NCBI RefSeq assembly: GCF_032854445.1
Contig: NC_088306.1
Span: forward strand, 14,129,386-14,193,385
Length of the DNA: 64,000 nt
DNA from: Liolophura sinensis
Lineage: Eukaryota; Mollusca; Polyplacophora; Chitonida; Chitonidae
Reading direction: 5' to 3'
This document shows, piece after piece, positions 1-64,000 of this stretch; position 1 is the first letter of the stretch; each line of letters opens with the position of its first letter. Made by a program: the position numbers and the translations under genes. The notes beneath the pieces were generated by a model. That model was not told where the DNA came from. It searched no databases and was given only the letters and a program-made list of their open reading frames with translations.

Positions 1-889
1 AAGCACAAGGGATTTATGGTTGTACGGTGGGTGTGGGTGTCAAGGGAGATGGGGTAAAGTGGTTCATTTGCAGGTGTCACAAAGAGGACACGTGCGCTTA
101 GCTATGCAAGACCACAGACAGCCGGGCACTTGCGCTTTTAATCACAAATATGACAATTAATGGCGTAGACACGGGAGTTATAATTAACCACGTAATCCGG
201 CTTTACATACATGTCCAAACCTAAGTTTTGTTGAAGTTCACATATGCTGCGCAGATTGTTAAATTGGATTAACATACTGTAGCTTCTAGTTATTATAAGC
301 CATACTTCTCAGAAAATCCGTCAATTATGTTACCTAATGGAACCTAAACACAGACGACATTATTCTAATTTTAGCAAAAAATATCCCTGTAAAATGAATT
401 AAAGTATGACGCATACAGGCACAAAGGGAGATAATCGCGAACCATTAGCCTAAAAGTACTGCTTTAGATTTCTCTGTCGATAAACCTGATCGTCTATATC
501 CCCATGCAAAACGCAAAAGCAGTGCTTTAAATTAACGACCAATCATATGAATAAACAAACCTTTCTTTTTGTGGGATTCTTCTGGCACTTAAAATAACTG
601 AACTAAATGATTTTGGATGGATAAATTAAACGCTCACTACTAAAACCGTGTTCAGCATGCCGTGTAAATATTTGCAATCCAGTTTCCAGCCAGCTTTCTC
701 CATGTTCAACCAATCAAACATTCAAGTCAGATTATAACAATAACACTTGTAAGAATAGGCGTCCCTGACGTTCAATTATATAAAATTATATAGTACGTAC
801 AATATTAACCGACTGTACAACTGGTGCGTCTATTAGTTTGACAACACATGTGATGTGACTGCATTTTATGTGACTACATACGTGCGCCG

Positions 890-1029
890 TACGTGGGAAG
901 GTCTGGCAACAACCTGCTGATGGTCATGGGTTTTCTCCTGGCTCTGCCCGGTTTGCTTCCACCATAATGCTTACCGCCGTCGTATAAGTGAAATAATCTT
1001 GAGTACGGCGTAAAACACCAATGAATTAA
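890..1029 (+). mobile_element. SINE family A, 5'-truncated, tail-to-tail with the next copy
   Basis: It runs from the body ('gtacgtgggaagg') to 'ggcgtaaaacaccaatgaa'. It is followed within a few bases by an opposite copy, making an imperfect palindrome of about 300 bases. Confidence 0.85.
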
Positions 1030-1032
1030 GTA

Positions 1033-1192
1033 GATTTGATTTGATTCGTGTTTTACGCCGCACTCAAGAACATATCACTTATACGACGGCGACCAGCATC
1101 ATGGTGGGAGGAAACCAGGCAGAGCCCGGGGGAAACCCACGAACATCCGCAGGTTGCTGACAGACCTTCCGACTTATGGCCGGAGAGGATGT
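1033..1192 (-). mobile_element. SINE family A, truncated, tail-to-tail with the previous copy
   Basis: It reads from the tail ('tgattcgtgttttacgcc') to the mid-body ('ggccggagagga'). The tRNA-like head is missing. Confidence 0.85.
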
Positions 1193-2616
1193 AAATAAAC
1201 ATAAACTAACACAAGCAGTGATTCAAATATGAGGTGACTGTATATGCCAGTGTTAATGAGTAGGTGTGAAACACAAATCGAATAAATAAGAGAAAATATA
1301 TCTAGGCGGGACCAAGGTGGCCATGGAAATTCCTGATCCTATCGACACAGGGTAGATATGGTTGTGTGTATCCCCTGATTCAAATTCGATTGTGCAAAAG
1401 TGTTAGCTATTACACGTATATCTTTATCAAATGAAATATAATATTCAAGATTTTAGCAGAACACCAAAGCCAATGTCAATGTCAAAAGCCAAGTACAACA
1501 ACAAGGGGTATCGTTAGTATTTAACATAATGTTACATGATTTTTTGGACTAAATAGAGAAGTAAAGGTATGGCCTAAAGTTAAGTCTAAAATCAGTTTTG
1601 CCCCAGATCCTCGCTCGCTAAGGCAGGGATGGACACAGGGTCTGATTTTGCCCGTCAGAAAAACTCTTCTAAAAAATCAAATGAGCAAAAATATGAAGGA
1701 GTCAAAATGTTTCTTAACAGAACATGTATTATTAAATTTGTACTTAATATTTATAGTGTCACTGATATATTCATTTCATAGCAAAGTAGTTATAAAATTT
1801 CACAGTTATTTCACAGTTTCTAGAAAATCGGTCGAGTATAGTCACATGGTTATAAAGATAGGGAACATGACGGTGGATTATAATACCGACCTAAAAACAT
1901 AATACAGACAAAATAAACTTTGCAAGAGATAAATAATATCATTACAGAAACATTCAATACATTACTACAGAAACATAAGCATGGTTTGATTGTTACGCTC
2001 CCTGAGTTTACCAAGACACTATGCTCCGTCTATCACCTTTCCATTTTCTGTTTAATCTCAAAACAGTTTTCTGAAAGACTTAACGGGAAATACTATACAA
2101 AATGGAGTAAGCATAAATGTAAAGACCATTGGAAACCTGTACCGTATCTGAAAATAACTTTACTTTTTGTGTTAAATATTTTTCTTAGTTAAGTGCAATC
2201 AAATTATTTGATTGCATGGTAGGCTTTATGGATCATGTTGATAACGATATATATCGAAGCTACGTCCTTAATGACATAACGTCGTTTTTTCTGGCCCTTA
2301 GACAGGAATTTAATATTAGATTCGTTCTATTGTGCAAAGGTGCATATGGCATCAGTAAAGTCCAATTTTTTCAGGTCTAAGCATAAAGGTGTACAGAACG
2401 TTGTGTGACCTTATTTATCAATAAGTGTTCCATAAAGGCTACCCTACAATCGACATATTTGACTGTAAATCATTCAAAATGTTTTAAAATAGGTAGAAGT
2501 AGGTCTAATTTCTTGTATAGTTTAAACGGTCTTCTATTGATGCCTATTTCCTTATAATGTTTTCCCCTTTTTCCAATTCACACCAGTTTAGTTCACTGAG
2601 TGATGAAGTAGAACAT

Positions 2617-5600
2617 TCAGGTTAAACACCCATCTACGCTGACGTTCTCTTTGATCTGGTCCAACTCTTGCATACAAACGCTGTCACTAAGCTTGTTAAG
2701 TTTTGTACTGAACAGCTGATTCGTTTCTTCGACGACAACATTTTCTTGGCATTGTGTCAGTGCGTTTGCAGAGCTATTTTGGTCCTGCCTTGACATATCC
2801 AATGCGCTTGATGATCGACTCGTTTTTGTCAGGGAGCGCCTCAACTTCATCCACCAATCAGAATCGCCTCTTTCAAGGTACGCGTGTGTCTTCAGAAACA
2901 ACGACAAATCTTCGTCTTCGATACTGGACGGAATGAGATCTTCTGTCGTGATAACAATGAGACTGTTATTGTTTTCTCTCAAAGTCCTTTCGTAAGCAAT
3001 TCTCAACAAAAACAGGGGCCATTCGTTGGCCACAAAAGCTGTGGACAATACGAGAAGCACGTATCGACAACTAGACACCCCGTGAACCATATTGTCTTGA
3101 ATCGGATCACCGGGAATGAAATGGAGATCGGACAGCCTGGTACTGAAACCGTCTGCCTCCAGTTTACACCTTAGGTCATAAAAAGACCATTGAAAATCGC
3201 TGGCGTCGTATGCGATGTAGACATCATATAGACAACTTTGTGAACTTTCCGAAACACTAAGTGACTGCAGACATATATCCCACCAAGGCGATGACTCTTC
3301 AATGTTGGAAGACCATTCTCTCGCACTTGTAAGATATTTCAACTTTTTGTCCCTTAACACATCCGACTGTCCAATACATTGGTAACGCCGTGTTTTGTAA
3401 AACCGACCGAGACGTGTATTAATACTCCGTAGATTAGTCTTGTTGGCGACGTCTGCAGTGAAAATAACCAGGAAGTGTTTCTTTGCGCGCGCTTTTGTCA
3501 AGCCTTTGTCCAATGCCAAACGACACACTTCCTCCGACAAGAATTTCTCCGTAACCACAGCTACCATTCTAAAGCTACATTTCACCATGTGGGATAAATT
3601 TTGAACACGGGATAAACCAGCAATGAAATCTCTACATGTCACTACTACCAAATTGGAGCGATCATCAGACTGAAAAATAGGAAGAAGTTGTTGCTGGCAG
3701 AATTCGTAATCCTCTTGAGCAACAGCTACAAGTATTTTGATCACTTCGTCTTTCTCGGGATTCGTTGACCTGTCGAATAGTCTGACCATGAAATACGAAT
3801 AAACCAAGGCCCTTAACTCCAGCCTGAGGCAGTAACATACGAAACCTATGATGACTGCCATGACGAAACATGATGTTATCGACATGCAGACCTGGAAATA
3901 CGTCATGTTTTTTCCTCTAACGCAAACAAAGTCAGCGTCGTTCACGCGAATCATAACAGAAATGGTTCTGTCTGATTTTATGCAAAGCACGTCGCTCACG
4001 TCCTTCACACGGTGTTCATTGATCAATAACCATGACTTCAACCACACACTGTGGCAATCACAGTGAAACCGGTTGTTGCTGAGAGTTATCTCCCTTATCC
4101 TGTCCAGTTTGGTGATTAATCGGGGGAGAGTTTGTAACGCGTTATGGTCTAAATACAAATGGCGTAACTTTGGCATGGCCCGTAATACTTCAGGGGGAAG
4201 TTCCTCTAGATTGTTATTAGACAAGTTCAAAGTTTCTATATGACTTAAATAGTCCCTAGGAGTCAGCACCGTTATGTTGTTGTCATTCAAGCGCAAAGTC
4301 AACGTTTCTTTGGGTATATCCTGCGGCAGAGTAACTTTTTGCGAATTCCCACAATCAACCAAGCGATGAGTACTTTGCGCGTACCTGTAGCAGCGACACC
4401 TAGCTGGGCACGTGACATTTACTGCTTGGCAGTACAGGTTGCTGGATTTTTGAGATAATAAAGATTGTTTGAAAAATTCCGCTGGACCAGAGCATTTCCA
4501 CTCCGTGAAGAAGTATTCATCACCCAAAAACGTGTCTTGTGAAGGCGTAGTGTGAACTGAAATGTAATTTAAAAAGTCCACCATTTTGCAATCACACCAA
4601 AGTGGATTTTCTGACAGGTCGAATTTGAAATATATGAGAAGCAGGCGGAATTTTCTTTCCATCTCCATCTCATCCCTGTCGCTGACATTACTTAAAATCG
4701 GAGCTGGAATTGAAGAAATATTGTTACCAGATAGATTTATCGTGCGCTTGTAGTCCTGACGACGCTTCAGCAAGTTTTCTCGAGTTTTGTCATAGTCGTC
4801 CGTTCGTGTAGCTGCTGCGTCATTGAGAATAAAGGTAAAACTATGGATATTAACAGCATTAATTGTATCCAGTAGAGAATTAAATGTGATGTTACAACCG
4901 GATAAATCGACTAAAGTGATTCCTGTTAGGAATATCACACCTTCCGGTAGATAAATCAAGGGATTGTTCTGTAAGTATATTTCATGAAGATAATCGCTGT
5001 CCGTGGGAAGACTGTCTTGATGAATAAAGGTAATCTCATTGTTTTCCAGGTGTAAAGTTCTGAGCTTTCGTAGAGAAGAAAAACTGTCTTCTTCAATCCT
5101 CTTCAGCTTATTGTTGGCAATATTCAAAATTCGAAGCTCTTTTAACGTCCGAAAAATTTCGACATTTATATGTTGAAGCAGGTTTTTTCGTAAATCCAAA
5201 GTTTGCAATTTGCACTCAGACCCTAAACAAAACTGGGGAATACTTCGTAAATTATTGTCACTAATATTTAAGTATGTTAGATCTGTCAGATTTATAAACG
5301 TCTGGGTGCCGATCAATTCTAAACCGTTTTTCACTAACGATAACACATTTAGAGATCCACGAAAGGTAAAATTGATCAGGGACGTTATGTTGTTATGGTC
5401 CAAAACCAGAACAATAGGTGAGGCGTCATCAGGCAACCCTACGAGAAAACTCTTGCGAATTTTCATCAGTTGCAAAGGCATGTGCGTGTGTGATTCCGTG
5501 TCCCACGGGAAATTTGGTGGTGATGTGAAGGAATTTCTGGAGAGATTTAAGTACTGAAGATGTGGAAATCGTTGAAGAAAATTCTCAGGAAGCTGCTCTA

Positions 5601-6252
5601 GTGAAACATTTGAAAGTCTACACATTAACACGTTTTCATATTTGCCTGCTGACGGGAATAATTCGTTAAATCGGTCCTTCAAATTAATGTTCTCGACAGC
5701 AAACGTTTCCAAGTGACGGGATATGACCCTGTGAATACCTCTTGACCTGGGAGGTTCTACTTCCGTCTCATTCAAGATAACCGTAGAAGCGTTTAAACGG
5801 CCCAGAAGCCTATGGACATCAGTGGTTCTGATCTTGCAGTGGTTGAGTGATACCTCGTATAAAGGCATCAATCCAACAGAACAGTTAAGAGCCTCAAATT
5901 TCACCAACTTTGCCACCGGACATTCAACACGTATTGAGGTCAGTTTATAAGATTGCTTAGCATTGACGTGCTCTGCCCCGGTTCCGGGTTGCTTAGACGG
6001 ATAAATAATATCACAGAGGTCAAAAGAGCACGCCACTGATAGGTTGTCCTGAGCCACACGTATGTAAACAACTTCCTGTTTCAGAGACTTTCCCGAGTAT
6101 GAGGAGTGGGGACGTTTATATGAAACGTTGTAACGCGTCAGAGAAAAACAGAGGCTTTCCGAACGTCCACTGGTAATCCAAAATGCCGTTAACATGAAGA
6201 ATGCAATCCATGACGTCACGAATTCATTTCCGCCCAGGTGCTTCAGTTCCAT
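2617..6252 (-). CDS. Twin-TIR Toll-like receptor A (single coding exon)
   Basis: This 1211-residue type I membrane receptor should bind ligand outside the cell and recruit TIR adaptors inside. Residues 1-31 look like a signal peptide. Leucine-rich repeats run from about 214 to 550 and end in an LRRCT (NPLWCDC at 549). An LRRNT follows (CPARCRCY at 615), then a short LRR block (640-730) and a second LRRCT (CDCHSVW at 731). This two-cluster layout is the multiple-cysteine, Toll-like type. The membrane segment is about 785-809. The tail holds two TIR-like domains. TIR1 (836-997) is degenerate: its box 2 reads CRDFIAGLS, lacking the BB-loop proline, and its box 3 is PWW at 989. TIR2 (1007-1137) is canonical: YDVYIAYD, FIPGDP and DWW. 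A Ser-rich tail of about 75 residues follows. The ATG at 6252 is preceded by a splice acceptor (AG 6277-6278), so an untranslated leader exon is likely. A two-codon upstream ORF (ATGGGATAA) lies between that acceptor and the start. Family assignment is certain; ligand and adaptor are unknown. Confidence 0.95.
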   Translation of the reverse strand: MELKHLGGNEFVTSWIAFFMLTAFWITSGRSESLCFSLTRYNVSYKRPHSSYSGKSLKQEVVYIRVAQDNLSVACSFDLCDIIYPSKQPGTGAEHVNAKQSYKLTSIRVECPVAKLVKFEALNCSVGLMPLYEVSLNHCKIRTTDVHRLLGRLNASTVILNETEVEPPRSRGIHRVISRHLETFAVENINLKDRFNELFPSAGKYENVLMCRLSNVSLEQLPENFLQRFPHLQYLNLSRNSFTSPPNFPWDTESHTHMPLQLMKIRKSFLVGLPDDASPIVLVLDHNNITSLINFTFRGSLNVLSLVKNGLELIGTQTFINLTDLTYLNISDNNLRSIPQFCLGSECKLQTLDLRKNLLQHINVEIFRTLKELRILNIANNKLKRIEEDSFSSLRKLRTLHLENNEITFIHQDSLPTDSDYLHEIYLQNNPLIYLPEGVIFLTGITLVDLSGCNITFNSLLDTINAVNIHSFTFILNDAAATRTDDYDKTRENLLKRRQDYKRTINLSGNNISSIPAPILSNVSDRDEMEMERKFRLLLIYFKFDLSENPLWCDCKMVDFLNYISVHTTPSQDTFLGDEYFFTEWKCSGPAEFFKQSLLSQKSSNLYCQAVNVTCPARCRCYRYAQSTHRLVDCGNSQKVTLPQDIPKETLTLRLNDNNITVLTPRDYLSHIETLNLSNNNLEELPPEVLRAMPKLRHLYLDHNALQTLPRLITKLDRIREITLSNNRFHCDCHSVWLKSWLLINEHRVKDVSDVLCIKSDRTISVMIRVNDADFVCVRGKNMTYFQVCMSITSCFVMAVIIGFVCYCLRLELRALVYSYFMVRLFDRSTNPEKDEVIKILVAVAQEDYEFCQQQLLPIFQSDDRSNLVVVTCRDFIAGLSRVQNLSHMVKCSFRMVAVVTEKFLSEEVCRLALDKGLTKARAKKHFLVIFTADVANKTNLRSINTRLGRFYKTRRYQCIGQSDVLRDKKLKYLTSAREWSSNIEESSPWWDICLQSLSVSESSQSCLYDVYIAYDASDFQWSFYDLRCKLEADGFSTRLSDLHFIPGDPIQDNMVHGVSSCRYVLLVLSTAFVANEWPLFLLRIAYERTLRENNNSLIVITTEDLIPSSIEDEDLSLFLKTHAYLERGDSDWWMKLRRSLTKTSRSSSALDMSRQDQNSSANALTQCQENVVVEETNQLFSTKLNKLSDSVCMQELDQIKENVSVDGCLT

Positions 6253-6360
6253 ACGTGGTCACGTCACTTATCCCATCTGGAAAACATGAATTCGAAGAGA
6301 AATCAGCTATTGGTCGATTTTAAAAAGCCTGTGATGTGGACATGTACTTATTATGCATAT

Positions 6361-6491
6361 ATGCTTGGGGTTTAACGTCGTACTTATCAATTTTTCAGTC
6401 ATATCACGACGAAGAGTCATTAGTGTGTCATGTGACTGAACGTCGTCATATGATTGAAAAATTGTAAAGTACGGCGTTAAATCCCAAGCAT
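6361..6491. repeat. Foldback made of two family B ends, upstream of receptor A
   Basis: The left arm begins 'atgcttggggtttaacgtcg' and the right arm ends 'acggcgttaaatcccaagca', an imperfect inverted repeat with arms of about 53 bases and a short spacer. It lies 85-215 bases upstream of the leader acceptor of the receptor at 2617-6252. Confidence 0.82.
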
Positions 6492-7056
6492 ACACGTATA
6501 ATACAGTACATGCCTACAACATACGCTAACGTAAATTAGGATCCACAAACGCATACGCCACTGCACTATATATCCTTATTCCACCTGGTTTTACCCACCA
6601 ATCACATAAAAAACTAAATAAACACATCAAGTACCTCGTATGCATTCACCACTCATTTTAATACGTACACGTATCTATCATATATGACAGGTACACACTG
6701 GAAGGTCGTGTAAATAAGTATACTTACATTCCTACACAACTGGCTTATTTACACACAAATACAATACATTTGTCATAACCACTGGTTTCCGTACACGTAT
6801 GCACTAATGTCATCCGCACACTCACATGTAACTTCCAAAAATACTGCACCCTCAGTTCCAATACACGTAAATACCATATATTCCTGTTTATTACACGTAA
6901 CTACCATATGTTCATACGCCTTAACAACCGTACAAGTAACTATCTATATACAGGTAGGCACGTGTTGTTGGCTTTTGCACTTGTACCTGTCACTGTTCAC
7001 CCTTGATGAACTTGGTTGAACTTATATACATTCAAAATTTACTCTGTTTAATTTAA

Positions 7057-7235
7057 CAGAAAGTATGTTGTCTAAGTGACGCTAGAATGTATTCTGTTAT
7101 TATAGCACAATATTGTGTCACATTCAACATCATATGCTGTTAGTCTAATAAAATGGTTTAATGAACAGAATATCAGTGTTATATTTAACAGCACAATCTA
7201 CTCCAATAATAATACATTCTAACATCGACTTTCTG
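7057..7235. mobile_element. TTAA-flanked MITE-like element
   Basis: The 179-bp segment begins CAGAAAGT and ends ACTTTCTG, directly flanked by TTAA on both sides (7053 and 7236). Deeper in, a second shared inverted motif appears (tagaatgtatt and aatacattcta). TTAA duplication is the hallmark of piggyBac-type transposition, but no longer relative is present here to prove it. Confidence 0.6.
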
Positions 7236-7868
7236 TTAAATTTAAAACATTGATTTTTTTTAGTGTAATAATTGAGTGTAAATTTCAGAAATAAATATGT
7301 AGAAATGCATCAGTAAGTACCACTGTTGAAGAGAATATTATATAGAACTGTATCATATTAGAGCTACATTATTAATATAACATATGAATCCTCTGGGTAA
7401 ATCCGAAGGTCGCTACTTACGCTTAAATCCAAGATATCGGTCAGTACACGTATCTTGCATATGGATAATACAACTCTGAACGAGAGCAACACAAATCTGT
7501 AGATTATATCCGTCTTGCAGTTATTTGCTTAGGGTACCATTTCTACGGTGTAAAGCTCAGCATTACTTATGGAGGTCCATTATTGTCATTTTTTGTTGTC
7601 TTTTTTTTCTGTCGTTTTTGTCTTTGTTTTTTTTATGTTATTGTTTTATTTTGACAAAAATCCTCCGTTTTTCGTAAATACTTGCTTCCGATTTTCAGGG
7701 GTGGAGGAGACATCCTATCAAAGTCGACCATGCAGCATTTAGCGTGGTTTCAAGGCCCTCGTTAAGTCATTGGCATATTTTGAAAATGATATATTGGATA
7801 TTTACCAGACCAACAGTCTGACAGGGCAGCTTATTATTATGTGCTAATTTGCTGGTTTATTCTGGGCA

Positions 7869-8133
7869 GAGGCCTCCCTGGCTCAGTTGGTTAATCATTA
7901 GGCTAGCACAATGTAATGACCCAGAAGCCTCTCACCAATGCGGTCGATGTGAGTTCAAGTCCAGCTCATGCTGGCTTCCTCGCCCGACGTAAGAGGGAAG
8001 GTATGCAGCAACCTGCGGATGATCGTGGGTTTCCCCCGGGCTTTGCCTGGTTTCCTCCCACCATAACGCTGGCCGCCGTCGTATAAGTGAAATATTCTTG
8101 AGTACGGCGTAAAACATCAAATAAATAAATAAA
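7869..8133 (+). mobile_element. SINE family A, full length
   Basis: The tRNA-like head has A box 'tggctcagttgg' and B box 'gagttcaagtcc', followed by the body and (aaat)n tail. Flanking duplications are tattctgggca at 7858 and tattctggaca at 8134. Confidence 0.9.
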
Positions 8134-8881
8134 TATTCTGGACATATCTGCATCGCCATCAACACGTAGGTCGTCCTTCCGCAAAAAGCTGGAAACATAA
8201 ACCAATAAGGAGATACTACATACATTGTGGCAGACCGCGTATTCCATTCATCATCTACTTTGTGCATTGTGGCGTAAATGTACCACTGTAGAATGTGAAG
8301 AAGTTAGCTTCTCTATATACAGCTCTCCAGCACGATCCTTGTACTGTATTTCACTCTGGACCAATCATAAAAGCTGATGGGCAAAAAGTTTGAACAGTGG
8401 ATTAAGCTCCCGGATATGTGGGTTAAGTTGACACGGGTGCAGAGTAACACAACAGGTCTGTCTACATACAGTACCGTACTCCTTACAGCGAATGCGTAGC
8501 TATCTACGTTGGCTATGAACACCTGACCCAGTTAGCAAGTTTTGCACACAAATCTTGAACAACTCCAAGGTGACTGGAGTCACAGTGATGAGGCAGGAAG
8601 TCATGTACAGAAACACAGAAAATCGGTGTGAACCTTCCATTCTATTAATACTTGATGCATATGCGTTCACTATCTAAGCCCTGGCTCCACAGGTAATGCT
8701 TAATTGTCTAGTGCTGGCATCCGAGAGGGGAGAATGCGCTGTAATGAATATGATACTGTACCTGTATGTGTAGCCTATAACCGAGGTAACACCAGTAAAT
8801 GTAGGCGTATTATTTATGTCAGGTGTAGGCCTATACATCTCCAGACTGTTCACTGCATGAGTAAACACCCTGTTCAATGAA

Positions 8882-9037
8882 TTTATTTTGATTGGTGTTT
8901 TACGCCGTACTCAAGAATGTCCCTGTTCACTGAACAAAAGATAGCTATACATAGCAATCGATATTATGGCTTCATGTACTTCCTTAATATTCTTATAAAG
9001 TTGCTTTTAAAAATTCTTGAGTACGGCGTTAAACACA
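8882..9037. mobile_element. Two opposed SINE family A tail fragments
   Basis: Minus-sense 'tgattggtgttttacgccgt' (8888) and plus-sense 'attcttgagtacggcgttaa' (9013) face each other about 100 bases apart. Nothing else of the element remains. Confidence 0.6.
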
Positions 9038-9545
9038 AAGCTGATCAGACAAAAAAAAGAATTGTACTTGTTGAAAAATGATTTTCACTGTGACAACAGA
9101 AATGTGAATGCATTTAAAGAGATGTGAACGTGATTGCTACGTATGGCTTCCTGTACTATATCTGGGTATCAGTATCAACAAAAAGAATGCCACAGAATCA
9201 CATAACTCCACGAAGAAATGCCAATAAAAATTAGTACGTCATACGTTAGTGTTTGGGGAAAGCAAAACCGGCGTTTATTCAAGATGCTTCTAACACTGGT
9301 GTTAGAAACTGTAAACGGATGCAAAGCTTTTCCGTCCACATTTCTCCTCTATTCATGTGGTGCACGTCACGACTGACGCAGTAATTTACATTGTAACAAG
9401 GTATCTATACCCAAGTTATACTACTACCTTAAATACATTCCCATCGAGTGCAATTAACATAGCTGCAATTCTTTTTTTTAAATAATCCTGTCTAAGCCAT
9501 TGTACTATTGAGGCGTGTGGTTTGATACTATATTATGGATTTACA

Positions 9546-9665
9546 CGAACGGTTAGAACTCAACTCCAGCTGAGATAAAATGACAAACAGGTCGGATTTC
9601 AACGGTTAGGTGGGACAATTTGCCAACTGTCACACTCTCTGCTCTATGCTGCAGTCTTTCACACG
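9546..9665 (+). repeat. Interspersed repeat family C copy
   Basis: It carries the family core 'gctgagataaaatgacaaac', then 'caatttgccaactgtcacac' and 'ctctatgctgcagt'. The unit of about 125 bp recurs at 42262, 43858, 45372, 46388, 48110 and 61653. Confidence 0.75.
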
Positions 9666-10905
9666 TTGCTAACTTTTTATATTTGATGTTTGGAGGTTTC
9701 GTCCAAGCTAAAAGAGACATTCTAAAATGTCTAATAAGGTTTATACGGAATAATTCCTGTTCTACAAAAATAGAAGGTGAAAATAGATTGGTTTCACTCC
9801 TTATAAAAAAAAATGAATGATTAGGTTTATTAACGCCACTTCCTTCGCATCAAGAAATACAATACGATCAAAGACATACAAAGACATATAAAACATATAC
9901 GTGTGTGCAGACCAAATGGTTTAAAATGCCGTACTGTACTAGACAGCTTATGCAAAGACCTGCGAGGTTTATTTACCCTCCTTCCCAACTCCAACCCCTT
10001 CCCAGTTGTATAACTGGAAGGAAATTTCGCCCCGCGGGTGGAGATGCCCTCATTCAACTTCCGTAAGCATACCTTTTGCTCATGTCGTATCAAACACATG
10101 CAGGGAATTCCTAATTGATCAGAAACAAGACCGGTGTACGATCACAGGCAGCGACGCATGCGCATTTAAAAATATGTTTTAAGTTCAAGTGGTACACCAT
10201 CCCACAACAACAACAACGCGGTCCTCACGCTGAGCTCTCCGTCGCCGCTAAACATTCTTGCAGAGAAATATATCGACCAAAGGAAGTGTTTACACAAGCA
10301 GGATTTTAATTGGGGCACCAAAGAGATGTCAGTGGGAGAATTTACACCCGATTTCAACTAGATCTGAAAACTTACCATTGTTTCTCTCTCTGACAACCGT
10401 TCTTGAGATACCTTGGTTAAACATTAATGAATGGTCTCGTGTTATTCATTTCTCGCTTGCAGGCCGTCTAATACATGTACCGTACTCAGCTGTATCAATG
10501 AATAAGCGTGCATCAGTTGTGTATCGGCATCAATCTACGCATGAGGTATAACAATCACTGCCATGAGATTTCCTGGTGTGGTTTGCTGGCTATGTGTGTT
10601 GCACACTTATCCTAGTTGTCTATAGGCCTACGCGATTACTCACCGTCAGTCGTGGTTTCAGCGCCCAGGGGGTGTGTTTACGTGTTGTGTCACAGGCTGC
10701 TCGTCCACTTGACTTAACCTAATGAAGGACTGCCATCGCAAAAGGAAGATTTAACTTACAGCTGTTATCTGGGTCAGAAGAGTGAGCTATTAATATTGTC
10801 GCTGTGTTATTGGCTGCGCAAGCTTTGCTAGTTCTGGGTCAAATTATCGCCTGAGTCAGTTAGAAACAGACATCATTTACAACTTTGCGGGTAGTCATGA
10901 ATTTT

Positions 10906-11016
10906 CCCCGCGCCCAGACCGAATTTCTCCCATCATAATACTGGCCGTTGTCGTATAAGTGAAATACTAGTATTATTGAGTACGGCGTAAAATGTCAATA
11001 AAATAAATAAATAATT
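10906..11016 (+). mobile_element. SINE family A fragment, aged
   Basis: A diverged 3' body ('cataatactggccgttgtcg', 'attgagtacggcgtaaaatg') with an (aaat)n tail. A second aged tail fragment follows at about 11190-11262 ('gatgtcgtatggttgaaaat'). Confidence 0.75.
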
Positions 11017-12726
11017 CATTTAATTTAATTTTAGTTATTTAGGCCAAGGGGTGGAAACATATCCATACGACCACAGTCATTTTCTTCTGACGTGCTTAGT
11101 AACGGGATAAGGTTTTAATCAGGAATTATTACGAAGTCATAATATACGAGAAATTGTAAACACGATGACGCGTCATTCAGTCACGGTCTATAATGTTGGT
11201 CGATGTCGTATGGTTGAAAATATTCTTTAGTACGGCCTAAAACACCAATCAAATAAATTAATAAAAATAAAACGACACACTTTGTAAAACTTTGTATAAA
11301 ATACTCATATATACATTAGGTGTAGTGTTGAATTAACTGATGTATCAACAGTACTGTTTTGTATAAATGTACAACTACATGTATCTATCACATATACCCG
11401 CTACCCGCATATGGTCGCTACCCGCGCAGTGAAGGGAGATCTTTTCCATATGTATATGCATCCTCTGAAAACCGGGCCTACTTTCAATGTTTACAATCAA
11501 AGCGCCCTCTACCGAGGAAATCCCTGAACTAACATCGGGATTTGATGTGACAGCATTCAATGGAAAAGAAAACAAATTAAGTGGTCTTTGTTTTAGCGGA
11601 TAAAGGAACGACACACATGTTCTCTACAGCCTGAGGGAAATTATCTCACTGTCACGACTAAAATTCCAAAGTTAACTTGCTCTTCGCATCAACCATGGTT
11701 AACCACGCGACATCGCGATATTTATTACAGCTGAATGAAAATATGACTGACCTTCTTATATCCAGCGCTCACACACTCACGACAGCATACAGTAGTTTCA
11801 TCATTAATTTCTACCGGTGCGTCCTGATCAATTTTCACTGCTCACTGCGAAACTTTCCAGTGGAGTCACTGTAGCTACATCCACACAAGATCAGTGGCTA
11901 CACGGCCGCACGAGGATGGTATTTTCAATAAATGCAGCCTTTCCATCAGTGTTGTAACACCAAATTTTCGAGTCTAGCCATTATCATATGCTGTAGCTCT
12001 TCCTTTCAAACAAGATGTGGTTTTAAACCACACCGAGTGTTGAAACTTTGCTAGCATAATCCACGTCTCTCTCACGTGACGACAGAGCGTGAGAGGATAC
12101 CGTGGCGTAGGGGTTTGACAACGTGTCGTGCAGTGGCGGCCTTGTAATAGTCTAAGCTCGTGAATATTCATTATGCTGATTTATTTTAAGTTGTTTGAAA
12201 TTAAAACTAATGAAATAAATAGTTAAAGAACATAATCATCTTCGAGCTGAAGAAATTGTGCTCATTTATAGATGAACTACATTTTGTCGGTTCTCTAGTT
12301 GTAGCAAGTTGGATTACTGATTGATGAAAACCTGTTTGCATTTTGACAACTTATTACGCAATAAAGGTATATGATAAACAGAGTACCATAAATGTGCTTT
12401 TTCCGCGATGTTGTAGCAGCTCTCCTTGTCTGAGGTCGATGCGACAGGCCGGCCTCAGACAACTCGCGGATCTCGGATCACAGATTGTTATGGTAATCTC
12501 TATAAAAATCCACTATGTACTGGTATGAACACATCTCTACCCTGTATATATGTCAGCTGGGCTGATACTATCGCACATCCACCCTAGTCAAAAGGTATTG
12601 TCAAATGTGTATACCCTGAGCTGATTTAATAGTATATCAACTTTGGAGTAATATTATGGAATATCTAATCAGGCAAGCTATTAGCGAGATTGCTATTATC
12701 AAAAATCTTATCTGATATTATCACGT

Positions 12727-12958
12727 GCATGGGGCCTCCATGAGCCTCTCACTAATGCGGTCGCTGTGAATTCAAGTCCAGTTCATGCTGACTTCCTCTC
12801 TGACCGTACGTGGGAAGGTCTCGCAGCAGCCTGCTGATGGTCGTGGGTTGCCCCCCGGGCTCTTTCCGGTTCCTCCCCACCATAATGCTGCTCACCGTCG
12901 TGTAAGGGAAATATTCTTGAGTGGGGTGTAAAACATCAATGAAATAAATAAACAAATA
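12727..12958 (+). mobile_element. SINE family A, head internally deleted
   Basis: The copy starts 'ggggcctccatgagcctctc', so the A-box part of the tRNA-like head is missing while the B box ('gaattcaagtcc') and body remain. A perfect 11-bp target duplication (tattatcacgt) lies at 12716-12726 and 12959-12969. Confidence 0.88.
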
Positions 12959-14639
12959 TATTATCACGTAACCGTATTCGCTTTTAGTTCAGTTCTCCTT
13001 CATAAACTGCAAAAACAAAAATATGAAAATTGAAAAGGAAAAGAAAACAATCATGTACTAGAGAAAACTCAGCAAAGAAATGAGATGGAATAGGGGCATG
13101 CAAACATGTTTTTTTAGACATTTTCAAAAAAAAAAAAAAAACTCTAGTGTTGCCATAAAACGACAAGTCAAATATTTATTCATTTCAAAATTAAATAAAT
13201 CGGAATTCGCTTTTTCCTGCACGCCATTTATACGGTTCCGTAGTATTTCTGAAGGTTTCGTCTCTCTCCTGTCAGATGTAATGTAGAAATTATCTCCTGT
13301 CAAATAACATGGACTCTGACGAAACGTTGAAATCTCGCATACGTTCGGAGAGTAATTCATCAGAAGATAATGTCTTTGAACACACATTCCGTTATTTCCG
13401 GTATTAAGCTTTCCTGTCGGGCAGTTGTCGGAAGTCACACTCGACCCGCATTCTTTTCGAAAAGGCACGAATGAAAATCTACAATTTAAGACGTAGTTGT
13501 GTTCTTCATACCTATTATCTCAGAGTGCTTTCAATTGGACATAGTTTGTGACGAAATGCATCCTGGTAAATGAGTCGTTTCCGGGAGGTGAAAGTCATCT
13601 CTGTGTCATGCCGGATATGAAGCATATAAGCCTCAACGTACGGTATGATCTCTCCTGCTGAGTTACAAGCAGACCCACACTTCAGTGGCCGCTTGAATTG
13701 GTCTTTCTGGTATTCTCTAGGTGTGTAAGAGGAAATGTAACTTTCATCTCTTTTACTCTATTCAGACATTAAGCAGATTAGTAATTAACTTATCTCCTAA
13801 TGAAGAGAAGGTAACTTGTATCATTTCAAATGTAAACTGAAAGTGAAAGGGGTGAACCTACTAGGGCGTGAGCCATGATTGCGGCTTGTCAGGCCGAAAT
13901 TATAATCTTTCGGCCATAGCAGTGCAATCGGGTCCATGGTGGGCAAGATATGTATGCATTGTGCATGTGAGACACGATATAGCTGAAATATTACAAAGAT
14001 GGCGTTAAATCCTTCATTCCTTCATGTTAAGCTTAATCTGGTAGATAAATTCCACACTCTCACCCCCACTGAAAGTTTGTATTATACACACACCTGTATA
14101 AAACCTTACACCGATTTGATGATCTCCAGCATGTATTAGATGCAAGTAAGTATTGAATCAATCACTAATTTCCTTGGACACTCATCCAAACTGTGAACTA
14201 AATCATAAATCGTAAAGATCCTCATCGCCATATACTGGCAAATCAGTGATCTTAATTTTTTTGAGAAGTCATTGCTTGACAATTTAGTCACAACCTCTTG
14301 GGGAAAAAATCCTTTAAATTTCCTTTGAAAACAATCGCCATTCATTAATGACATTCGTATAGATACGGGGTCTGGAAAACTAGCCAGAATGTCTAGAAAA
14401 ACTCGACGGGATTTGTTAGAAAACCGATGAGGATTCCTTGTATATAATTTATAATTTATAGGAACATGAATCCAGCTTGTTTTGAAAAATAAAAATGACG
14501 ATTTAATTTTTTTTATTATTTATCCGTGATGTGGAGAAAAATGATGTCTCATGGGAAAATCAGTAATCATTTAAATGATATGAAGAAAACAATCGTGACT
14601 TTTATTCATGTAAAAGATATAAACTATTGTTCACCAAAT

Positions 14640-15118
14640 GATACGAAAGTCTTTCATGAATAAATGACATATTAAATGCACCAACAACTTTTGTTTATAA
14701 AACACTGCAAGGCAAATAACTCGATCAGGCTCTCTCTGAAACAAAACTTTTACCAGCATACATGACAGATTTACAACGTACAATGTACTCCAGTAAGTCT
14801 AAAAATAGATATTTTAATAACAAAATACATCTTTGAGACAACGTGTCGTGTGAATTCTCCGTAGTGAACTGTTGTACACTAAATGGTAATGATATGAAAA
14901 ACTTTTATGCATAAATTATCGACTAAATGTATCAATAACGTACGTTTCTTTGTTAATAAAACATTGCAACGCAAATAATTCTTTACACTCTCTGAAATCA
15001 GACTTTCAATGACATTAATGACGGATTTACAATGTACATAACTATATTTAAATGTAGATATTTTAATAACAAAATACCTCTTTGACCCAATTTTTCATGT
15101 TAATTCTCGGTAATATAC
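14640..15118. repeat. Diverged tandem duplication, about 249-bp period
   Basis: 'agatattttaataacaaaat' occurs at 14807 and 15056. Flanking blocks ('ataaaacactgcaaggcaaa' and 'ataaaacattgcaacgcaaa') keep the same spacing. It lies just downstream of the stop of the receptor at 15300-18728. Confidence 0.75.
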
Positions 15119-15299
15119 AATTAAATTGTGCGAGGCACAACTGAATGTTTACAACTCCGAGAAGCGTTTGGGTCACATATATGAGGTAAAAATGTATCTC
15201 AAGAAACAAGCTCGGTGCTCACAGCGCCTTGTCGATAGTGGCGGCATTACAGTAACGCATAAAATGGTACATTCTGAAATCCTGCTGTATACTAACCTG

Positions 15300-18200
15300 T
15301 CAAACGTCGGTTGCAATTTTGCTTATATTAATAACATCTGGCACTGGGCCTAAAGAATTATGGACGGCACTATCGGGTCCTCTCACCATAGCAACGGTCA
15401 ACTTTTGCCACCAATCAGCATCGCTTTGGCGTAAATATGCATGAGTGAGCAAGTACGTTTGAATGTCTTCCGGAAGGTCCATTATGTTTGTACCCTCTGA
15501 AAGAAGAACAATGAGAAAATTCCGGCGTTCGTTCACCGATATTCTATGTGCAGCGCGAAACACAAACATGCAAACGTCGTCTTGTGCGAACTGCTCGGAA
15601 AGCACCATGAGGACGTAGCGCGATTTTTGTAGTGACGCTACAATCAGGGCGTCCAAGGGTTCTCCAGGCAGGAAGTCGCGGTCGGGTACACACGTTATCC
15701 AATCGTTTACCTCGAGTTTTGCAGTCACGTGATTGGCCACCCAGTTCGAGTGCGCGTCACCACAGGCAACGTACACGTCGTAGCAGCACTGATGGTTTAC
15801 CTGCGGGATTGATTTTGCTACGCGCCTCTGCCAAGGTGCGAGTCTACCATGTTCCGTGTCTTCATCGAATGACCGAGCAGCCGTAGAATAGATTAGCTTG
15901 TCTCTCAAAAGCTTGTCAGTGTCCTTGATAGAGGATTGAGCGCGAAGAAAACGACGAAGTGATGCACCTTTTATCAGACTGCAGTTGAAGGACGGTCTTT
16001 TCAATATCACAATTCTGCTGGTACGTTGAGAGAGAGACAATTGCATCGCTCGCTCTAACCCAATCACACACAGCTCATCCTCAAAAAACTGAGCCGACAA
16101 AACAATGACGATTTTGGTTGAATTGTTTGTTAACAGCTCGATATTGTCATGGAACGACAGACCGACGTAGAAATCCTCCAAATGTAAAGCCAGAGACGTA
16201 AGCAAATGAGAATCACACAAGGGTTCAATCACGTTCTCTCGTGCCCATTCCCAGTCATTTGAAGCGGCTATTACAAATAGGTCAATCGCTTTGGCTTCGT
16301 GAGCCAGACCCTTATGTCTTAAGAAGCGCAAATTGAATCTGACAAAAAGCAAGGCTTTTATTTCCAGTCTGAAGCGATAGAGTACTGCAGCTAAGACAAG
16401 TGCTACAGCAGTCACGAAGCAAATATACAGAGTTATATCTCGCTTCCAGTCAGTATTCTTCGGACAGGTGAAGTCTTCGTCAGGGACTTCGACGATCTTA
16501 AAGAGTTTATCTTCTGTTACAGCACATGTTAAATTGCTCCATTCTTCGATGGTCTCTCTCTTCGCCACCAACCATTGTTTCATCCACGCCGTCTTACAGT
16601 CGCATCGAATATGATTGTCTGTTAGCTGCGCATGCGTAAGTTTCAGTGATTGTATCCCGCGTGGCAGTGAAGTGAGGAGGTTGTGCTTTAGGTTAAGGAA
16701 CCGCAAATTTGGCATCATTTCAAAGAACTCGTCTGTTATCGAGGAAATTTGGTTGTACGACAAATCCAGTTCTATCAATCTATTTCGATATTCTATTCTT
16801 CCGAGAGTAGTGACGTTGTTGTTGTTTAGTCTAATTTTGATTGTATCCGAGGGAATCTCGTTTGGAAATGACGTGTGCAGGCCTCGTGAGCAATCCAGCA
16901 TGAGATCACTCCTGTTATAGAAGGTATAACACTTGCATCCACTAGGGCACTTGGTCGAATTTGTCGGACACGTGAGATCGCTAGGGTTTAAATCAAGTAC
17001 AAGTTTACCTTCGTGCTCAGGTGGACTGGTACAGCGGATCTCCTTAAACAGGTATTCAGTGCCGTCGAAATTACCTTTCGAGCGTTCAGAGCTCACGTAG
17101 TAGATGAAAGGTGACAAATGACAAGAACACTCAATGGGATTCTCTCTCACATCAAGATGATAATAAACAAGAAGTAAACGATACTGTTCCATATCAAACA
17201 TCGGTATACTGGTGATTCCATTGTCTTTCAAGTTGATGAACTTCTTATATGGCTTGGTTCTCTTAAATCGATGAGTGCTTTCGCGGTCCGCAGATATAAA
17301 CGAAGACCTGTCTCCAACCCCAGACAAAAAGATCTCCTTCGGAACTTGGGCGAGTGTTTCGTTTAACGTTTCCAGCGAAATCTGGCAACCTGTTAAATCG
17401 ACTTTAGCAATATTTGTAGTGAAGACATCTAACGGAATTTCCCTCAAGGGATTGTGACTCAGGACGACTTCGTTTAAGGCGACTGTGTCCTTTGGAAAGC
17501 TGTCGGATGACACATCCTCCAGTAAGTTGTTTTCCAAATGTAGTTTTTCTAGTTTTAACAAAGCTTGAAACGTTGCTGACTCAATGCCTGTCAGTTTGTT
17601 GTTATTGAGGACCAAACTTTCCAGCTCTGGAAGATTGTTAAATGTCGTCCTGCTTAAAGATATCAAATTATTCTTGGCCAAATTGATCTCTCGGACTTCC
17701 TTCAAACCGTTGTGATTGAGTATTTCGGGACGAATCATTGTCAGATTGTTCATGCTTAGGTCCAGTTTTTGTAATCCAGTGACGTTAGCTAATGTGTCAT
17801 CGTCGATGTCTACAAGACCAGTGTCCCGCAAGGAAAGCAACTGAATCCAGCCATGGAATCTTCGACCGTGTAGATTTCGAAGGGGGTTATGTTCCAGATG
17901 AAAAGACCTTCGAAACAGATTTGGTGCTACGTTGATGCCTACTGCAGTTGTGTACTTTGTGTTGAAAATATTCGTGCGAGACAGATTTCGAGGTAGCTCC
18001 ATCGAATCCTGAAACCACGGAAACTGTGGTGGTGGCTCCGTTAAGAAATTCTGCGCCAGATCTAAAGTCTGAAGGCGGGGCATCCTGGAAGAAAAATCAG
18101 ATGGGAGTCTGTGGATTGACATGTTGTGGAATGCGACTTCTGCCATCGACATGAAAACATCTGGTCGAGGAAATAACGTTTCTATCCTGTTAGTACTGTT

Positions 18201-18728
18201 TGTATTGGTCAAATACAAGGAAACGACTTTCTTCAGGCCTGGAAATGTCTGGTTCAAGTCCATGCCACGGCCCGTGGGCAACAACTCCGTATTAATTCCT
18301 GTTATGACCCTTAAATCGTACATTTGTCCCAGCCAGTTCATGTCGTCTATACCGACCTTGCAGTTGTGAATTTGAACTTGTAGGACGCTTTTCGTGTAAC
18401 CAATCAAATTAGGCCCTTCAAAAGCCACTCTTTGACGCCTCATGCATTTCAAAACTAGCGCGATGTGGTTTATTGTATCCCCAGGTCCTTCCGGGTAGCA
18501 CAACGACAAAGCGTCCCCCATGTCAACCCAACAGTCACGTGACGTGTTGTTTTTAAATAAGGCTCCCTCACTTATGGCCACGGGCACCTTGTTTCCGTGT
18601 ACATGGTAAAATGAAGCGGGAAGGATTCTACATTTGAGCTTATCCTCACATTTTGGAAGAGATTCACCGTTCTGAGCTTCAGTCATTGAAAGTAGTGATA
18701 TCAACACAGATATGGTGACCGCCCACAT
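15300..18728 (-). CDS. Twin-TIR Toll-like receptor B (single coding exon)
   Basis: This 1142-residue receptor has the same architecture as the one at 2617-6252. It has a signal peptide (1-18, cleavage near TEA/QN), LRRs from about 195 to 530, an LRRCT (NPIECSC at 530), an LRRNT (CPSGCKCY at 594), a short LRR block (625-705) and a second LRRCT (CDCKTAW at 709). The membrane helix is about 764-786. TIR1 spans about 813-974, with DLFVIAASND at box 1, LEDFYVGLS at box 2 (no BB-loop proline) and PW at 965. TIR2 (981-1112) keeps CYDVYVACGD, the canonical RDFLPG at 1017 and DWWQKL at 1105. The two receptors are clearly paralogous but diverged along their whole length, so this is an old duplication. 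The ATG lies just inside an exon whose acceptor is at 18750-18751 (TTTGTTTTAG), implying a separate leader exon. The sequence gives no evidence on ligand or adaptor. Confidence 0.95.
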   Translation of the reverse strand: MWAVTISVLISLLSMTEAQNGESLPKCEDKLKCRILPASFYHVHGNKVPVAISEGALFKNNTSRDCWVDMGDALSLCYPEGPGDTINHIALVLKCMRRQRVAFEGPNLIGYTKSVLQVQIHNCKVGIDDMNWLGQMYDLRVITGINTELLPTGRGMDLNQTFPGLKKVVSLYLTNTNSTNRIETLFPRPDVFMSMAEVAFHNMSIHRLPSDFSSRMPRLQTLDLAQNFLTEPPPQFPWFQDSMELPRNLSRTNIFNTKYTTAVGINVAPNLFRRSFHLEHNPLRNLHGRRFHGWIQLLSLRDTGLVDIDDDTLANVTGLQKLDLSMNNLTMIRPEILNHNGLKEVREINLAKNNLISLSRTTFNNLPELESLVLNNNKLTGIESATFQALLKLEKLHLENNLLEDVSSDSFPKDTVALNEVVLSHNPLREIPLDVFTTNIAKVDLTGCQISLETLNETLAQVPKEIFLSGVGDRSSFISADRESTHRFKRTKPYKKFINLKDNGITSIPMFDMEQYRLLLVYYHLDVRENPIECSCHLSPFIYYVSSERSKGNFDGTEYLFKEIRCTSPPEHEGKLVLDLNPSDLTCPTNSTKCPSGCKCYTFYNRSDLMLDCSRGLHTSFPNEIPSDTIKIRLNNNNVTTLGRIEYRNRLIELDLSYNQISSITDEFFEMMPNLRFLNLKHNLLTSLPRGIQSLKLTHAQLTDNHIRCDCKTAWMKQWLVAKRETIEEWSNLTCAVTEDKLFKIVEVPDEDFTCPKNTDWKRDITLYICFVTAVALVLAAVLYRFRLEIKALLFVRFNLRFLRHKGLAHEAKAIDLFVIAASNDWEWARENVIEPLCDSHLLTSLALHLEDFYVGLSFHDNIELLTNNSTKIVIVLSAQFFEDELCVIGLERAMQLSLSQRTSRIVILKRPSFNCSLIKGASLRRFLRAQSSIKDTDKLLRDKLIYSTAARSFDEDTEHGRLAPWQRRVAKSIPQVNHQCCYDVYVACGDAHSNWVANHVTAKLEVNDWITCVPDRDFLPGEPLDALIVASLQKSRYVLMVLSEQFAQDDVCMFVFRAAHRISVNERRNFLIVLLSEGTNIMDLPEDIQTYLLTHAYLRQSDADWWQKLTVAMVRGPDSAVHNSLGPVPDVINISKIATDV

Positions 18729-18943
18729 GTTTTAACACTTTCTTCCGTCCTAAAACAAAGATATGAAAACATGAGTTAAAACAGGCTTTACGTTATATAC
18801 TCTACATATTGATTCAGTATTTAAATCACACCATTCTTTCATTCTTTTATATTGTTTAGATGTTTGAGAAAAATTTAGATGAATTCAAATAAAAGTAATG
18901 GCAATCTAAAGCACTATTAAATCAATTTACATAACACAGCCCC

Positions 18944-19008
18944 TAATTTTCCCCAAACATTATGCTGGTCGAAGTTATGAGATGTTCTTGAGTACAGCGT
19001 AAAATACC
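18944..19008 (+). mobile_element. SINE family A relic beside the palindrome
   Basis: A strongly decayed tail ('cattatgctggtcgaagtta', 'cttgagtacagcgtaaaata') ends two bases before the left arm of the perfect inverted repeat at 19011. Confidence 0.6.
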
Positions 19009-19010
19009 AG

Positions 19011-19181
19011 TCTTTCTCTTACTCATTGATAGATTTAATAAGATATCAGACGTATGTTATAACAAAATATCTGTCGACAACGATGGCCCAACTAATTCTG
19101 AAATATATATATCGTCGACAGATATTTTGTTATAACATACGTCTGATATCTTATTAAATCTATCAATGAGTAAGAGAAAGA
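19011..19181. repeat. Perfect 68-bp inverted repeat (hairpin), upstream of receptor B
   Basis: Bases 19011-19078 are the exact reverse complement of 19114-19181, with a 35-base spacer. The arms start at 'tctttctcttactcattgat' and end at 'atctgtcgac'. It lies 283-453 bases upstream of the ATG of the receptor at 15300-18728 and beyond its leader acceptor, so it is in the leader intron or promoter. Confidence 0.95.
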
Positions 19182-19953
19182 GTTATACTTGAAACAGGCC
19201 ATATTCAAGACTATTTCACTAAGGGTTGGCGATCTGACTAATGACTGGAAGAAACCAGGCTTAAAACTTCTATTAGACCCCTTCTGACAAAAGCCACAAC
19301 TGAACCAGCGTCACTAGCTGGATTCGAACTCTTGATTTTACATGCCAAGACCTGTATGTTCGTCTCTGGACAGGACCCAATATACAACTCGCTTAATTAG
19401 GACTCTTTAATATAACCTGAAAATGTGGAAAAATATCGTTCTTACCTGTAATATAGTATTGTGTATTACATTCTTTCGTTGTCACCTTTCTGTCGCGCCA
19501 AACGCTCAGTCTAGCCCCCTATCATATCAGATCGGGTCTAAAGTTTTCTGCTGATGCCTAGGTCCAGAAAGTCGTCTGATCTACCACCTCTACTAGGATA
19601 GGAAAATACGACCGCTTTTGTAGAGACCAGCATGTGCTATACCGGTTATCTAGTACTGTCAATCATACTTATATAGCCAAGGCGGATATAGAGGCCACGT
19701 ATTCAGCTTAACTATGGCAGCCGCGACATGACACATTACCAGGAATTTACCGTGGAGTCCATTGAGACAGGTCACCATAGCCGACATAACTCCTGCAAGA
19801 CGATCAGGTGTTCGGTTTTAGTTCGGTTTCTTCCGTTAAAGCTGGGAACAATCAGGGCGTAAAGTTTTGCATTTCGACAAGTCTGATATCAGCATTTAAC
19901 ACGTTGTTTTTAAGCATAGGTCTTATGACAATAAATCCTGTCATCATTTCATT

Positions 19954-20740
19954 GTGCCTGTCAGTTATTGTGTTGTTGCTCGTTTTACATACACGTGATA
20001 TACACGTATTTGTGACCACTTTAATGTGCCTGTCAGTTATTGTGTTGTTGCGCGGTTTACATACACGTGACAACACACGTACCTGCGATCACTTCAATTT
20101 ATTTATTTATTTGATTGGTGTTTTACGCCGTACTCAAGAATATTTCACTTATACGACGGCGGCCAGCATTATGGTGGGTGGAAACCGGGCAGAGCCCGGG
20201 GGAAACCCACAACCATCCGCAGGTTGCTATCACACCTTCCCACGTACGGCCGAAGAGGAAGCCAGCATGAGCTGGACTTGAACTCACAGCGACCGCATTG
20301 GTGAGAGACTCCTGGGTCATTACGCTGCGCTAGCGCGCTAACCAACAGAGCCACGGAGGCCCCGCGATCACTTTAATGTGCCTGTCAGTTATTGAGTTGT
20401 TGCTCCGTTTACATACACGTGACATACACGTTCATGTGATCACTTTATTGTGCCTGTCAGGTGTTGTGTTGTTCGGTTTACATATACGTGCCATACACGT
20501 ACGTGTGATCATTTTATCGTGCCTGTCAGTTATTACGTTGTTGTACGGTTTACATACACGTGCCATACACGTATATGTGATCACTTTATTATGCCTGTCA
20601 GTTATTGTGTCGTTGCTCCGTTTACATACACGTCACATACACATACTTGTGATCACTTTAATGTACCTGTTATTGTTATGTTGCCCGATGTACATACACG
20701 TGACCGACGTACCTCTTTTCCCGATGTTATGAGTTGCTGA
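19954..20740. repeat. 72-bp minisatellite, split by a SINE
   Basis: Seven units of 'gtgcctgtcagttattgtgt' plus 'tgttgctccgtttacataca' plus 'cgtgacatacacgtacatgt' plus 'gatcactttaat'. Unit starts are at 19954, 20026, 20378, 20450, 20519, 20591 and 20663. Most units carry a CACGTG palindrome. The SINE at 20098-20363 sits at a unit boundary. Open frames here have a 24-residue period and are repeat artefacts. Confidence 0.9.
20098..20363 (-). mobile_element. SINE family A, full length, inside a minisatellite
   Basis: A complete copy, head at the right (A box 'aaccaacagagcca' complement, B box 'ggacttgaactc' complement) and ATTT tail at the left. It is flanked by a 13-bp duplication, gcgatcacttcaa at 20085 and gcgatcactttaa at 20364. 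It splits the 72-bp array. Confidence 0.92.
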
Positions 20741-22097
20741 TTACATAATAATATGTATTAATTTTTGATTTGTCGTCACTTGTCTGGGTTTAATTTTCAA
20801 AAGACTACCAGTGTTTATTTTTAACTGATTTAACAGTGGATGAAATCAGCCCTGCGGAGCCGCAAAAGTGACATGGTGAGAAAAAAAAACAGTTTGGAAG
20901 AGAAAACAATTGACATGGTGAAATAAAATTTTTTTGTAAGAGAAAATGTTTTTATTAACAACCGACTTGCCCCGAGTTGATGCTATTCGTAACGTCGGGC
21001 ATCGCTAGCTTGATAAATGAAGATGTTGAGATTGAAAGATGTCAACTATAAAAGGCAGGACTGCATGTTGTACTTTGTATTTTATTTTTATTTAGTCCAT
21101 ATATGGTTCTTTGAAATCTCTTTATTAACAAGCTGTCTCGTTGACAATGGAGATGCATTTGCGCGGGTGAAAACAAGTCGGTCTATAGGCTGAGGGATGG
21201 ACTCTTTTTTTCTGTTAATCTGTCACTGTTTCTGTACAGACCTAGTTATGCTCTCGTCATGCGAAGTCGTAGTATAGGCCTAACAGTGTAGTTTCACAAG
21301 CTCTTGCAGCCTGCAGCTTGATCTATTTTAAACAGATTGGAATTAACCTCTGTAGGTGATCAGGTCAGTTGTTAAGTATCTAGGACGTAATTTTATAGTT
21401 CAGAATTCCTTGCATTTTGTGTTGGATTATTGTGTTGAAAACGGGTGATAATAAATCATCTTTTCATTCAAAAATTCTACTTATTCTGAATCTGTTAATG
21501 TGATAATAAATATTGCATTGTGTGTTGGGTTATTCTCGATCAGGTATCATGCTGTCTTTAAGTGTCCGTTTCAAGTTTCTTCTTTTCTCTTTATTTCATT
21601 TATCGGCAGCATATCCCTGGTGACCTTGGTGACAACTTGAAATTTTAAACACGGACCAAATTTGTCTGATTCGAATAACGCACTTTCTTTGGTTTAATGG
21701 CGCATCTTTGGCATACTAGTATTTTTCTATCAACCTTGATTTTCGTGACTCTGAATTCGGCAACCGAGTGGCTAAAATTTAAAACGCATCTGTTCTATAT
21801 TGCAAAAGTTACGATTCTAACAAATTGTTGAGCTGACATTTTAAAAGTTAACTTTTGAAAGAGACGTGCTGCGGCATACGACTTTACATCTGCGTGGTAA
21901 CTAAAAATTGCCTTGAAATGATCCTTAAGGCGCATGCCTTTCAAGCAACAGGAGGCCGGTTGAAACCCCTCCGTGGATAGGGAATCTGTATTTTGTGAGT
22001 CTTGCTGACAGTAAGCGATTAACTCTGCTTGTGTGGCCATTTGTGCTGTCAGCCGTTAGTTGAAGACCTCTTTGTTCATGGGCATATACATGGGAGA

Positions 22098-22437
22098 GTT
22101 CTTCCGTATAACTTCGCTTCGGGAGCGGTAGATCTAGGATCAATCCTGGGTAGAGTCACACATAATGCCGTAAAAGAGAAAGTTGTAACTTCCTCGCTTG
22201 GCGTTCAGAGGGAAGGGGATAGTGCAACGACTGGTTGACCCATAATGGTATAATGGCTCGGGCAGAGCGGCTTACTTGCCTTCATTCGGTAAGTCGTCTC
22301 AGTGAAGCAACACTAGATAAAAGAGAGGTGGAAATCCGTTCTGCAACAAGGAGGCACATTACATGCACATACTTCTTCGTCGTTATATGTCTGAAAAATT
22401 GTTAAGTACGACGTTAAACCCCAAACACTCACTCATT
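22098..22437 (+). mobile_element. Interspersed repeat family B, near full length
   Basis: It starts with a B-box-like stretch ('gtagatctaggatcaatcct'), passes through 'ggaagttgtaacttcctc'-like and 'ggcagagcggcttacttgcc' motifs, and ends in 'aattgttaagtacgacgtta' plus 'aaccccaaacactcactcat'. At least four other copies in this window share the same order, so it is a second SINE-like family. Confidence 0.82.
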
Positions 22438-22489
22438 CTTCCGTAACATGTCAAGGTCAGTCAAAGGAACGGCTCGCCCATTTTGTCCA

Positions 22490-22590
22490 TCCATAATTTT
22501 TACCGCCATTTCATAAATGTAGAATTCATGAGTACGGCGTAAAACTGCAATTTTATAAATGAAGAATTCATGAATATGGCTTAAAACAAT
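22490..22590 (+). mobile_element. SINE family A relic with duplicated 3' segment
   Basis: The motif 'ataaatgtagaattcatgag' to 'acggcgtaaaactgcaa' is followed by a second decayed copy ('ataaatgaagaattcatgaa'). It lies directly after a family B element. Confidence 0.55.
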
Positions 22591-24294
22591 GATCAAGCAG
22601 GTATATAAAATAAACACATTCTCAGAAAAAGCACATATATCACTACCATAGACTCTTCATTATGGTTTTAAACACTGGCTGCTCATGAGAAGCATTTTTC
22701 ATCGACATAGTCTCAGTGGGGATGGTTCCAATTTAGTCATTGCAAATTACCCTTACTTGGACAGCAATACACCGAATGGCCCTGTGTATGGCGTATACAT
22801 GTCTCGCCTTGTAGTATTTGTTCAATCCTGCGTGTTGTGTGACGATTTTAATCAACGTCACAAGCTATTACTGCAAAAACTAGTGTGTCACATTTGAAAA
22901 CAGAATGCACTCAATCGCCCATAGAACATACCTTGTGTCTTTCCAACATATACAAAAGTGTTGACTGCTTTTCTTTCCATGATTGCGTTAACCAATGAGA
23001 AACACAACAGAGATCATACTTAGAACAAGAACATTAATGGGTTACCGTAAACTATAGGGATTGTCTTTAAGCTGCAGATAGCCATAGTGGCCCTAGTTAG
23101 ACGTCGTCACACTCAACCCGACCCTGATTAGACGTCGTCACTGGTTGGAGAGGACCAACATATTATATGAAACAATACGTTTGACAGATTTCACTAACGA
23201 CATATGAAAGGCATGTTTTATGGAGGATTCTTTGTATGGTTGATTAATGAAGACTTTTTTATAACCTCTATCTTCTGTCCTTGGCGAAAAAGCAACTCCT
23301 ATCACTCTTTGGGAGAAGCAATATAGGAGACAGGCTAAACAATCCCTTACCTGGCCCAAGTGGGTCTTCTCTCTTTGATGCTCTGAGCTAATGTCGGCTT
23401 TGAGCATACATAAGTATAACGGATGCTAGCAAGAAAACACCATCAAGAAACTAGCACTTGAATCTTGAGTGTATTCTCCATATGAAGTGGAACACAAATG
23501 AAAACCCCAATGTTATCTGAAAATGCATTCAGATCTGTCTTTACTTTGTTTCGCTTTCAATGAAGTCTTCTAACATCATTTTTGTTGCATATTTTACAAT
23601 TAACCACCACTTTTCTGTAACCAGTTTATCTCTCACAGTACATTGCATTAAAAGTTTGTTTGAAGTCTAACGTTTTGATCAGATTTGAGACTACATGTAT
23701 CTGGTTGCAATGGACCACTTATTCTTGTAAGTTTTTTTTCCAGGTAAATTTTTGTTTAAAGTTATTGGACATGATTACATTGAATTATGATCAGAAGTTT
23801 AATAAGAATAGTGCGATTCTCAAAAGAGGGATGGGATGAAATTTAACACAAAATGGAATTGTCTTCTTCTTACACGCTCAGACCCCAGTAAAGCCTTCAA
23901 AAAATTTAGAATCTGCAAATTTTAAATTTGTGTGGGATAAAAAACGGGATTTAAAAAAAGATGCGTATTTTGGTACAAGATTTTGTCTGCAGGTCAGTAT
24001 CAGAATGATATATCAGGAATCCTTCCAAACATCATTAACGTGCCACTAAAACTGTATTTAGAGTACCAAATAAATAATATCTTCTGGATATTAAATGTAA
24101 CAAGATTCATACATATTGTCTTCGCTTCAAATGGGCTTCTTGTAATGGGTTTACTCTGGACAGGGAATGCGACGTTTTGTTTTGTATCTTCAATTACACA
24201 TTAGACCATGGTGATTGCCGTTAACCTAACTTTTAAGCAATGTATGTATACTAATTTAGGGAACCATCGTCATTATAGGGCAATATACGTAAGG

Positions 24295-24505
24295 AGTTAT
24301 TGCCACAGTCGATCGGTCATCGAACAATGAGGTCAGACGTTCAAATCCAGCTTTGGCTAGTTGGAATACGCCTTCAAATTAGGAGGTTTGTCTGGGGCCT
24401 CATGAACCGCAATGTTTTACTCTGGCACTCTACTTACCTCTCCCATCGTAAAAAAGTAAATTGCTGAGAATAGCGCGAGATACCAATGAAATCATCAAAA
24501 CCATA
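24295..24505 (+). mobile_element. Diverged tRNA-headed SINE relic
   Basis: A B-box-like 'gacgttcaaatccagc' lies near 24337. About 100 bases later comes a tail resembling family A ('gctgagaatagcgcgagata', 'ccaatgaaatcat'). It may be an old relative of family A. Confidence 0.5.
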
Positions 24506-24599
24506 AATATTTCAGCTCCTCGGGAAAGAACTACACTAGTGTGTACATATCAACCTAACATATCCTGCATGCACTGACGGTACCACTGTAACTCGGTCC

Positions 24600-25275
24600 A
24601 CAACCCCAAACATAATGCTTGTTGTACAACAGTCCACATGACATCCTCAAACATCATACTTACTGTACAACTGTCCATATCTCAACTCCAAACATCATAC
24701 TTACTGTACAACTATCAACCCCAAACATCATACCTACTATACAACTGTCCACATGACATCCCCAAATATCATACCTACTGTACATTTCTTCATATCTCAA
24801 CCCCAAAGCATCATGTTTACTGTACAGCTGTCCATATGACAACTCCAAACATCATAATTACGATACAACTATCAACCCCAAACATCATACTTACTGTACA
24901 ACTGTCCACATCTGAGCCCTAAACATCATACTTACTGTACAACTGTCCACATCTCAACTCCAAACATCATACTTACTGTACAACTATCATCCCCAAACAT
25001 CATACTTACTGTACAACTGTCAACATCTGAGCCCTAAACATCATACTTACTGTACAACTATCAACCCCAAACATCATACTTACTATACAACTATCAACCC
25101 CAAACATCATACTTACTGTACAACTGTCCACATCTGAGCCCTAAACATCATACTTACTGTACAACTGTCCACATCTCAACTCCAAAACATCATACTTACT
25201 ATACAACTATCAACCCCAAACATCATACTCAGTGTACAACTGTCTATATGGCAACCCCAAACATCATACTTACAG
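24600..25275. repeat. Minisatellite of 33- and 40-42-bp units
   Basis: About 18 copies of 'caaacatcatacttactgta' plus 'caactatcaaccc' or 'caactgtccacatctgagcc'. Long and short units alternate irregularly. On the minus strand most units contain GTAAGTATG, a strong splice-donor match. Confidence 0.9.
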
Positions 25276-25837
25276 TACTTTGTAATCTTTTACTCATGGG
25301 TAAACAGGGTTACTCCAACATTCAATGTCATGATTATACTTGGAAAAACTTCCTGTGACGTCAGACTTCCTAAACTCCGATAATGTGGTCCATAAAGCCC
25401 ACCTTAGAATTCAAAAGTCTGAACGCCTTTAAAGAAATGAAAGTATATTCATTCATTGTTTTAAGTGGTCTATGTGGTGATAGGTACCTTCATTTTTAGA
25501 GGTCTTTTCCTTGACAGAAAAATCGAAAGCAGTACTGAATATTTTCAACTTTTCACCCTTTTTCATCAGAACTAAATATAATTTTCATATTTTCTCCATC
25601 TTTAATCACATATTTTCTTGAAATCTATACTATTTTCCTTCGTGCCTTTGTGGACCAATAATTTTGTTGAATAAGAGGAAAATGCCATCACCCTGTAGCT
25701 GTTGAACACCTGTTGTGACTCCTCAGAAGTCAGCGTCAAATAAAACATCCTGTTACGATTTGAATTTTGGTCCTGAGTGTTCGAACTGGATGTCAATCTG
25801 ACCTCGATCTCCAATGTATAGATTTTGTATGTATGTA

Positions 25838-26150
25838 TGCTTGGGGTTTAGCGTCGTACTTTGCAATATGTCAGTTATAAGACGACGAGGAGTCATTAGA
25901 TGTGTATATGTAATGTGTCTTTTGTAGGTAGGGCGCTCTGCCAAAGTGCTGCCGCCACTGAAGTGTTTATGCTGACGAAACCAGACATGACGCCTCACCC
26001 ACTCACATTATACTGACACCAAGCCAACCAGTGTTGTTTCCTTGCTCGAACCTCTCAGTACTGAGCATCAAGCGAAGCAGCAACAAGTACCATTTTTACA
26101 TTCTTTGGTATGACCCGAACGGGTTTGATCCCGAGGCGGACGCTCTAAAC
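25838..26150 (-). mobile_element. Interspersed repeat family B, diverged copy
   Basis: It opens 'tgcttggggtttagcgtcgt' and ends near a tRNA-like B box on the minus strand ('gggatcaaacccg', 26110-26140). The middle differs from the other copies. Confidence 0.65.
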
Positions 26151-27931
26151 ATTTGCAAATATATGTATATAAGTATCATGTGGGAACGCTCGTAAGAAAC
26201 TTCTCGTATGTATTACACCGGGCACTTTGGTTTCTTCCAACCGTCCAAAAATCGTTATCACAAAGTCAGGCATGAACAACAGGCAAAGCATAGACCCGAG
26301 TTACTCGTGACATTATACTGCTCATATTCCTGGCAGAGAGTTATTGCTTGTTAAATAAAGGATATACAGCGAGGACCCTTTGCGATCCTTTGGCAAGGAA
26401 CAAATGAAAATTACATCACGAGTTCAATAAATTTAATGGGTCACGAATTGCATATCCAACTTATCCTGTCATTTTGTCTATCAACCAGGTGGTTAATAGA
26501 GAAGACAGCGTTAATGGAGTGGATACTGATATCAACATATGTGAAACGGTGTGAACCGAACTACATATTTTAGTAAAAATAGTTCTTTGGAAAACATTGA
26601 AGAAATCTGTGATTTCTATGAGCAGAAAACATAACACGGTCGATTAGTGTGTGATAGGATGACGAGCTTTATTTTTTTCGAAAATATCAGCATTCATACC
26701 TGCTCATTTATCGAAAAAATTTGCCTCCAAAATTGGAACAATTATACTATACATTATAACAACTGACGTCACGCGGTGACTAGTGGTATGTGTGGAGTGG
26801 TGATTTCGAAAATCATATAGAACGAAATAGGGTTATTCAAATTTAGGCTTTTAACGCGAACAATTCATCTCAAAAATTATTTGCTGATCTTACTAGCCAT
26901 CATGGGACTTGTAGAATGCAACAAAACGATGTTTCAAAGGGTTTGATTTTGGTTCTGTTTTGGATTTTCCGTGTGACGGTAGACATGATATCGAATCAAA
27001 AGGTCACAGTGGAAGCAATTATCGTGTTGAATGTGGCATATAGAATGGACTAGATTTAAGAATAATCTTGAGGTAAACCAGTCGCAGACAAGTTAATAAA
27101 CGCGAGAACTCTTGGCGCTCTACAAAGTAGTAAGGTTAGTTTGTAGGTGTTTAATTTCTTGAAAATCTGATACCGATGCATGCTGTTGTCGTTGAAGGTC
27201 GAACTTGCGTTTTATTGGGTACTTTCTCTTAGGCGTACAGCGTCAAACGCTTCATTTTCTTTCACCAACCTTTGCTATTATGCACATTTCATGAAGATAT
27301 TTTTTTTGCGTATCCAGTATCCAAAATCTTAACGGTTTGGTACCAAGGAACAGTTGTCACGGTGCGGTAAGTGATCGCTGGCTGTTTCTTTTTTCTCTCA
27401 AGGCAATAAACAATAGAAATAGTCCGGTATGCAGTTGTATTTTTTCATTGGATAAGCTTATCAATGAAAGTTCAAGTGACCGATCCAAGTTTCGGTTTAT
27501 TTATATAAGGAGTGGAATATTGACAAGGACTCCTTGAAACTAGATAGGAAATCGCCCCAATTCGGTGCAGCAGTAAGTTAAACTTACTTGAATACAAAGG
27601 ACAATTACTGCAGAACATATGAGTGAAAAATTGGAGTGATGCGATTTATACTTTTTGTTTTATAAAATGGCAAAGTAGGTCTAAAGCAGATTTTGCTGTT
27701 TTGAGGCGTTTTCCTGAGGGAATCCCCTTCATAATAAAAGCATGAATACGTGCACCAAAATCATTTCCACATATTTGGTGTCTGGTTAGAGAGTAGTAAG
27801 CTATAACGAAGTGTCGTGTTGGTTCACACAATAATATTTTTATAAATCGAAAAAAAAAATGAAATAATTTGGAAGTTCAGAGGAACTCTACGTTCGCCAT
27901 AATACTTCATAGGTTCTAACGCATTGTCTGC

Positions 27932-28006
27932 ATTGGTCCAGTGGTAACATTCATGCGTTGAAAAAGTTGTGTCGAATAGGGCCACGAGTTCGATTCCTAT
28001 AATTAC
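27932..28006 (+). other. tRNA-like sequence (SINE head or tRNA pseudogene)
   Basis: An A-box-like 'tggtccagtggtaacat' and a B-box-like 'cgagttcgattcct' are spaced about as in a tRNA. The anticodon arm does not fold cleanly and no convincing acceptor stem closes, so it is not called as a tRNA gene. It lies next to a rearranged family A SINE. Confidence 0.45.
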
Positions 28007-28048
28007 ATACATTCTTACATGCCGGCAGGAGAGGAAGCCAGCATGGGC

Positions 28049-28245
28049 TGGACTTGATGCATGAGTCAAGTCCAGCTCATGCTGGCTTCCTCTCCGGCCG
28101 TAAGTGGGAAGGTCTTCCAGCAGCCTGCGGATGGTCATGGGTTTTCCCCCGGGCTCCGCCCGGTTTCCTCAAACCATAATGCTGGCCGCCGTCGTATAAG
28201 AGAAATATTCTTGAGTACGGCGTAAAACACCAATCAATCAAATCA
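28049..28245 (+). mobile_element. SINE family A with an inverted duplication at its 5' end
   Basis: The body and tail are typical. The head is replaced by a reverse copy of the first body segment (28027-28055), so 28024-28100 forms a near-perfect palindrome centred on 'tgatgcatgagtca'. Confidence 0.82.
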
Positions 28246-28309
28246 AATTACTTACATTAGTGCTTAACAAAGTGAGGTAACGATCAGGGGAAATGAATTT
28301 GAACCACAC

Positions 28310-28768
28310 TAGAAATTCTTTTCTTATATTTCTTCATATATTGTCAAGCTATACATTAAATAAGTTTAATAATATTATTGTAAATCTATGCAGGCTATAT
28401 ACAGTATTCTTTCAATGAAAGCTCAACGCTATTTACTTAAGCTAACAGCATATCATAAACTTACATTGAGAATGGGGGCACCTGTTGATGAGTTCAGCTT
28501 CGCTATAAATGTCTGCTCAAGACACTGTCATATTTTTACGGTATAATTTGTACGGTAAAATTTGTTGTAAATACCAACGTTAGGCGGAAAAAGATATTAT
28601 CCTATGCATTTAACGGCAAACAGTAGTCTGAGGTTTAGCAACGAATATTTTACCTTTGCCTATTCTACCGACTTCACCTATAACATGACAACTTCAATGG
28701 CATACCGAAAAGCATTTGCGTCCTTTCGCAGACGATCTGTCACTGTAAGCGGGTTGGTAATCTTTTCA
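28310..28768. repeat. Segmental duplication, copy 1
   Basis: It matches 31037-31468 in order: 'agaaattctttt', 'atttcttcatatattgtca', 'caatgaaagctcaacg', 'aacagcatatcataaac', 'gatattatcctatgcattta', 'tagcaacgaatatttt', 'gatctgtcactgt'. Short indels break any shared reading frame, so it looks non-coding. Confidence 0.75.
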
Positions 28769-29155
28769 TCGATGTTGTTATGTCACTGACACGCTCATTT
28801 TATGAGATAAATAAAATTCACTGCAGCCACATCCCATGATGTTTTGATTGGATCATAAAGCAAGTATATTTAAGAAGGATAGTTCTGTAAGCAAGTGACA
28901 AGTTCGATAGAGTCTTCCCGTCCATAAATTTATGGTGAGCATACCTGTACGCCACGTTAAAGAATATTTGTCAGTAAATTGCCAAAGGCAGGTGGTTCAG
29001 CCAGTGCACCGCCTATTTTTCCAAACATAAAATTGACCTCCATTGTAGAGGGGGAAAATGAAAGAGTAATCCCAAATCAAATAAACTGTGACACCAACAT
29101 CCCCGGGTCTCACGTCTGTATTAAATGTTTCACAGCTCAAGACAAACACAGGCTA

Positions 29156-29156
<1 letters not shown>

Positions 29157-29236
<80 letters not shown>
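29157..29236. repeat. (TA)n microsatellite
   Basis: About 40 uninterrupted TA dinucleotides. The length in the individual is probably variable and the assembled length may be imprecise. Confidence 0.97.
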
Positions 29237-29240
<4 letters not shown>

Positions 29241-30154
29241 ATAGAACTTAATATGTTCACAAACAACCTCAGGTTCGGATTGGTTCCATACGGTCAGGTG
29301 ATATGACGGGGATTCACCTGTCCCTACCCAAAAGAAATTTTCCGGTGACGTGGTCGGTAGCAACAAACTCCCTTATAATTATATGTACATACACTTTTAA
29401 CCACTGTAGTCATCCTCCAGTTGAACTATTGAGGTTAGACATAGACGCACATACTTCCTACATCACAAATGTTGCACCCTACGGTCTCTACGCGACACGC
29501 ATGGACTTCTTTAGGGTCAGCTTCGTCACCGATGTCCTGGCACGGACGTATAATCAGCATTTATTAGCTTCGGACCTATCAGTAAGATTGCTTGATAGTT
29601 CCGTTGGAATCATGTTAATAGTATATACTGTAATTAAGGAGATTACAAATTCATCAAGTATTAATGAAAACAATGGATATAGTGTTTTTGTTTTTCTGAT
29701 CACTGTGACTTCAGTGATCTTGGAGTCGTTTTCTGTACATACTGGGTGGTGGGGGAGGGGGTGGGTAGTATGGCAGTGATGTAAAGCGAGCGTAGGGAGA
29801 TGCGCAAGCTGTGAGTGAAGATCGATAAGGGTAATTACTAATGACGTGTAATAAATTGCTATCAATATCTATGCATGTTTCTTTTTTTAATTAATTCTGC
29901 TTCAGACATGCTGTTAAACAGGGAGCGTTGAAGTCCTGTTTTTACTTTCTATGCTACAATGTTTTTTTTTTTTTTTCATTTTCGAGGTGATAGCTGGCGC
30001 AGTCCAGGGAATATGACTTGGGATAACGCCATGATGCCTTGTGTTTGATTGCTGTTTAACTCTCTACACAAAGCGTTGTCACTTTTCACGCTGGCGGTCA
30101 GTATTATGGGTGAAGGCAATCGGAGTGCTCAGTTTAAACCAACAACGTTTAGAT

Positions 30155-30438
30155 TTATTTATTTACTTGGTGTAAAATTTAATTTAACGCCGTACTCAAG
30201 AATATTTCACTTATACGACGGCGGCCAGCATTGTGGTTCTGTGGGGGTGGGGGTGGGACCGGGCAGAGGCCGGAGGAAACCCACGACCATCCGCAGGTTG
30301 CTGTTAGACCTTCCCACTTACGGCTGGAGAGGAAGCCAGCATGAGCTGGACTTGAACTCACAGCGACTGCATTGATGAGAGACTCCCGGGTCATTATGCT
30401 GTGCTAGCGTGCTAAATAACTGAGCCACGGAGGTCCCC
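30155..30438 (-). mobile_element. SINE family A, near full length
   Basis: Tail at the left (tttatttatttac), tRNA-like head at the right ('taactgagccacgg'). An extra G-rich stretch (gtgggggtgggggtggga) sits in the body near 30240. Possible short duplication 'tttagat' on both sides. Confidence 0.85.
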
Positions 30439-30809
30439 CAGCGAGCTTTAGATGGTGTCAAACATTCCCACACGCGACGTGCTGATACGCTATTGGTGGG
30501 AAACCAGTAGTTTTCAACGAACGTGATATTCACCCACTTTGTGAACAGCCACAGGATCTTTGCTTGTTATGAACACGGCCCACAAACCATGATGATCTGA
30601 AAATATTTTTTCAATATTCTAACGCTACTCCATGAACGTACTTTGTAATTTGTCTGATTAAAAAAAACAATATGTGTGTTTCTTCTTGTCACTCGTCTGC
30701 ACCTAACCTATTTATAACCTCTTAGTATAAAAAGTCTATTGTGAAGCGAGACAGAGAAATTTACGCTCGTAAATTGTGTTATAGAAACAGGTATTCAATG
30801 CACCCGATG

Positions 30810-30911
30810 TATCTATTTATTTATTTGATTGTTGTTTTACGGCGTACTCAAGAATATTTCACTTATTCGACGACGGCCAGCATTGTGGTAGGAGGAAACC
30901 CACGACCATCC
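30810..30911 (-). mobile_element. SINE family A, 5'-truncated insertion
   Basis: About 100 bases of tail and 3' body are bounded by a perfect 10-bp duplication (gcacccgatg at 30800 and 30912). The pattern is that of an incomplete target-primed insertion. Confidence 0.88.
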
Positions 30912-31036
30912 GCACCCGATGAATAAATCAGGAAAATAAATTTACACTTGAGACCTTGCATGAGATGCCAGTTGACCGTTTTAATAATTCAAGACAAGGT
31001 GATCATTACAAAGGAACAAAAAGCCCACAATTTACA

Positions 31037-31936
31037 AGAAATTCTTTTTTATATTTCCTTATATATTGTCAGGTTATTTGCTAGATAAGTTTACATATAT
31101 TATTCTAAATCTATAGAGATTATATACAGTTCTCGTCCAATGAAAGTTCAACGATGTTTACGCCAGCTGACAGCATATCGTACAATTACATTGAGAACAC
31201 CTGTTTATCAGTTCAGCTTCGTAATAGATGTCTATTAAAGACTCATAAATTCACGGCATAATTCGTAAGACAAAACTTGTTTCAAATACCAACATTAGAC
31301 GGAAAGAGATATTATCTCATGCATTTAGCGGCACACGGTGGGCTGATGGTTAGCAACGAATATTTCAGCTTGGACTATGTCATAGGCTCCACCTCGTTTA
31401 AAAACTTCAACCGTATACTGGGCAAGCGCTTGCTTCATTTCGCCTACGATCTGTCACTGTTAGCAGGTCGGTAGTTGGTAGACCTGAGCGACAGGCGATT
31501 TCCTGTCTATATTTAGCACGGTTTTTTTTTTCGTCCAGATCGGTGCATAACTTCTTTACACTCAAGAAAGGTGATGAATTACCCATGAATGCGGATACAT
31601 TAACATGTCAGGGTGTACAAAGCGGGCTATCCAGTTATCAATGGTTAGCAACGAATATTTCAGCTTGGCCTATGTCATAGGCTCCACCTCGGTTAAAAAC
31701 TTCAACCGTATACTGGACAAGCGCTTGCTTCATTTCGCCGACGATCTGTCACTGTTAGCAGGTCGGTAGGTAGACCTGAGCGACAGGCGATTTCCTGTCT
31801 ATATTTAGCACGGGTTTTATTATTTTTTTTTCATCCAAATCGGTGCATAACTTCTTTACACTCAAGAAAGGTGATGAATTACCAATGAATCCGGATACAT
31901 TAACTTGTAAGGGTGTGCAAAGCGGGCTATCAAGTT
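31037..31936. repeat. Segmental duplication, copy 2, with its own 296-bp tandem duplication
   Basis: The first part matches 28310-28768. Its 3' part from 'atggttagcaacgaatattt' (31345) is repeated at 31641 with about 15 differences, ending at 31936. The tandem copy is much younger than the split from 28310-28768. Confidence 0.88.
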
Positions 31937-33407
31937 TAAACCAAAGCCGTGCTTAACTGTCTTCCTCGCTATTGCTGATAAACACTTGACAATGGTGAAG
32001 AACCGTTTTGAAAGCCTCCTCGATTTAGATCTAGACCCGCGTCACCACCAAATTATAATAAATTTGTGTTTGTTCCCGGGCCAACCTGTGCACGGGCCAA
32101 TCTTTCCGCGGGCCAATCTATGCACCAACTTTCATCCAAACCCATCGATAACTGTTCTGTAATGTTGGTGAGAGAAAGACAGACAGAAAGGAATATATAA
32201 AAAAAAATAACATCGACAAAAAGAAAAGCTCTCTGGCGGAAGGTAAACGTCTGCCTACAAGTCGAGAGCGTGATGCAACAATATTTTCGGAGGCAATTGC
32301 AATTGTCACCACGTCTGTCGTATTTCAAGCTCGGCCTCCATGTTAACTTCATTTTAAGATACATTGAAGTAAAACTTTCTGTGTAGGGTGTTTTGGATAA
32401 AGTCACATCATACAGATAGTTGCCAATCACGAATTGCCAACTCCAGAGAAGTGTCTATCACTTCTCGCTACTCTTAAAAGCATTACGAAAATCTACATTG
32501 TACACATGCCACAAGCAATTTACCTTTACTTTCACAAAAATGTTTTTCTATACAAACGTACTGAGATAAAAATATTATCAGCAGTGGGATAGTCACTCTA
32601 ATCCCAGCTTGTCACCGGTATTGTAGTTTGTTTATAACTGTGGTGAGTGTTTTACTATAAGTACAGGGTAAGGTTATTCATCTATCATTCCCTGTCAAAA
32701 GATAGGCATTATTATCGCATTCAGAGAAAATTTTGGGCTTCCGATTAGTCAGTCCACCTTGGATATAGATTATCGCATTTGCCGAACAGGCGGGGAATAC
32801 AGCCTATTTTTCTGTATGCCTCCGGAGCCTGGTTTGCGCGTGCCGATCGATTGCATGGCTTGTGGACAATGTACAAGTTAGTAACTTTACTTGTTTTCAT
32901 TTTCAAAGAAGTCCTAATGATTCCGCCACTAACAGCAACAACGTGGAAAAACTGGCTATCTAGCAGTTCATGTAACGTAAAGCTCAACCAATGTGCCAAG
33001 CCCTGTGCCTCTCTTCTATGGTTTTGGTTTCGGCCGCATAGCGTGTCCGTTAAAAAAGAACAGCGTGCGTTGGCTGAAGAAAAAGTTTTATAATTCAATA
33101 AAAAAGTTGCGTTGATATTTCGTCCTGAAGATGAATTCTTCCATTCGCCTTGAAAATACTACTCCTACTACTACTAATGGAAAATATTGGCATATTCAGG
33201 TGCCATAATAGCCCTATTCATGCCAGAGCAACCAAATATTTTCTATTCTTATCATCCTAAAAAGATAATTAGTAGTTATCAAATTTAGAAAGCAATTAAA
33301 TAATAACGATGATAACAGAAGCTATTTAATTTGGTGAGGCCCTAAAGGTGGCTAATATAGTAGCTAACAGAATCTCTTGCTTCTTGTGGCAAAAAAATAC
33401 TACCAAA

Positions 33408-33707
33408 TTAAATATTTGAGTGTTGTTGGTTTGTGGATTTAAAAGACTCGGCACTGAAGGTTAATGCACGCCTAAACTCGAAAGCTGTTTTAATGTCATT
33501 ACAAATCAGTCCATAATATGAACACCGAAGTAAAAAATGATCAATAGTTTCTAAAACATTACAATGGTTACAAAACCCAGTGCGATGCTTTCCAATTCTA
33601 TAGAGATAAAAACTCAAGGGAACGTGACCCGACTGCAATTTCATCAAAAACACTTGTTGTAACCTCCCCTTCACTGACACCCACTCATTTCTTACTGTAG
33701 GAAACAA
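33408..33707 (-). pseudogene. LINE C-terminal Cys/His segment
   Basis: It codes RLQQVFLMKLQSGHVPL followed by a CxxC...HxxxxC motif (FCNHCNV, DHFLLRCSYYG), as found after RNase H in I-clade elements. It is separated from the RNase H frame by a frame change. Confidence 0.7.
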
Positions 33708-33849
33708 ATTGTAGTAAAATCTCCTTTGGCACTATTTTCCCATTCCTGCTGCCTCATTTCATAAGATTGTTTTCGATGAACACTAAACATTTCCGAGACC
33801 GACATATTTACACGGATATCTATACCACATTTCGTACACGTTGTTTCAG

Positions 33850-34452
33850 CTACCGATCCGCCCTCTCGTTCCTTTCGATATTAATGTGGCCTGGAATCCA
33901 CTCAAGGCACACATAAATGTTCTGATAGAAAAGATAAGTAAAACAATATAGTATCTCAAGTACAACATTGTTAGGATTTTCCCCAGCCTGGTTGATCAGA
34001 GCAAATAATGTACTTTCAGAGTCAGTAAATATTACACATTTTAAGGAACAAAATTCTTCTTCAAATTTTAACGCCAGAAGGATAGCAACTATTTCGGAGG
34101 TGAAGACAGTAACATGATCAGATAGACTATAAGACTTTTCATATTTGATTTCATGGACAAAGAAGGCCGCGGATGTTCTTCCAGATTCTGGACATTTCGA
34201 CCCATCTGTGTAAATGTGGAGATAATCATACCAGCTTGATCCAATATGTCCTTTAGCACACAATTCTGTGTTTTTGATAGGGTCAGATTTCCTTACTTTC
34301 GAATGGAGCTCTGTAGATGTAAAAGGAAGCCTCAGCTTCCATGGAGGGAATGGAAATTTTACTTCCTTTTGGACAACTGACTCATCAAGCTGCAATTCAT
34401 CTCGAGTGGATTGAGCGCGAACACTAAATGTTTCTTGGTCTTCGAGTTTCAA
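33850..34452 (-). pseudogene. LINE RNase H domain
   Basis: About 200 open codons carry the RNase H pattern: YIYTDGS-like (HIYTDGSKCPESG), the ETxAI-like helix (TSEIVAILLALKF), FTDSESTLFAL and WIPGHINIERNERAD. All acidic positions of the fold appear kept, so this is the least decayed part of the element. Confidence 0.82.
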
Positions 34453-34457
34453 TTTTT

Positions 34458-35130
34458 CTAGTTTTCTAGTTCAGAATGCCAAGTCACAGTTAAAATATCA
34501 GAGGCAGGATTATTATGACTTGTTAACAGAGATAAATAATACTTAAAACTTGTCATTTTCAGTCTAATCCATGTTGGGAGTACACCTGTTGTTACCTGCA
34601 GTATCTGTAATGGGGTAGTCCTCATGGACCCAGTAAGTATATACATAAAGCCTGTCCCTGTATAGAGTCAAGCCTCATCTCCAGTGTACGAGAGGCAGAG
34701 TTGTACAACCCCGCTCCATAATCCGTCCTAGATCTAAGATCAAAGATTTATAAAGTTTACGTAACGCATTTCTATCCCCCCCCCCCTCCCCAGAAGTGCC
34801 AGACACACTTTTCATCAAATTAATTGCTGACTGGCATTTGGCCACCACACCATCGGTAAGAAGATGGCTGTAACGCGGGCTTACCGGGTTTACACACCGG
34901 TACTACTACCGCATGTTTCCATGACAATGGTAAGGTCATCTTCATCCACACAGAATTCATAAGCATTAAAATGAGATTTAAGAAATTATCTGGCATATTT
35001 TTCAACATGGTGTACAAAATTCCATCCAGGCCGGGGGATGACTCTTTTGTCTGCCGTAGTGCCCCTTTAAGTTCCTAAGAAAAAAATCATCATTAATAGG
35101 TAATTCATGGAAGGAAACGTTTTGATATAT
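34458..35130 (-). pseudogene. LINE reverse-transcriptase remnant lacking its catalytic core
   Basis: The start of the RT fingers is seen (PGWN...VPVCKPGKPALQPSSYR). After SSYR, where the family continues into the palm, the sequence passes directly to the region downstream of the RT (GSMRTTPLQILQVTTGVLP). The palm with the catalytic aspartates is absent. A run of eleven Cs near 34779-34789 marks the damaged segment. Confidence 0.75.
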
Positions 35131-35402
35131 ATATGGTGATTCTCCAGCTCAAATTTACTCTTATGTTCAAGAAATTCAGGGTCATAATTAGCGTCACTGC
35201 TAACCGCAGCAAAGGACGCAGCCAGGGGGTCACTATTCTCCTCGTTCGTAATAGCATTGACATTATCCTTAACAAGAGCTGGAATAGAGAAAACTTTACT
35301 CTGGCATTGAATTTTCTTAAGCTGTTTCCAGACCTGAGTTACTTATTAGTTTCGAACAATAATTTTGCCAATGGTCTTTTTGGGGTTTTTATAATTATTT
35401 GC

Positions 35403-35655
35403 GGGGCCTTCGTGGCTCAGTTGGTTAGCGCGCTAGCGCAGCGTAATGACCCAGCACCAATGCGGTCGCTGTGAGTTGAAGTCCAGCTCATGCTGGCTTC
35501 CTCTCCGGCCGTAAGTGGGAAGGTGTGATAGCAACCTGCAGAGAGTCGTGAGTTTCCCCCGGTCTCTGCCCGGTTTCCTCCCACCATAATGCTGGCCGAC
35601 GTCGTATACGTGAAAAAAGTACGGCGTAAAACACCTATCAAATAAATAAATAAAT
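35403..35655 (+). mobile_element. SINE family A, full length, inside the LINE
   Basis: The element begins with a tRNA-like head (A box 'tggctcagttgg', B box 'gagttgaagtcc'), continues with the conserved body and ends in (aaat)n. It is flanked by a target-site duplication, aattatttgc at 35393 and aattattcgc at 35656. The insertion postdates the LINE. Confidence 0.88.
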
Positions 35656-35672
35656 AATTATTCGCTGGGCGG

Positions 35673-36300
35673 CTGCTTTTTTCTTCTTATAATCAATTAT
35701 ATCCTGTGTTTTACCAGAACGCAATGAACGATTCTTTGCTCTCTTCCTATCTTTAATAGCATCAATCCACTCAGTATTCAAATACGGTACGGGCTGTTTC
35801 TGTTGGTATATGCCTGCCGCCCGAGGAATGGTTTCACTGGCTATTGACGTTATTACAGAAATAACATTATCATTAAATATATCGAAATTGTCATTAGCAA
35901 CTTCCTCCACCGAGACAGACAAACATTTGCTGCGGAATAACCCCCAATTTGTTTTTTTTTAATATTCCATCTAAGTGGTTGCCCTGTATCACTGATTTTT
36001 GGTGTTACCCGAACATCAATGATAACTGGACAGTGGTCACTGCCACAACAGTTGTTCTGGTCAACCGACCATGACAGATCAGACGATATCTCAAGTAAGG
36101 ATAACGTGAGATCTAACGGGGTTGATGTCCCTGACATTGGATTAAACCGTGCTCCGGGATATACCCTGGGATATTATATTTCGGCTTAGGTTTGAGAAAA
36201 GTTTCCTGTACACATAAAATGTCAGGTGGTTTGTCTAACTTACAAATAAACTGTTTGAACTCTTGTCCGTGTACAACAAGACTGTGCATTATATTTGATA
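35673..36300 (-). pseudogene. LINE endonuclease remnant with internal deletion
   Basis: Near 36290 the minus strand codes a typical start (PPDILCVQETFLKPKPKYNI), then jumps to the C-terminal part (PLDLTL..., SDHCPVIIDV, 36137-35990). The catalytic middle of the AP-type endonuclease is lost. The stretch 35922-35673 codes the linker usually found before the RT (WIDAIKDRKRAKN). Confidence 0.75.
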
Positions 36301-36395
36301 ATAAAGAGTCCCACTATAAGGGAGATTATTGGCTGTAGGTTGTACTTAAACATTGTGACTATCTTTACTCAACATCAAATTTAAATCTTCAACAT

Positions 36396-37679
36396 TTATA
36401 CTGTGGCCGAGGTGTCTCTTAACGGACCGACCATTGACTTGTCAATTCTGCTAACAGATCTCGAACAATCATGAATCACCTCAAGCACGCAGGCCAGAAA
36501 CTTGTCTAAAGAAAGGTTGAGACAGTCAGTCTGTATAGCGACAGCACAAGTTTTAACTGGCAGGGAGCAGCTCACAGGGGTGCGAACAGGTTTGCTGAGC
36601 ACGGAATTTCGTGCATTTTCCCCACTGGATCGCGCCACGGGCTGAATGTACTGTAGGCGCAGATTCTTCTTGATTTGCATTTTCTAAAGAATTCTCTTGA
36701 GTTGTGCAAAAATTGATTTTGGCCTCATGCCGCACAACTTTGCACGCTTCTGAATAGGAGATTTTTCTCACTGCTTTTACATACCGCACTTTCGTCGCCT
36801 CTCGCCTTGCAGGACAAGCCCCATTACTTGTACTGTGTGCCCCCAAACAATTACTACACTTTAGGGTTTCTTTATTCGTACAGTTTTCACACGTATGGTT
36901 TTCACCACAGCGGGAGCATTTTGTTTTGGACCGGCAACGTTTGGAAACATGACCATACAGTTGACAATTATAACACCGTATAACTGGTGGAATAAACTGT
37001 TTAACATTGAAGGATTGATAACAGATATGAACCCGGCTAGGCAAAATTGAAGTTGAAAACACCAGCACTATAAAGTAGACGGTTCTCTTTCTTTACCTTT
37101 TGTTAGCCTTTTTGCTTCTACAACATTTTGTGACTTCAGTGCTTTAACTATATCTTTTTCAGTTCTTTCCACATCAACACCATATATAACCCCTTTACAC
37201 TGCGAGGCAGAATTAGGTGGGAAACACACAACATTTACGCCAGCAAGAAGTGTGCCAGAACAGAGCTGGACAGCCCGTCGGGGGATTTACGTCGAATAAG
37301 CAGATCTTCTCCTGATAATTTTTTAACACATTCAACATCGCCGATTTGTTTGTGAAGATATTTACCTAATTTTATCAAGTACACTTTCTGAATCGGAGTG
37401 TGTGCTTGTAATGACTTAACAATAACATTTGGATTTTCACTGTCCTCATTTGAGACCGCCACTTGCATCACTATCAGTTTCAGAGTTACTGGACGAGGTT
37501 GGGCTACTTGAGGACCGATCTTCTCTTTTTCTAGATACTTTCTGGTAGTCCCATATACTCTCAACACTTTGGAAACACTCCATTTCCCCCTCCGACGCCA
37601 TGTCGGAGACTGACAATGGGGAAAAGATATACGGAAAGAACACTACTCTAACCGACCTATCAGTGCATGCACAGCACAA
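36396..37679 (-). pseudogene. LINE ORF1 (gag-like) remnant, frameshifted
   Basis: The frame starts at 37679 (MASEGEMECF), switches near 37470 to a second frame ending at 37235, and resumes at 37068 with the zinc knuckles and a short tail to 36396. At least two frame changes and a weakly matching gap near 37070-37235 show decay. ORF1 proteins of this clade bind element RNA. Confidence 0.8.
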
Positions 37680-38232
37680 GACAAATAGAAATGATGTTAG
37701 CGTGCTGGCCCTGGGGATACTCAGGACTGGTCAGACAAAGATACCCGTGTTAGTTCAGAGTCACATAAGTGAGAAACTATGTCTAACTCAGCAGTGCTAA
37801 CTGTACCCATAGAACTATAACCTAACTAGCCTGAAAAAAAAATAAAGGTTGAATGTTTAATTAAATGCAAAATACCTCAAAGGAACTATAACATACTCAC
37901 AACATCTTAACCAAACAAACAAAAGGCTGAGAGAAAAAGAACACCAGACATCAGCAGCCCGCTCGATCTCCCAGCGAGTCTCCCACTCCACATCACTCGC
38001 TGAGAATCCTTGCCACTTCTCAGTCCCCTCTTATCCGCCTGAAAATATTTATCCCCTCGACGAAATATCAGCCTGCATACCCACCCAGCACGCTGGTATA
38101 ATTTTTCTTTTAGCATACATTTACCCCTTTTGGCAAATTAAATATCTATTTCAGAATTTCCTGGAGCAGTTTGTCAATTTCTGCAGATTTATCCCGTTTT
38201 TAATGATTACTGACGTTAATAATATATTTCTC

Positions 38233-38242
38233 AACGATATAT

Positions 38243-38277
<35 letters not shown>

Positions 38278-38365
38278 TTTGATTTATGTTTTACGCCGTA
38301 CTCAAGAATATTTTACACATGCGACGGCGGCCAACATTATGGTGGATGGAAACCGGGTCAATGAC
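38233..38365 (-). mobile_element. SINE family A, 3' part, with a long (atttt/attt) tail
   Basis: About 45 bases of ATTT repeats lead into 'tgttttacgccgtactcaag' and stop in the body at 'gaaaccgggtca'. It lies about 215 bases beyond the GPCR stop codon. Confidence 0.82.
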
Positions 38366-38580
38366 AAAGCCATTCAGCATGTCACTAAAGCCTCCATCTG
38401 TATACTTTGTCTTTTAAAGCCCTCAACTTAAGTGCTATCATCACTTTTATGATATAACTGGCAAAGAGATTCTTAAAATAATAAAACCATAATTTTTTTG
38501 ATATAATGATGCTAGGTTGACGAGTCCTAGCACTTAAGATAGAATTCATACACTTAAGCTAGGGTTAGTTTTAGGGTTGA

Positions 38581-39678
38581 CTATGTGAGTGTCGCTGACA
38601 AAACACCGCCAGTCCGCTTTCTCCCATGCTGCCCTCTACCAAGTTTGAACCTGATCGGTAATTGTTTCCGAACAGAAGGAATTCGACTCATCAGAATTAT
38701 AGGGTCTAAACAGGTGTTTCCTGTATACAAAATAAGTAGACAGCTCGCAATAGTAGCCGATCTTGTGGTCAGAGCCTCCCCTGTAGCACTTTCACTAATA
38801 ATCGAAAAAAGGGGCGCAGGGAGATATAGAGCCAGTGTTGTAACGTTGACCAGAAAGTAGGTTCGGGCCAAGGAAAGAGTAGTTTTCTTAGCAGTCGTCA
38901 TCGACAGATTTTGAATAGTGTGTTCTTTGTATTTAAGTATACCAAAAATGGAGATGTAAATAACAAAGGAAAAGACGTTTGCTCCAGCTACAAGACTATC
39001 GAAGGTTTTGGACCTTTCGGCTTCTAAATACGCGTTTAGCAGGTGCAGACAAAACATGGGAACCCTTGGAATTCCAGACGGTGGTAAGCTTGACCAAGTC
39101 AGAAACATGAAGATAGCCCAGACGGTTACGCCCAAGATCCAAGGCAGGTAAAGAATGAATATCCTCATCGGTTGAGAATAACCAATAGTGCTATAGGTCA
39201 GTGGGCGAACCACGGCATAAATACGATCCCCAGCCAGACCAACAGTACACGCAGCCTGCGCACAGAAAAGAATTAAACCAATTGTAACATAGACTCCAAG
39301 TAGACATACATCAGGCGAAATAATGTCCACACTCATGTGTATCATTGCAGTAAAGTAATAGGGATCTAACGCCAAGAGGAGCGGGAAGGTCATATTTGCT
39401 ATCGTCAGGTTGATAATGAGCCGTTTCGCTTCCAGTGCAGAGTTGTCAACCCTTTTGATGGCCCACAATAGAAGGGAATTGACGAAGACGGACGTACATG
39501 CCATAGCAATGTTAACAGAAGAAACAATTGATGAGGCAAGAGTAAAACGGAACGCGAAGACAGCTGAGGCCGGTGAGGCTGGCCCAAATACGTGACTACA
39601 ACAGGTGGCGTTGTTGTTGGAGTTGTTAGAAAAGGTCCCATCTGGATATGACGCGTTAACCACCTCTGTTTGAGCCAT
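38581..39678 (-). CDS. Divergent class A (rhodopsin-like) orphan GPCR
   Basis: I start translation at 39678 (MAQTEVVN), giving 365 residues. An in-frame ATG at 39777 exists, but a good acceptor (TTCTATTCACAG, AG at 39688-39689) lies nine bases before the chosen start, so the upstream codons are probably intron. The N-terminus is Asn-rich with several N-glycosylation sequons. Seven hydrophobic segments are visible at about 48-73, 88-111, 124-148, 170-194, 227-249, 270-293 and 307-330. Cys125 and Cys210 can form the usual TM3-loop 2 disulfide. The class A signature is present but altered: AGDRIYAVVRPL replaces DRY, NTCLDPIIL replaces NPxxY, and TM6 shows LYLPAP without the CWxP tryptophan. The tail is short and basic. 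It is an orphan amine-, lipid- or peptide-type receptor; the ligand class cannot be told. Neighbours give no clue. Confidence 0.9.
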   Translation of the reverse strand: MAQTEVVNASYPDGTFSNNSNNNATCCSHVFGPASPASAVFAFRFTLASSIVSSVNIAMACTSVFVNSLLLWAIKRVDNSALEAKRLIINLTIANMTFPLLLALDPYYFTAMIHMSVDIISPDVCLLGVYVTIGLILFCAQAACTVGLAGDRIYAVVRPLTYSTIGYSQPMRIFILYLPWILGVTVWAIFMFLTWSSLPPSGIPRVPMFCLHLLNAYLEAERSKTFDSLVAGANVFSFVIYISIFGILKYKEHTIQNLSMTTAKKTTLSLARTYFLVNVTTLALYLPAPLFSIISESATGEALTTRSATIASCLLILYTGNTCLDPIILMSRIPSVRKQLPIRFKLGRGQHGRKRTGGVLSATLT

Positions 39679-40735
39679 TGTGTGTACCTGTGAATAGAAG
39701 AGAGTAGATGAGTTAAAGGACAAGAAAAAAACAATGATGCCAGCATCGGATGAAAGAGCGTGACAACTTAGTTGCAAATATGGTCTTTCATATTTTTTCG
39801 ATTTTGTCTTTCGGAAGAAAAACGGTTTTTGGAAATATTTTTGTATGGTGAGTATTTGGGGCCACCTATTGATATATTTGGTTTTTTGTTCAAAATAAGG
39901 ATGTGATGCATGTCTAATCAGTTTATTTAAGTGTAAGTTTATTGTTTATATTCTAACAAATGAATTTAATCTAAATTATGATAATATTTATGAATATATT
40001 AAAAATATAAATATGATCAAACTATGAACACATTTCTTGGCTGAAGGGACCAATTCTATAGCGATTATATTTAGTATACATGTGTTATACTCTCTTTTAT
40101 AACAGTGTTTCGCAAAACCAATATACACCAAGAGGTGATTCCAAATACCCACTATATAAAAATCATTTTCAAGTGGTTTTTTTCTATTAAAAGAAAAAAA
40201 AAGAAAACATATTCAAGAGCACATTCAAAACTATCTTTTCGCACGCTTTCGTCCGAACTTAATCTAACTTTTTTGTTTTCTCCACCTTTAAATGTCTAAT
40301 CAAGACATTTTATTGCAGAAGAGCTGTTCCTTACTGTTACCCAGTGTATGTGACGAAAAAATGTTTAGCGCCTAAACGTGTGATTCCCCAGGTTAGATAA
40401 CTCAGGTACGTCTCTGGATGTCTAAGACTAAACTAAATGATAGCTGTTTTAAGATATTAATTTAGGCCTTCGGCAAATATCACACTGAGAGAAAAGTATT
40501 TTCTCTCAACGCTGTAGTCTCTTATAATTGAAAGTACAAATTTACGATTCTGTTAACAAATTTATATCAGGTACGTGTAGTAATAACAGACTGTTGTTTC
40601 AGTTTGTGGTTTTAGTTAACAAGCTTCTGTGTTTCTTTTTAAGGAAGTGTTTGAGTTCTTTTGCCCTTGACTTTTCAGACTGTAAAACACTGAGAACAAG
40701 GCAGATATGTTTAGAGAATAGACATTTAACAAAAT

Positions 40736-40899
40736 TTATTTATTTATTTATTCGGTTGGTGTTTTACGCAGTACTCAAGAATGTTTCACATATACGACGG
40801 CGGTCAGCATTATGGTGGGGGAAAGCCCGGGGGAAACCCACGACCATCCGCAGGTTGCTGGAAGACCTTCCCACGTTAGGCCGGAGAGGAAGCCAGCAT
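40736..40899 (-). mobile_element. SINE family A, 5'-truncated insertion
   Basis: Tail and body are bounded by a 15-bp duplication (gacatttaacaaaat at 40721 and 40900). Truncation falls at 'agccagcat', just outside the tRNA-like head. Confidence 0.88.
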
Positions 40900-41167
40900 G
40901 ACATTTAACAAAATAAACAGAGCACTGTTCCCAAGTACCTGCTACTCATGAATGCTGTCAAATGTTTATATTGACGTTGACAAAAGCGTAATAGATGCAT
41001 AATGAGCATTATAAATGACGAAATTTTAGATACATGTGTATACATGTAGAAACATTACTTAGTACTTTTAAAAGTGCGTTAAAGTTTGCCTCCAAGGCAT
41101 GCGCACTGTTGTGCATCATGTCTGTTATGCCAGTAAGGTGTAGGATGATACTTGTGAGTTTGCTATA

Positions 41168-41278
41168 TTTATTTATTTATTTATTTTATTGTCGTTTTAC
41201 GCCTCACTCAAGCATATTTCACCTATACAACGGTGGCCAGCATTATGGTGGGAGGAGACCGAGTAGGGCCCGGGAATA
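41168..41278 (-). mobile_element. SINE family A, 5'-truncated insertion
   Basis: Short copy with an ATTT-rich tail, bounded by an 11-bp duplication (agtttgctata at 41157 and 41279). Confidence 0.87.
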
Positions 41279-41999
41279 AGTTTGCTATAAGAAGACACCT
41301 TTGAGGCGTTATCCTAAATATGTTTGATACCTACCAATTTACATGTAACTGACGACACATCTGACTTGAGCCAAAGCCGAACAAGCAAGAGATTTGAACT
41401 TCCGACGTCATTGTTCTACGTCCGACCATTAGTGGCGATTAAAATGCCGTTCATTCAGATGGCGATTGTCTCCTTAATTTATATATCAGGGTTGGCGAAA
41501 AGTCGAATTGGCGGCAGTCATCATATTGTCACGCATAATATAATAGAATCGGAACTTCCACGCAATTCAATCTCACACGTGCATTCTCTGTCCAAAGACA
41601 ACACATTTCTGGTGTGGCGATGAAAAGACCTCTCCAACTGCAGAAATGTCGCCATTTGTGATAATGAGATAAATGTCTGCTAATCGTCATTGTCTTTGTC
41701 CCAATGTACAACTTCCTAGACGTCATGCTTTCAACCTGAGGTGCAGTTTTGGGGCAGTTTGCCTTTTAAAGCTAACCCTGATAAAATGTATTGAGTAACA
41801 ATATGCAGTGATGGAACGGAATAAAGGTGAGTGATTGGTTTAAAGTGTATTAAAATCCGAGGGTTTGTGCTAAAATGAGTACAATTGTCAGTGATTAAAT
41901 AAACATGCTATGACAATGTGTTTCGTCGGGTTATTGCATTGCCATTCACTCATCACATGAAATCGCTCATTTCACCTTTATTTCAAATGTTAAACGGGA

Positions 42000-42195
42000 G
42001 CGGTAGATTTAGGGTCAATCCTGGATCGAGTCACACTTAGGACCTTAAAGGAGGAAGTTGTAACTTCCTCACTCGGCGTTCAGCATGAAGGGGATAATGC
42101 AATGACTGGTTTACCCGTATCAGTATAATGTACTCACATTACATGCACTCTAAGGAGTCCTTCGTCGTCATATGACTGGAAAATTGTTAAGGACA
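42000..42195 (+). mobile_element. Interspersed repeat family B with internal deletion
   Basis: The head ('agcggtagatttagggtcaa') and tail ('cgtcgtcatatgactggaaa') are joined after loss of about 110 middle bases compared with the copy at 22098. Confidence 0.75.
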
Positions 42196-42979
42196 AGAGG
42201 TAGGAATTCATCGGTTATTTAGGTTATTCATCGGTTATTTGGTATTAACAACACATAACTAAATGTGTCACACTGTCGTCGCTGCTATGGTTTCACCCTC
42301 TGTTCTGTACCATTTCATAACCTGCATAGGACAAAGTCCTTAAGTCGAGTCGAGTGGTGTCGTTTTAGTTCTGGATTTACGGTTCTTCTGAGAAACTGTT
42401 ACAGGCCTGTGTTCACGGCAAAGAAAACAATGATCCCTGTATCAACAATTGTGGTACAGAAAACTGAATTTACAATCCCAAACAAATTATGTGTACAGGT
42501 TTCACGAGCCATAAAAAAGCCATCAGACTGGACGTGCCATTGAGAGAGGGTTAACACTCACTGGGACTGAACTCTCTTGTACTCACGGTAAATTAAATGG
42601 TTTAGGCTTACATACACAAAATTTCCAAAAAGCCGGATTGGACTATAGTCCGTGAAATTGAAAGTTGGATGGACATGATTGGTTAAATTAAGATATCTTC
42701 TCAGACATGACCGTGTCCATCTACATACATGTTATTTCACGGAATGATTAGGACTTTTGTGCTGTTCGTTTGTAGTCCTCGTTTTCGAGAAGTAGCAGAA
42801 AAAAGATGTTACTTCTTAATAATGCATTGGCGAAATTTATTTCATTGCCCTCTCCTTTAAGTTGAAGAAGCAATGATAACGGAAGGCATCATCACTGAAT
42901 TTTTACCTAATTCTACGTTAGCCATGGAGCTAGGGTGCACAGGGGCGTAGGCTGAGGGGAGGGGGATGTGCATCCGCAA

Positions 42980-43008
42980 CCCCACCCCACCCCACCCCAC
43001 CCCCCACT
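42980..43008. repeat. (CCCCA)n simple repeat
   Basis: A run of 'ccccaccccaccccacccc' in an otherwise AT-rich stretch. Confidence 0.9.
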
Positions 43009-43679
43009 CCGCGAGGCAAAAATGTTCCGCCGTTATAAAATGTAGCTATTAACATTCATTACACAGATATTTACTGTAGCCTATATAGACCAATATTTCA
43101 ATTTCGTACCAATACTAAATAGTATAGGCCTATTTAGACATGTTCTGTTATGTGAACCATTCCGTATTATTCCCGGTGGAAGACAGCGTGTAGCCATGCT
43201 CATTACATCAACATGATGCCTTTATGAATAGTTGCAATTAAAGTGCAGCTGAGATACTTGTTTAATTGTTATTTGACCTGGAACTCATTCAGGGACTACG
43301 AATTTGAACTTTGATATGGAATCCATGCCTGGAATATCCATAGTCTGCCCAGCATCATTGAAAACTGATGACCCCTTCTCTGTTGTGTGTTACCGGCTTT
43401 ATTTCTTATTCGTATAATTTCTTACATACCTTTGTCTTTGGGTGTTAGTGTTAAATGTTGTTTTGGAAATGGATCTTGCGATTATCGACTTGGAACGCCT
43501 TTTACGGACTACGAATGGTGTATGAATGTCGGACATGACGCTTATAGAATTACCTCTCTTGAATCGTACCGCGCAGGTAGCAGTAGCCATTTCCGTCTGG
43601 TGGACAAGACAGATGACGCAGTTTTACTGTTACTGTTTGTAACTCTGGCATCCTTGATAATAAATACACTGTAACAAAT

Positions 43680-43755
43680 TACACTGTAATTTTACAGTGA
43701 AAAGTGCTGGCAATTTTGTGGCCAGTCTTTTCACTTTAGATTTACAAGATGTGCT
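43680..43755. repeat. Small foldback element
   Basis: 'ttttacagtgaaaagtgctg' pairs imperfectly with 'ggccagtcttttcactttag' around a short loop. It looks like a decayed hairpin MITE; no target duplication is clear. Confidence 0.5.
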
Positions 43756-43857
43756 GTTTAATAGATACACCCAAAATAGTATTATATTTCCACATATTCC
43801 ATTGTAAATAATGAGTTAACAAAATCTACATATCTACCAAGAAAACCAGTGTACATT

Positions 43858-43970
43858 TGTAGAGATAAATTGACAAGAAGTCGGATTTCACGGGTTACGT
43901 GTCACCATCTGCCAGCTATCACACTGTCGTTGCTGCTCCAATTTTTCTCTCTATACTGTACAATTTAATA
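43858..43970 (+). repeat. Interspersed repeat family C copy
   Basis: 'gagataaattgacaagaagt' then 'ctgccagctatcacactgtc' and 'ctctctatactgtac'. A shorter copy lies at 42262-42320. Confidence 0.75.
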
Positions 43971-44689
43971 ATATTTAATGATCGATTTAAATCAATTCAC
44001 AATTCGTTCACTATATTGTGCAGCTGCGATTTTGATAACTATACAAAGATCAAAACACGGCGTTCGGAAAGAAACATCCATGACAGCTTCTGAGGTAACA
44101 ATTTTTCATTCTTACCGGTTGCGTGAGTCTTGAATCTTCTGGTATGTCGGTTTTTCGGTAACTCTTGTTTGCAATGACGCTGATCGCCTCTGGAGAACCT
44201 TAACCTTGTCCTGATATCTGCCAAGCTTTAAACAAGCTTCGTCTAATCAGTGCCCCGTATTTATACTTCCATTTATCAAATGTTGACAACCCACTCAGTC
44301 TGATTGGTTAGTGCATCTCCAATCACATAACAGATTCTGATAGATCAGCGCCAGAAGCGGCTTTATGGCAAGTCCAGGCTATGCAGTGTCTGTGATCTAC
44401 AGAGTCTTGTTTAAATGTCTATTACCACTGTAACATATCGTATAGATTATTATGACCAACTATTGCCACGGAACTGCAAGCAGGTGCTTCTTGCAAATTA
44501 TGGTATAATACGCTGTGTGTCATTTGTTCTCGTGCTTTCCCGCGCGGATTCGTTCCCTTTTTTATTACAGTTAATTTATATACCTATATGATTTCGGTTT
44601 ATATTTGGATCCAAATGTACCGCATATTAATTACTTTTCAGCAAGATCTTTTCAACCAATGTAGTGCCTGGATTAAGCGCATGTAACTT

Positions 44690-44800
44690 CCCTCATGCAA
44701 CGGCGGTCAGTTCTATAGATAGGAAGAAACCGGAGTACCCGCGAGATAAACCACTGGTCATTGGCAAATTACTAAGGGATCTTTCCCCCTTGTTACGTAC
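44690..44800 (-). mobile_element. SINE family A relic, highly decayed
   Basis: Weak but ordered matches to the body: 'catgcaacggcggtcagttc', 'gaagaaaccggagtacccgc', 'accactggtcattggcaaat'. Confidence 0.5.
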
Positions 44801-45371
44801 ATAGCTGCACGCCAAATTGGTGGATTTCACTCCTCAAACAGCCGCGTTGGCGTACATGTGAACGTCCGTTTGTGTCCAAAGCTATTGCCAAAGCGAACAG
44901 AGAGGGGAGAGAATTCGCATATTCCTTGTTCATATCGTGCCTTGTATTTTATACATTACAGTAAGTATAAGTTTTCCTGTGTAAGTAAATGTAGGTAGAG
45001 TCTAGCGCTCCGCTTTAAACCGTGTATATCTCCGCTTAATCCGGAGCAAGGGGAATGTATACGCATCGTGCGGTATGATATCGCGACGTTGAGCATACGA
45101 AATTCCAATCAAAGTGCAACAGAGATAAATATACATGTATGTTGACTACTTATACACAATAGCATGGTGCACAATTTTGATACTGATTAAATTTATGCGC
45201 CTATAACACTTCTCGCGTCTCCCTGGTACCTTTGAAAACTATTGACTGCTTGTTTTTGCATAAAACTGTCCTAATTTCTTACATTATATATTTTCTGAAT
45301 TCTTCGGTGGTTTACGAAGTTTCTAGCGGAACATTCATTAGGACTGGTGATTGGTATACGAATGTAATTAA

Positions 45372-45500
45372 AGTCTTACAGCATAGAAAGTAAAACCTGA
45401 GCGGCGACGGCGGTGTGATAGTTGGTAAACGGTCACACGTAACCGGTGAAATACGGCCTCTTGTCAATTTCCCTCACTTAGGGTTCATGTAAATGCTAAA
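45372..45500 (-). repeat. Interspersed repeat family C copy
   Basis: Minus-strand copy with 'gtgatagttggtaaacggtc' and 'cctcttgtcaatttccctca'. Two more minus-strand copies follow at 46388-46513 and 48110-48236, so three same-oriented copies lie within 3 kb. Confidence 0.75.
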
Positions 45501-45679
45501 ATATCAACAAATGTGTGACTGGACACCGAAATGCTAGCTATTCAGAGGAAAACATCTTTAATGTGCATCTTAATTATATTTAACTGCTTGTTCACACCAC
45601 GCTCCCATTATAGCATTCTACTCACTGTATCAGTACATACCAATAAAATCCAAATTGGCCCCGCTACATATCACAAAGA

Positions 45680-45890
45680 CTTTACCTTCATTGTCCATTA
45701 CCTCGCTTAGCGCACTGTGCGACATACACGAATATCATTACCCAAGCGTTCCGTGTTGAATGGCATAGACTTTGCCTTCATCATATTCATCGTCAACTAT
45801 CATGTTCTGTACAGCCTATACTGCATCAGCTCACACGAATATCATTACCCAACAGTCGCGTTTTACATTGCCGTCATTGTCACCATTACT
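45680..45890. repeat. Diverged tandem duplication, about 115 bases
   Basis: 'cacgaatatcattacccaa' occurs twice (45727 and 45835), preceded by similar 'gactttaccttcat' and 'gactttgccttcat' segments. Confidence 0.6.
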
Positions 45891-46387
45891 ATATTAACAC
45901 ATACGACATATATATTTTCTTTGTTTGATTAATTACACGTCAAAATTAGAAACGTGCAGTTGGGGGACGAAAGTATCCTCTAAAGGATGCGAACATAGAG
46001 TGGAGCTCAATGAAAAGAAATATACATATGTCATTGTTAGTCATTGCCATACATATTCAGCAGATCTAAAAGGTTTTGGTAAGCGACTGACAAAAGCTGT
46101 GGACATATTTTTCTAGGAGTGATTTGTTCAGTCATTTTCATCCACGGTTTCCTTAAACCCACGGATATGATGTAAAGTTTGTATACATTTTATTCCGTAA
46201 GTATCATCCCAATCGTGTCATATTCAATTTTTTATTTTTTGCTTTTTTCATCTACAAGTTCAATGTTATTGAGCAAATAGACGAGTTCGAAATTGGCCTC
46301 TTGACTTATTAACAAGTTATGCAAAAATTCTGATGGAAGAATTTATGCAAAGGAGAACAAACAAAATTCTAATACAATAAAGATGTA

Positions 46388-46513
46388 CAGCATAGAGAGA
46401 AAAGAGCAGAGACGACAGTGTGATAGTTGGCAAACTGTCACGCATAACAGGTCAAAAATGGTCTCTTGTCAATTTATCTCGGTTAAGGTTTTATTCTAAC
46501 TGTTCATGTAAAT
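46388..46513 (-). repeat. Interspersed repeat family C copy
   Basis: 'gtgatagttggcaaactgtc' and 'ggtctcttgtcaatttatct' match the copy at 45372 closely. Confidence 0.75.
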
Positions 46514-48109
46514 GCATCTTGTAAAGAATACCAGATGAATATCACAGTCTGTTTGTGTATATTTCGTATTCAAAACGCACTAATAAGCTCCAAGCAGTAC
46601 TTTCTTTGCTTTATGGCTTCAGAAAACCGTTGTATAGTCTCAAACATATTCATAAGAACATAATAGGAAAAAGATAGAACCAAATCCCCGTAGCCTTTCT
46701 TTTAACTGTCTGTATTCCCCACAAGAAATAGATGGTGCTGCTTTGTCACTGACAGAGGATAGCTGTGAAAAGAGTGCAAAACAAGACGAGCGCTCATTAA
46801 TCAACGTCACAAAACTTTGGGCCTTTTGTGAAAGCTTTCAAAGTTATGGACACGTATGAAGCTAGCCTTATAAACAATGAAGTACTCGGTTTCAAAGGTA
46901 TCTTTCCACGATTACTTTCTTACTCGGTACCAACTCAGAAGAATGGAGTCCAGGAATGTGATGAAAACGGAAGAGCAAAGTGCTATAATCACTTATAGGT
47001 TCAGATCAGTATGTACTACACGATAAAATGACGAACCCGAGGAATTATTATCTAAATCATAGAATCTCACGGAGAACTAACTCTTGTAAGGTTTTTGTAC
47101 ATTGGACGTATGGCTTTATGTTCACATCAATCACGTCGACGTATGTCTCCGTCTTGAATAGTGAGATCACAGTTTCCCGGCGCCAAACACAAAGAAGCCT
47201 TAATCTGTTGGCCATCTCGAAGACTTTAATATCAGAATCAAGATAATCTAGACACAGGCCAGTTGTTTACTCCAAGCCCGTTGATGTTCTTTTTCTACTT
47301 GCATGGTCATACTCATTACAGCGGATGCGCAGTTCTCTATGTTTGCTTTCGCTATCACTGCCACCAGTAGCAAATTTTGTACACAAATCTTGAATAACGC
47401 CGAGAAGACTAGAGCCATGATGATGAGACAGGAAGTGATGTCAGGGAATGCAAAAACTTTGTTTCTAATAGTACTTTATATTCACCCATTGTCTTTATCT
47501 AGAGCATACACAACATTATTCTAATCAACACTATCAACACTTTTATTGCTGAATGCCGATTAAATACTTCCGCGCGAAGACAGGAGTGGTGATGCTACAT
47601 CTAATCAAGCCTACGTGTGTCATCCGGGGTCTAAAGGTCAAGCTTGTCTAGTAGTGGCAGTGATCTAAAGCGAACGTAGAATGTGGCATATGGTCTGTAA
47701 GGAGTAGGCATGCATAATATGTATAATGCACATTGCATCTCTTATTCTGATGACGGTTAATTTTAAGACACGTTTGTTTAGTGAACATTAAGATATAGCA
47801 CACCGTGTTCGAGTAATTAATATACGAGAGAGGACTGGTAATTTGTCTCCTGCTCTCGGTTTGTTCCTGTGTGCGTTGATGACGATATGTGATTGCCTGC
47901 GGATATCTTCAGCAACGCTTGTTGGAAATCATATGTCAGATCCACGATGTTAGTTGCAATTTATTAGACCCTACTGGTCCAGAATTACTCGAAATGCCGC
48001 GTTGTCATAACATACACGCACGATATGCAGTTATATTAAAACAGTGAAATGGAACCAGGCCACGGAGATTAGTCCACACACAGAACCTTGGTTTTAGCAG
48101 GAGTGCACT

Positions 48110-48236
48110 GTGAAGGACTATAACATCAAGAATGAAACCAGAGCAGTGAAGACAGTTAATAAATGGGCACACGTATCACCAGTGAAATCTCAATTAACCT
48201 CAGTTAGGACTTTATTTAAACCATTCATGTGCATGC
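48110..48236 (-). repeat. Interspersed repeat family C copy, more diverged
   Basis: 'ccagagcagtgaagacagtt' and 'aacctcagttaggactttat' fall in the family order, but with a deletion in the middle. Confidence 0.6.
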
Positions 48237-48693
48237 TTAAAGAGTAGTAACGTATCCGTCCATTAGACAATAAATATCAAACATAAATTCATCGAAATGT
48301 GGTACCGTATAACTGTTAAAAAATAATGTGCTTCCAGTTGTACAATCAACAGGGCTAACATCTCTGGATGCCATAGTTCCAAAGCGGGAAATCATTCTCT
48401 ACTCAGTTAAAACTGAACAGATTAACACAGGCGGTTGCCTATGGTCTCGGCCGATACAGCATGAGCTTGATTCCATCTCTGATAACTATACTCATCCGAG
48501 GCTTTGAACGATTCATGCTGTACATGTGGGTGTTTTCAAAATGCCTTTCTGCAACGACGTAATTGTTAGTTTGATGTTGGTGGTTCTCTTGATTTTTGTT
48601 TTCAAAAAAGCTGATAATGTGTTACCTAGAATTCTTTGAACACGCCTCCTCTTTCAGTTAATTGCTTCATATTGTCTTTTATTTTCTTAATTT

Positions 48694-48893
48694 CGCTGTG
48701 ATTTCAAGTCCAGCTCATGCTGGCTTCCTGTCCGGCCGTACGTGGGAAGGTTTGCCAGCAACCTGCGGATGGTCGTGGGTTTCCCCCGGGCTATGCCCGG
48801 TTTCCACCCTCCATGGCCGCCGTCGTATAAGTGAAACATTCTTGAGTACGGCGTAAAACACCAATCAAATAAATAAATAAATAAATAAATCAA
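48694..48893 (+). mobile_element. SINE family A, 5'-truncated insertion
   Basis: It starts within the B-box region ('gatttcaagtcc') and ends in (aaat)n. A 14-bp duplication (tattttcttaattt) lies at 48680 and 48894. Confidence 0.88.
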
Positions 48894-49548
48894 TATTTTC
48901 TTAATTTGAAATCAAAGCATTCTATTCATGCAATAGCTTTAGACTTTGTGCATGCTATTGAAAAAAATACCGAAATGGAATTGCTTACAAAAACAGCTTT
49001 TCAGACAGATAAAAATAAACCAGATTAATACAGAATATATTATTGCTTATAATTATAAGTTTATATAAGTTTTTAAGCATTGTCGACGGATCTCAATGTC
49101 TTCGCATTTTGAGGATGTGGCATTTGACCGATTGCACTGCCTCCAACTATGTATAGTACATCTATGTACTCCACCAAACTTGTGAGAAATAATGTGGCGA
49201 GGAAAAACACTTTTCGGACAGCACAGCTCTGTATAAGTAAATTTGTGGAGGTTGCCTTCCCCATCAAGTCAAACTGGCGATAATCAAGGCTTATGGCGCA
49301 TGTCCCACACGTACGAGCAGGCGAACACAGTACACATCATGCGCCATTGATAATGAATGAAGTATATGTATGTTTCCCCGCACAATGGCGCCTCATGACC
49401 GTCCTAGTATAAAACATTATTACATTACCAGTTTGCCTACTAATCGTCATGGCAGAGGCAGGAGTGAGCAATAGACAAGTCGTGTCAGGCACGAGTTACT
49501 TCAGGCGGGAATGGTCCCAATGTGTTTATGAATTTGAAAAAAGATTAA

Positions 49549-50259
49549 TTAATATTCCGTCTTGCCAGCTGTCCATGGCAGGCTATTGAGAGTTGACAAT
49601 CTGAAGTTACTTACGGACAGTCGGGGTACGGCGTCGGCTAGATAACCAGTCCTGCTGGAAATCTCCGATACGCGCCGGTTAATTTCTTCCAGGGTGCTCC
49701 TGTTTTGTCGAAACTGCTCCTGCTCCTTCAGGTTTTGTTCCAGGAGCTCTCTTATCACCACTTCTTCTTGTTTCAGAGCGTTCAGAACCCGCTCCGTGTC
49801 CGACTGTTGGTGCTCGAAGTACGTTCTTAACTTCGACAGTTCGTCGTCAGCGCCGACTAGGTCATTTCCGTGTTCCACGTGAAATTTCGGTCCCGATGAT
49901 TCGTCCTCTGTTTTCGGGGCCTCTTCAGGGGTTTCCTTTTCATCTTTCAGGGGGTCTCGTTTCTCAGTCTCTATAGGAACACGTACGCGAACTTCCGCCA
50001 TGGTCTCCCGCTCGTCGTATGGCTGATAATACGTGTCAGCATAAACCCCGCTGTCAGGTCTGTATGATGGGCCATAATACGGCTCAGGGTCGATCTTCAG
50101 TGCATCCGAAAAACGAACTGGATCGCACAAAACAAGTTTTTCGGCCAGGTTACTGTGAAATGTTTTCATTAACACTTCGAGAAATCGTTTGAATGTGCTT
50201 GTGCCCCTTTTCCTCAATATGTCGATAAGATGCGAAACTTGGTCCGAAGTTGCCATTTT
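49549..50259 (-). CDS. CARD protein exon 2
   Basis: This exon codes 236 residues and a stop: the C-terminal half of the CARD, the Tyr/Pro-rich patch, the acidic linker and the coiled coil. The acceptor AG is at 50261-50260 after a T-rich tract. The exon happens to begin AAAATGGCA, so an in-frame ATG could mislead a gene finder into calling it a complete gene without the first CARD helices. Confidence 0.82.
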   Translation of the reverse strand, partial: KMATSDQVSHLIDILRKRGTSTFKRFLEVLMKTFHSNLAEKLVLCDPVRFSDALKIDPEPYYGPSYRPDSGVYADTYYQPYDERETMAEVRVRVPIETEKRDPLKDEKETPEEAPKTEDESSGPKFHVEHGNDLVGADDELSKLRTYFEHQQSDTERVLNALKQEEVVIRELLEQNLKEQEQFRQNRSTLEEINRRVSEISSRTGYLADAVPRLSVSNFRLSTLNSLPWTAGKTEY

Positions 50260-50975
50260 CTGTAATAAAAGGGAATATCCGCGATAAATGTATTTGTAAC
50301 TACACGTTAGTGACGAAAGCACTGTACAGCCACTGTAAATGTTTGATATATGTAAAATAATCTTCATTGAAAGAAATCACACTGGTCGAGGACCCTGCGC
50401 CTTTATTAACACACAAATGGCAAACTCATGTGTGTTACATGAAATATAACTAAGCAGTGCTAAAATGATTCTTTTCAGACACTTTTAAACTAAATATAAA
50501 TTAAGTCCGTTTGTTGCGAGCGTTTTTACAAGGAGAGTTTTCTCTTCTGAACCAAAAGGATTCTGAGTCAAAGAAGCGTAGGCTAACTGGTGCGCGGCAT
50601 ATGATTAATCCAAATGGTGATATATTCGAATCATAGAAAGTGACAGAAAAGGTAATAAATAATGCAAGCAATTAGATGATATATAGGGGTGTATGTTTTT
50701 TGTATATCTACATCTATAATTACAGTATATATGAATAGAGGCTTTAATATCTCATTATGGCATTATCTTGTTTAACGGTGACAATGCTATACTATAACAA
50801 TCAACTTAATTCCCAAAACAGCCCCAACCTCCATTTTTCTTTTTGTAGTTTCAGAGATGACGTCATCCTCTCTCAGCAGGTCTAGGACTGTGGGTGACAG
50901 GACCAGCTGTCGGTGAATCAAGGACCGGCATCTGTCAAGGACGTTCTCCACAGCCGCGGTGTCCATCTTGGTCAA
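49549..50975 (-). CDS. CARD plus coiled-coil protein, two exons
   Basis: Joining 50975-50829 to 50259-49549 gives a 285-residue protein. The donor is GAG|GTTGGG and the acceptor TTTTATTACAG|AAAATG; the junction is phase 0. The split falls inside a death-fold CARD. Exon 1 gives helices 1-3 (VLDRCRSLIHRQLVLSPTV, then LLREDDVISETTKRKME). Exon 2 completes helices 4-6 (HLIDILRKRGTSTFKRFLEVL), with the LLdiLxxRG...F..F..L pattern typical of CARDs. After it come a Tyr/Pro-rich patch (about 108-130), an acidic linker (about 130-185) and a heptad-like coiled coil (about 187-251). CARDs are homotypic interaction modules for caspase, NF-kB and RLR-type signalling. CARD plus coiled coil resembles scaffold proteins of the CARD9/CARD11 kind, but this one is much shorter and lacks their other domains, so no orthology is claimed. 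An alternative initiator is the ATG at 50966. Confidence 0.82.
50829..50975 (-). CDS. CARD protein exon 1
   Basis: This exon codes 49 residues, the N-terminal half of the CARD. It ends in GAG before GT at 50828-50827. Two in-frame ATGs (50975 and 50966) open it. Read on without splicing, the frame soon runs into a stop, which supports the splice. Confidence 0.75.
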
Positions 50976-51784
50976 TCTTTTATTTTACCTTGTAGAATTT
51001 TTTATGTCTCTGAACTCCTTTCTTGTTGGATAGCACTGACTGGAAACTGAAAATGGCAAATCATTATCGAGGGCCCCAGGGGAAAAAGTATAGCATCGAT
51101 CAAATCTCCAGCAGTCAGTGGGTATTGGATATCACAAGTTAGAAACCAGCTACCGCTGATATCGAGAAGTTTTAGCTCGAGGTTTTTTTCCTAGGGCTGT
51201 AACTTGGTCGCCGAAAAATTTGAAATATCATTCAATACAAATTTTATCAGTGAAATGAATAAATAAATAACTTCAAATTATCGTCGCTCGAACGTGTATT
51301 TTATGAACGTGGACTACTTGTTATGACAGATAACGTGGAATAAACTTGAAAGAAACGAAAAGTGCAATTGCTCATTTCACGGGAAAATTAGGGGAAAAAT
51401 GTAATTGGGGAATATAATGATCGCAGTTTAATTTACATGTACATATACCGTGTTGCTTGTTTAAACGTCGAAGTTTAGATAGGTTTCGCTTATACATTCA
51501 AGTTTTCCAGGAAAATCCTCCGAACAGATATATTTCACATTCATCTACAAAGCAGAAATACAAAATGCCAGTAGATCCCGTGTATAAATGATCAAAACAT
51601 AATTACTTGACTGTAGAGGTTTGATAGGCCTGTAACCAAACAGGTACTTTTGAAGATAAAGCCGCTCACACTGTTCGTTTATAAGGATTTGCTGAGCTTA
51701 AGTGGTCGGCTGTCTCCTACGGCTGTTCACATAGTGTAAAGTTCGTTCAAGAGCATTTGTCTTCAGTAATATGGTACGCATAAC

Positions 51785-51935
51785 AGTACGTCACACGTGG
51801 GAAGGTTAGTCAGTAACGTGCCAACGGTCGGTGGTTTACTAATACCCGGCATTCCGGTTTCCTCCACCAATGAAACTGACCTCGCATATGTGAAAAATTT
51901 TCGCAAAAATAAATTAACCAAATAATAAATAAATA
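51785..51935 (+). mobile_element. SINE family A relic, body and tail
   Basis: It reads 'cacacgtgggaaggttagtc', 'cggtttcctccaccaatgaa' and '(aataaat)n', in the order of the intact element but with many substitutions. Confidence 0.65.
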
Positions 51936-52329
51936 AATCCGACGATGAAGAGAGAGTTATTTTCGACTTACCCGCTATTCAGTATATGCACACAGAAAGT
52001 CTACTTCATATATAAGTGTCGTAAGTTAAAGTATGTAAACGCTCTATGGCCGATCCCTGACAAGTGTCAAAACACACAATATATGCGTGTTCAGAAACCT
52101 AACACGGAATTTATATGGCTACTATCTACATACACATGTCTTCAAGTGTCGGAAAATAATGGTAACTAGGTGAGCATGCTTTAAACACTCAAAACATTTC
52201 CTTTCATTTATTTGCCATTTGGCTTACACCTTTATACAATTGTTCACAGTTCAAAGTCAACTCAATGCGGTTTGTGAGGTCAACAACTGTATAGCGAAAT
52301 GACTTTTGTATTCGTCCGTTCCACGTCAG

Positions 52330-52615
52330 CGATCACCACTGGACAAGATATTGCACTCTCCTATATTTCGCACTGGAACACTCTCACCATGGATACATAC
52401 TTACGTAGACTTCTGAACAGACAGCATGATGTTCGCCAGTCTACGTCTGTTTAGTTCTTGTACCCTTTCACTCGGCCTGTTCAAGTACTGGACAAATAAT
52501 GCAGTTTTGCCTAAATTCCACGCTGGAGCACCTTCAAGGTGTGTACGTGTCTACACAGTCATCTGAACTCTCAGCATGATATTTGCGCCAGCCTACATAT
52601 ATTCTTGTACGTGTA
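52330..52615. repeat. Diverged direct duplication, about 150 bases
   Basis: 'actggacaagatattgcact' ... 'cgcactggaacactctcacc' ... 'cagcatgatgttcgccagtc' recurs as 'actggacaaataatgcagtt' ... 'cgctggagcaccttcaaggt' ... 'cagcatgatatttgcgccag'. Confidence 0.65.
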
Positions 52616-53095
52616 TGAACATATAACAAGACAAGAAGATTCTAGCTGGTTCAGTCTGGCTGTTTATGCGTTGTCTAGCAACAAAAGACCAATGAGGTGA
52701 CAGGCTCGAATCCAGCTCTTGCAGATGCATGGATTCAAGTCTGATTTTAGTTATTGTCAGGTACATGTCCCTGACGAAGTGTGGTTTCTTACTCAGGTTG
52801 CGATTACTGTTAAAGACTTCCCTGAAAGAATGTACAAAGAAACTGCGTGTCTCGCCTTGTTAAGAATTTCCTTGGTGAGCGGTAATCCAGAGCAGATCTA
52901 GGCTAAAAGCGCTGTAGGATGGTAGATGCGTATACGACTGTAGATGAATCAGTGATACGGAGTACACAAAAATATATTTGCAGGAACAAAGTATATACTG
53001 ATTTTTTTTATCTATAAATAATGCGTGGACGATTTTACAAATTTACGTGTGCCAATAATAACAGCTACATTCACAAATTCACATTATATCATTAA

Positions 53096-53142
53096 TTATT
53101 TATTTATTTTACTGGAGTTTTACGTCGTACTTAAGAATATCT
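53096..53142 (-). mobile_element. SINE family A tail fragment
   Basis: 'tttatttattttactggagt' then 'tttacgtcgtacttaagaat', with no body beyond it. Confidence 0.6.
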
Positions 53143-53205
53143 CTTCTTCAAGGCATTGGGGGTTAAGGACAGAGGCAAGCGGAGCACCTGTGGTAAACCA
53201 TAGAC

Positions 53206-54000
53206 ATGGTTAACGGACTGATTTTCATGGCATTTTTTGTGCTTTGTTTAGCGTTGGATCAAGGACAAATCCGTTACATTCTGGTGTTCATCGGGATCAG
53301 AATGTATGGAATTTTAAATGATTCTTCGCCATGTGAAATGGTTGTCAGGTACATGACGGGAAAAGTTGAGTGGATTTTGATGAAAATTTTAGAATTAATC
53401 CATATCATTTTGGTGGCGAGTCGGATTTGGATCCGGATCCAGGAATTTCTTACGCGGATCTTCACTTTTGCTTGATGACGTATTTAAATGAGTTATTGAT
53501 GGATTTCCGATTTTGATGACATTTCACGCACAGCTTGGCTTTGGCACTAAGCTTTATCGTGCTGATCGAGAATGGGGAATTTTTCAAACGATTTTTCGCC
53601 TCTACCAGATATGTATGTATGTATGCATGCACCTATGTATGTACGTGTGTGTGTGTGTGTGTATGTGCGTGTATGCATGAATGTATGTACGCATGCTCAG
53701 TGCTGGTCGCCAAGACAGTCTAGAGCACGTTCCTTACCAGATATGTCTGTTTAAGCGCAAATTTTGGAGAACAGCTATGCATCAATTTTAATAAAACTTT
53801 GTGGAAGCACACTTTGTCCATTTAATGCGTGTATGCATGTATGTATGTACGCATGCTCAGTGCTGGTCGCCAAGACAGTCTAGAGCACGTTCCTTACCAG
53901 ATATGTCTGTCTAAGCGCAAATTTTGGAGAACAGCTATGCATCAATTTTAATAAAACTTCGTGGAAGCACACTTTGTCCATTTGATCTTCAGTGAAGTGT
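53206..54000 (+). repeat. Probable interspersed repeat with a 'ggatccggatccagg' core
   Basis: The stretch around 53420-53450 ('gatttggatccggatccagg' then 'aatttcttacgcggatcttc') resembles a repeat I recall from other invertebrate genomes. It includes the 160-bp duplication. The 89-codon frame at 53206 is probably part of it, not a gene. Confidence 0.4.
53666..53985. repeat. 160-bp tandem duplication
   Basis: Bases 53666-53825 are repeated at 53826-53985 with only a few changes (for example gtttaagc versus gtctaagc, actttgtgg versus acttcgtgg). A (gt)n/(atgt)n tract lies just before it at 53600-53690. Confidence 0.9.
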
Positions 54001-55298
54001 TGGGAATGCCTTCCAGTTATTTGATTGGAGTTTCAGGCTTTACCAAGCAACATTTCAATTACATGACGGTGCTAAGGCTTAAGTGTGGTGTAATCTGGGT
54101 AGCGTCCTGTGTTGCATTCGAGCGCCCCAGACTAAATATCCAGCGGGAGTTGAAATAGAACCTGCGGTAAAAATAAAAGGGTCGCTCAACACACATTCAA
54201 AATACAAGTAACCCATGCTATTAGAATATGATTTATGATGATTTCTTTATTATTTGATTGACATGTTTGGTCGCCACTAACAGCACGCAGGCCTACACAT
54301 TACGGTACATGCAGTGACAATCGCCTTTAGGACCTTTAACATTAGCCCACACGTTGTTCAAACTACTGTGTTGCATTTTTTTCTCCTTTCCTTTTTTTCC
54401 GTAAGCTGTCAACAAAGATAGCTAACAACTTTGTTACTGTATGCTAAGGGGATTATGGTAAAAAAACCAAACAAAAGCTTATAACCACATAGCTGTGACC
54501 TTCCAACATAGCTGTGACCTCGTGGAATAGTCTGTTTAGTCTGATCTAAGTAACTATATCGTTAAGTCGCTGCTGAACGGTAAAGACCACATTTACGCCT
54601 ACAGTCCTACGTTAGGCTAATTTAATATGAGCAAGTATTACGCAATGAGACAAACAACATCACGTCTTTTACAAGTATTGGCTTCTACCATTCTCGGCAC
54701 AGCACACATATGCATGGTTCAGGGGCCTCTTGTACAAAGCAAGAGTGGGTTGACTGTAGTACCATGGCAACATGTGTTTTTAATATGTGTCGCCATGCTA
54801 GTTACAATCGGCTTAGTCTACCGTTGCTTTGTTCAAACAGGTCCTGGTGACAAACTTAAAAATTTAATATTTACATATCTATCTGAAATTGAAACTTATA
54901 ATCTCAATATTTCAACATTTACTTCCAATGCCTCAGCACAGCTTACATTCACACCAGTTATCACACACTTTGGTGTGTTAATCTTCGCCCTATATTATAG
55001 ATTTATCGGACAGTTAGAGACTTGCATATGCATCTCACACTATAACATTTAAAGGACAGGCTGACATTTGCCAGACACATCATCATTCATTGGATTTTTT
55101 GACGCTTCGATCGTGTTAATGCAAGTTCGCAGATTCGGATTTGCCGCATCACGTGAAGGGAACTTATAATCTGGCTATTTACTGAACATTTTGGGACAGT
55201 GATTTTTTTTCAAATGCCGCGGTGAAAAACACATAATCTGAAACATCACACCCTGGAAGTAAAACCAGAGCTGCCAAGCCAGTGTAAAAGACGACAAT

Positions 55299-55430
55299 TC
55301 CCATGAAATCCGGCCTCCAACCAAAGACTGTTAATACCAAATCCATGAAATCCGGCCTCCAACCAAAGACTGTTAACACCTAATCCATGAAATCCGGCCT
55401 CCAACCAAAGACTGTTAACACCTTATCCAT
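55299..55430. repeat. 42-bp tandem repeat, three units
   Basis: 'ccatgaaatccggcctccaa' plus 'ccaaagactgttaacaccta' plus 'at', three copies with two or three differences, then a partial fourth (ccatgaatgc). Confidence 0.88.
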
Positions 55431-56626
55431 GAATGCTAATCTGTGTTTCGATATACATTATAAACATACAGTAATCATATCAAATACATTTAAACTATAA
55501 ACCTAAAGCTCTGATATCCTGGACCCATGTTAGACAGTTAAAACCCTGTACTGGACTTTGCTTGAGGCATTTGCGTAATAACAGAACATTTACTTGATAT
55601 AATACATCATATTTTATCGCGGATCTGGCACAGTCTTACATCATACATACTGAGCCATATACTTAACATGGACTTTTAAGGCACAATAAACACACATTGT
55701 GGTCTATTCCACAAGCCAGTCCTGACTTCATCCACAATTTAAGCCTTGTCACAATGATTAATATTTGCTACTGGAAGATGGAATTATGACATTTGATGGA
55801 AAGACAGCATTGATCAGGTGGTCAATAGTGTTATTCTGACGATCTAAGAAGAAACTCTAAAATCGTATTTCAAATTTTGACAGGACATCTCTTTATAAAA
55901 TTGCCCTATGGTGTCAATCCACTAGCAAACTTAACAGAATATATTGGACAATAAAAAACACTCTACCCTGGCCAATCAATTTCATGCATGACCAGCAAAC
56001 AAAACAAAAAATCAACAAATCGTTCAGGAGTGTTAAACAAGGAAAATTATGATACATACTAAAAATACAGTTAACAAATATTTATATAACAACAACTATT
56101 GCAAGCGTCGCATACAGGGCTTTTGGGGTCCCACTGGAATGAAACTTGATTCATTTTTTGATCAATTATTGCATAATATAATACTGGTACAGTAACATCT
56201 AAATAAGCAGAAATTCACCACACATATTTACATATGTACATGTGGAGTGTCATGTCTGGTGTCTTCAGCATGATACTTCTGTGGCGGCATTGACTCGCCC
56301 TGACAAAGTAGATACAGTCTTTGTACACACACCAAATGAGTTCTCGTGTACCTATAACTGAAAAAATTGTTAAATATGACACGAAAACAAAAGCATACAT
56401 ACATACATACATTATAATGCACAAGTGTATAGTCTGTGGAAAAAAATTAAAATATTTAGAAGAACCTATACAGAAGGACAGTATTACTGTATATTTGTCA
56501 CTACATGTACACATCGTTAACATCACGCATAATCTGGTAGATTCGCACAATATGCATGAAAGCCTGATAACAACAGTTTTATTCAGTACATGGGTAAATG
56601 TATTTTAATGGGTTTATCACTGAGTG

Positions 56627-56938
56627 CTTGGGGTTTAACGTCGCACTTAACAATTTTTCAGTCATATGACCACAAAGGAATCCTTAGAGTGCATGTAATA
56701 TGCCTCCTTGTTGCAGGACGGAATTCCACTGCTCTTTTATCCATTTGCTGCTTCACTGAAACGCCTTACCAAAGGCAAGTAAACCGTCCCGCCCAAGCCA
56801 TTATACTGATGCAGGTCAACCAGTCATTGCACTATCCCTTTCATGCTGAACACCAAGCGAGGAAGTAACAATTTCCTCTTTTAAGGTCTTGGGTGTGACT
56901 CGATCCAGAATGACCCTGGATCTACCACTCCAAAAGCA
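56627..56938 (-). mobile_element. Interspersed repeat family B, near full length
   Basis: Opposite-strand copy from 'tgcttggggtttaacgtcgc' to 'gaccctggatctaccactcc'. A short plus-strand fragment of the same 3' end is at about 56355-56412. Confidence 0.82.
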
Positions 56939-57837
56939 GGACAATGGATTTATCAAGTATATATCGCATATGTATTGTAAAACAAATATATATATACATG
57001 GACCAAAATTATTTTGAATACCATTGATTTGTGTGTTTAGCATTATTTTTAAATACAAGCAAAAATGAATGATGCTTTGTACTCCAGGAAAATATATACA
57101 TACACTGTGGTGGGATTATTTTGAATTCTTGTTTTAAAAAATACAAGAGCACAAATCAAAAAATGTCAGCAAAAACCTGGTGTACAACAATAATGGACTA
57201 CCTAATATATATTAAATCAGGTACTACAGTTTAACAGTTGTGAAAACATGAAAAATTTGAACTAAATGAATGAGGATGCCAACATGTAATTTCTAATAGA
57301 TATTTTGTAATAGTTTGTCTCCCCTTACATGTCCCCGTTTCAATCTCGTTCATCGTAGTCCTTCTACTCTCATATCACATGGCAAGAAAAGTATTGTAAA
57401 CTTTTTGCACCATTCATTCCAAACTCGCACATCTTATCACAGATAAAATCCACTAGAATGCTAATACTTCAGGACAAAACCTTGCCATAAAGACATTATG
57501 CTCGAAGCTTGTAGGTCAATTTGCTTCTTTGCGGCTTGGTGAATATATATAATGGCTAAGCCACACACACATTTAAACATTACATTCACCAGGTGAATAA
57601 ATAATAATATATCACACAACATCAAAATCAATACAAATTCAACCAAAATCAGGAACAGGATTTGGCCCAATTCACAACTACATAAGCGCTAAAATGCATC
57701 CCATGATATAAATGGCGCAGGTATTGTTGAGTACTACATCACTCAAAAGTACTGCTTCAGCGCTATAAGGCTATATGTACATCTAGACTACCAGTGATAC
57801 AGTCATGACGTCGTAGATTAAATGTAGTGGACGCTCT

Positions 57838-57978
57838 TTATGTTGACGCTCCCGCACGTTCTACTGTTGGGATCTCTTCCATTCGACAGCTCACACAGCC
57901 CCTCCTTGACAGATTCACAACAGCTGCGATGAAGAAGACTAATCCCATCACACCAAAATAACCACCATTCACGGCAAA
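57838..57978 (-). CDS. SLC19-like exon 4 (last coding)
   Basis: The acceptor is TTTTTGCAG|TTTGCC. The exon codes 46 residues (last membrane helix [16 protein letters not shown], then a short Cys-containing tail) and a TAA-type end at 57838. No clear polyadenylation signal was found in the next 400 bases. Confidence 0.88.
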   Translation of the reverse strand, partial: FAVNGGYFGVMGLVFFIAAVVNLSRRGCVSCRMEEIPTVERAGAST

Positions 57979-60900
57979 CTGCAAAAAGACCAAATTATAC
58001 AAAGCTGATAAACGGTTGTTCAAAGCCGTGCCCTAAAAATGTTCACTTATTTGTATGTGGTTGATCAGGTTTGTGGGTGGTGAAAACTGGAGTGCCCAGA
58101 GTAAATCGGAGTGCTCTGAGTAATCAGAGTGCCCAGAGTAAATCAGAGTGCACTGAGTAAACTGGAGAGCCCAGAATAGACTGGAGTGCCAAGAGTAAAC
58201 TGGGGAGCCCAGAGAAAACTGGAGTGGCCAGAGTAACCTGGACAGCCCAGAGTAAACCACGCACCTTCACCAGGTATATGTACCCGGCAAACCTCCTGAC
58301 CTATTGCCACTGCCGAGACAGTTAGAGGGCTGGATATTCAAACACTCACCTCAACTGGCCAACGGCTTGATGGTCGTTGCCAAAAATTGCAAAAAGTTTA
58401 CAGCCAAAGTTGTGTGGGGGGGCGGGGGGGCTTACAAGCCTGTGTTGTAGAATGGTTTTCAAGGGGAGGGATTTACAAACCTGTATTTCTTCTAGAATGG
58501 TTTTCAGGGGGAGGGATTTATAAACCTGTATTTGTTGTAGGGCTGTTTTCAAGGGGAGGGATTTACAAACCTGTATTTGTTGTAGGGCTGTTTTCAAGGG
58601 GAGGGATTTACAAACCTGTATTTGTTGGAGGATGGTTTTCAAGGGGAGAGGTTTATAAACCTGTGCTATGTGTCAGATGGTTGTCAAGAAGAGGAGCTTT
58701 ACACATACCTGTGTTGTTATAGGGGCATTCAGTCCTCTCTTGTCCACCACAATGACTGTCAGGATGGTTTCCAGTAGCAAAGCTATAAATGTATTGAAGC
58801 CAAAAACAAGACCAAATCTTTGAGCCTCCAAGTAACGGGCTATCTGAAATCTAAAATCCAAAATCCACAGTCTGTTAGTACACATCAAAGCAAGCTGTTA
58901 TTTGAACACCTTTCACATACATTCACATACAAAAGTTGACACGACGAGTCTCTTTCAGTACTTTAAGGTTCTACTGGATTATAGGCTGAAATGCAGTTCA
59001 TCACCTGGATTAAACATTCACGGGTAATATTAATTAACAACGATGACAACCTACATTTTAAAAAGTAATATATGTCACATGTAATTTTTTTCATCTTTGC
59101 TACCTTAACTGCAAATGATGGAATAAGGATCATTTAGCACTAGTTCATAAAATTAAGGTGTGTCAGCTCAAGAAAATAATGTGAAAACATTCAGATAGAC
59201 TGTTATGCTGTTCCATGAATTGATAAACCAAGGACTTCCTCAAGCCAAGTGCCATTCCAAGTGCACAATAGTGCCATGCACATGTCTGGTGCATCCTACA
59301 GTATCATGTCTGGTGCAGTGAGACTTCCTCAGTGGTGTGTATAATGCATTCACACATCTGCATAGTACAACGGGCATTCACAAGTACCATAGCAGCATGA
59401 CGGTGCACTAGGACTTCCTATAGCAGCAGGCTTGGTGCACTTGGAATATGCCCAGTGTTATGATTTCTGTACTGGGGCTTCACCTGGTACACTGAGAATT
59501 TCTGGAGTACCATGTCTGGTGCACTACAGCTTCTGTTTGATGCCTGGCGCACCAAGGCTTTTCCAGTACCTTGTCTGGAGCACTGGGACTTCTCCAGTAC
59601 CATGTATGGTGAACTGGGGCTTCTCCAGTACCTTGTCTGGAGTACTGGGGCTTCTCCAGTACCATGTATGGTGAACTGGGGCTTCCCCAGTACCATGTCT
59701 GGAGAACTGGGGCTTCTCTAGTACCATGTATGGTGAACTGGAGCTTCTCTTGTACCATGCCAGGTTCACCTAGACTTTTCCAGTACCATGTCTCGTTCAA
59801 TGGGGCTTCTCCTGTACCATGCCAGGTGCACCTAGTCTTCTCCAGTACCATGTCTGGTGTACCTAGACTTCTCCAATACCATGCCTGGTGCACTCGGGCA
59901 TCTCCAGTACCATGCCTGGTGCACTGGGGCTTCTCTCGTACCATGCCTGGTGCACCTAGACTGCTCCTGTACCATGTCGGGTGCACCTAGACTTCTCCAG
60001 TACCATGCCCTGTTCACTGGGGCTTCTCCAGTACCATGTATGGTGAACTGGGGCTTCCCCAGTACCATGTCTGGTGAACTGGGGCTTCTCTAGTACCATG
60101 TATGGTGAACTGGGGCTTCTCTTGTACCATGCCAGGTTCACCTAGACTTCTCCAGTACCATGTCTCGTTCAATGGGGCTTCTCCTGTACCATGCCAGGTG
60201 CACCTAGTCTTCTCCAGTACCATTCTGGTGTACCTAGACTTCTCCCGTACCATGTCTGGTGCATTTGGGCATCTCCAGTGCCATGCCTGGTGCACTGGGC
60301 ATCTCCAGTACCATGCCAGGTGCACTAAGGCTTCTAAAGCAACATTTCTGTTGCACTGGGGCTTCTCTAATACCATGCTGGGTGCACTGGGACTCCAGTA
60401 GTGCCATTTCTAATACATTTGGACTTCGTCACTCAGTGTCATGCCTTGTGCATTAGGACTTTCTTGTGCCTGATTACACTTGTTTAAATGTTAAATTTAT
60501 TTTATTTCAAGAATTTTTTTGGCTTACACAAAGGCTGTTAGTTTTATAAAGCGGGTGAATTTTACGGCAAATTTTTTTGTCAAGCATACTCACGTAGCCA
60601 CTGTTATCACCATCTGATAGGCTGCTCTGAAGAACACATACAGGCAGTATGCCACCCAGATGTTGGTGGTGTATGCCATGACGACCAGCACTGCACAGTT
60701 CATCAGGGATATCGTGCCCAGCAGCAGTTCCCCATAGGCTGTCCAGTTGGCAGGGATCAGCCCGATAAAAAATGATGACAGTGCTCCTGAAAAAATTATC
60801 AACAAATACTGCCATTAGTACCCTTTACACGGCTCTGTGTTTTAAGCACATAACTACCCTCTCTCTGTAGAATCCCTGTTTCACTCTAGCTTACATTGGC

Positions 60901-63149
60901 TCAGTTTGTAAGGTGCATTTACATATTTGTAGCCACAGCGCAGTACAGTTTCTTCAGGTATGTCACGGATACATGTGTGCTACAATCTATTCTATCCAAT
61001 CCTGCCCATTAATCCTTACTGACAATGACATACTTCAAGGTATACTTCAAGTCTTTTCTTCCTTTTATTCAGTTGGGGGTGGTTCTATCACTCAACAATA
61101 TTTTTTTCAAAATATATGTCATGAAATTTCAAAAATTAAAATTCAATTTCAATGATATAAGTGTCCTTGTTAATAATGGGTCACCATCATATGAACAATA
61201 TATAAGATACAGTTATACTTATAACAGTTGAAAGGAGGAGAAAGCAATAACTACAGAGTCAACAGCAGGGACATTCAATCTTTTTCTAAAAATATGTGTA
61301 CTTATGTTTTTGAGATTTTGTGTTTTAGAGGAAACTGTAGTTATATTGTTAGCTGGAATTTATGGGCCATATTTTGGTGCAAGGGTGTAGAGATTTTTTT
61401 TTCACCTCATTACTACCTTTATGTGAAATCTATATATTCATGCAATTATATTTATCTATAAAACGTGTTATCTATAAAAATCATTACAGCAGAATATGTT
61501 CCATAGAGTTTATCTTGCAATCTGAACATTTCGGTGTACTTTTCCTGTTCATAAAAATCTTTTGACATACTGCAGTTAACCTGACTACATATTTACCTGA
61601 CTACATAAGCCCTGGTGCTACACGTGTTTGCAATTTGCTACTATTTAAGAACTCACATGAACAGTTGGAATAGAACCCTAGCTGAGATAAACTGGCAAGA
61701 GGCTGGTTTCACTGGTTAAAGGGGACCATTTGCCAATTATCATGCTGCCATTGCTATTGTGGTTTTACTCTCTATGCCGTAGTATATTTTTTATATACAA
61801 AATTGGCACATATTGTTACACATGATCTTTCCATGATCTTTCTGATGATAATTGCATCAGCCTTTTTTCTGTTTTCTCCACTTTTTACTTTGTTATAAGG
61901 TATAGCCTGACAGCACGAGATGAAAGGAACTCTGCATTCCTGCGAGACAAATCTTACCTAACAACGTAGCTGCTGCCTCTATGGCCCCATTGTATTTTTT
62001 GGGATTGGATCGATGTGGATCCACCTCTGCCCACAAATTCTGCACATAGTTTCCCACTTGGAAATTCCCACAGGAGGCAATTGCCCACCATATCGACCAA
62101 GCCAGTAAGATTTTTCGGGAGTAAGTTGAGCGAAAATCTCTCCACAGCGTGACAATGACATCCTTGAATTTCTGCCAACATAACAGTTTTTCCTTTAATA
62201 AATGATCTTGATCATCCTGGGGTGTTTTCATGCTTTCTAGCGGTCCGTCTACGGCAACAGATCCCGAGGAATTCTGGGAATACTGATCGCTTTGCAAAGA
62301 CCAGGCAATGGAGCTCGTGTCAACATCCCCGTAAAAAGGAAAGGGGAGATAACTACTGCGTCCTCCATCCAAACTGGTCGTAGATCCAATGCCATTTGTT
62401 GGTGATCTGGATCGAGAACTGAAGTCCTCGTTTGGGCTCATGTTTACCGGACTATTAGGTAAGTCTGATCTAGGGGTTTCTGGGAAGGCTGTGTACGACG
62501 GATTCACCTCTCCATTTTGACTTTGTCGGATCTGGTCAGCGGTCCTCAATTCTCGCGTGTTCCTCTCTCTACGATGGAAGTAAATTGACTGCTGCACTGG
62601 CGGAAGGCAAAGAGCAGCGATAAGCGAGAGAGACACGCTGGCTAAGGAAATAAAGTTAAGGCTATACAAGTCTGTAACTTCAAACGATATCAAGAGTTGG
62701 CCTATCACAGCTGCGATGAATTTTCCCATGAGGATGGCACTTCGGGTGTACCCGGCTACTTTTTGATAATGTTGGGAGTCGACCACAGCATAAATGTAAG
62801 CGTAGTAGGCGATTTCCGTGGCTGTGCAAAAACCATAAATGAACTCCATGAATTGCATCGTGAGGACCCCACGACCAAATAGTAGCATGATCCATGTGCC
62901 TACGTAGCAGCAGGCCTCGAAGATAATCACAATCTTGTAGCGTAGCAGGTCTGTAAGCAAAAATGTGGGGATCAAGGCCACCAGGTAAGAATAGGTCCAG
63001 ACCGGATACACCTGGTTATACACCTCTGACTGTGTCAGGTTGACTGGAGGCTGTGTCAGGTATGGTGTCAGATATGGTTCTGATGGCCGCATTGCCTTCA
63101 GAAACCCATAAACACATACCACGGCTGCACAAACTTTCCAAGATGCCAT
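57838..63149 (-). CDS. SLC19-family vitamin transporter (thiamine/folate carrier-like), four exons
   Basis: Coding exons 63149-61958, 60786-60594, 58850-58709 and 57978-57838 join in frame (phases 1, 2, 0) to a 555-residue major-facilitator-type carrier. The start is in a good context (AACCATGG). The N-terminal half holds six helices with family-typical stretches ([11 protein letters not shown] at 21; [16 protein letters not shown] at 105; [10 protein letters not shown] at 134). A long Ser-rich cytoplasmic loop follows (about 191-345). The C-terminal half begins at [14 protein letters not shown] and contains [28 protein letters not shown] and [18 protein letters not shown]19 members move thiamine or reduced folates across the plasma membrane; sequence alone does not tell which substrate here. 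The loop is longer than in the human thiamine carriers as I recall them. The introns carry three minisatellites, described separately. Confidence 0.92.
58083..58258. repeat. 19-bp minisatellite (SLC19 intron 3)
   Basis: About nine diverged copies of 'actggagtgcccagagtaa' run head to tail between exon 4 and the 45-bp array of the carrier gene. Confidence 0.85.
58430..58726. repeat. 45-bp minisatellite made of splice-donor copies (SLC19 intron 3)
   Basis: Six intronic units follow the exon-3 donor on the minus strand. Each reads roughly 'aacaaatacag|gtttgtaaatccctcc'. The genuine boundary, 'aacaacacag|gtatgtgtaaagctcc', is recognisably the same sequence. Donor-like AG|GT junctions fall after 58709 (real), 58661, 58616, 58571, 58526, 58481 and 58440, spaced 48, 45, 45, 45, 45 and 41 bases. 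The unit length is a multiple of three, so both strands show 15-residue periodic reading frames; these are by-products, not genes. Confidence 0.9.
58709..58850 (-). CDS. SLC19-like exon 3
   Basis: The acceptor is GGATTTTAG|ATTTCAG. A second AG six bases on would break the frame and lose the family's TFQIA motif, so I chose the first. The donor is ACACAG|GTATGT. The 142 bases code TFQIARYLE to NAPITTQ. The donor end of this exon is the apparent seed of the 45-bp minisatellite just beyond it. Confidence 0.9.
59240..60465. repeat. 31-bp minisatellite with higher-order 372-bp period (SLC19 intron 2)
   Basis: The unit is 'cttctccagtaccatgtatg' plus 'gtgaactgggg'. It is well ordered from about 59400 to 60400, with decayed units on both edges. 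The block near 59711 recurs at 60083, an offset of 372 bases or 12 units, with few differences, so one round of block duplication is visible. On the minus strand the unit has no stop trinucleotide in any frame. It therefore throws up long overlapping reading frames with a 31-residue period that should not be called genes. Confidence 0.92.
60594..60786 (-). CDS. SLC19-like exon 2
   Basis: The acceptor is TTGATAATTTTTTCAG|GAGCAC and the donor GCTAC|GTGAGT. The 193 bases code [15 protein letters not shown] through MVITVA, two to three membrane helices. The phases fit both neighbouring exons. Confidence 0.9.
61653..61795 (+). repeat. Interspersed repeat family C copy (SLC19 intron 1)
   Basis: 'gctgagataaactggcaaga', 'accatttgccaattatcatg' and 'ttttactctctatgccgtag' are in family order. 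It lies in the intron between exons 1 and 2 of the carrier. Confidence 0.75.
61958..63149 (-). CDS. SLC19-like exon 1
   Basis: This exon codes 397 residues plus one base, and ends at TTAG|GTAAGA (a strong donor). It contains TM1-6, the whole central loop and the start of TM7-8 ([11 protein letters not shown] at the end). Confidence 0.92.
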
Positions 63150-64000
63150 GGTTTACACAAACATGTCTGAGGAAAGGTACTGGTCAATGTCTCACACACA
63201 AGCTGGCCTCCAATCCGTCATAGTCACATGGTAAGATGCAATGTACCAGTTTTGTTCACTAACACCCAGGAGACTTTTCCAGACCTGCTATGAAACAGAG
63301 AAAGTTGTTTGTTACAAACATGAAATATATCATGTATATTAAATATTAATGGTGACTTCATAAATTTAATTAAGATTTTAAACTTTGGCTGTCTCATTCC
63401 CTATTCTTTTTCCTACAGAATGGGTCTTTTGTCAGAATGGGTGTCTCAGGCACATTTTATGTTGGTTACATTTCTATACCTGTTTAAAAATATAAACTAT
63501 AATTCTTTAAAAAGCACATGTGGGTGCACCGCATTACCACATGTGGGTGCCCTGCATGAGGGTTGTTTTACATGTTTATACATGCACAGACAAAGAGATA
63601 TGCACATTGTAGTCTGAATTTCTTATTAACCTTAATTACTGGTGGTATTATTTTTGTTGTATATATTCATTGTATTCAAGATATGGCTGAAAACAAATCT
63701 GCAGCGATATCTGACATCAGGAGACCCTTAAATGGGCTTTACACATATTATATACACGTGCATGGAGTAAATGAGTATTGGATCAATATACTGATCAATG
63801 TATCTCCAATACATTTTCTGCAATAAGCATGCAGTCTTTAACCTCATACTAATATTAACCATATATTAGCTGATACATGACCATAAATTGAAGTCTGATT
63901 TGCTGGTCTATATAATTTAGGCCTAACGTACAGGTACATGTACCTACAGGCCCTGATGCACGCGTACTGCACTCGCATACTACATGTACTGTTCATGTTC
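63150..64000. other. Upstream flank of the SLC19 gene
   Basis: No coding sequence is recognised. The promoter and 5' leader of the carrier should lie here, but no TATA box or other element can be supported. Confidence 0.5.

Follow-up and report, generated by a model that had tools for sequence, protein, structure and literature searches.

A minisatellite probably copied from the exon-3 boundary of an SLC19 gene in a chiton

Directly behind the third coding exon of an SLC19-family gene of the chiton Liolophura sinensis stands a tandem array in which each unit opens like a 5′ splice site. The locus raises the question of whether the array was copied from the exon boundary that it adjoins and whether its donor-like sites have any part in splicing. 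Minisatellite-like tandem duplications of exon-intron boundaries, termed "mirages," have been described from amphioxus in Adh3 and in the globin genes BflGb6 and BflGb9 (PMC3087553). The chiton gene was analyzed within a window of 64,000 nucleotides, to which all positions refer unless a survey locus is named; in sequence motifs a slash marks the exon-intron junction or its counterpart in a unit.

The gene lies on the minus strand and consists of four exons that join into one open frame of 556 codons, including the stop. Coding exon 1 (61958-63149) is open from the ATG to the donor TAG/GTAAGA and matches PF01770 at 62511-63143 (E 7.8e-84) and at 61947-62228 (E 5.3e-21). Exon 2 (60594-60786) matches the same profile at 60590-60793 (E 8.0e-12), as does exon 3 (58709-58850), which ends with PITTQ in phase 0, at 58703-58852 (E 6.0e-12). 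With PF01770 (Folate_carrier) above the cut-off over exons 1-3, the gene belongs to SLC19; the profile stops with exon 3, and exon 4 (57838-57978) lacks a Pfam match of its own. That last exon is an in-phase open frame of 46 residues plus the stop and contains the last hydrophobic stretch. The protein translated from the joined exons aligns with the solved structure of thiamine transporter 1 (chain 8z7z, E 1.9e-119), and the match extends into exon 4, where the 26 residues on the N side align with the transporter and a hydrophobic 19-mer (mean 1.94) is present. Intron 3 is 730 bases long and in phase 0, and the array takes up 269 of these bases directly after the donor.

The array (58708-58440, minus strand, 269 bp) is made up of six units, of 48 bp (unit 1), 45 bp (units 2-5), and 41 bp (unit 6), and CAG/G stands at the start of every one. 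Unit 1 (58661-58708) starts at the real donor, CAG/GTATGT. It is followed by unit 2 (58616-58660, CAG/GTTTAT), unit 3 (58571-58615, CAG/GTTTGT), unit 4 (58526-58570, identical in sequence to unit 3), unit 5 (58481-58525, CAG/GTTTAT), and unit 6 (58440-58480, CAG/GTTTGT), the terminal ACAACACAG of which equals the final 9 bases of exon 3. A degenerate tail (58404-58439), whose end was placed by eye, begins with CAG/GCTTGT and passes into a C-rich stretch. The original prediction of a 45-bp tandem array right after the exon-3 donor was confirmed by TRF, which reported 58443-58664 with a period of 45 bp, 4.9 copies, and 89% match, and by the exon-3 limits (58850-58709) and the CAG/G at all unit boundaries. 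The regular 45-base spacing that it had described holds between the inner units but not for the first (48 bp) and last (41 bp), and the roughly six decoy 5′ splice sites that it had counted are five CAG/GT sites (58660, 58615, 58570, 58525, and 58480), the sixth, at 58439, being CAG/GC. AG/GT is thus kept in many units, as in a mirage, with CAG/GT at five of the six downstream junctions and CAG/GC at one. In the identity matrix of the six units, units 3 and 4 are identical, all other pairs within units 2-6 agree at 80-84% (unit 6 at 80-82% with units 2-5), and unit 1 is only 67-73% identical to the others. The mirage pattern of homogenized inner units with a divergent edge is therefore present through unit 1; unit 6 is shorter, not divergent.

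The boundary and the units had been called the same sequence; they are similar only: across the six junctions, 10-15 of 18-19 exon-side columns and 12-18 of 26-27 intron-side columns match. This similarity crosses the junction. At periods of 90 and 135, the repeats reported by TRF reach 58723 and 58724, which is 15-16 bases inside exon 3. When the 222 bases of the array at 58443-58664 were used as a BLAST query against the whole genome, the search returned the query itself and 58623-58724, at 74% identity over 102 bases (E 2.8e-6), a match that extends 16 bases into exon 3. Both genome-wide matches fall at the SLC19 locus, so the array looks local, and no copy of its unit was found elsewhere in the whole-genome search, in which the best candidates were scored and very common words were skipped. 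The exonic portion of the unit is proposed to stem from the array-homologous 3′ end of exon 3 at 58709-58724 (minus strand), which is delimited by the TRF periods 90 and 135, BLAST, and an anchored test.

In that test, the comparison was extended from CAG/GT. The intron side scored 23, against a maximum of 13 in the window's other 137 CAGGT contexts, and the joint score was 41, against a maximum of 21. The exon-side score of 18 was reached by none of the 137 window contexts and by 22 of 1500 shuffles; in 43 other loci it was equalled in 2 of 320 CAGGT contexts (256 distinct) and in 3 of 1118 AGGT contexts. With the donor bases held fixed, the score was reached by 45 of 2000 shuffles (40 + 10 bases) or by 7 of 2000 (24 + 26 bases). 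A free local match of the last 40 exon bases to the array, without register, was not significant, 153 of 2000 shuffles being as good. The exon-side likeness amounts to about 16 bases, including a one-base gap. We conclude that the intron-side homology is secure and that the exon-side homology is good, if modest and not beyond doubt. TRF, BLAST, and the anchored tests agree that the unit holds the exon end and the intron start of the adjacent boundary, as in a mirage, with a modest exon part, and the similarity above chance that was to be expected from the prediction is borne out for the joint score and the intron side (0 of 137) and for the exon side in register (0 of 137), yet not for the exon side when register is ignored.

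These scores also bear on the alternative that an unrelated intronic minisatellite happens to abut the donor, its CAG/GT and its exon-side resemblance being due to chance plus the donor consensus. Such arrays are common here, two more lying within SLC19 itself (59506-60391, 31 bp x 28.7, intron 2; 58084-58257, 19 bp x 9.2, intron 3), and the exon-side similarity is short and, by the shuffles without register, within chance. The homology begins in register at CAG/GT, however, with a joint anchored score above those of all 137 window contexts, and both BLAST and TRF run across the junction into coding sequence. Moreover, in the survey scan described below, neither the exon-2 donor nor the acceptors of exons 2, 3, and 4 had a junction-spanning match to their own introns, so the other two SLC19 arrays do not look like boundary copies; the exon-1 donor scored a low 17 in that scan. 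A chance neighbor is unlikely on this evidence, although it deserves some weight.

If the boundary and the array are homologous, the protein suggests the direction of copying. The end of exon 3 codes for PITTQ/F, and at the aligned place thiamine transporter 1 (8z7z) shows EITTQF and thiamine transporter 2 carries RGLNLPVSIQF; we take both aligned chains to be human. Because the exon end encodes ITTQF, a run in common with thiamine transporter 1, it is old coding sequence that should predate the array, and exon 3 is the likely source. The reverse derivation, in which the donor moved into a pre-existing minisatellite and the exon-3 end was taken from the array, would likewise leave sequence common to the exon end and the units, but it sits poorly with an exon end that encodes the ITTQF of thiamine transporter 1, and we consider it extremely improbable. 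Most simply, the array units would be copies of the exon-3 end. The in-register homology across the junction and the conserved ITTQF support the predicted origin, in which the exon end and its donor were amplified in tandem to give the array.

Our preferred reading, to which we assign a probability of roughly 0.64, takes the array for a decayed mirage, a boundary-spanning minisatellite that is removed whole with the intron while only the real donor is used. A segment across the exon-3/intron-3 boundary, with about 16-22 exonic and about 25 intronic bases, would have been tandemly duplicated, and the copies would then have expanded and been partly homogenized inside the intron by slippage or unequal exchange. 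The original boundary would have been kept under coding and splicing constraint, which could explain why the boundary and unit 1 now differ from the inner units; unit 1 would be an edge unit left out of homogenization, as described for the amphioxus globin mirages (PMC3087553). Of the series, the spliceosome would use only the donor at 58709/58708, which comes first and is the strongest, and the array would leave with the intron. We infer the direction and mode of the duplication and the silence of the decoys.

The splicing potential of the decoys was scored with a 5′ splice-site weight matrix and by pairing with the U1 5′ end, and for both the ranks weigh more than the values. By this matrix the real exon-3 donor scored 10.1, three decoys 6.3, two decoys 3.0, and the GC site -0.3; the corresponding values for U1 pairing were -10.2, -9.1, -5.6, and -5.8. 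All five GT decoys have T rather than a purine at +3, and three of them have G at +5. Beyond the array, intron 3 has two further GTs with high scores, AAG/GTGCGT at 58264 with 9.0 and GAG/GTGAGT at 58349 with 11.2. The latter is the top-scoring donor-like GT of the intron and exceeds the real donor (10.1), so what the matrix can decide is limited. On the other hand, the weak exon-2 donor of SLC19 itself (60593, TAC/GTGAGT) is surpassed by three decoys both in the matrix (6.3 versus 5.7) and in U1 pairing (-9.1 versus -7.7), so the decoys are not too weak in principle. The unit-by-unit scoring proposed with the original prediction is thus divided in its outcome: three decoys rank above the exon-2 donor, but all rank below the exon-3 donor, and 58349 and 58264 are higher.

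The stop codon predicted for read-through is confirmed. An in-frame TGA lies in the first unit at 58675-58673, after 11 read-through residues and 36 nt into intron 3; whichever GT decoy were used, translation would end at this TGA, and the protein would lack exon 4 and with it the last hydrophobic stretch. The distance from the TGA to the new junction would be 12, 57, 102, 147, or 192 nt, depending on which of the five GT decoys is used. According to the 50-nt rule for NMD, decoy 58660 (12 nt) would escape and the other four (57-192 nt) would be targets.

The units could on these grounds act as competing 5′ splice sites, with the length of the array tuning what fraction of transcripts is truncated or targeted to NMD. 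Five CAG/GT sites are available, three with a G at +5 that outscore the gene's own exon-2 donor; their use would lead to the TGA and to loss of exon 4, with all but the first being NMD targets by the 50-nt rule; and downstream repeat units have been reported as donors in the minisatellite of human IFI6 (PMC4526556). Against such competition stand the matrix scores of the decoys (6.3 or 3.0, compared with 10.1 for the exon-3 donor), the higher scores of two sites outside the array, U1 pairing that is weaker than at the real donor, and the amphioxus Adh3 and globin mirages, which reportedly leave splicing undisturbed (PMC3087553). We judge regulated competition to be quite improbable, and most likely the array is an inert intronic relic, as far as its sequence can tell.

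A further possibility is that a new exon or intron is in the making within the array. Its 45-bp units are multiples of three and bounded by AG/GT, read-through meets one stop, in unit 1, and from unit 2 onward the exon-3 frame is open for 108 codons; all five GT decoys preserve that frame. By simple arithmetic, however, a run of 15 codons will be free of stops in about half of all cases, and pyrimidines are scarce before the AGs of the array (0.41-0.59, versus 0.59-0.71 at the three real acceptors). A 45-nt unit is too short to form an intron alone. Even though a model of this kind has been proposed for the amphioxus mirages (PMC3087553), we hold such a role for the chiton array to be very improbable indeed. 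Intron gain of the Rogers type, in which the 3′ end of the intron would resemble the end of the upstream exon, was examined by aligning the exon end plus array to 58060-57940. The best local score was 16, and the alignment did not span the acceptor; without junction-spanning similarity at its 3′ end, intron 3 does not look born from the array.

Similar structures were sought in 43 loci around the best exon matches of PF00067 and PF07690, several pairs of which come from one gene. For PF00067, 30 of 99 matches were taken and 92 of 386 candidates scored; for PF07690, all 13 matches were taken and 8 of 417 candidates scored. The junction scan gives a zero to any site whose best local alignment does not span the junction and may therefore pass over weaker cases, and the exon ends are candidates and not annotated ones. 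Of the 43 loci, 35 supplied 50 donor candidates, and 60 acceptor candidates were obtained as well; none scored as high as SLC19 exon 3 (best 21 versus 34). TRF arrays near exons in loci L027, L035, and L036 were read by eye, and none seems to cross a splice site. Within the limits of the scan, boundary-spanning arrays are not frequent in this 43-locus sample.

Two SLC19-like fragments (8041-8281 in L007 and 2661-3005 in L008) lie about 15-20 kb past the window end, upstream in the sense of the gene, and have 81-88% protein identity to SLC19 across the stretches that match. They are likely to be decayed tandem copies of exon-1 sequence. As paralogues for comparison they were of no use: both match part of exon 1 only and carry stops, so they offer no exon-3 boundary to compare. 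L007 also has matches of 17-18 bases to the array, but with a best E of 0.22 these carry no weight.

The window holds other repeats and genes. At 24601-25278 there is a 41-bp minisatellite whose minus strand contains 12 copies of GTAAGTATG, which resembles a strong donor when paired with the U1 5′ end; the window has 13 minus-strand copies of GTAAGTATG in all, 12 of them within this array, and none on the plus strand. In the 430 bases before this minisatellite, no frame of at least 20 residues runs into the array. It is upstream, in the sense of the gene, of the open frame at 15303-18731, and our guess is that it may lie in a 5′ untranslated intron. That frame and another at 2620-6258, both long and on the minus strand, combine leucine-rich repeats with a TIR domain, as Toll-like receptors do. 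An RNase H domain at 33853-34470 (minus strand) is probably part of a retroelement, and at 53666-53983 a 160-bp unit in two copies with 98% match looks like a recent tandem duplication.

The chiton array is a real, somewhat decayed, boundary-spanning minisatellite in a mollusc. If it is what it appears to be, it would extend boundary-spanning minisatellites, or mirages, from amphioxus to a mollusc and would provide a case with a likely direction, the conserved coding end of an exon being the source and the array the product. It also gives reason for caution in reading a regulatory role into donor-like sites that recur next to an exon. A more far-reaching combination, that boundary amplification is recurrent in chitons as in amphioxus and that the SLC19 array is a live intermediate which can add 15-residue blocks or shift donor use with copy number, is very improbable.

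Among known systems, the minisatellite of human IFI6 (6-16) has a unit of about 12 bp. Two of its downstream units are reported to be used as donors (Turri et al. 1995, as cited in PMC4526556); the chiton array is likewise a minisatellite with repeated splice donors, but use is reported for IFI6, whereas the chiton decoys are known as sequence. The Rogers model of intron gain, as presented in PMC3087553 and with a potato RdRp case in PMC4974935, involves tandem copies bounded by AG/GT, as in the chiton array, and differs in that the 3′ end of the chiton intron has no junction-spanning similarity to the array. Tandem repeats at human exon-intron boundaries have also been discussed as a source of new introns (PMC2812944). 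The titles and abstract openings listed by searches of open-licence PMC papers yielded no report of a boundary-spanning array from a mollusc. The TSSK1-like gene of abalone has an intronic minisatellite with a 27-bp unit and variable copy number, again in a mollusc, for which the accessible text states no link to a splice site (PMC6905558), and in the corresponding text on earthworm metallothionein (PMC12783039) none of the intronic minisatellites is described as boundary-spanning. The closest relatives are the amphioxus mirages, to which TnC was later added and imperfect PGBD5 copies were likened (PMC3902484). Their units are given as 10-72 bp in Adh3 and 150-160 bp in the globin genes, with splicing reportedly unaffected and length unstable (PMC3087553). 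As described there, they have in common with the chiton array a tandem duplication across the boundary, AG/GT in many units, and edge units that escaped homogenization (PMC3087553); the chiton case differs in its molluscan host and in a boundary match that has decayed to 74% over 102 bases. In its boundary-spanning unit, its retained AG/GT, and its inner homogenization, the array behind exon 3 of the chiton SLC19 gene fits the mirages on three features.
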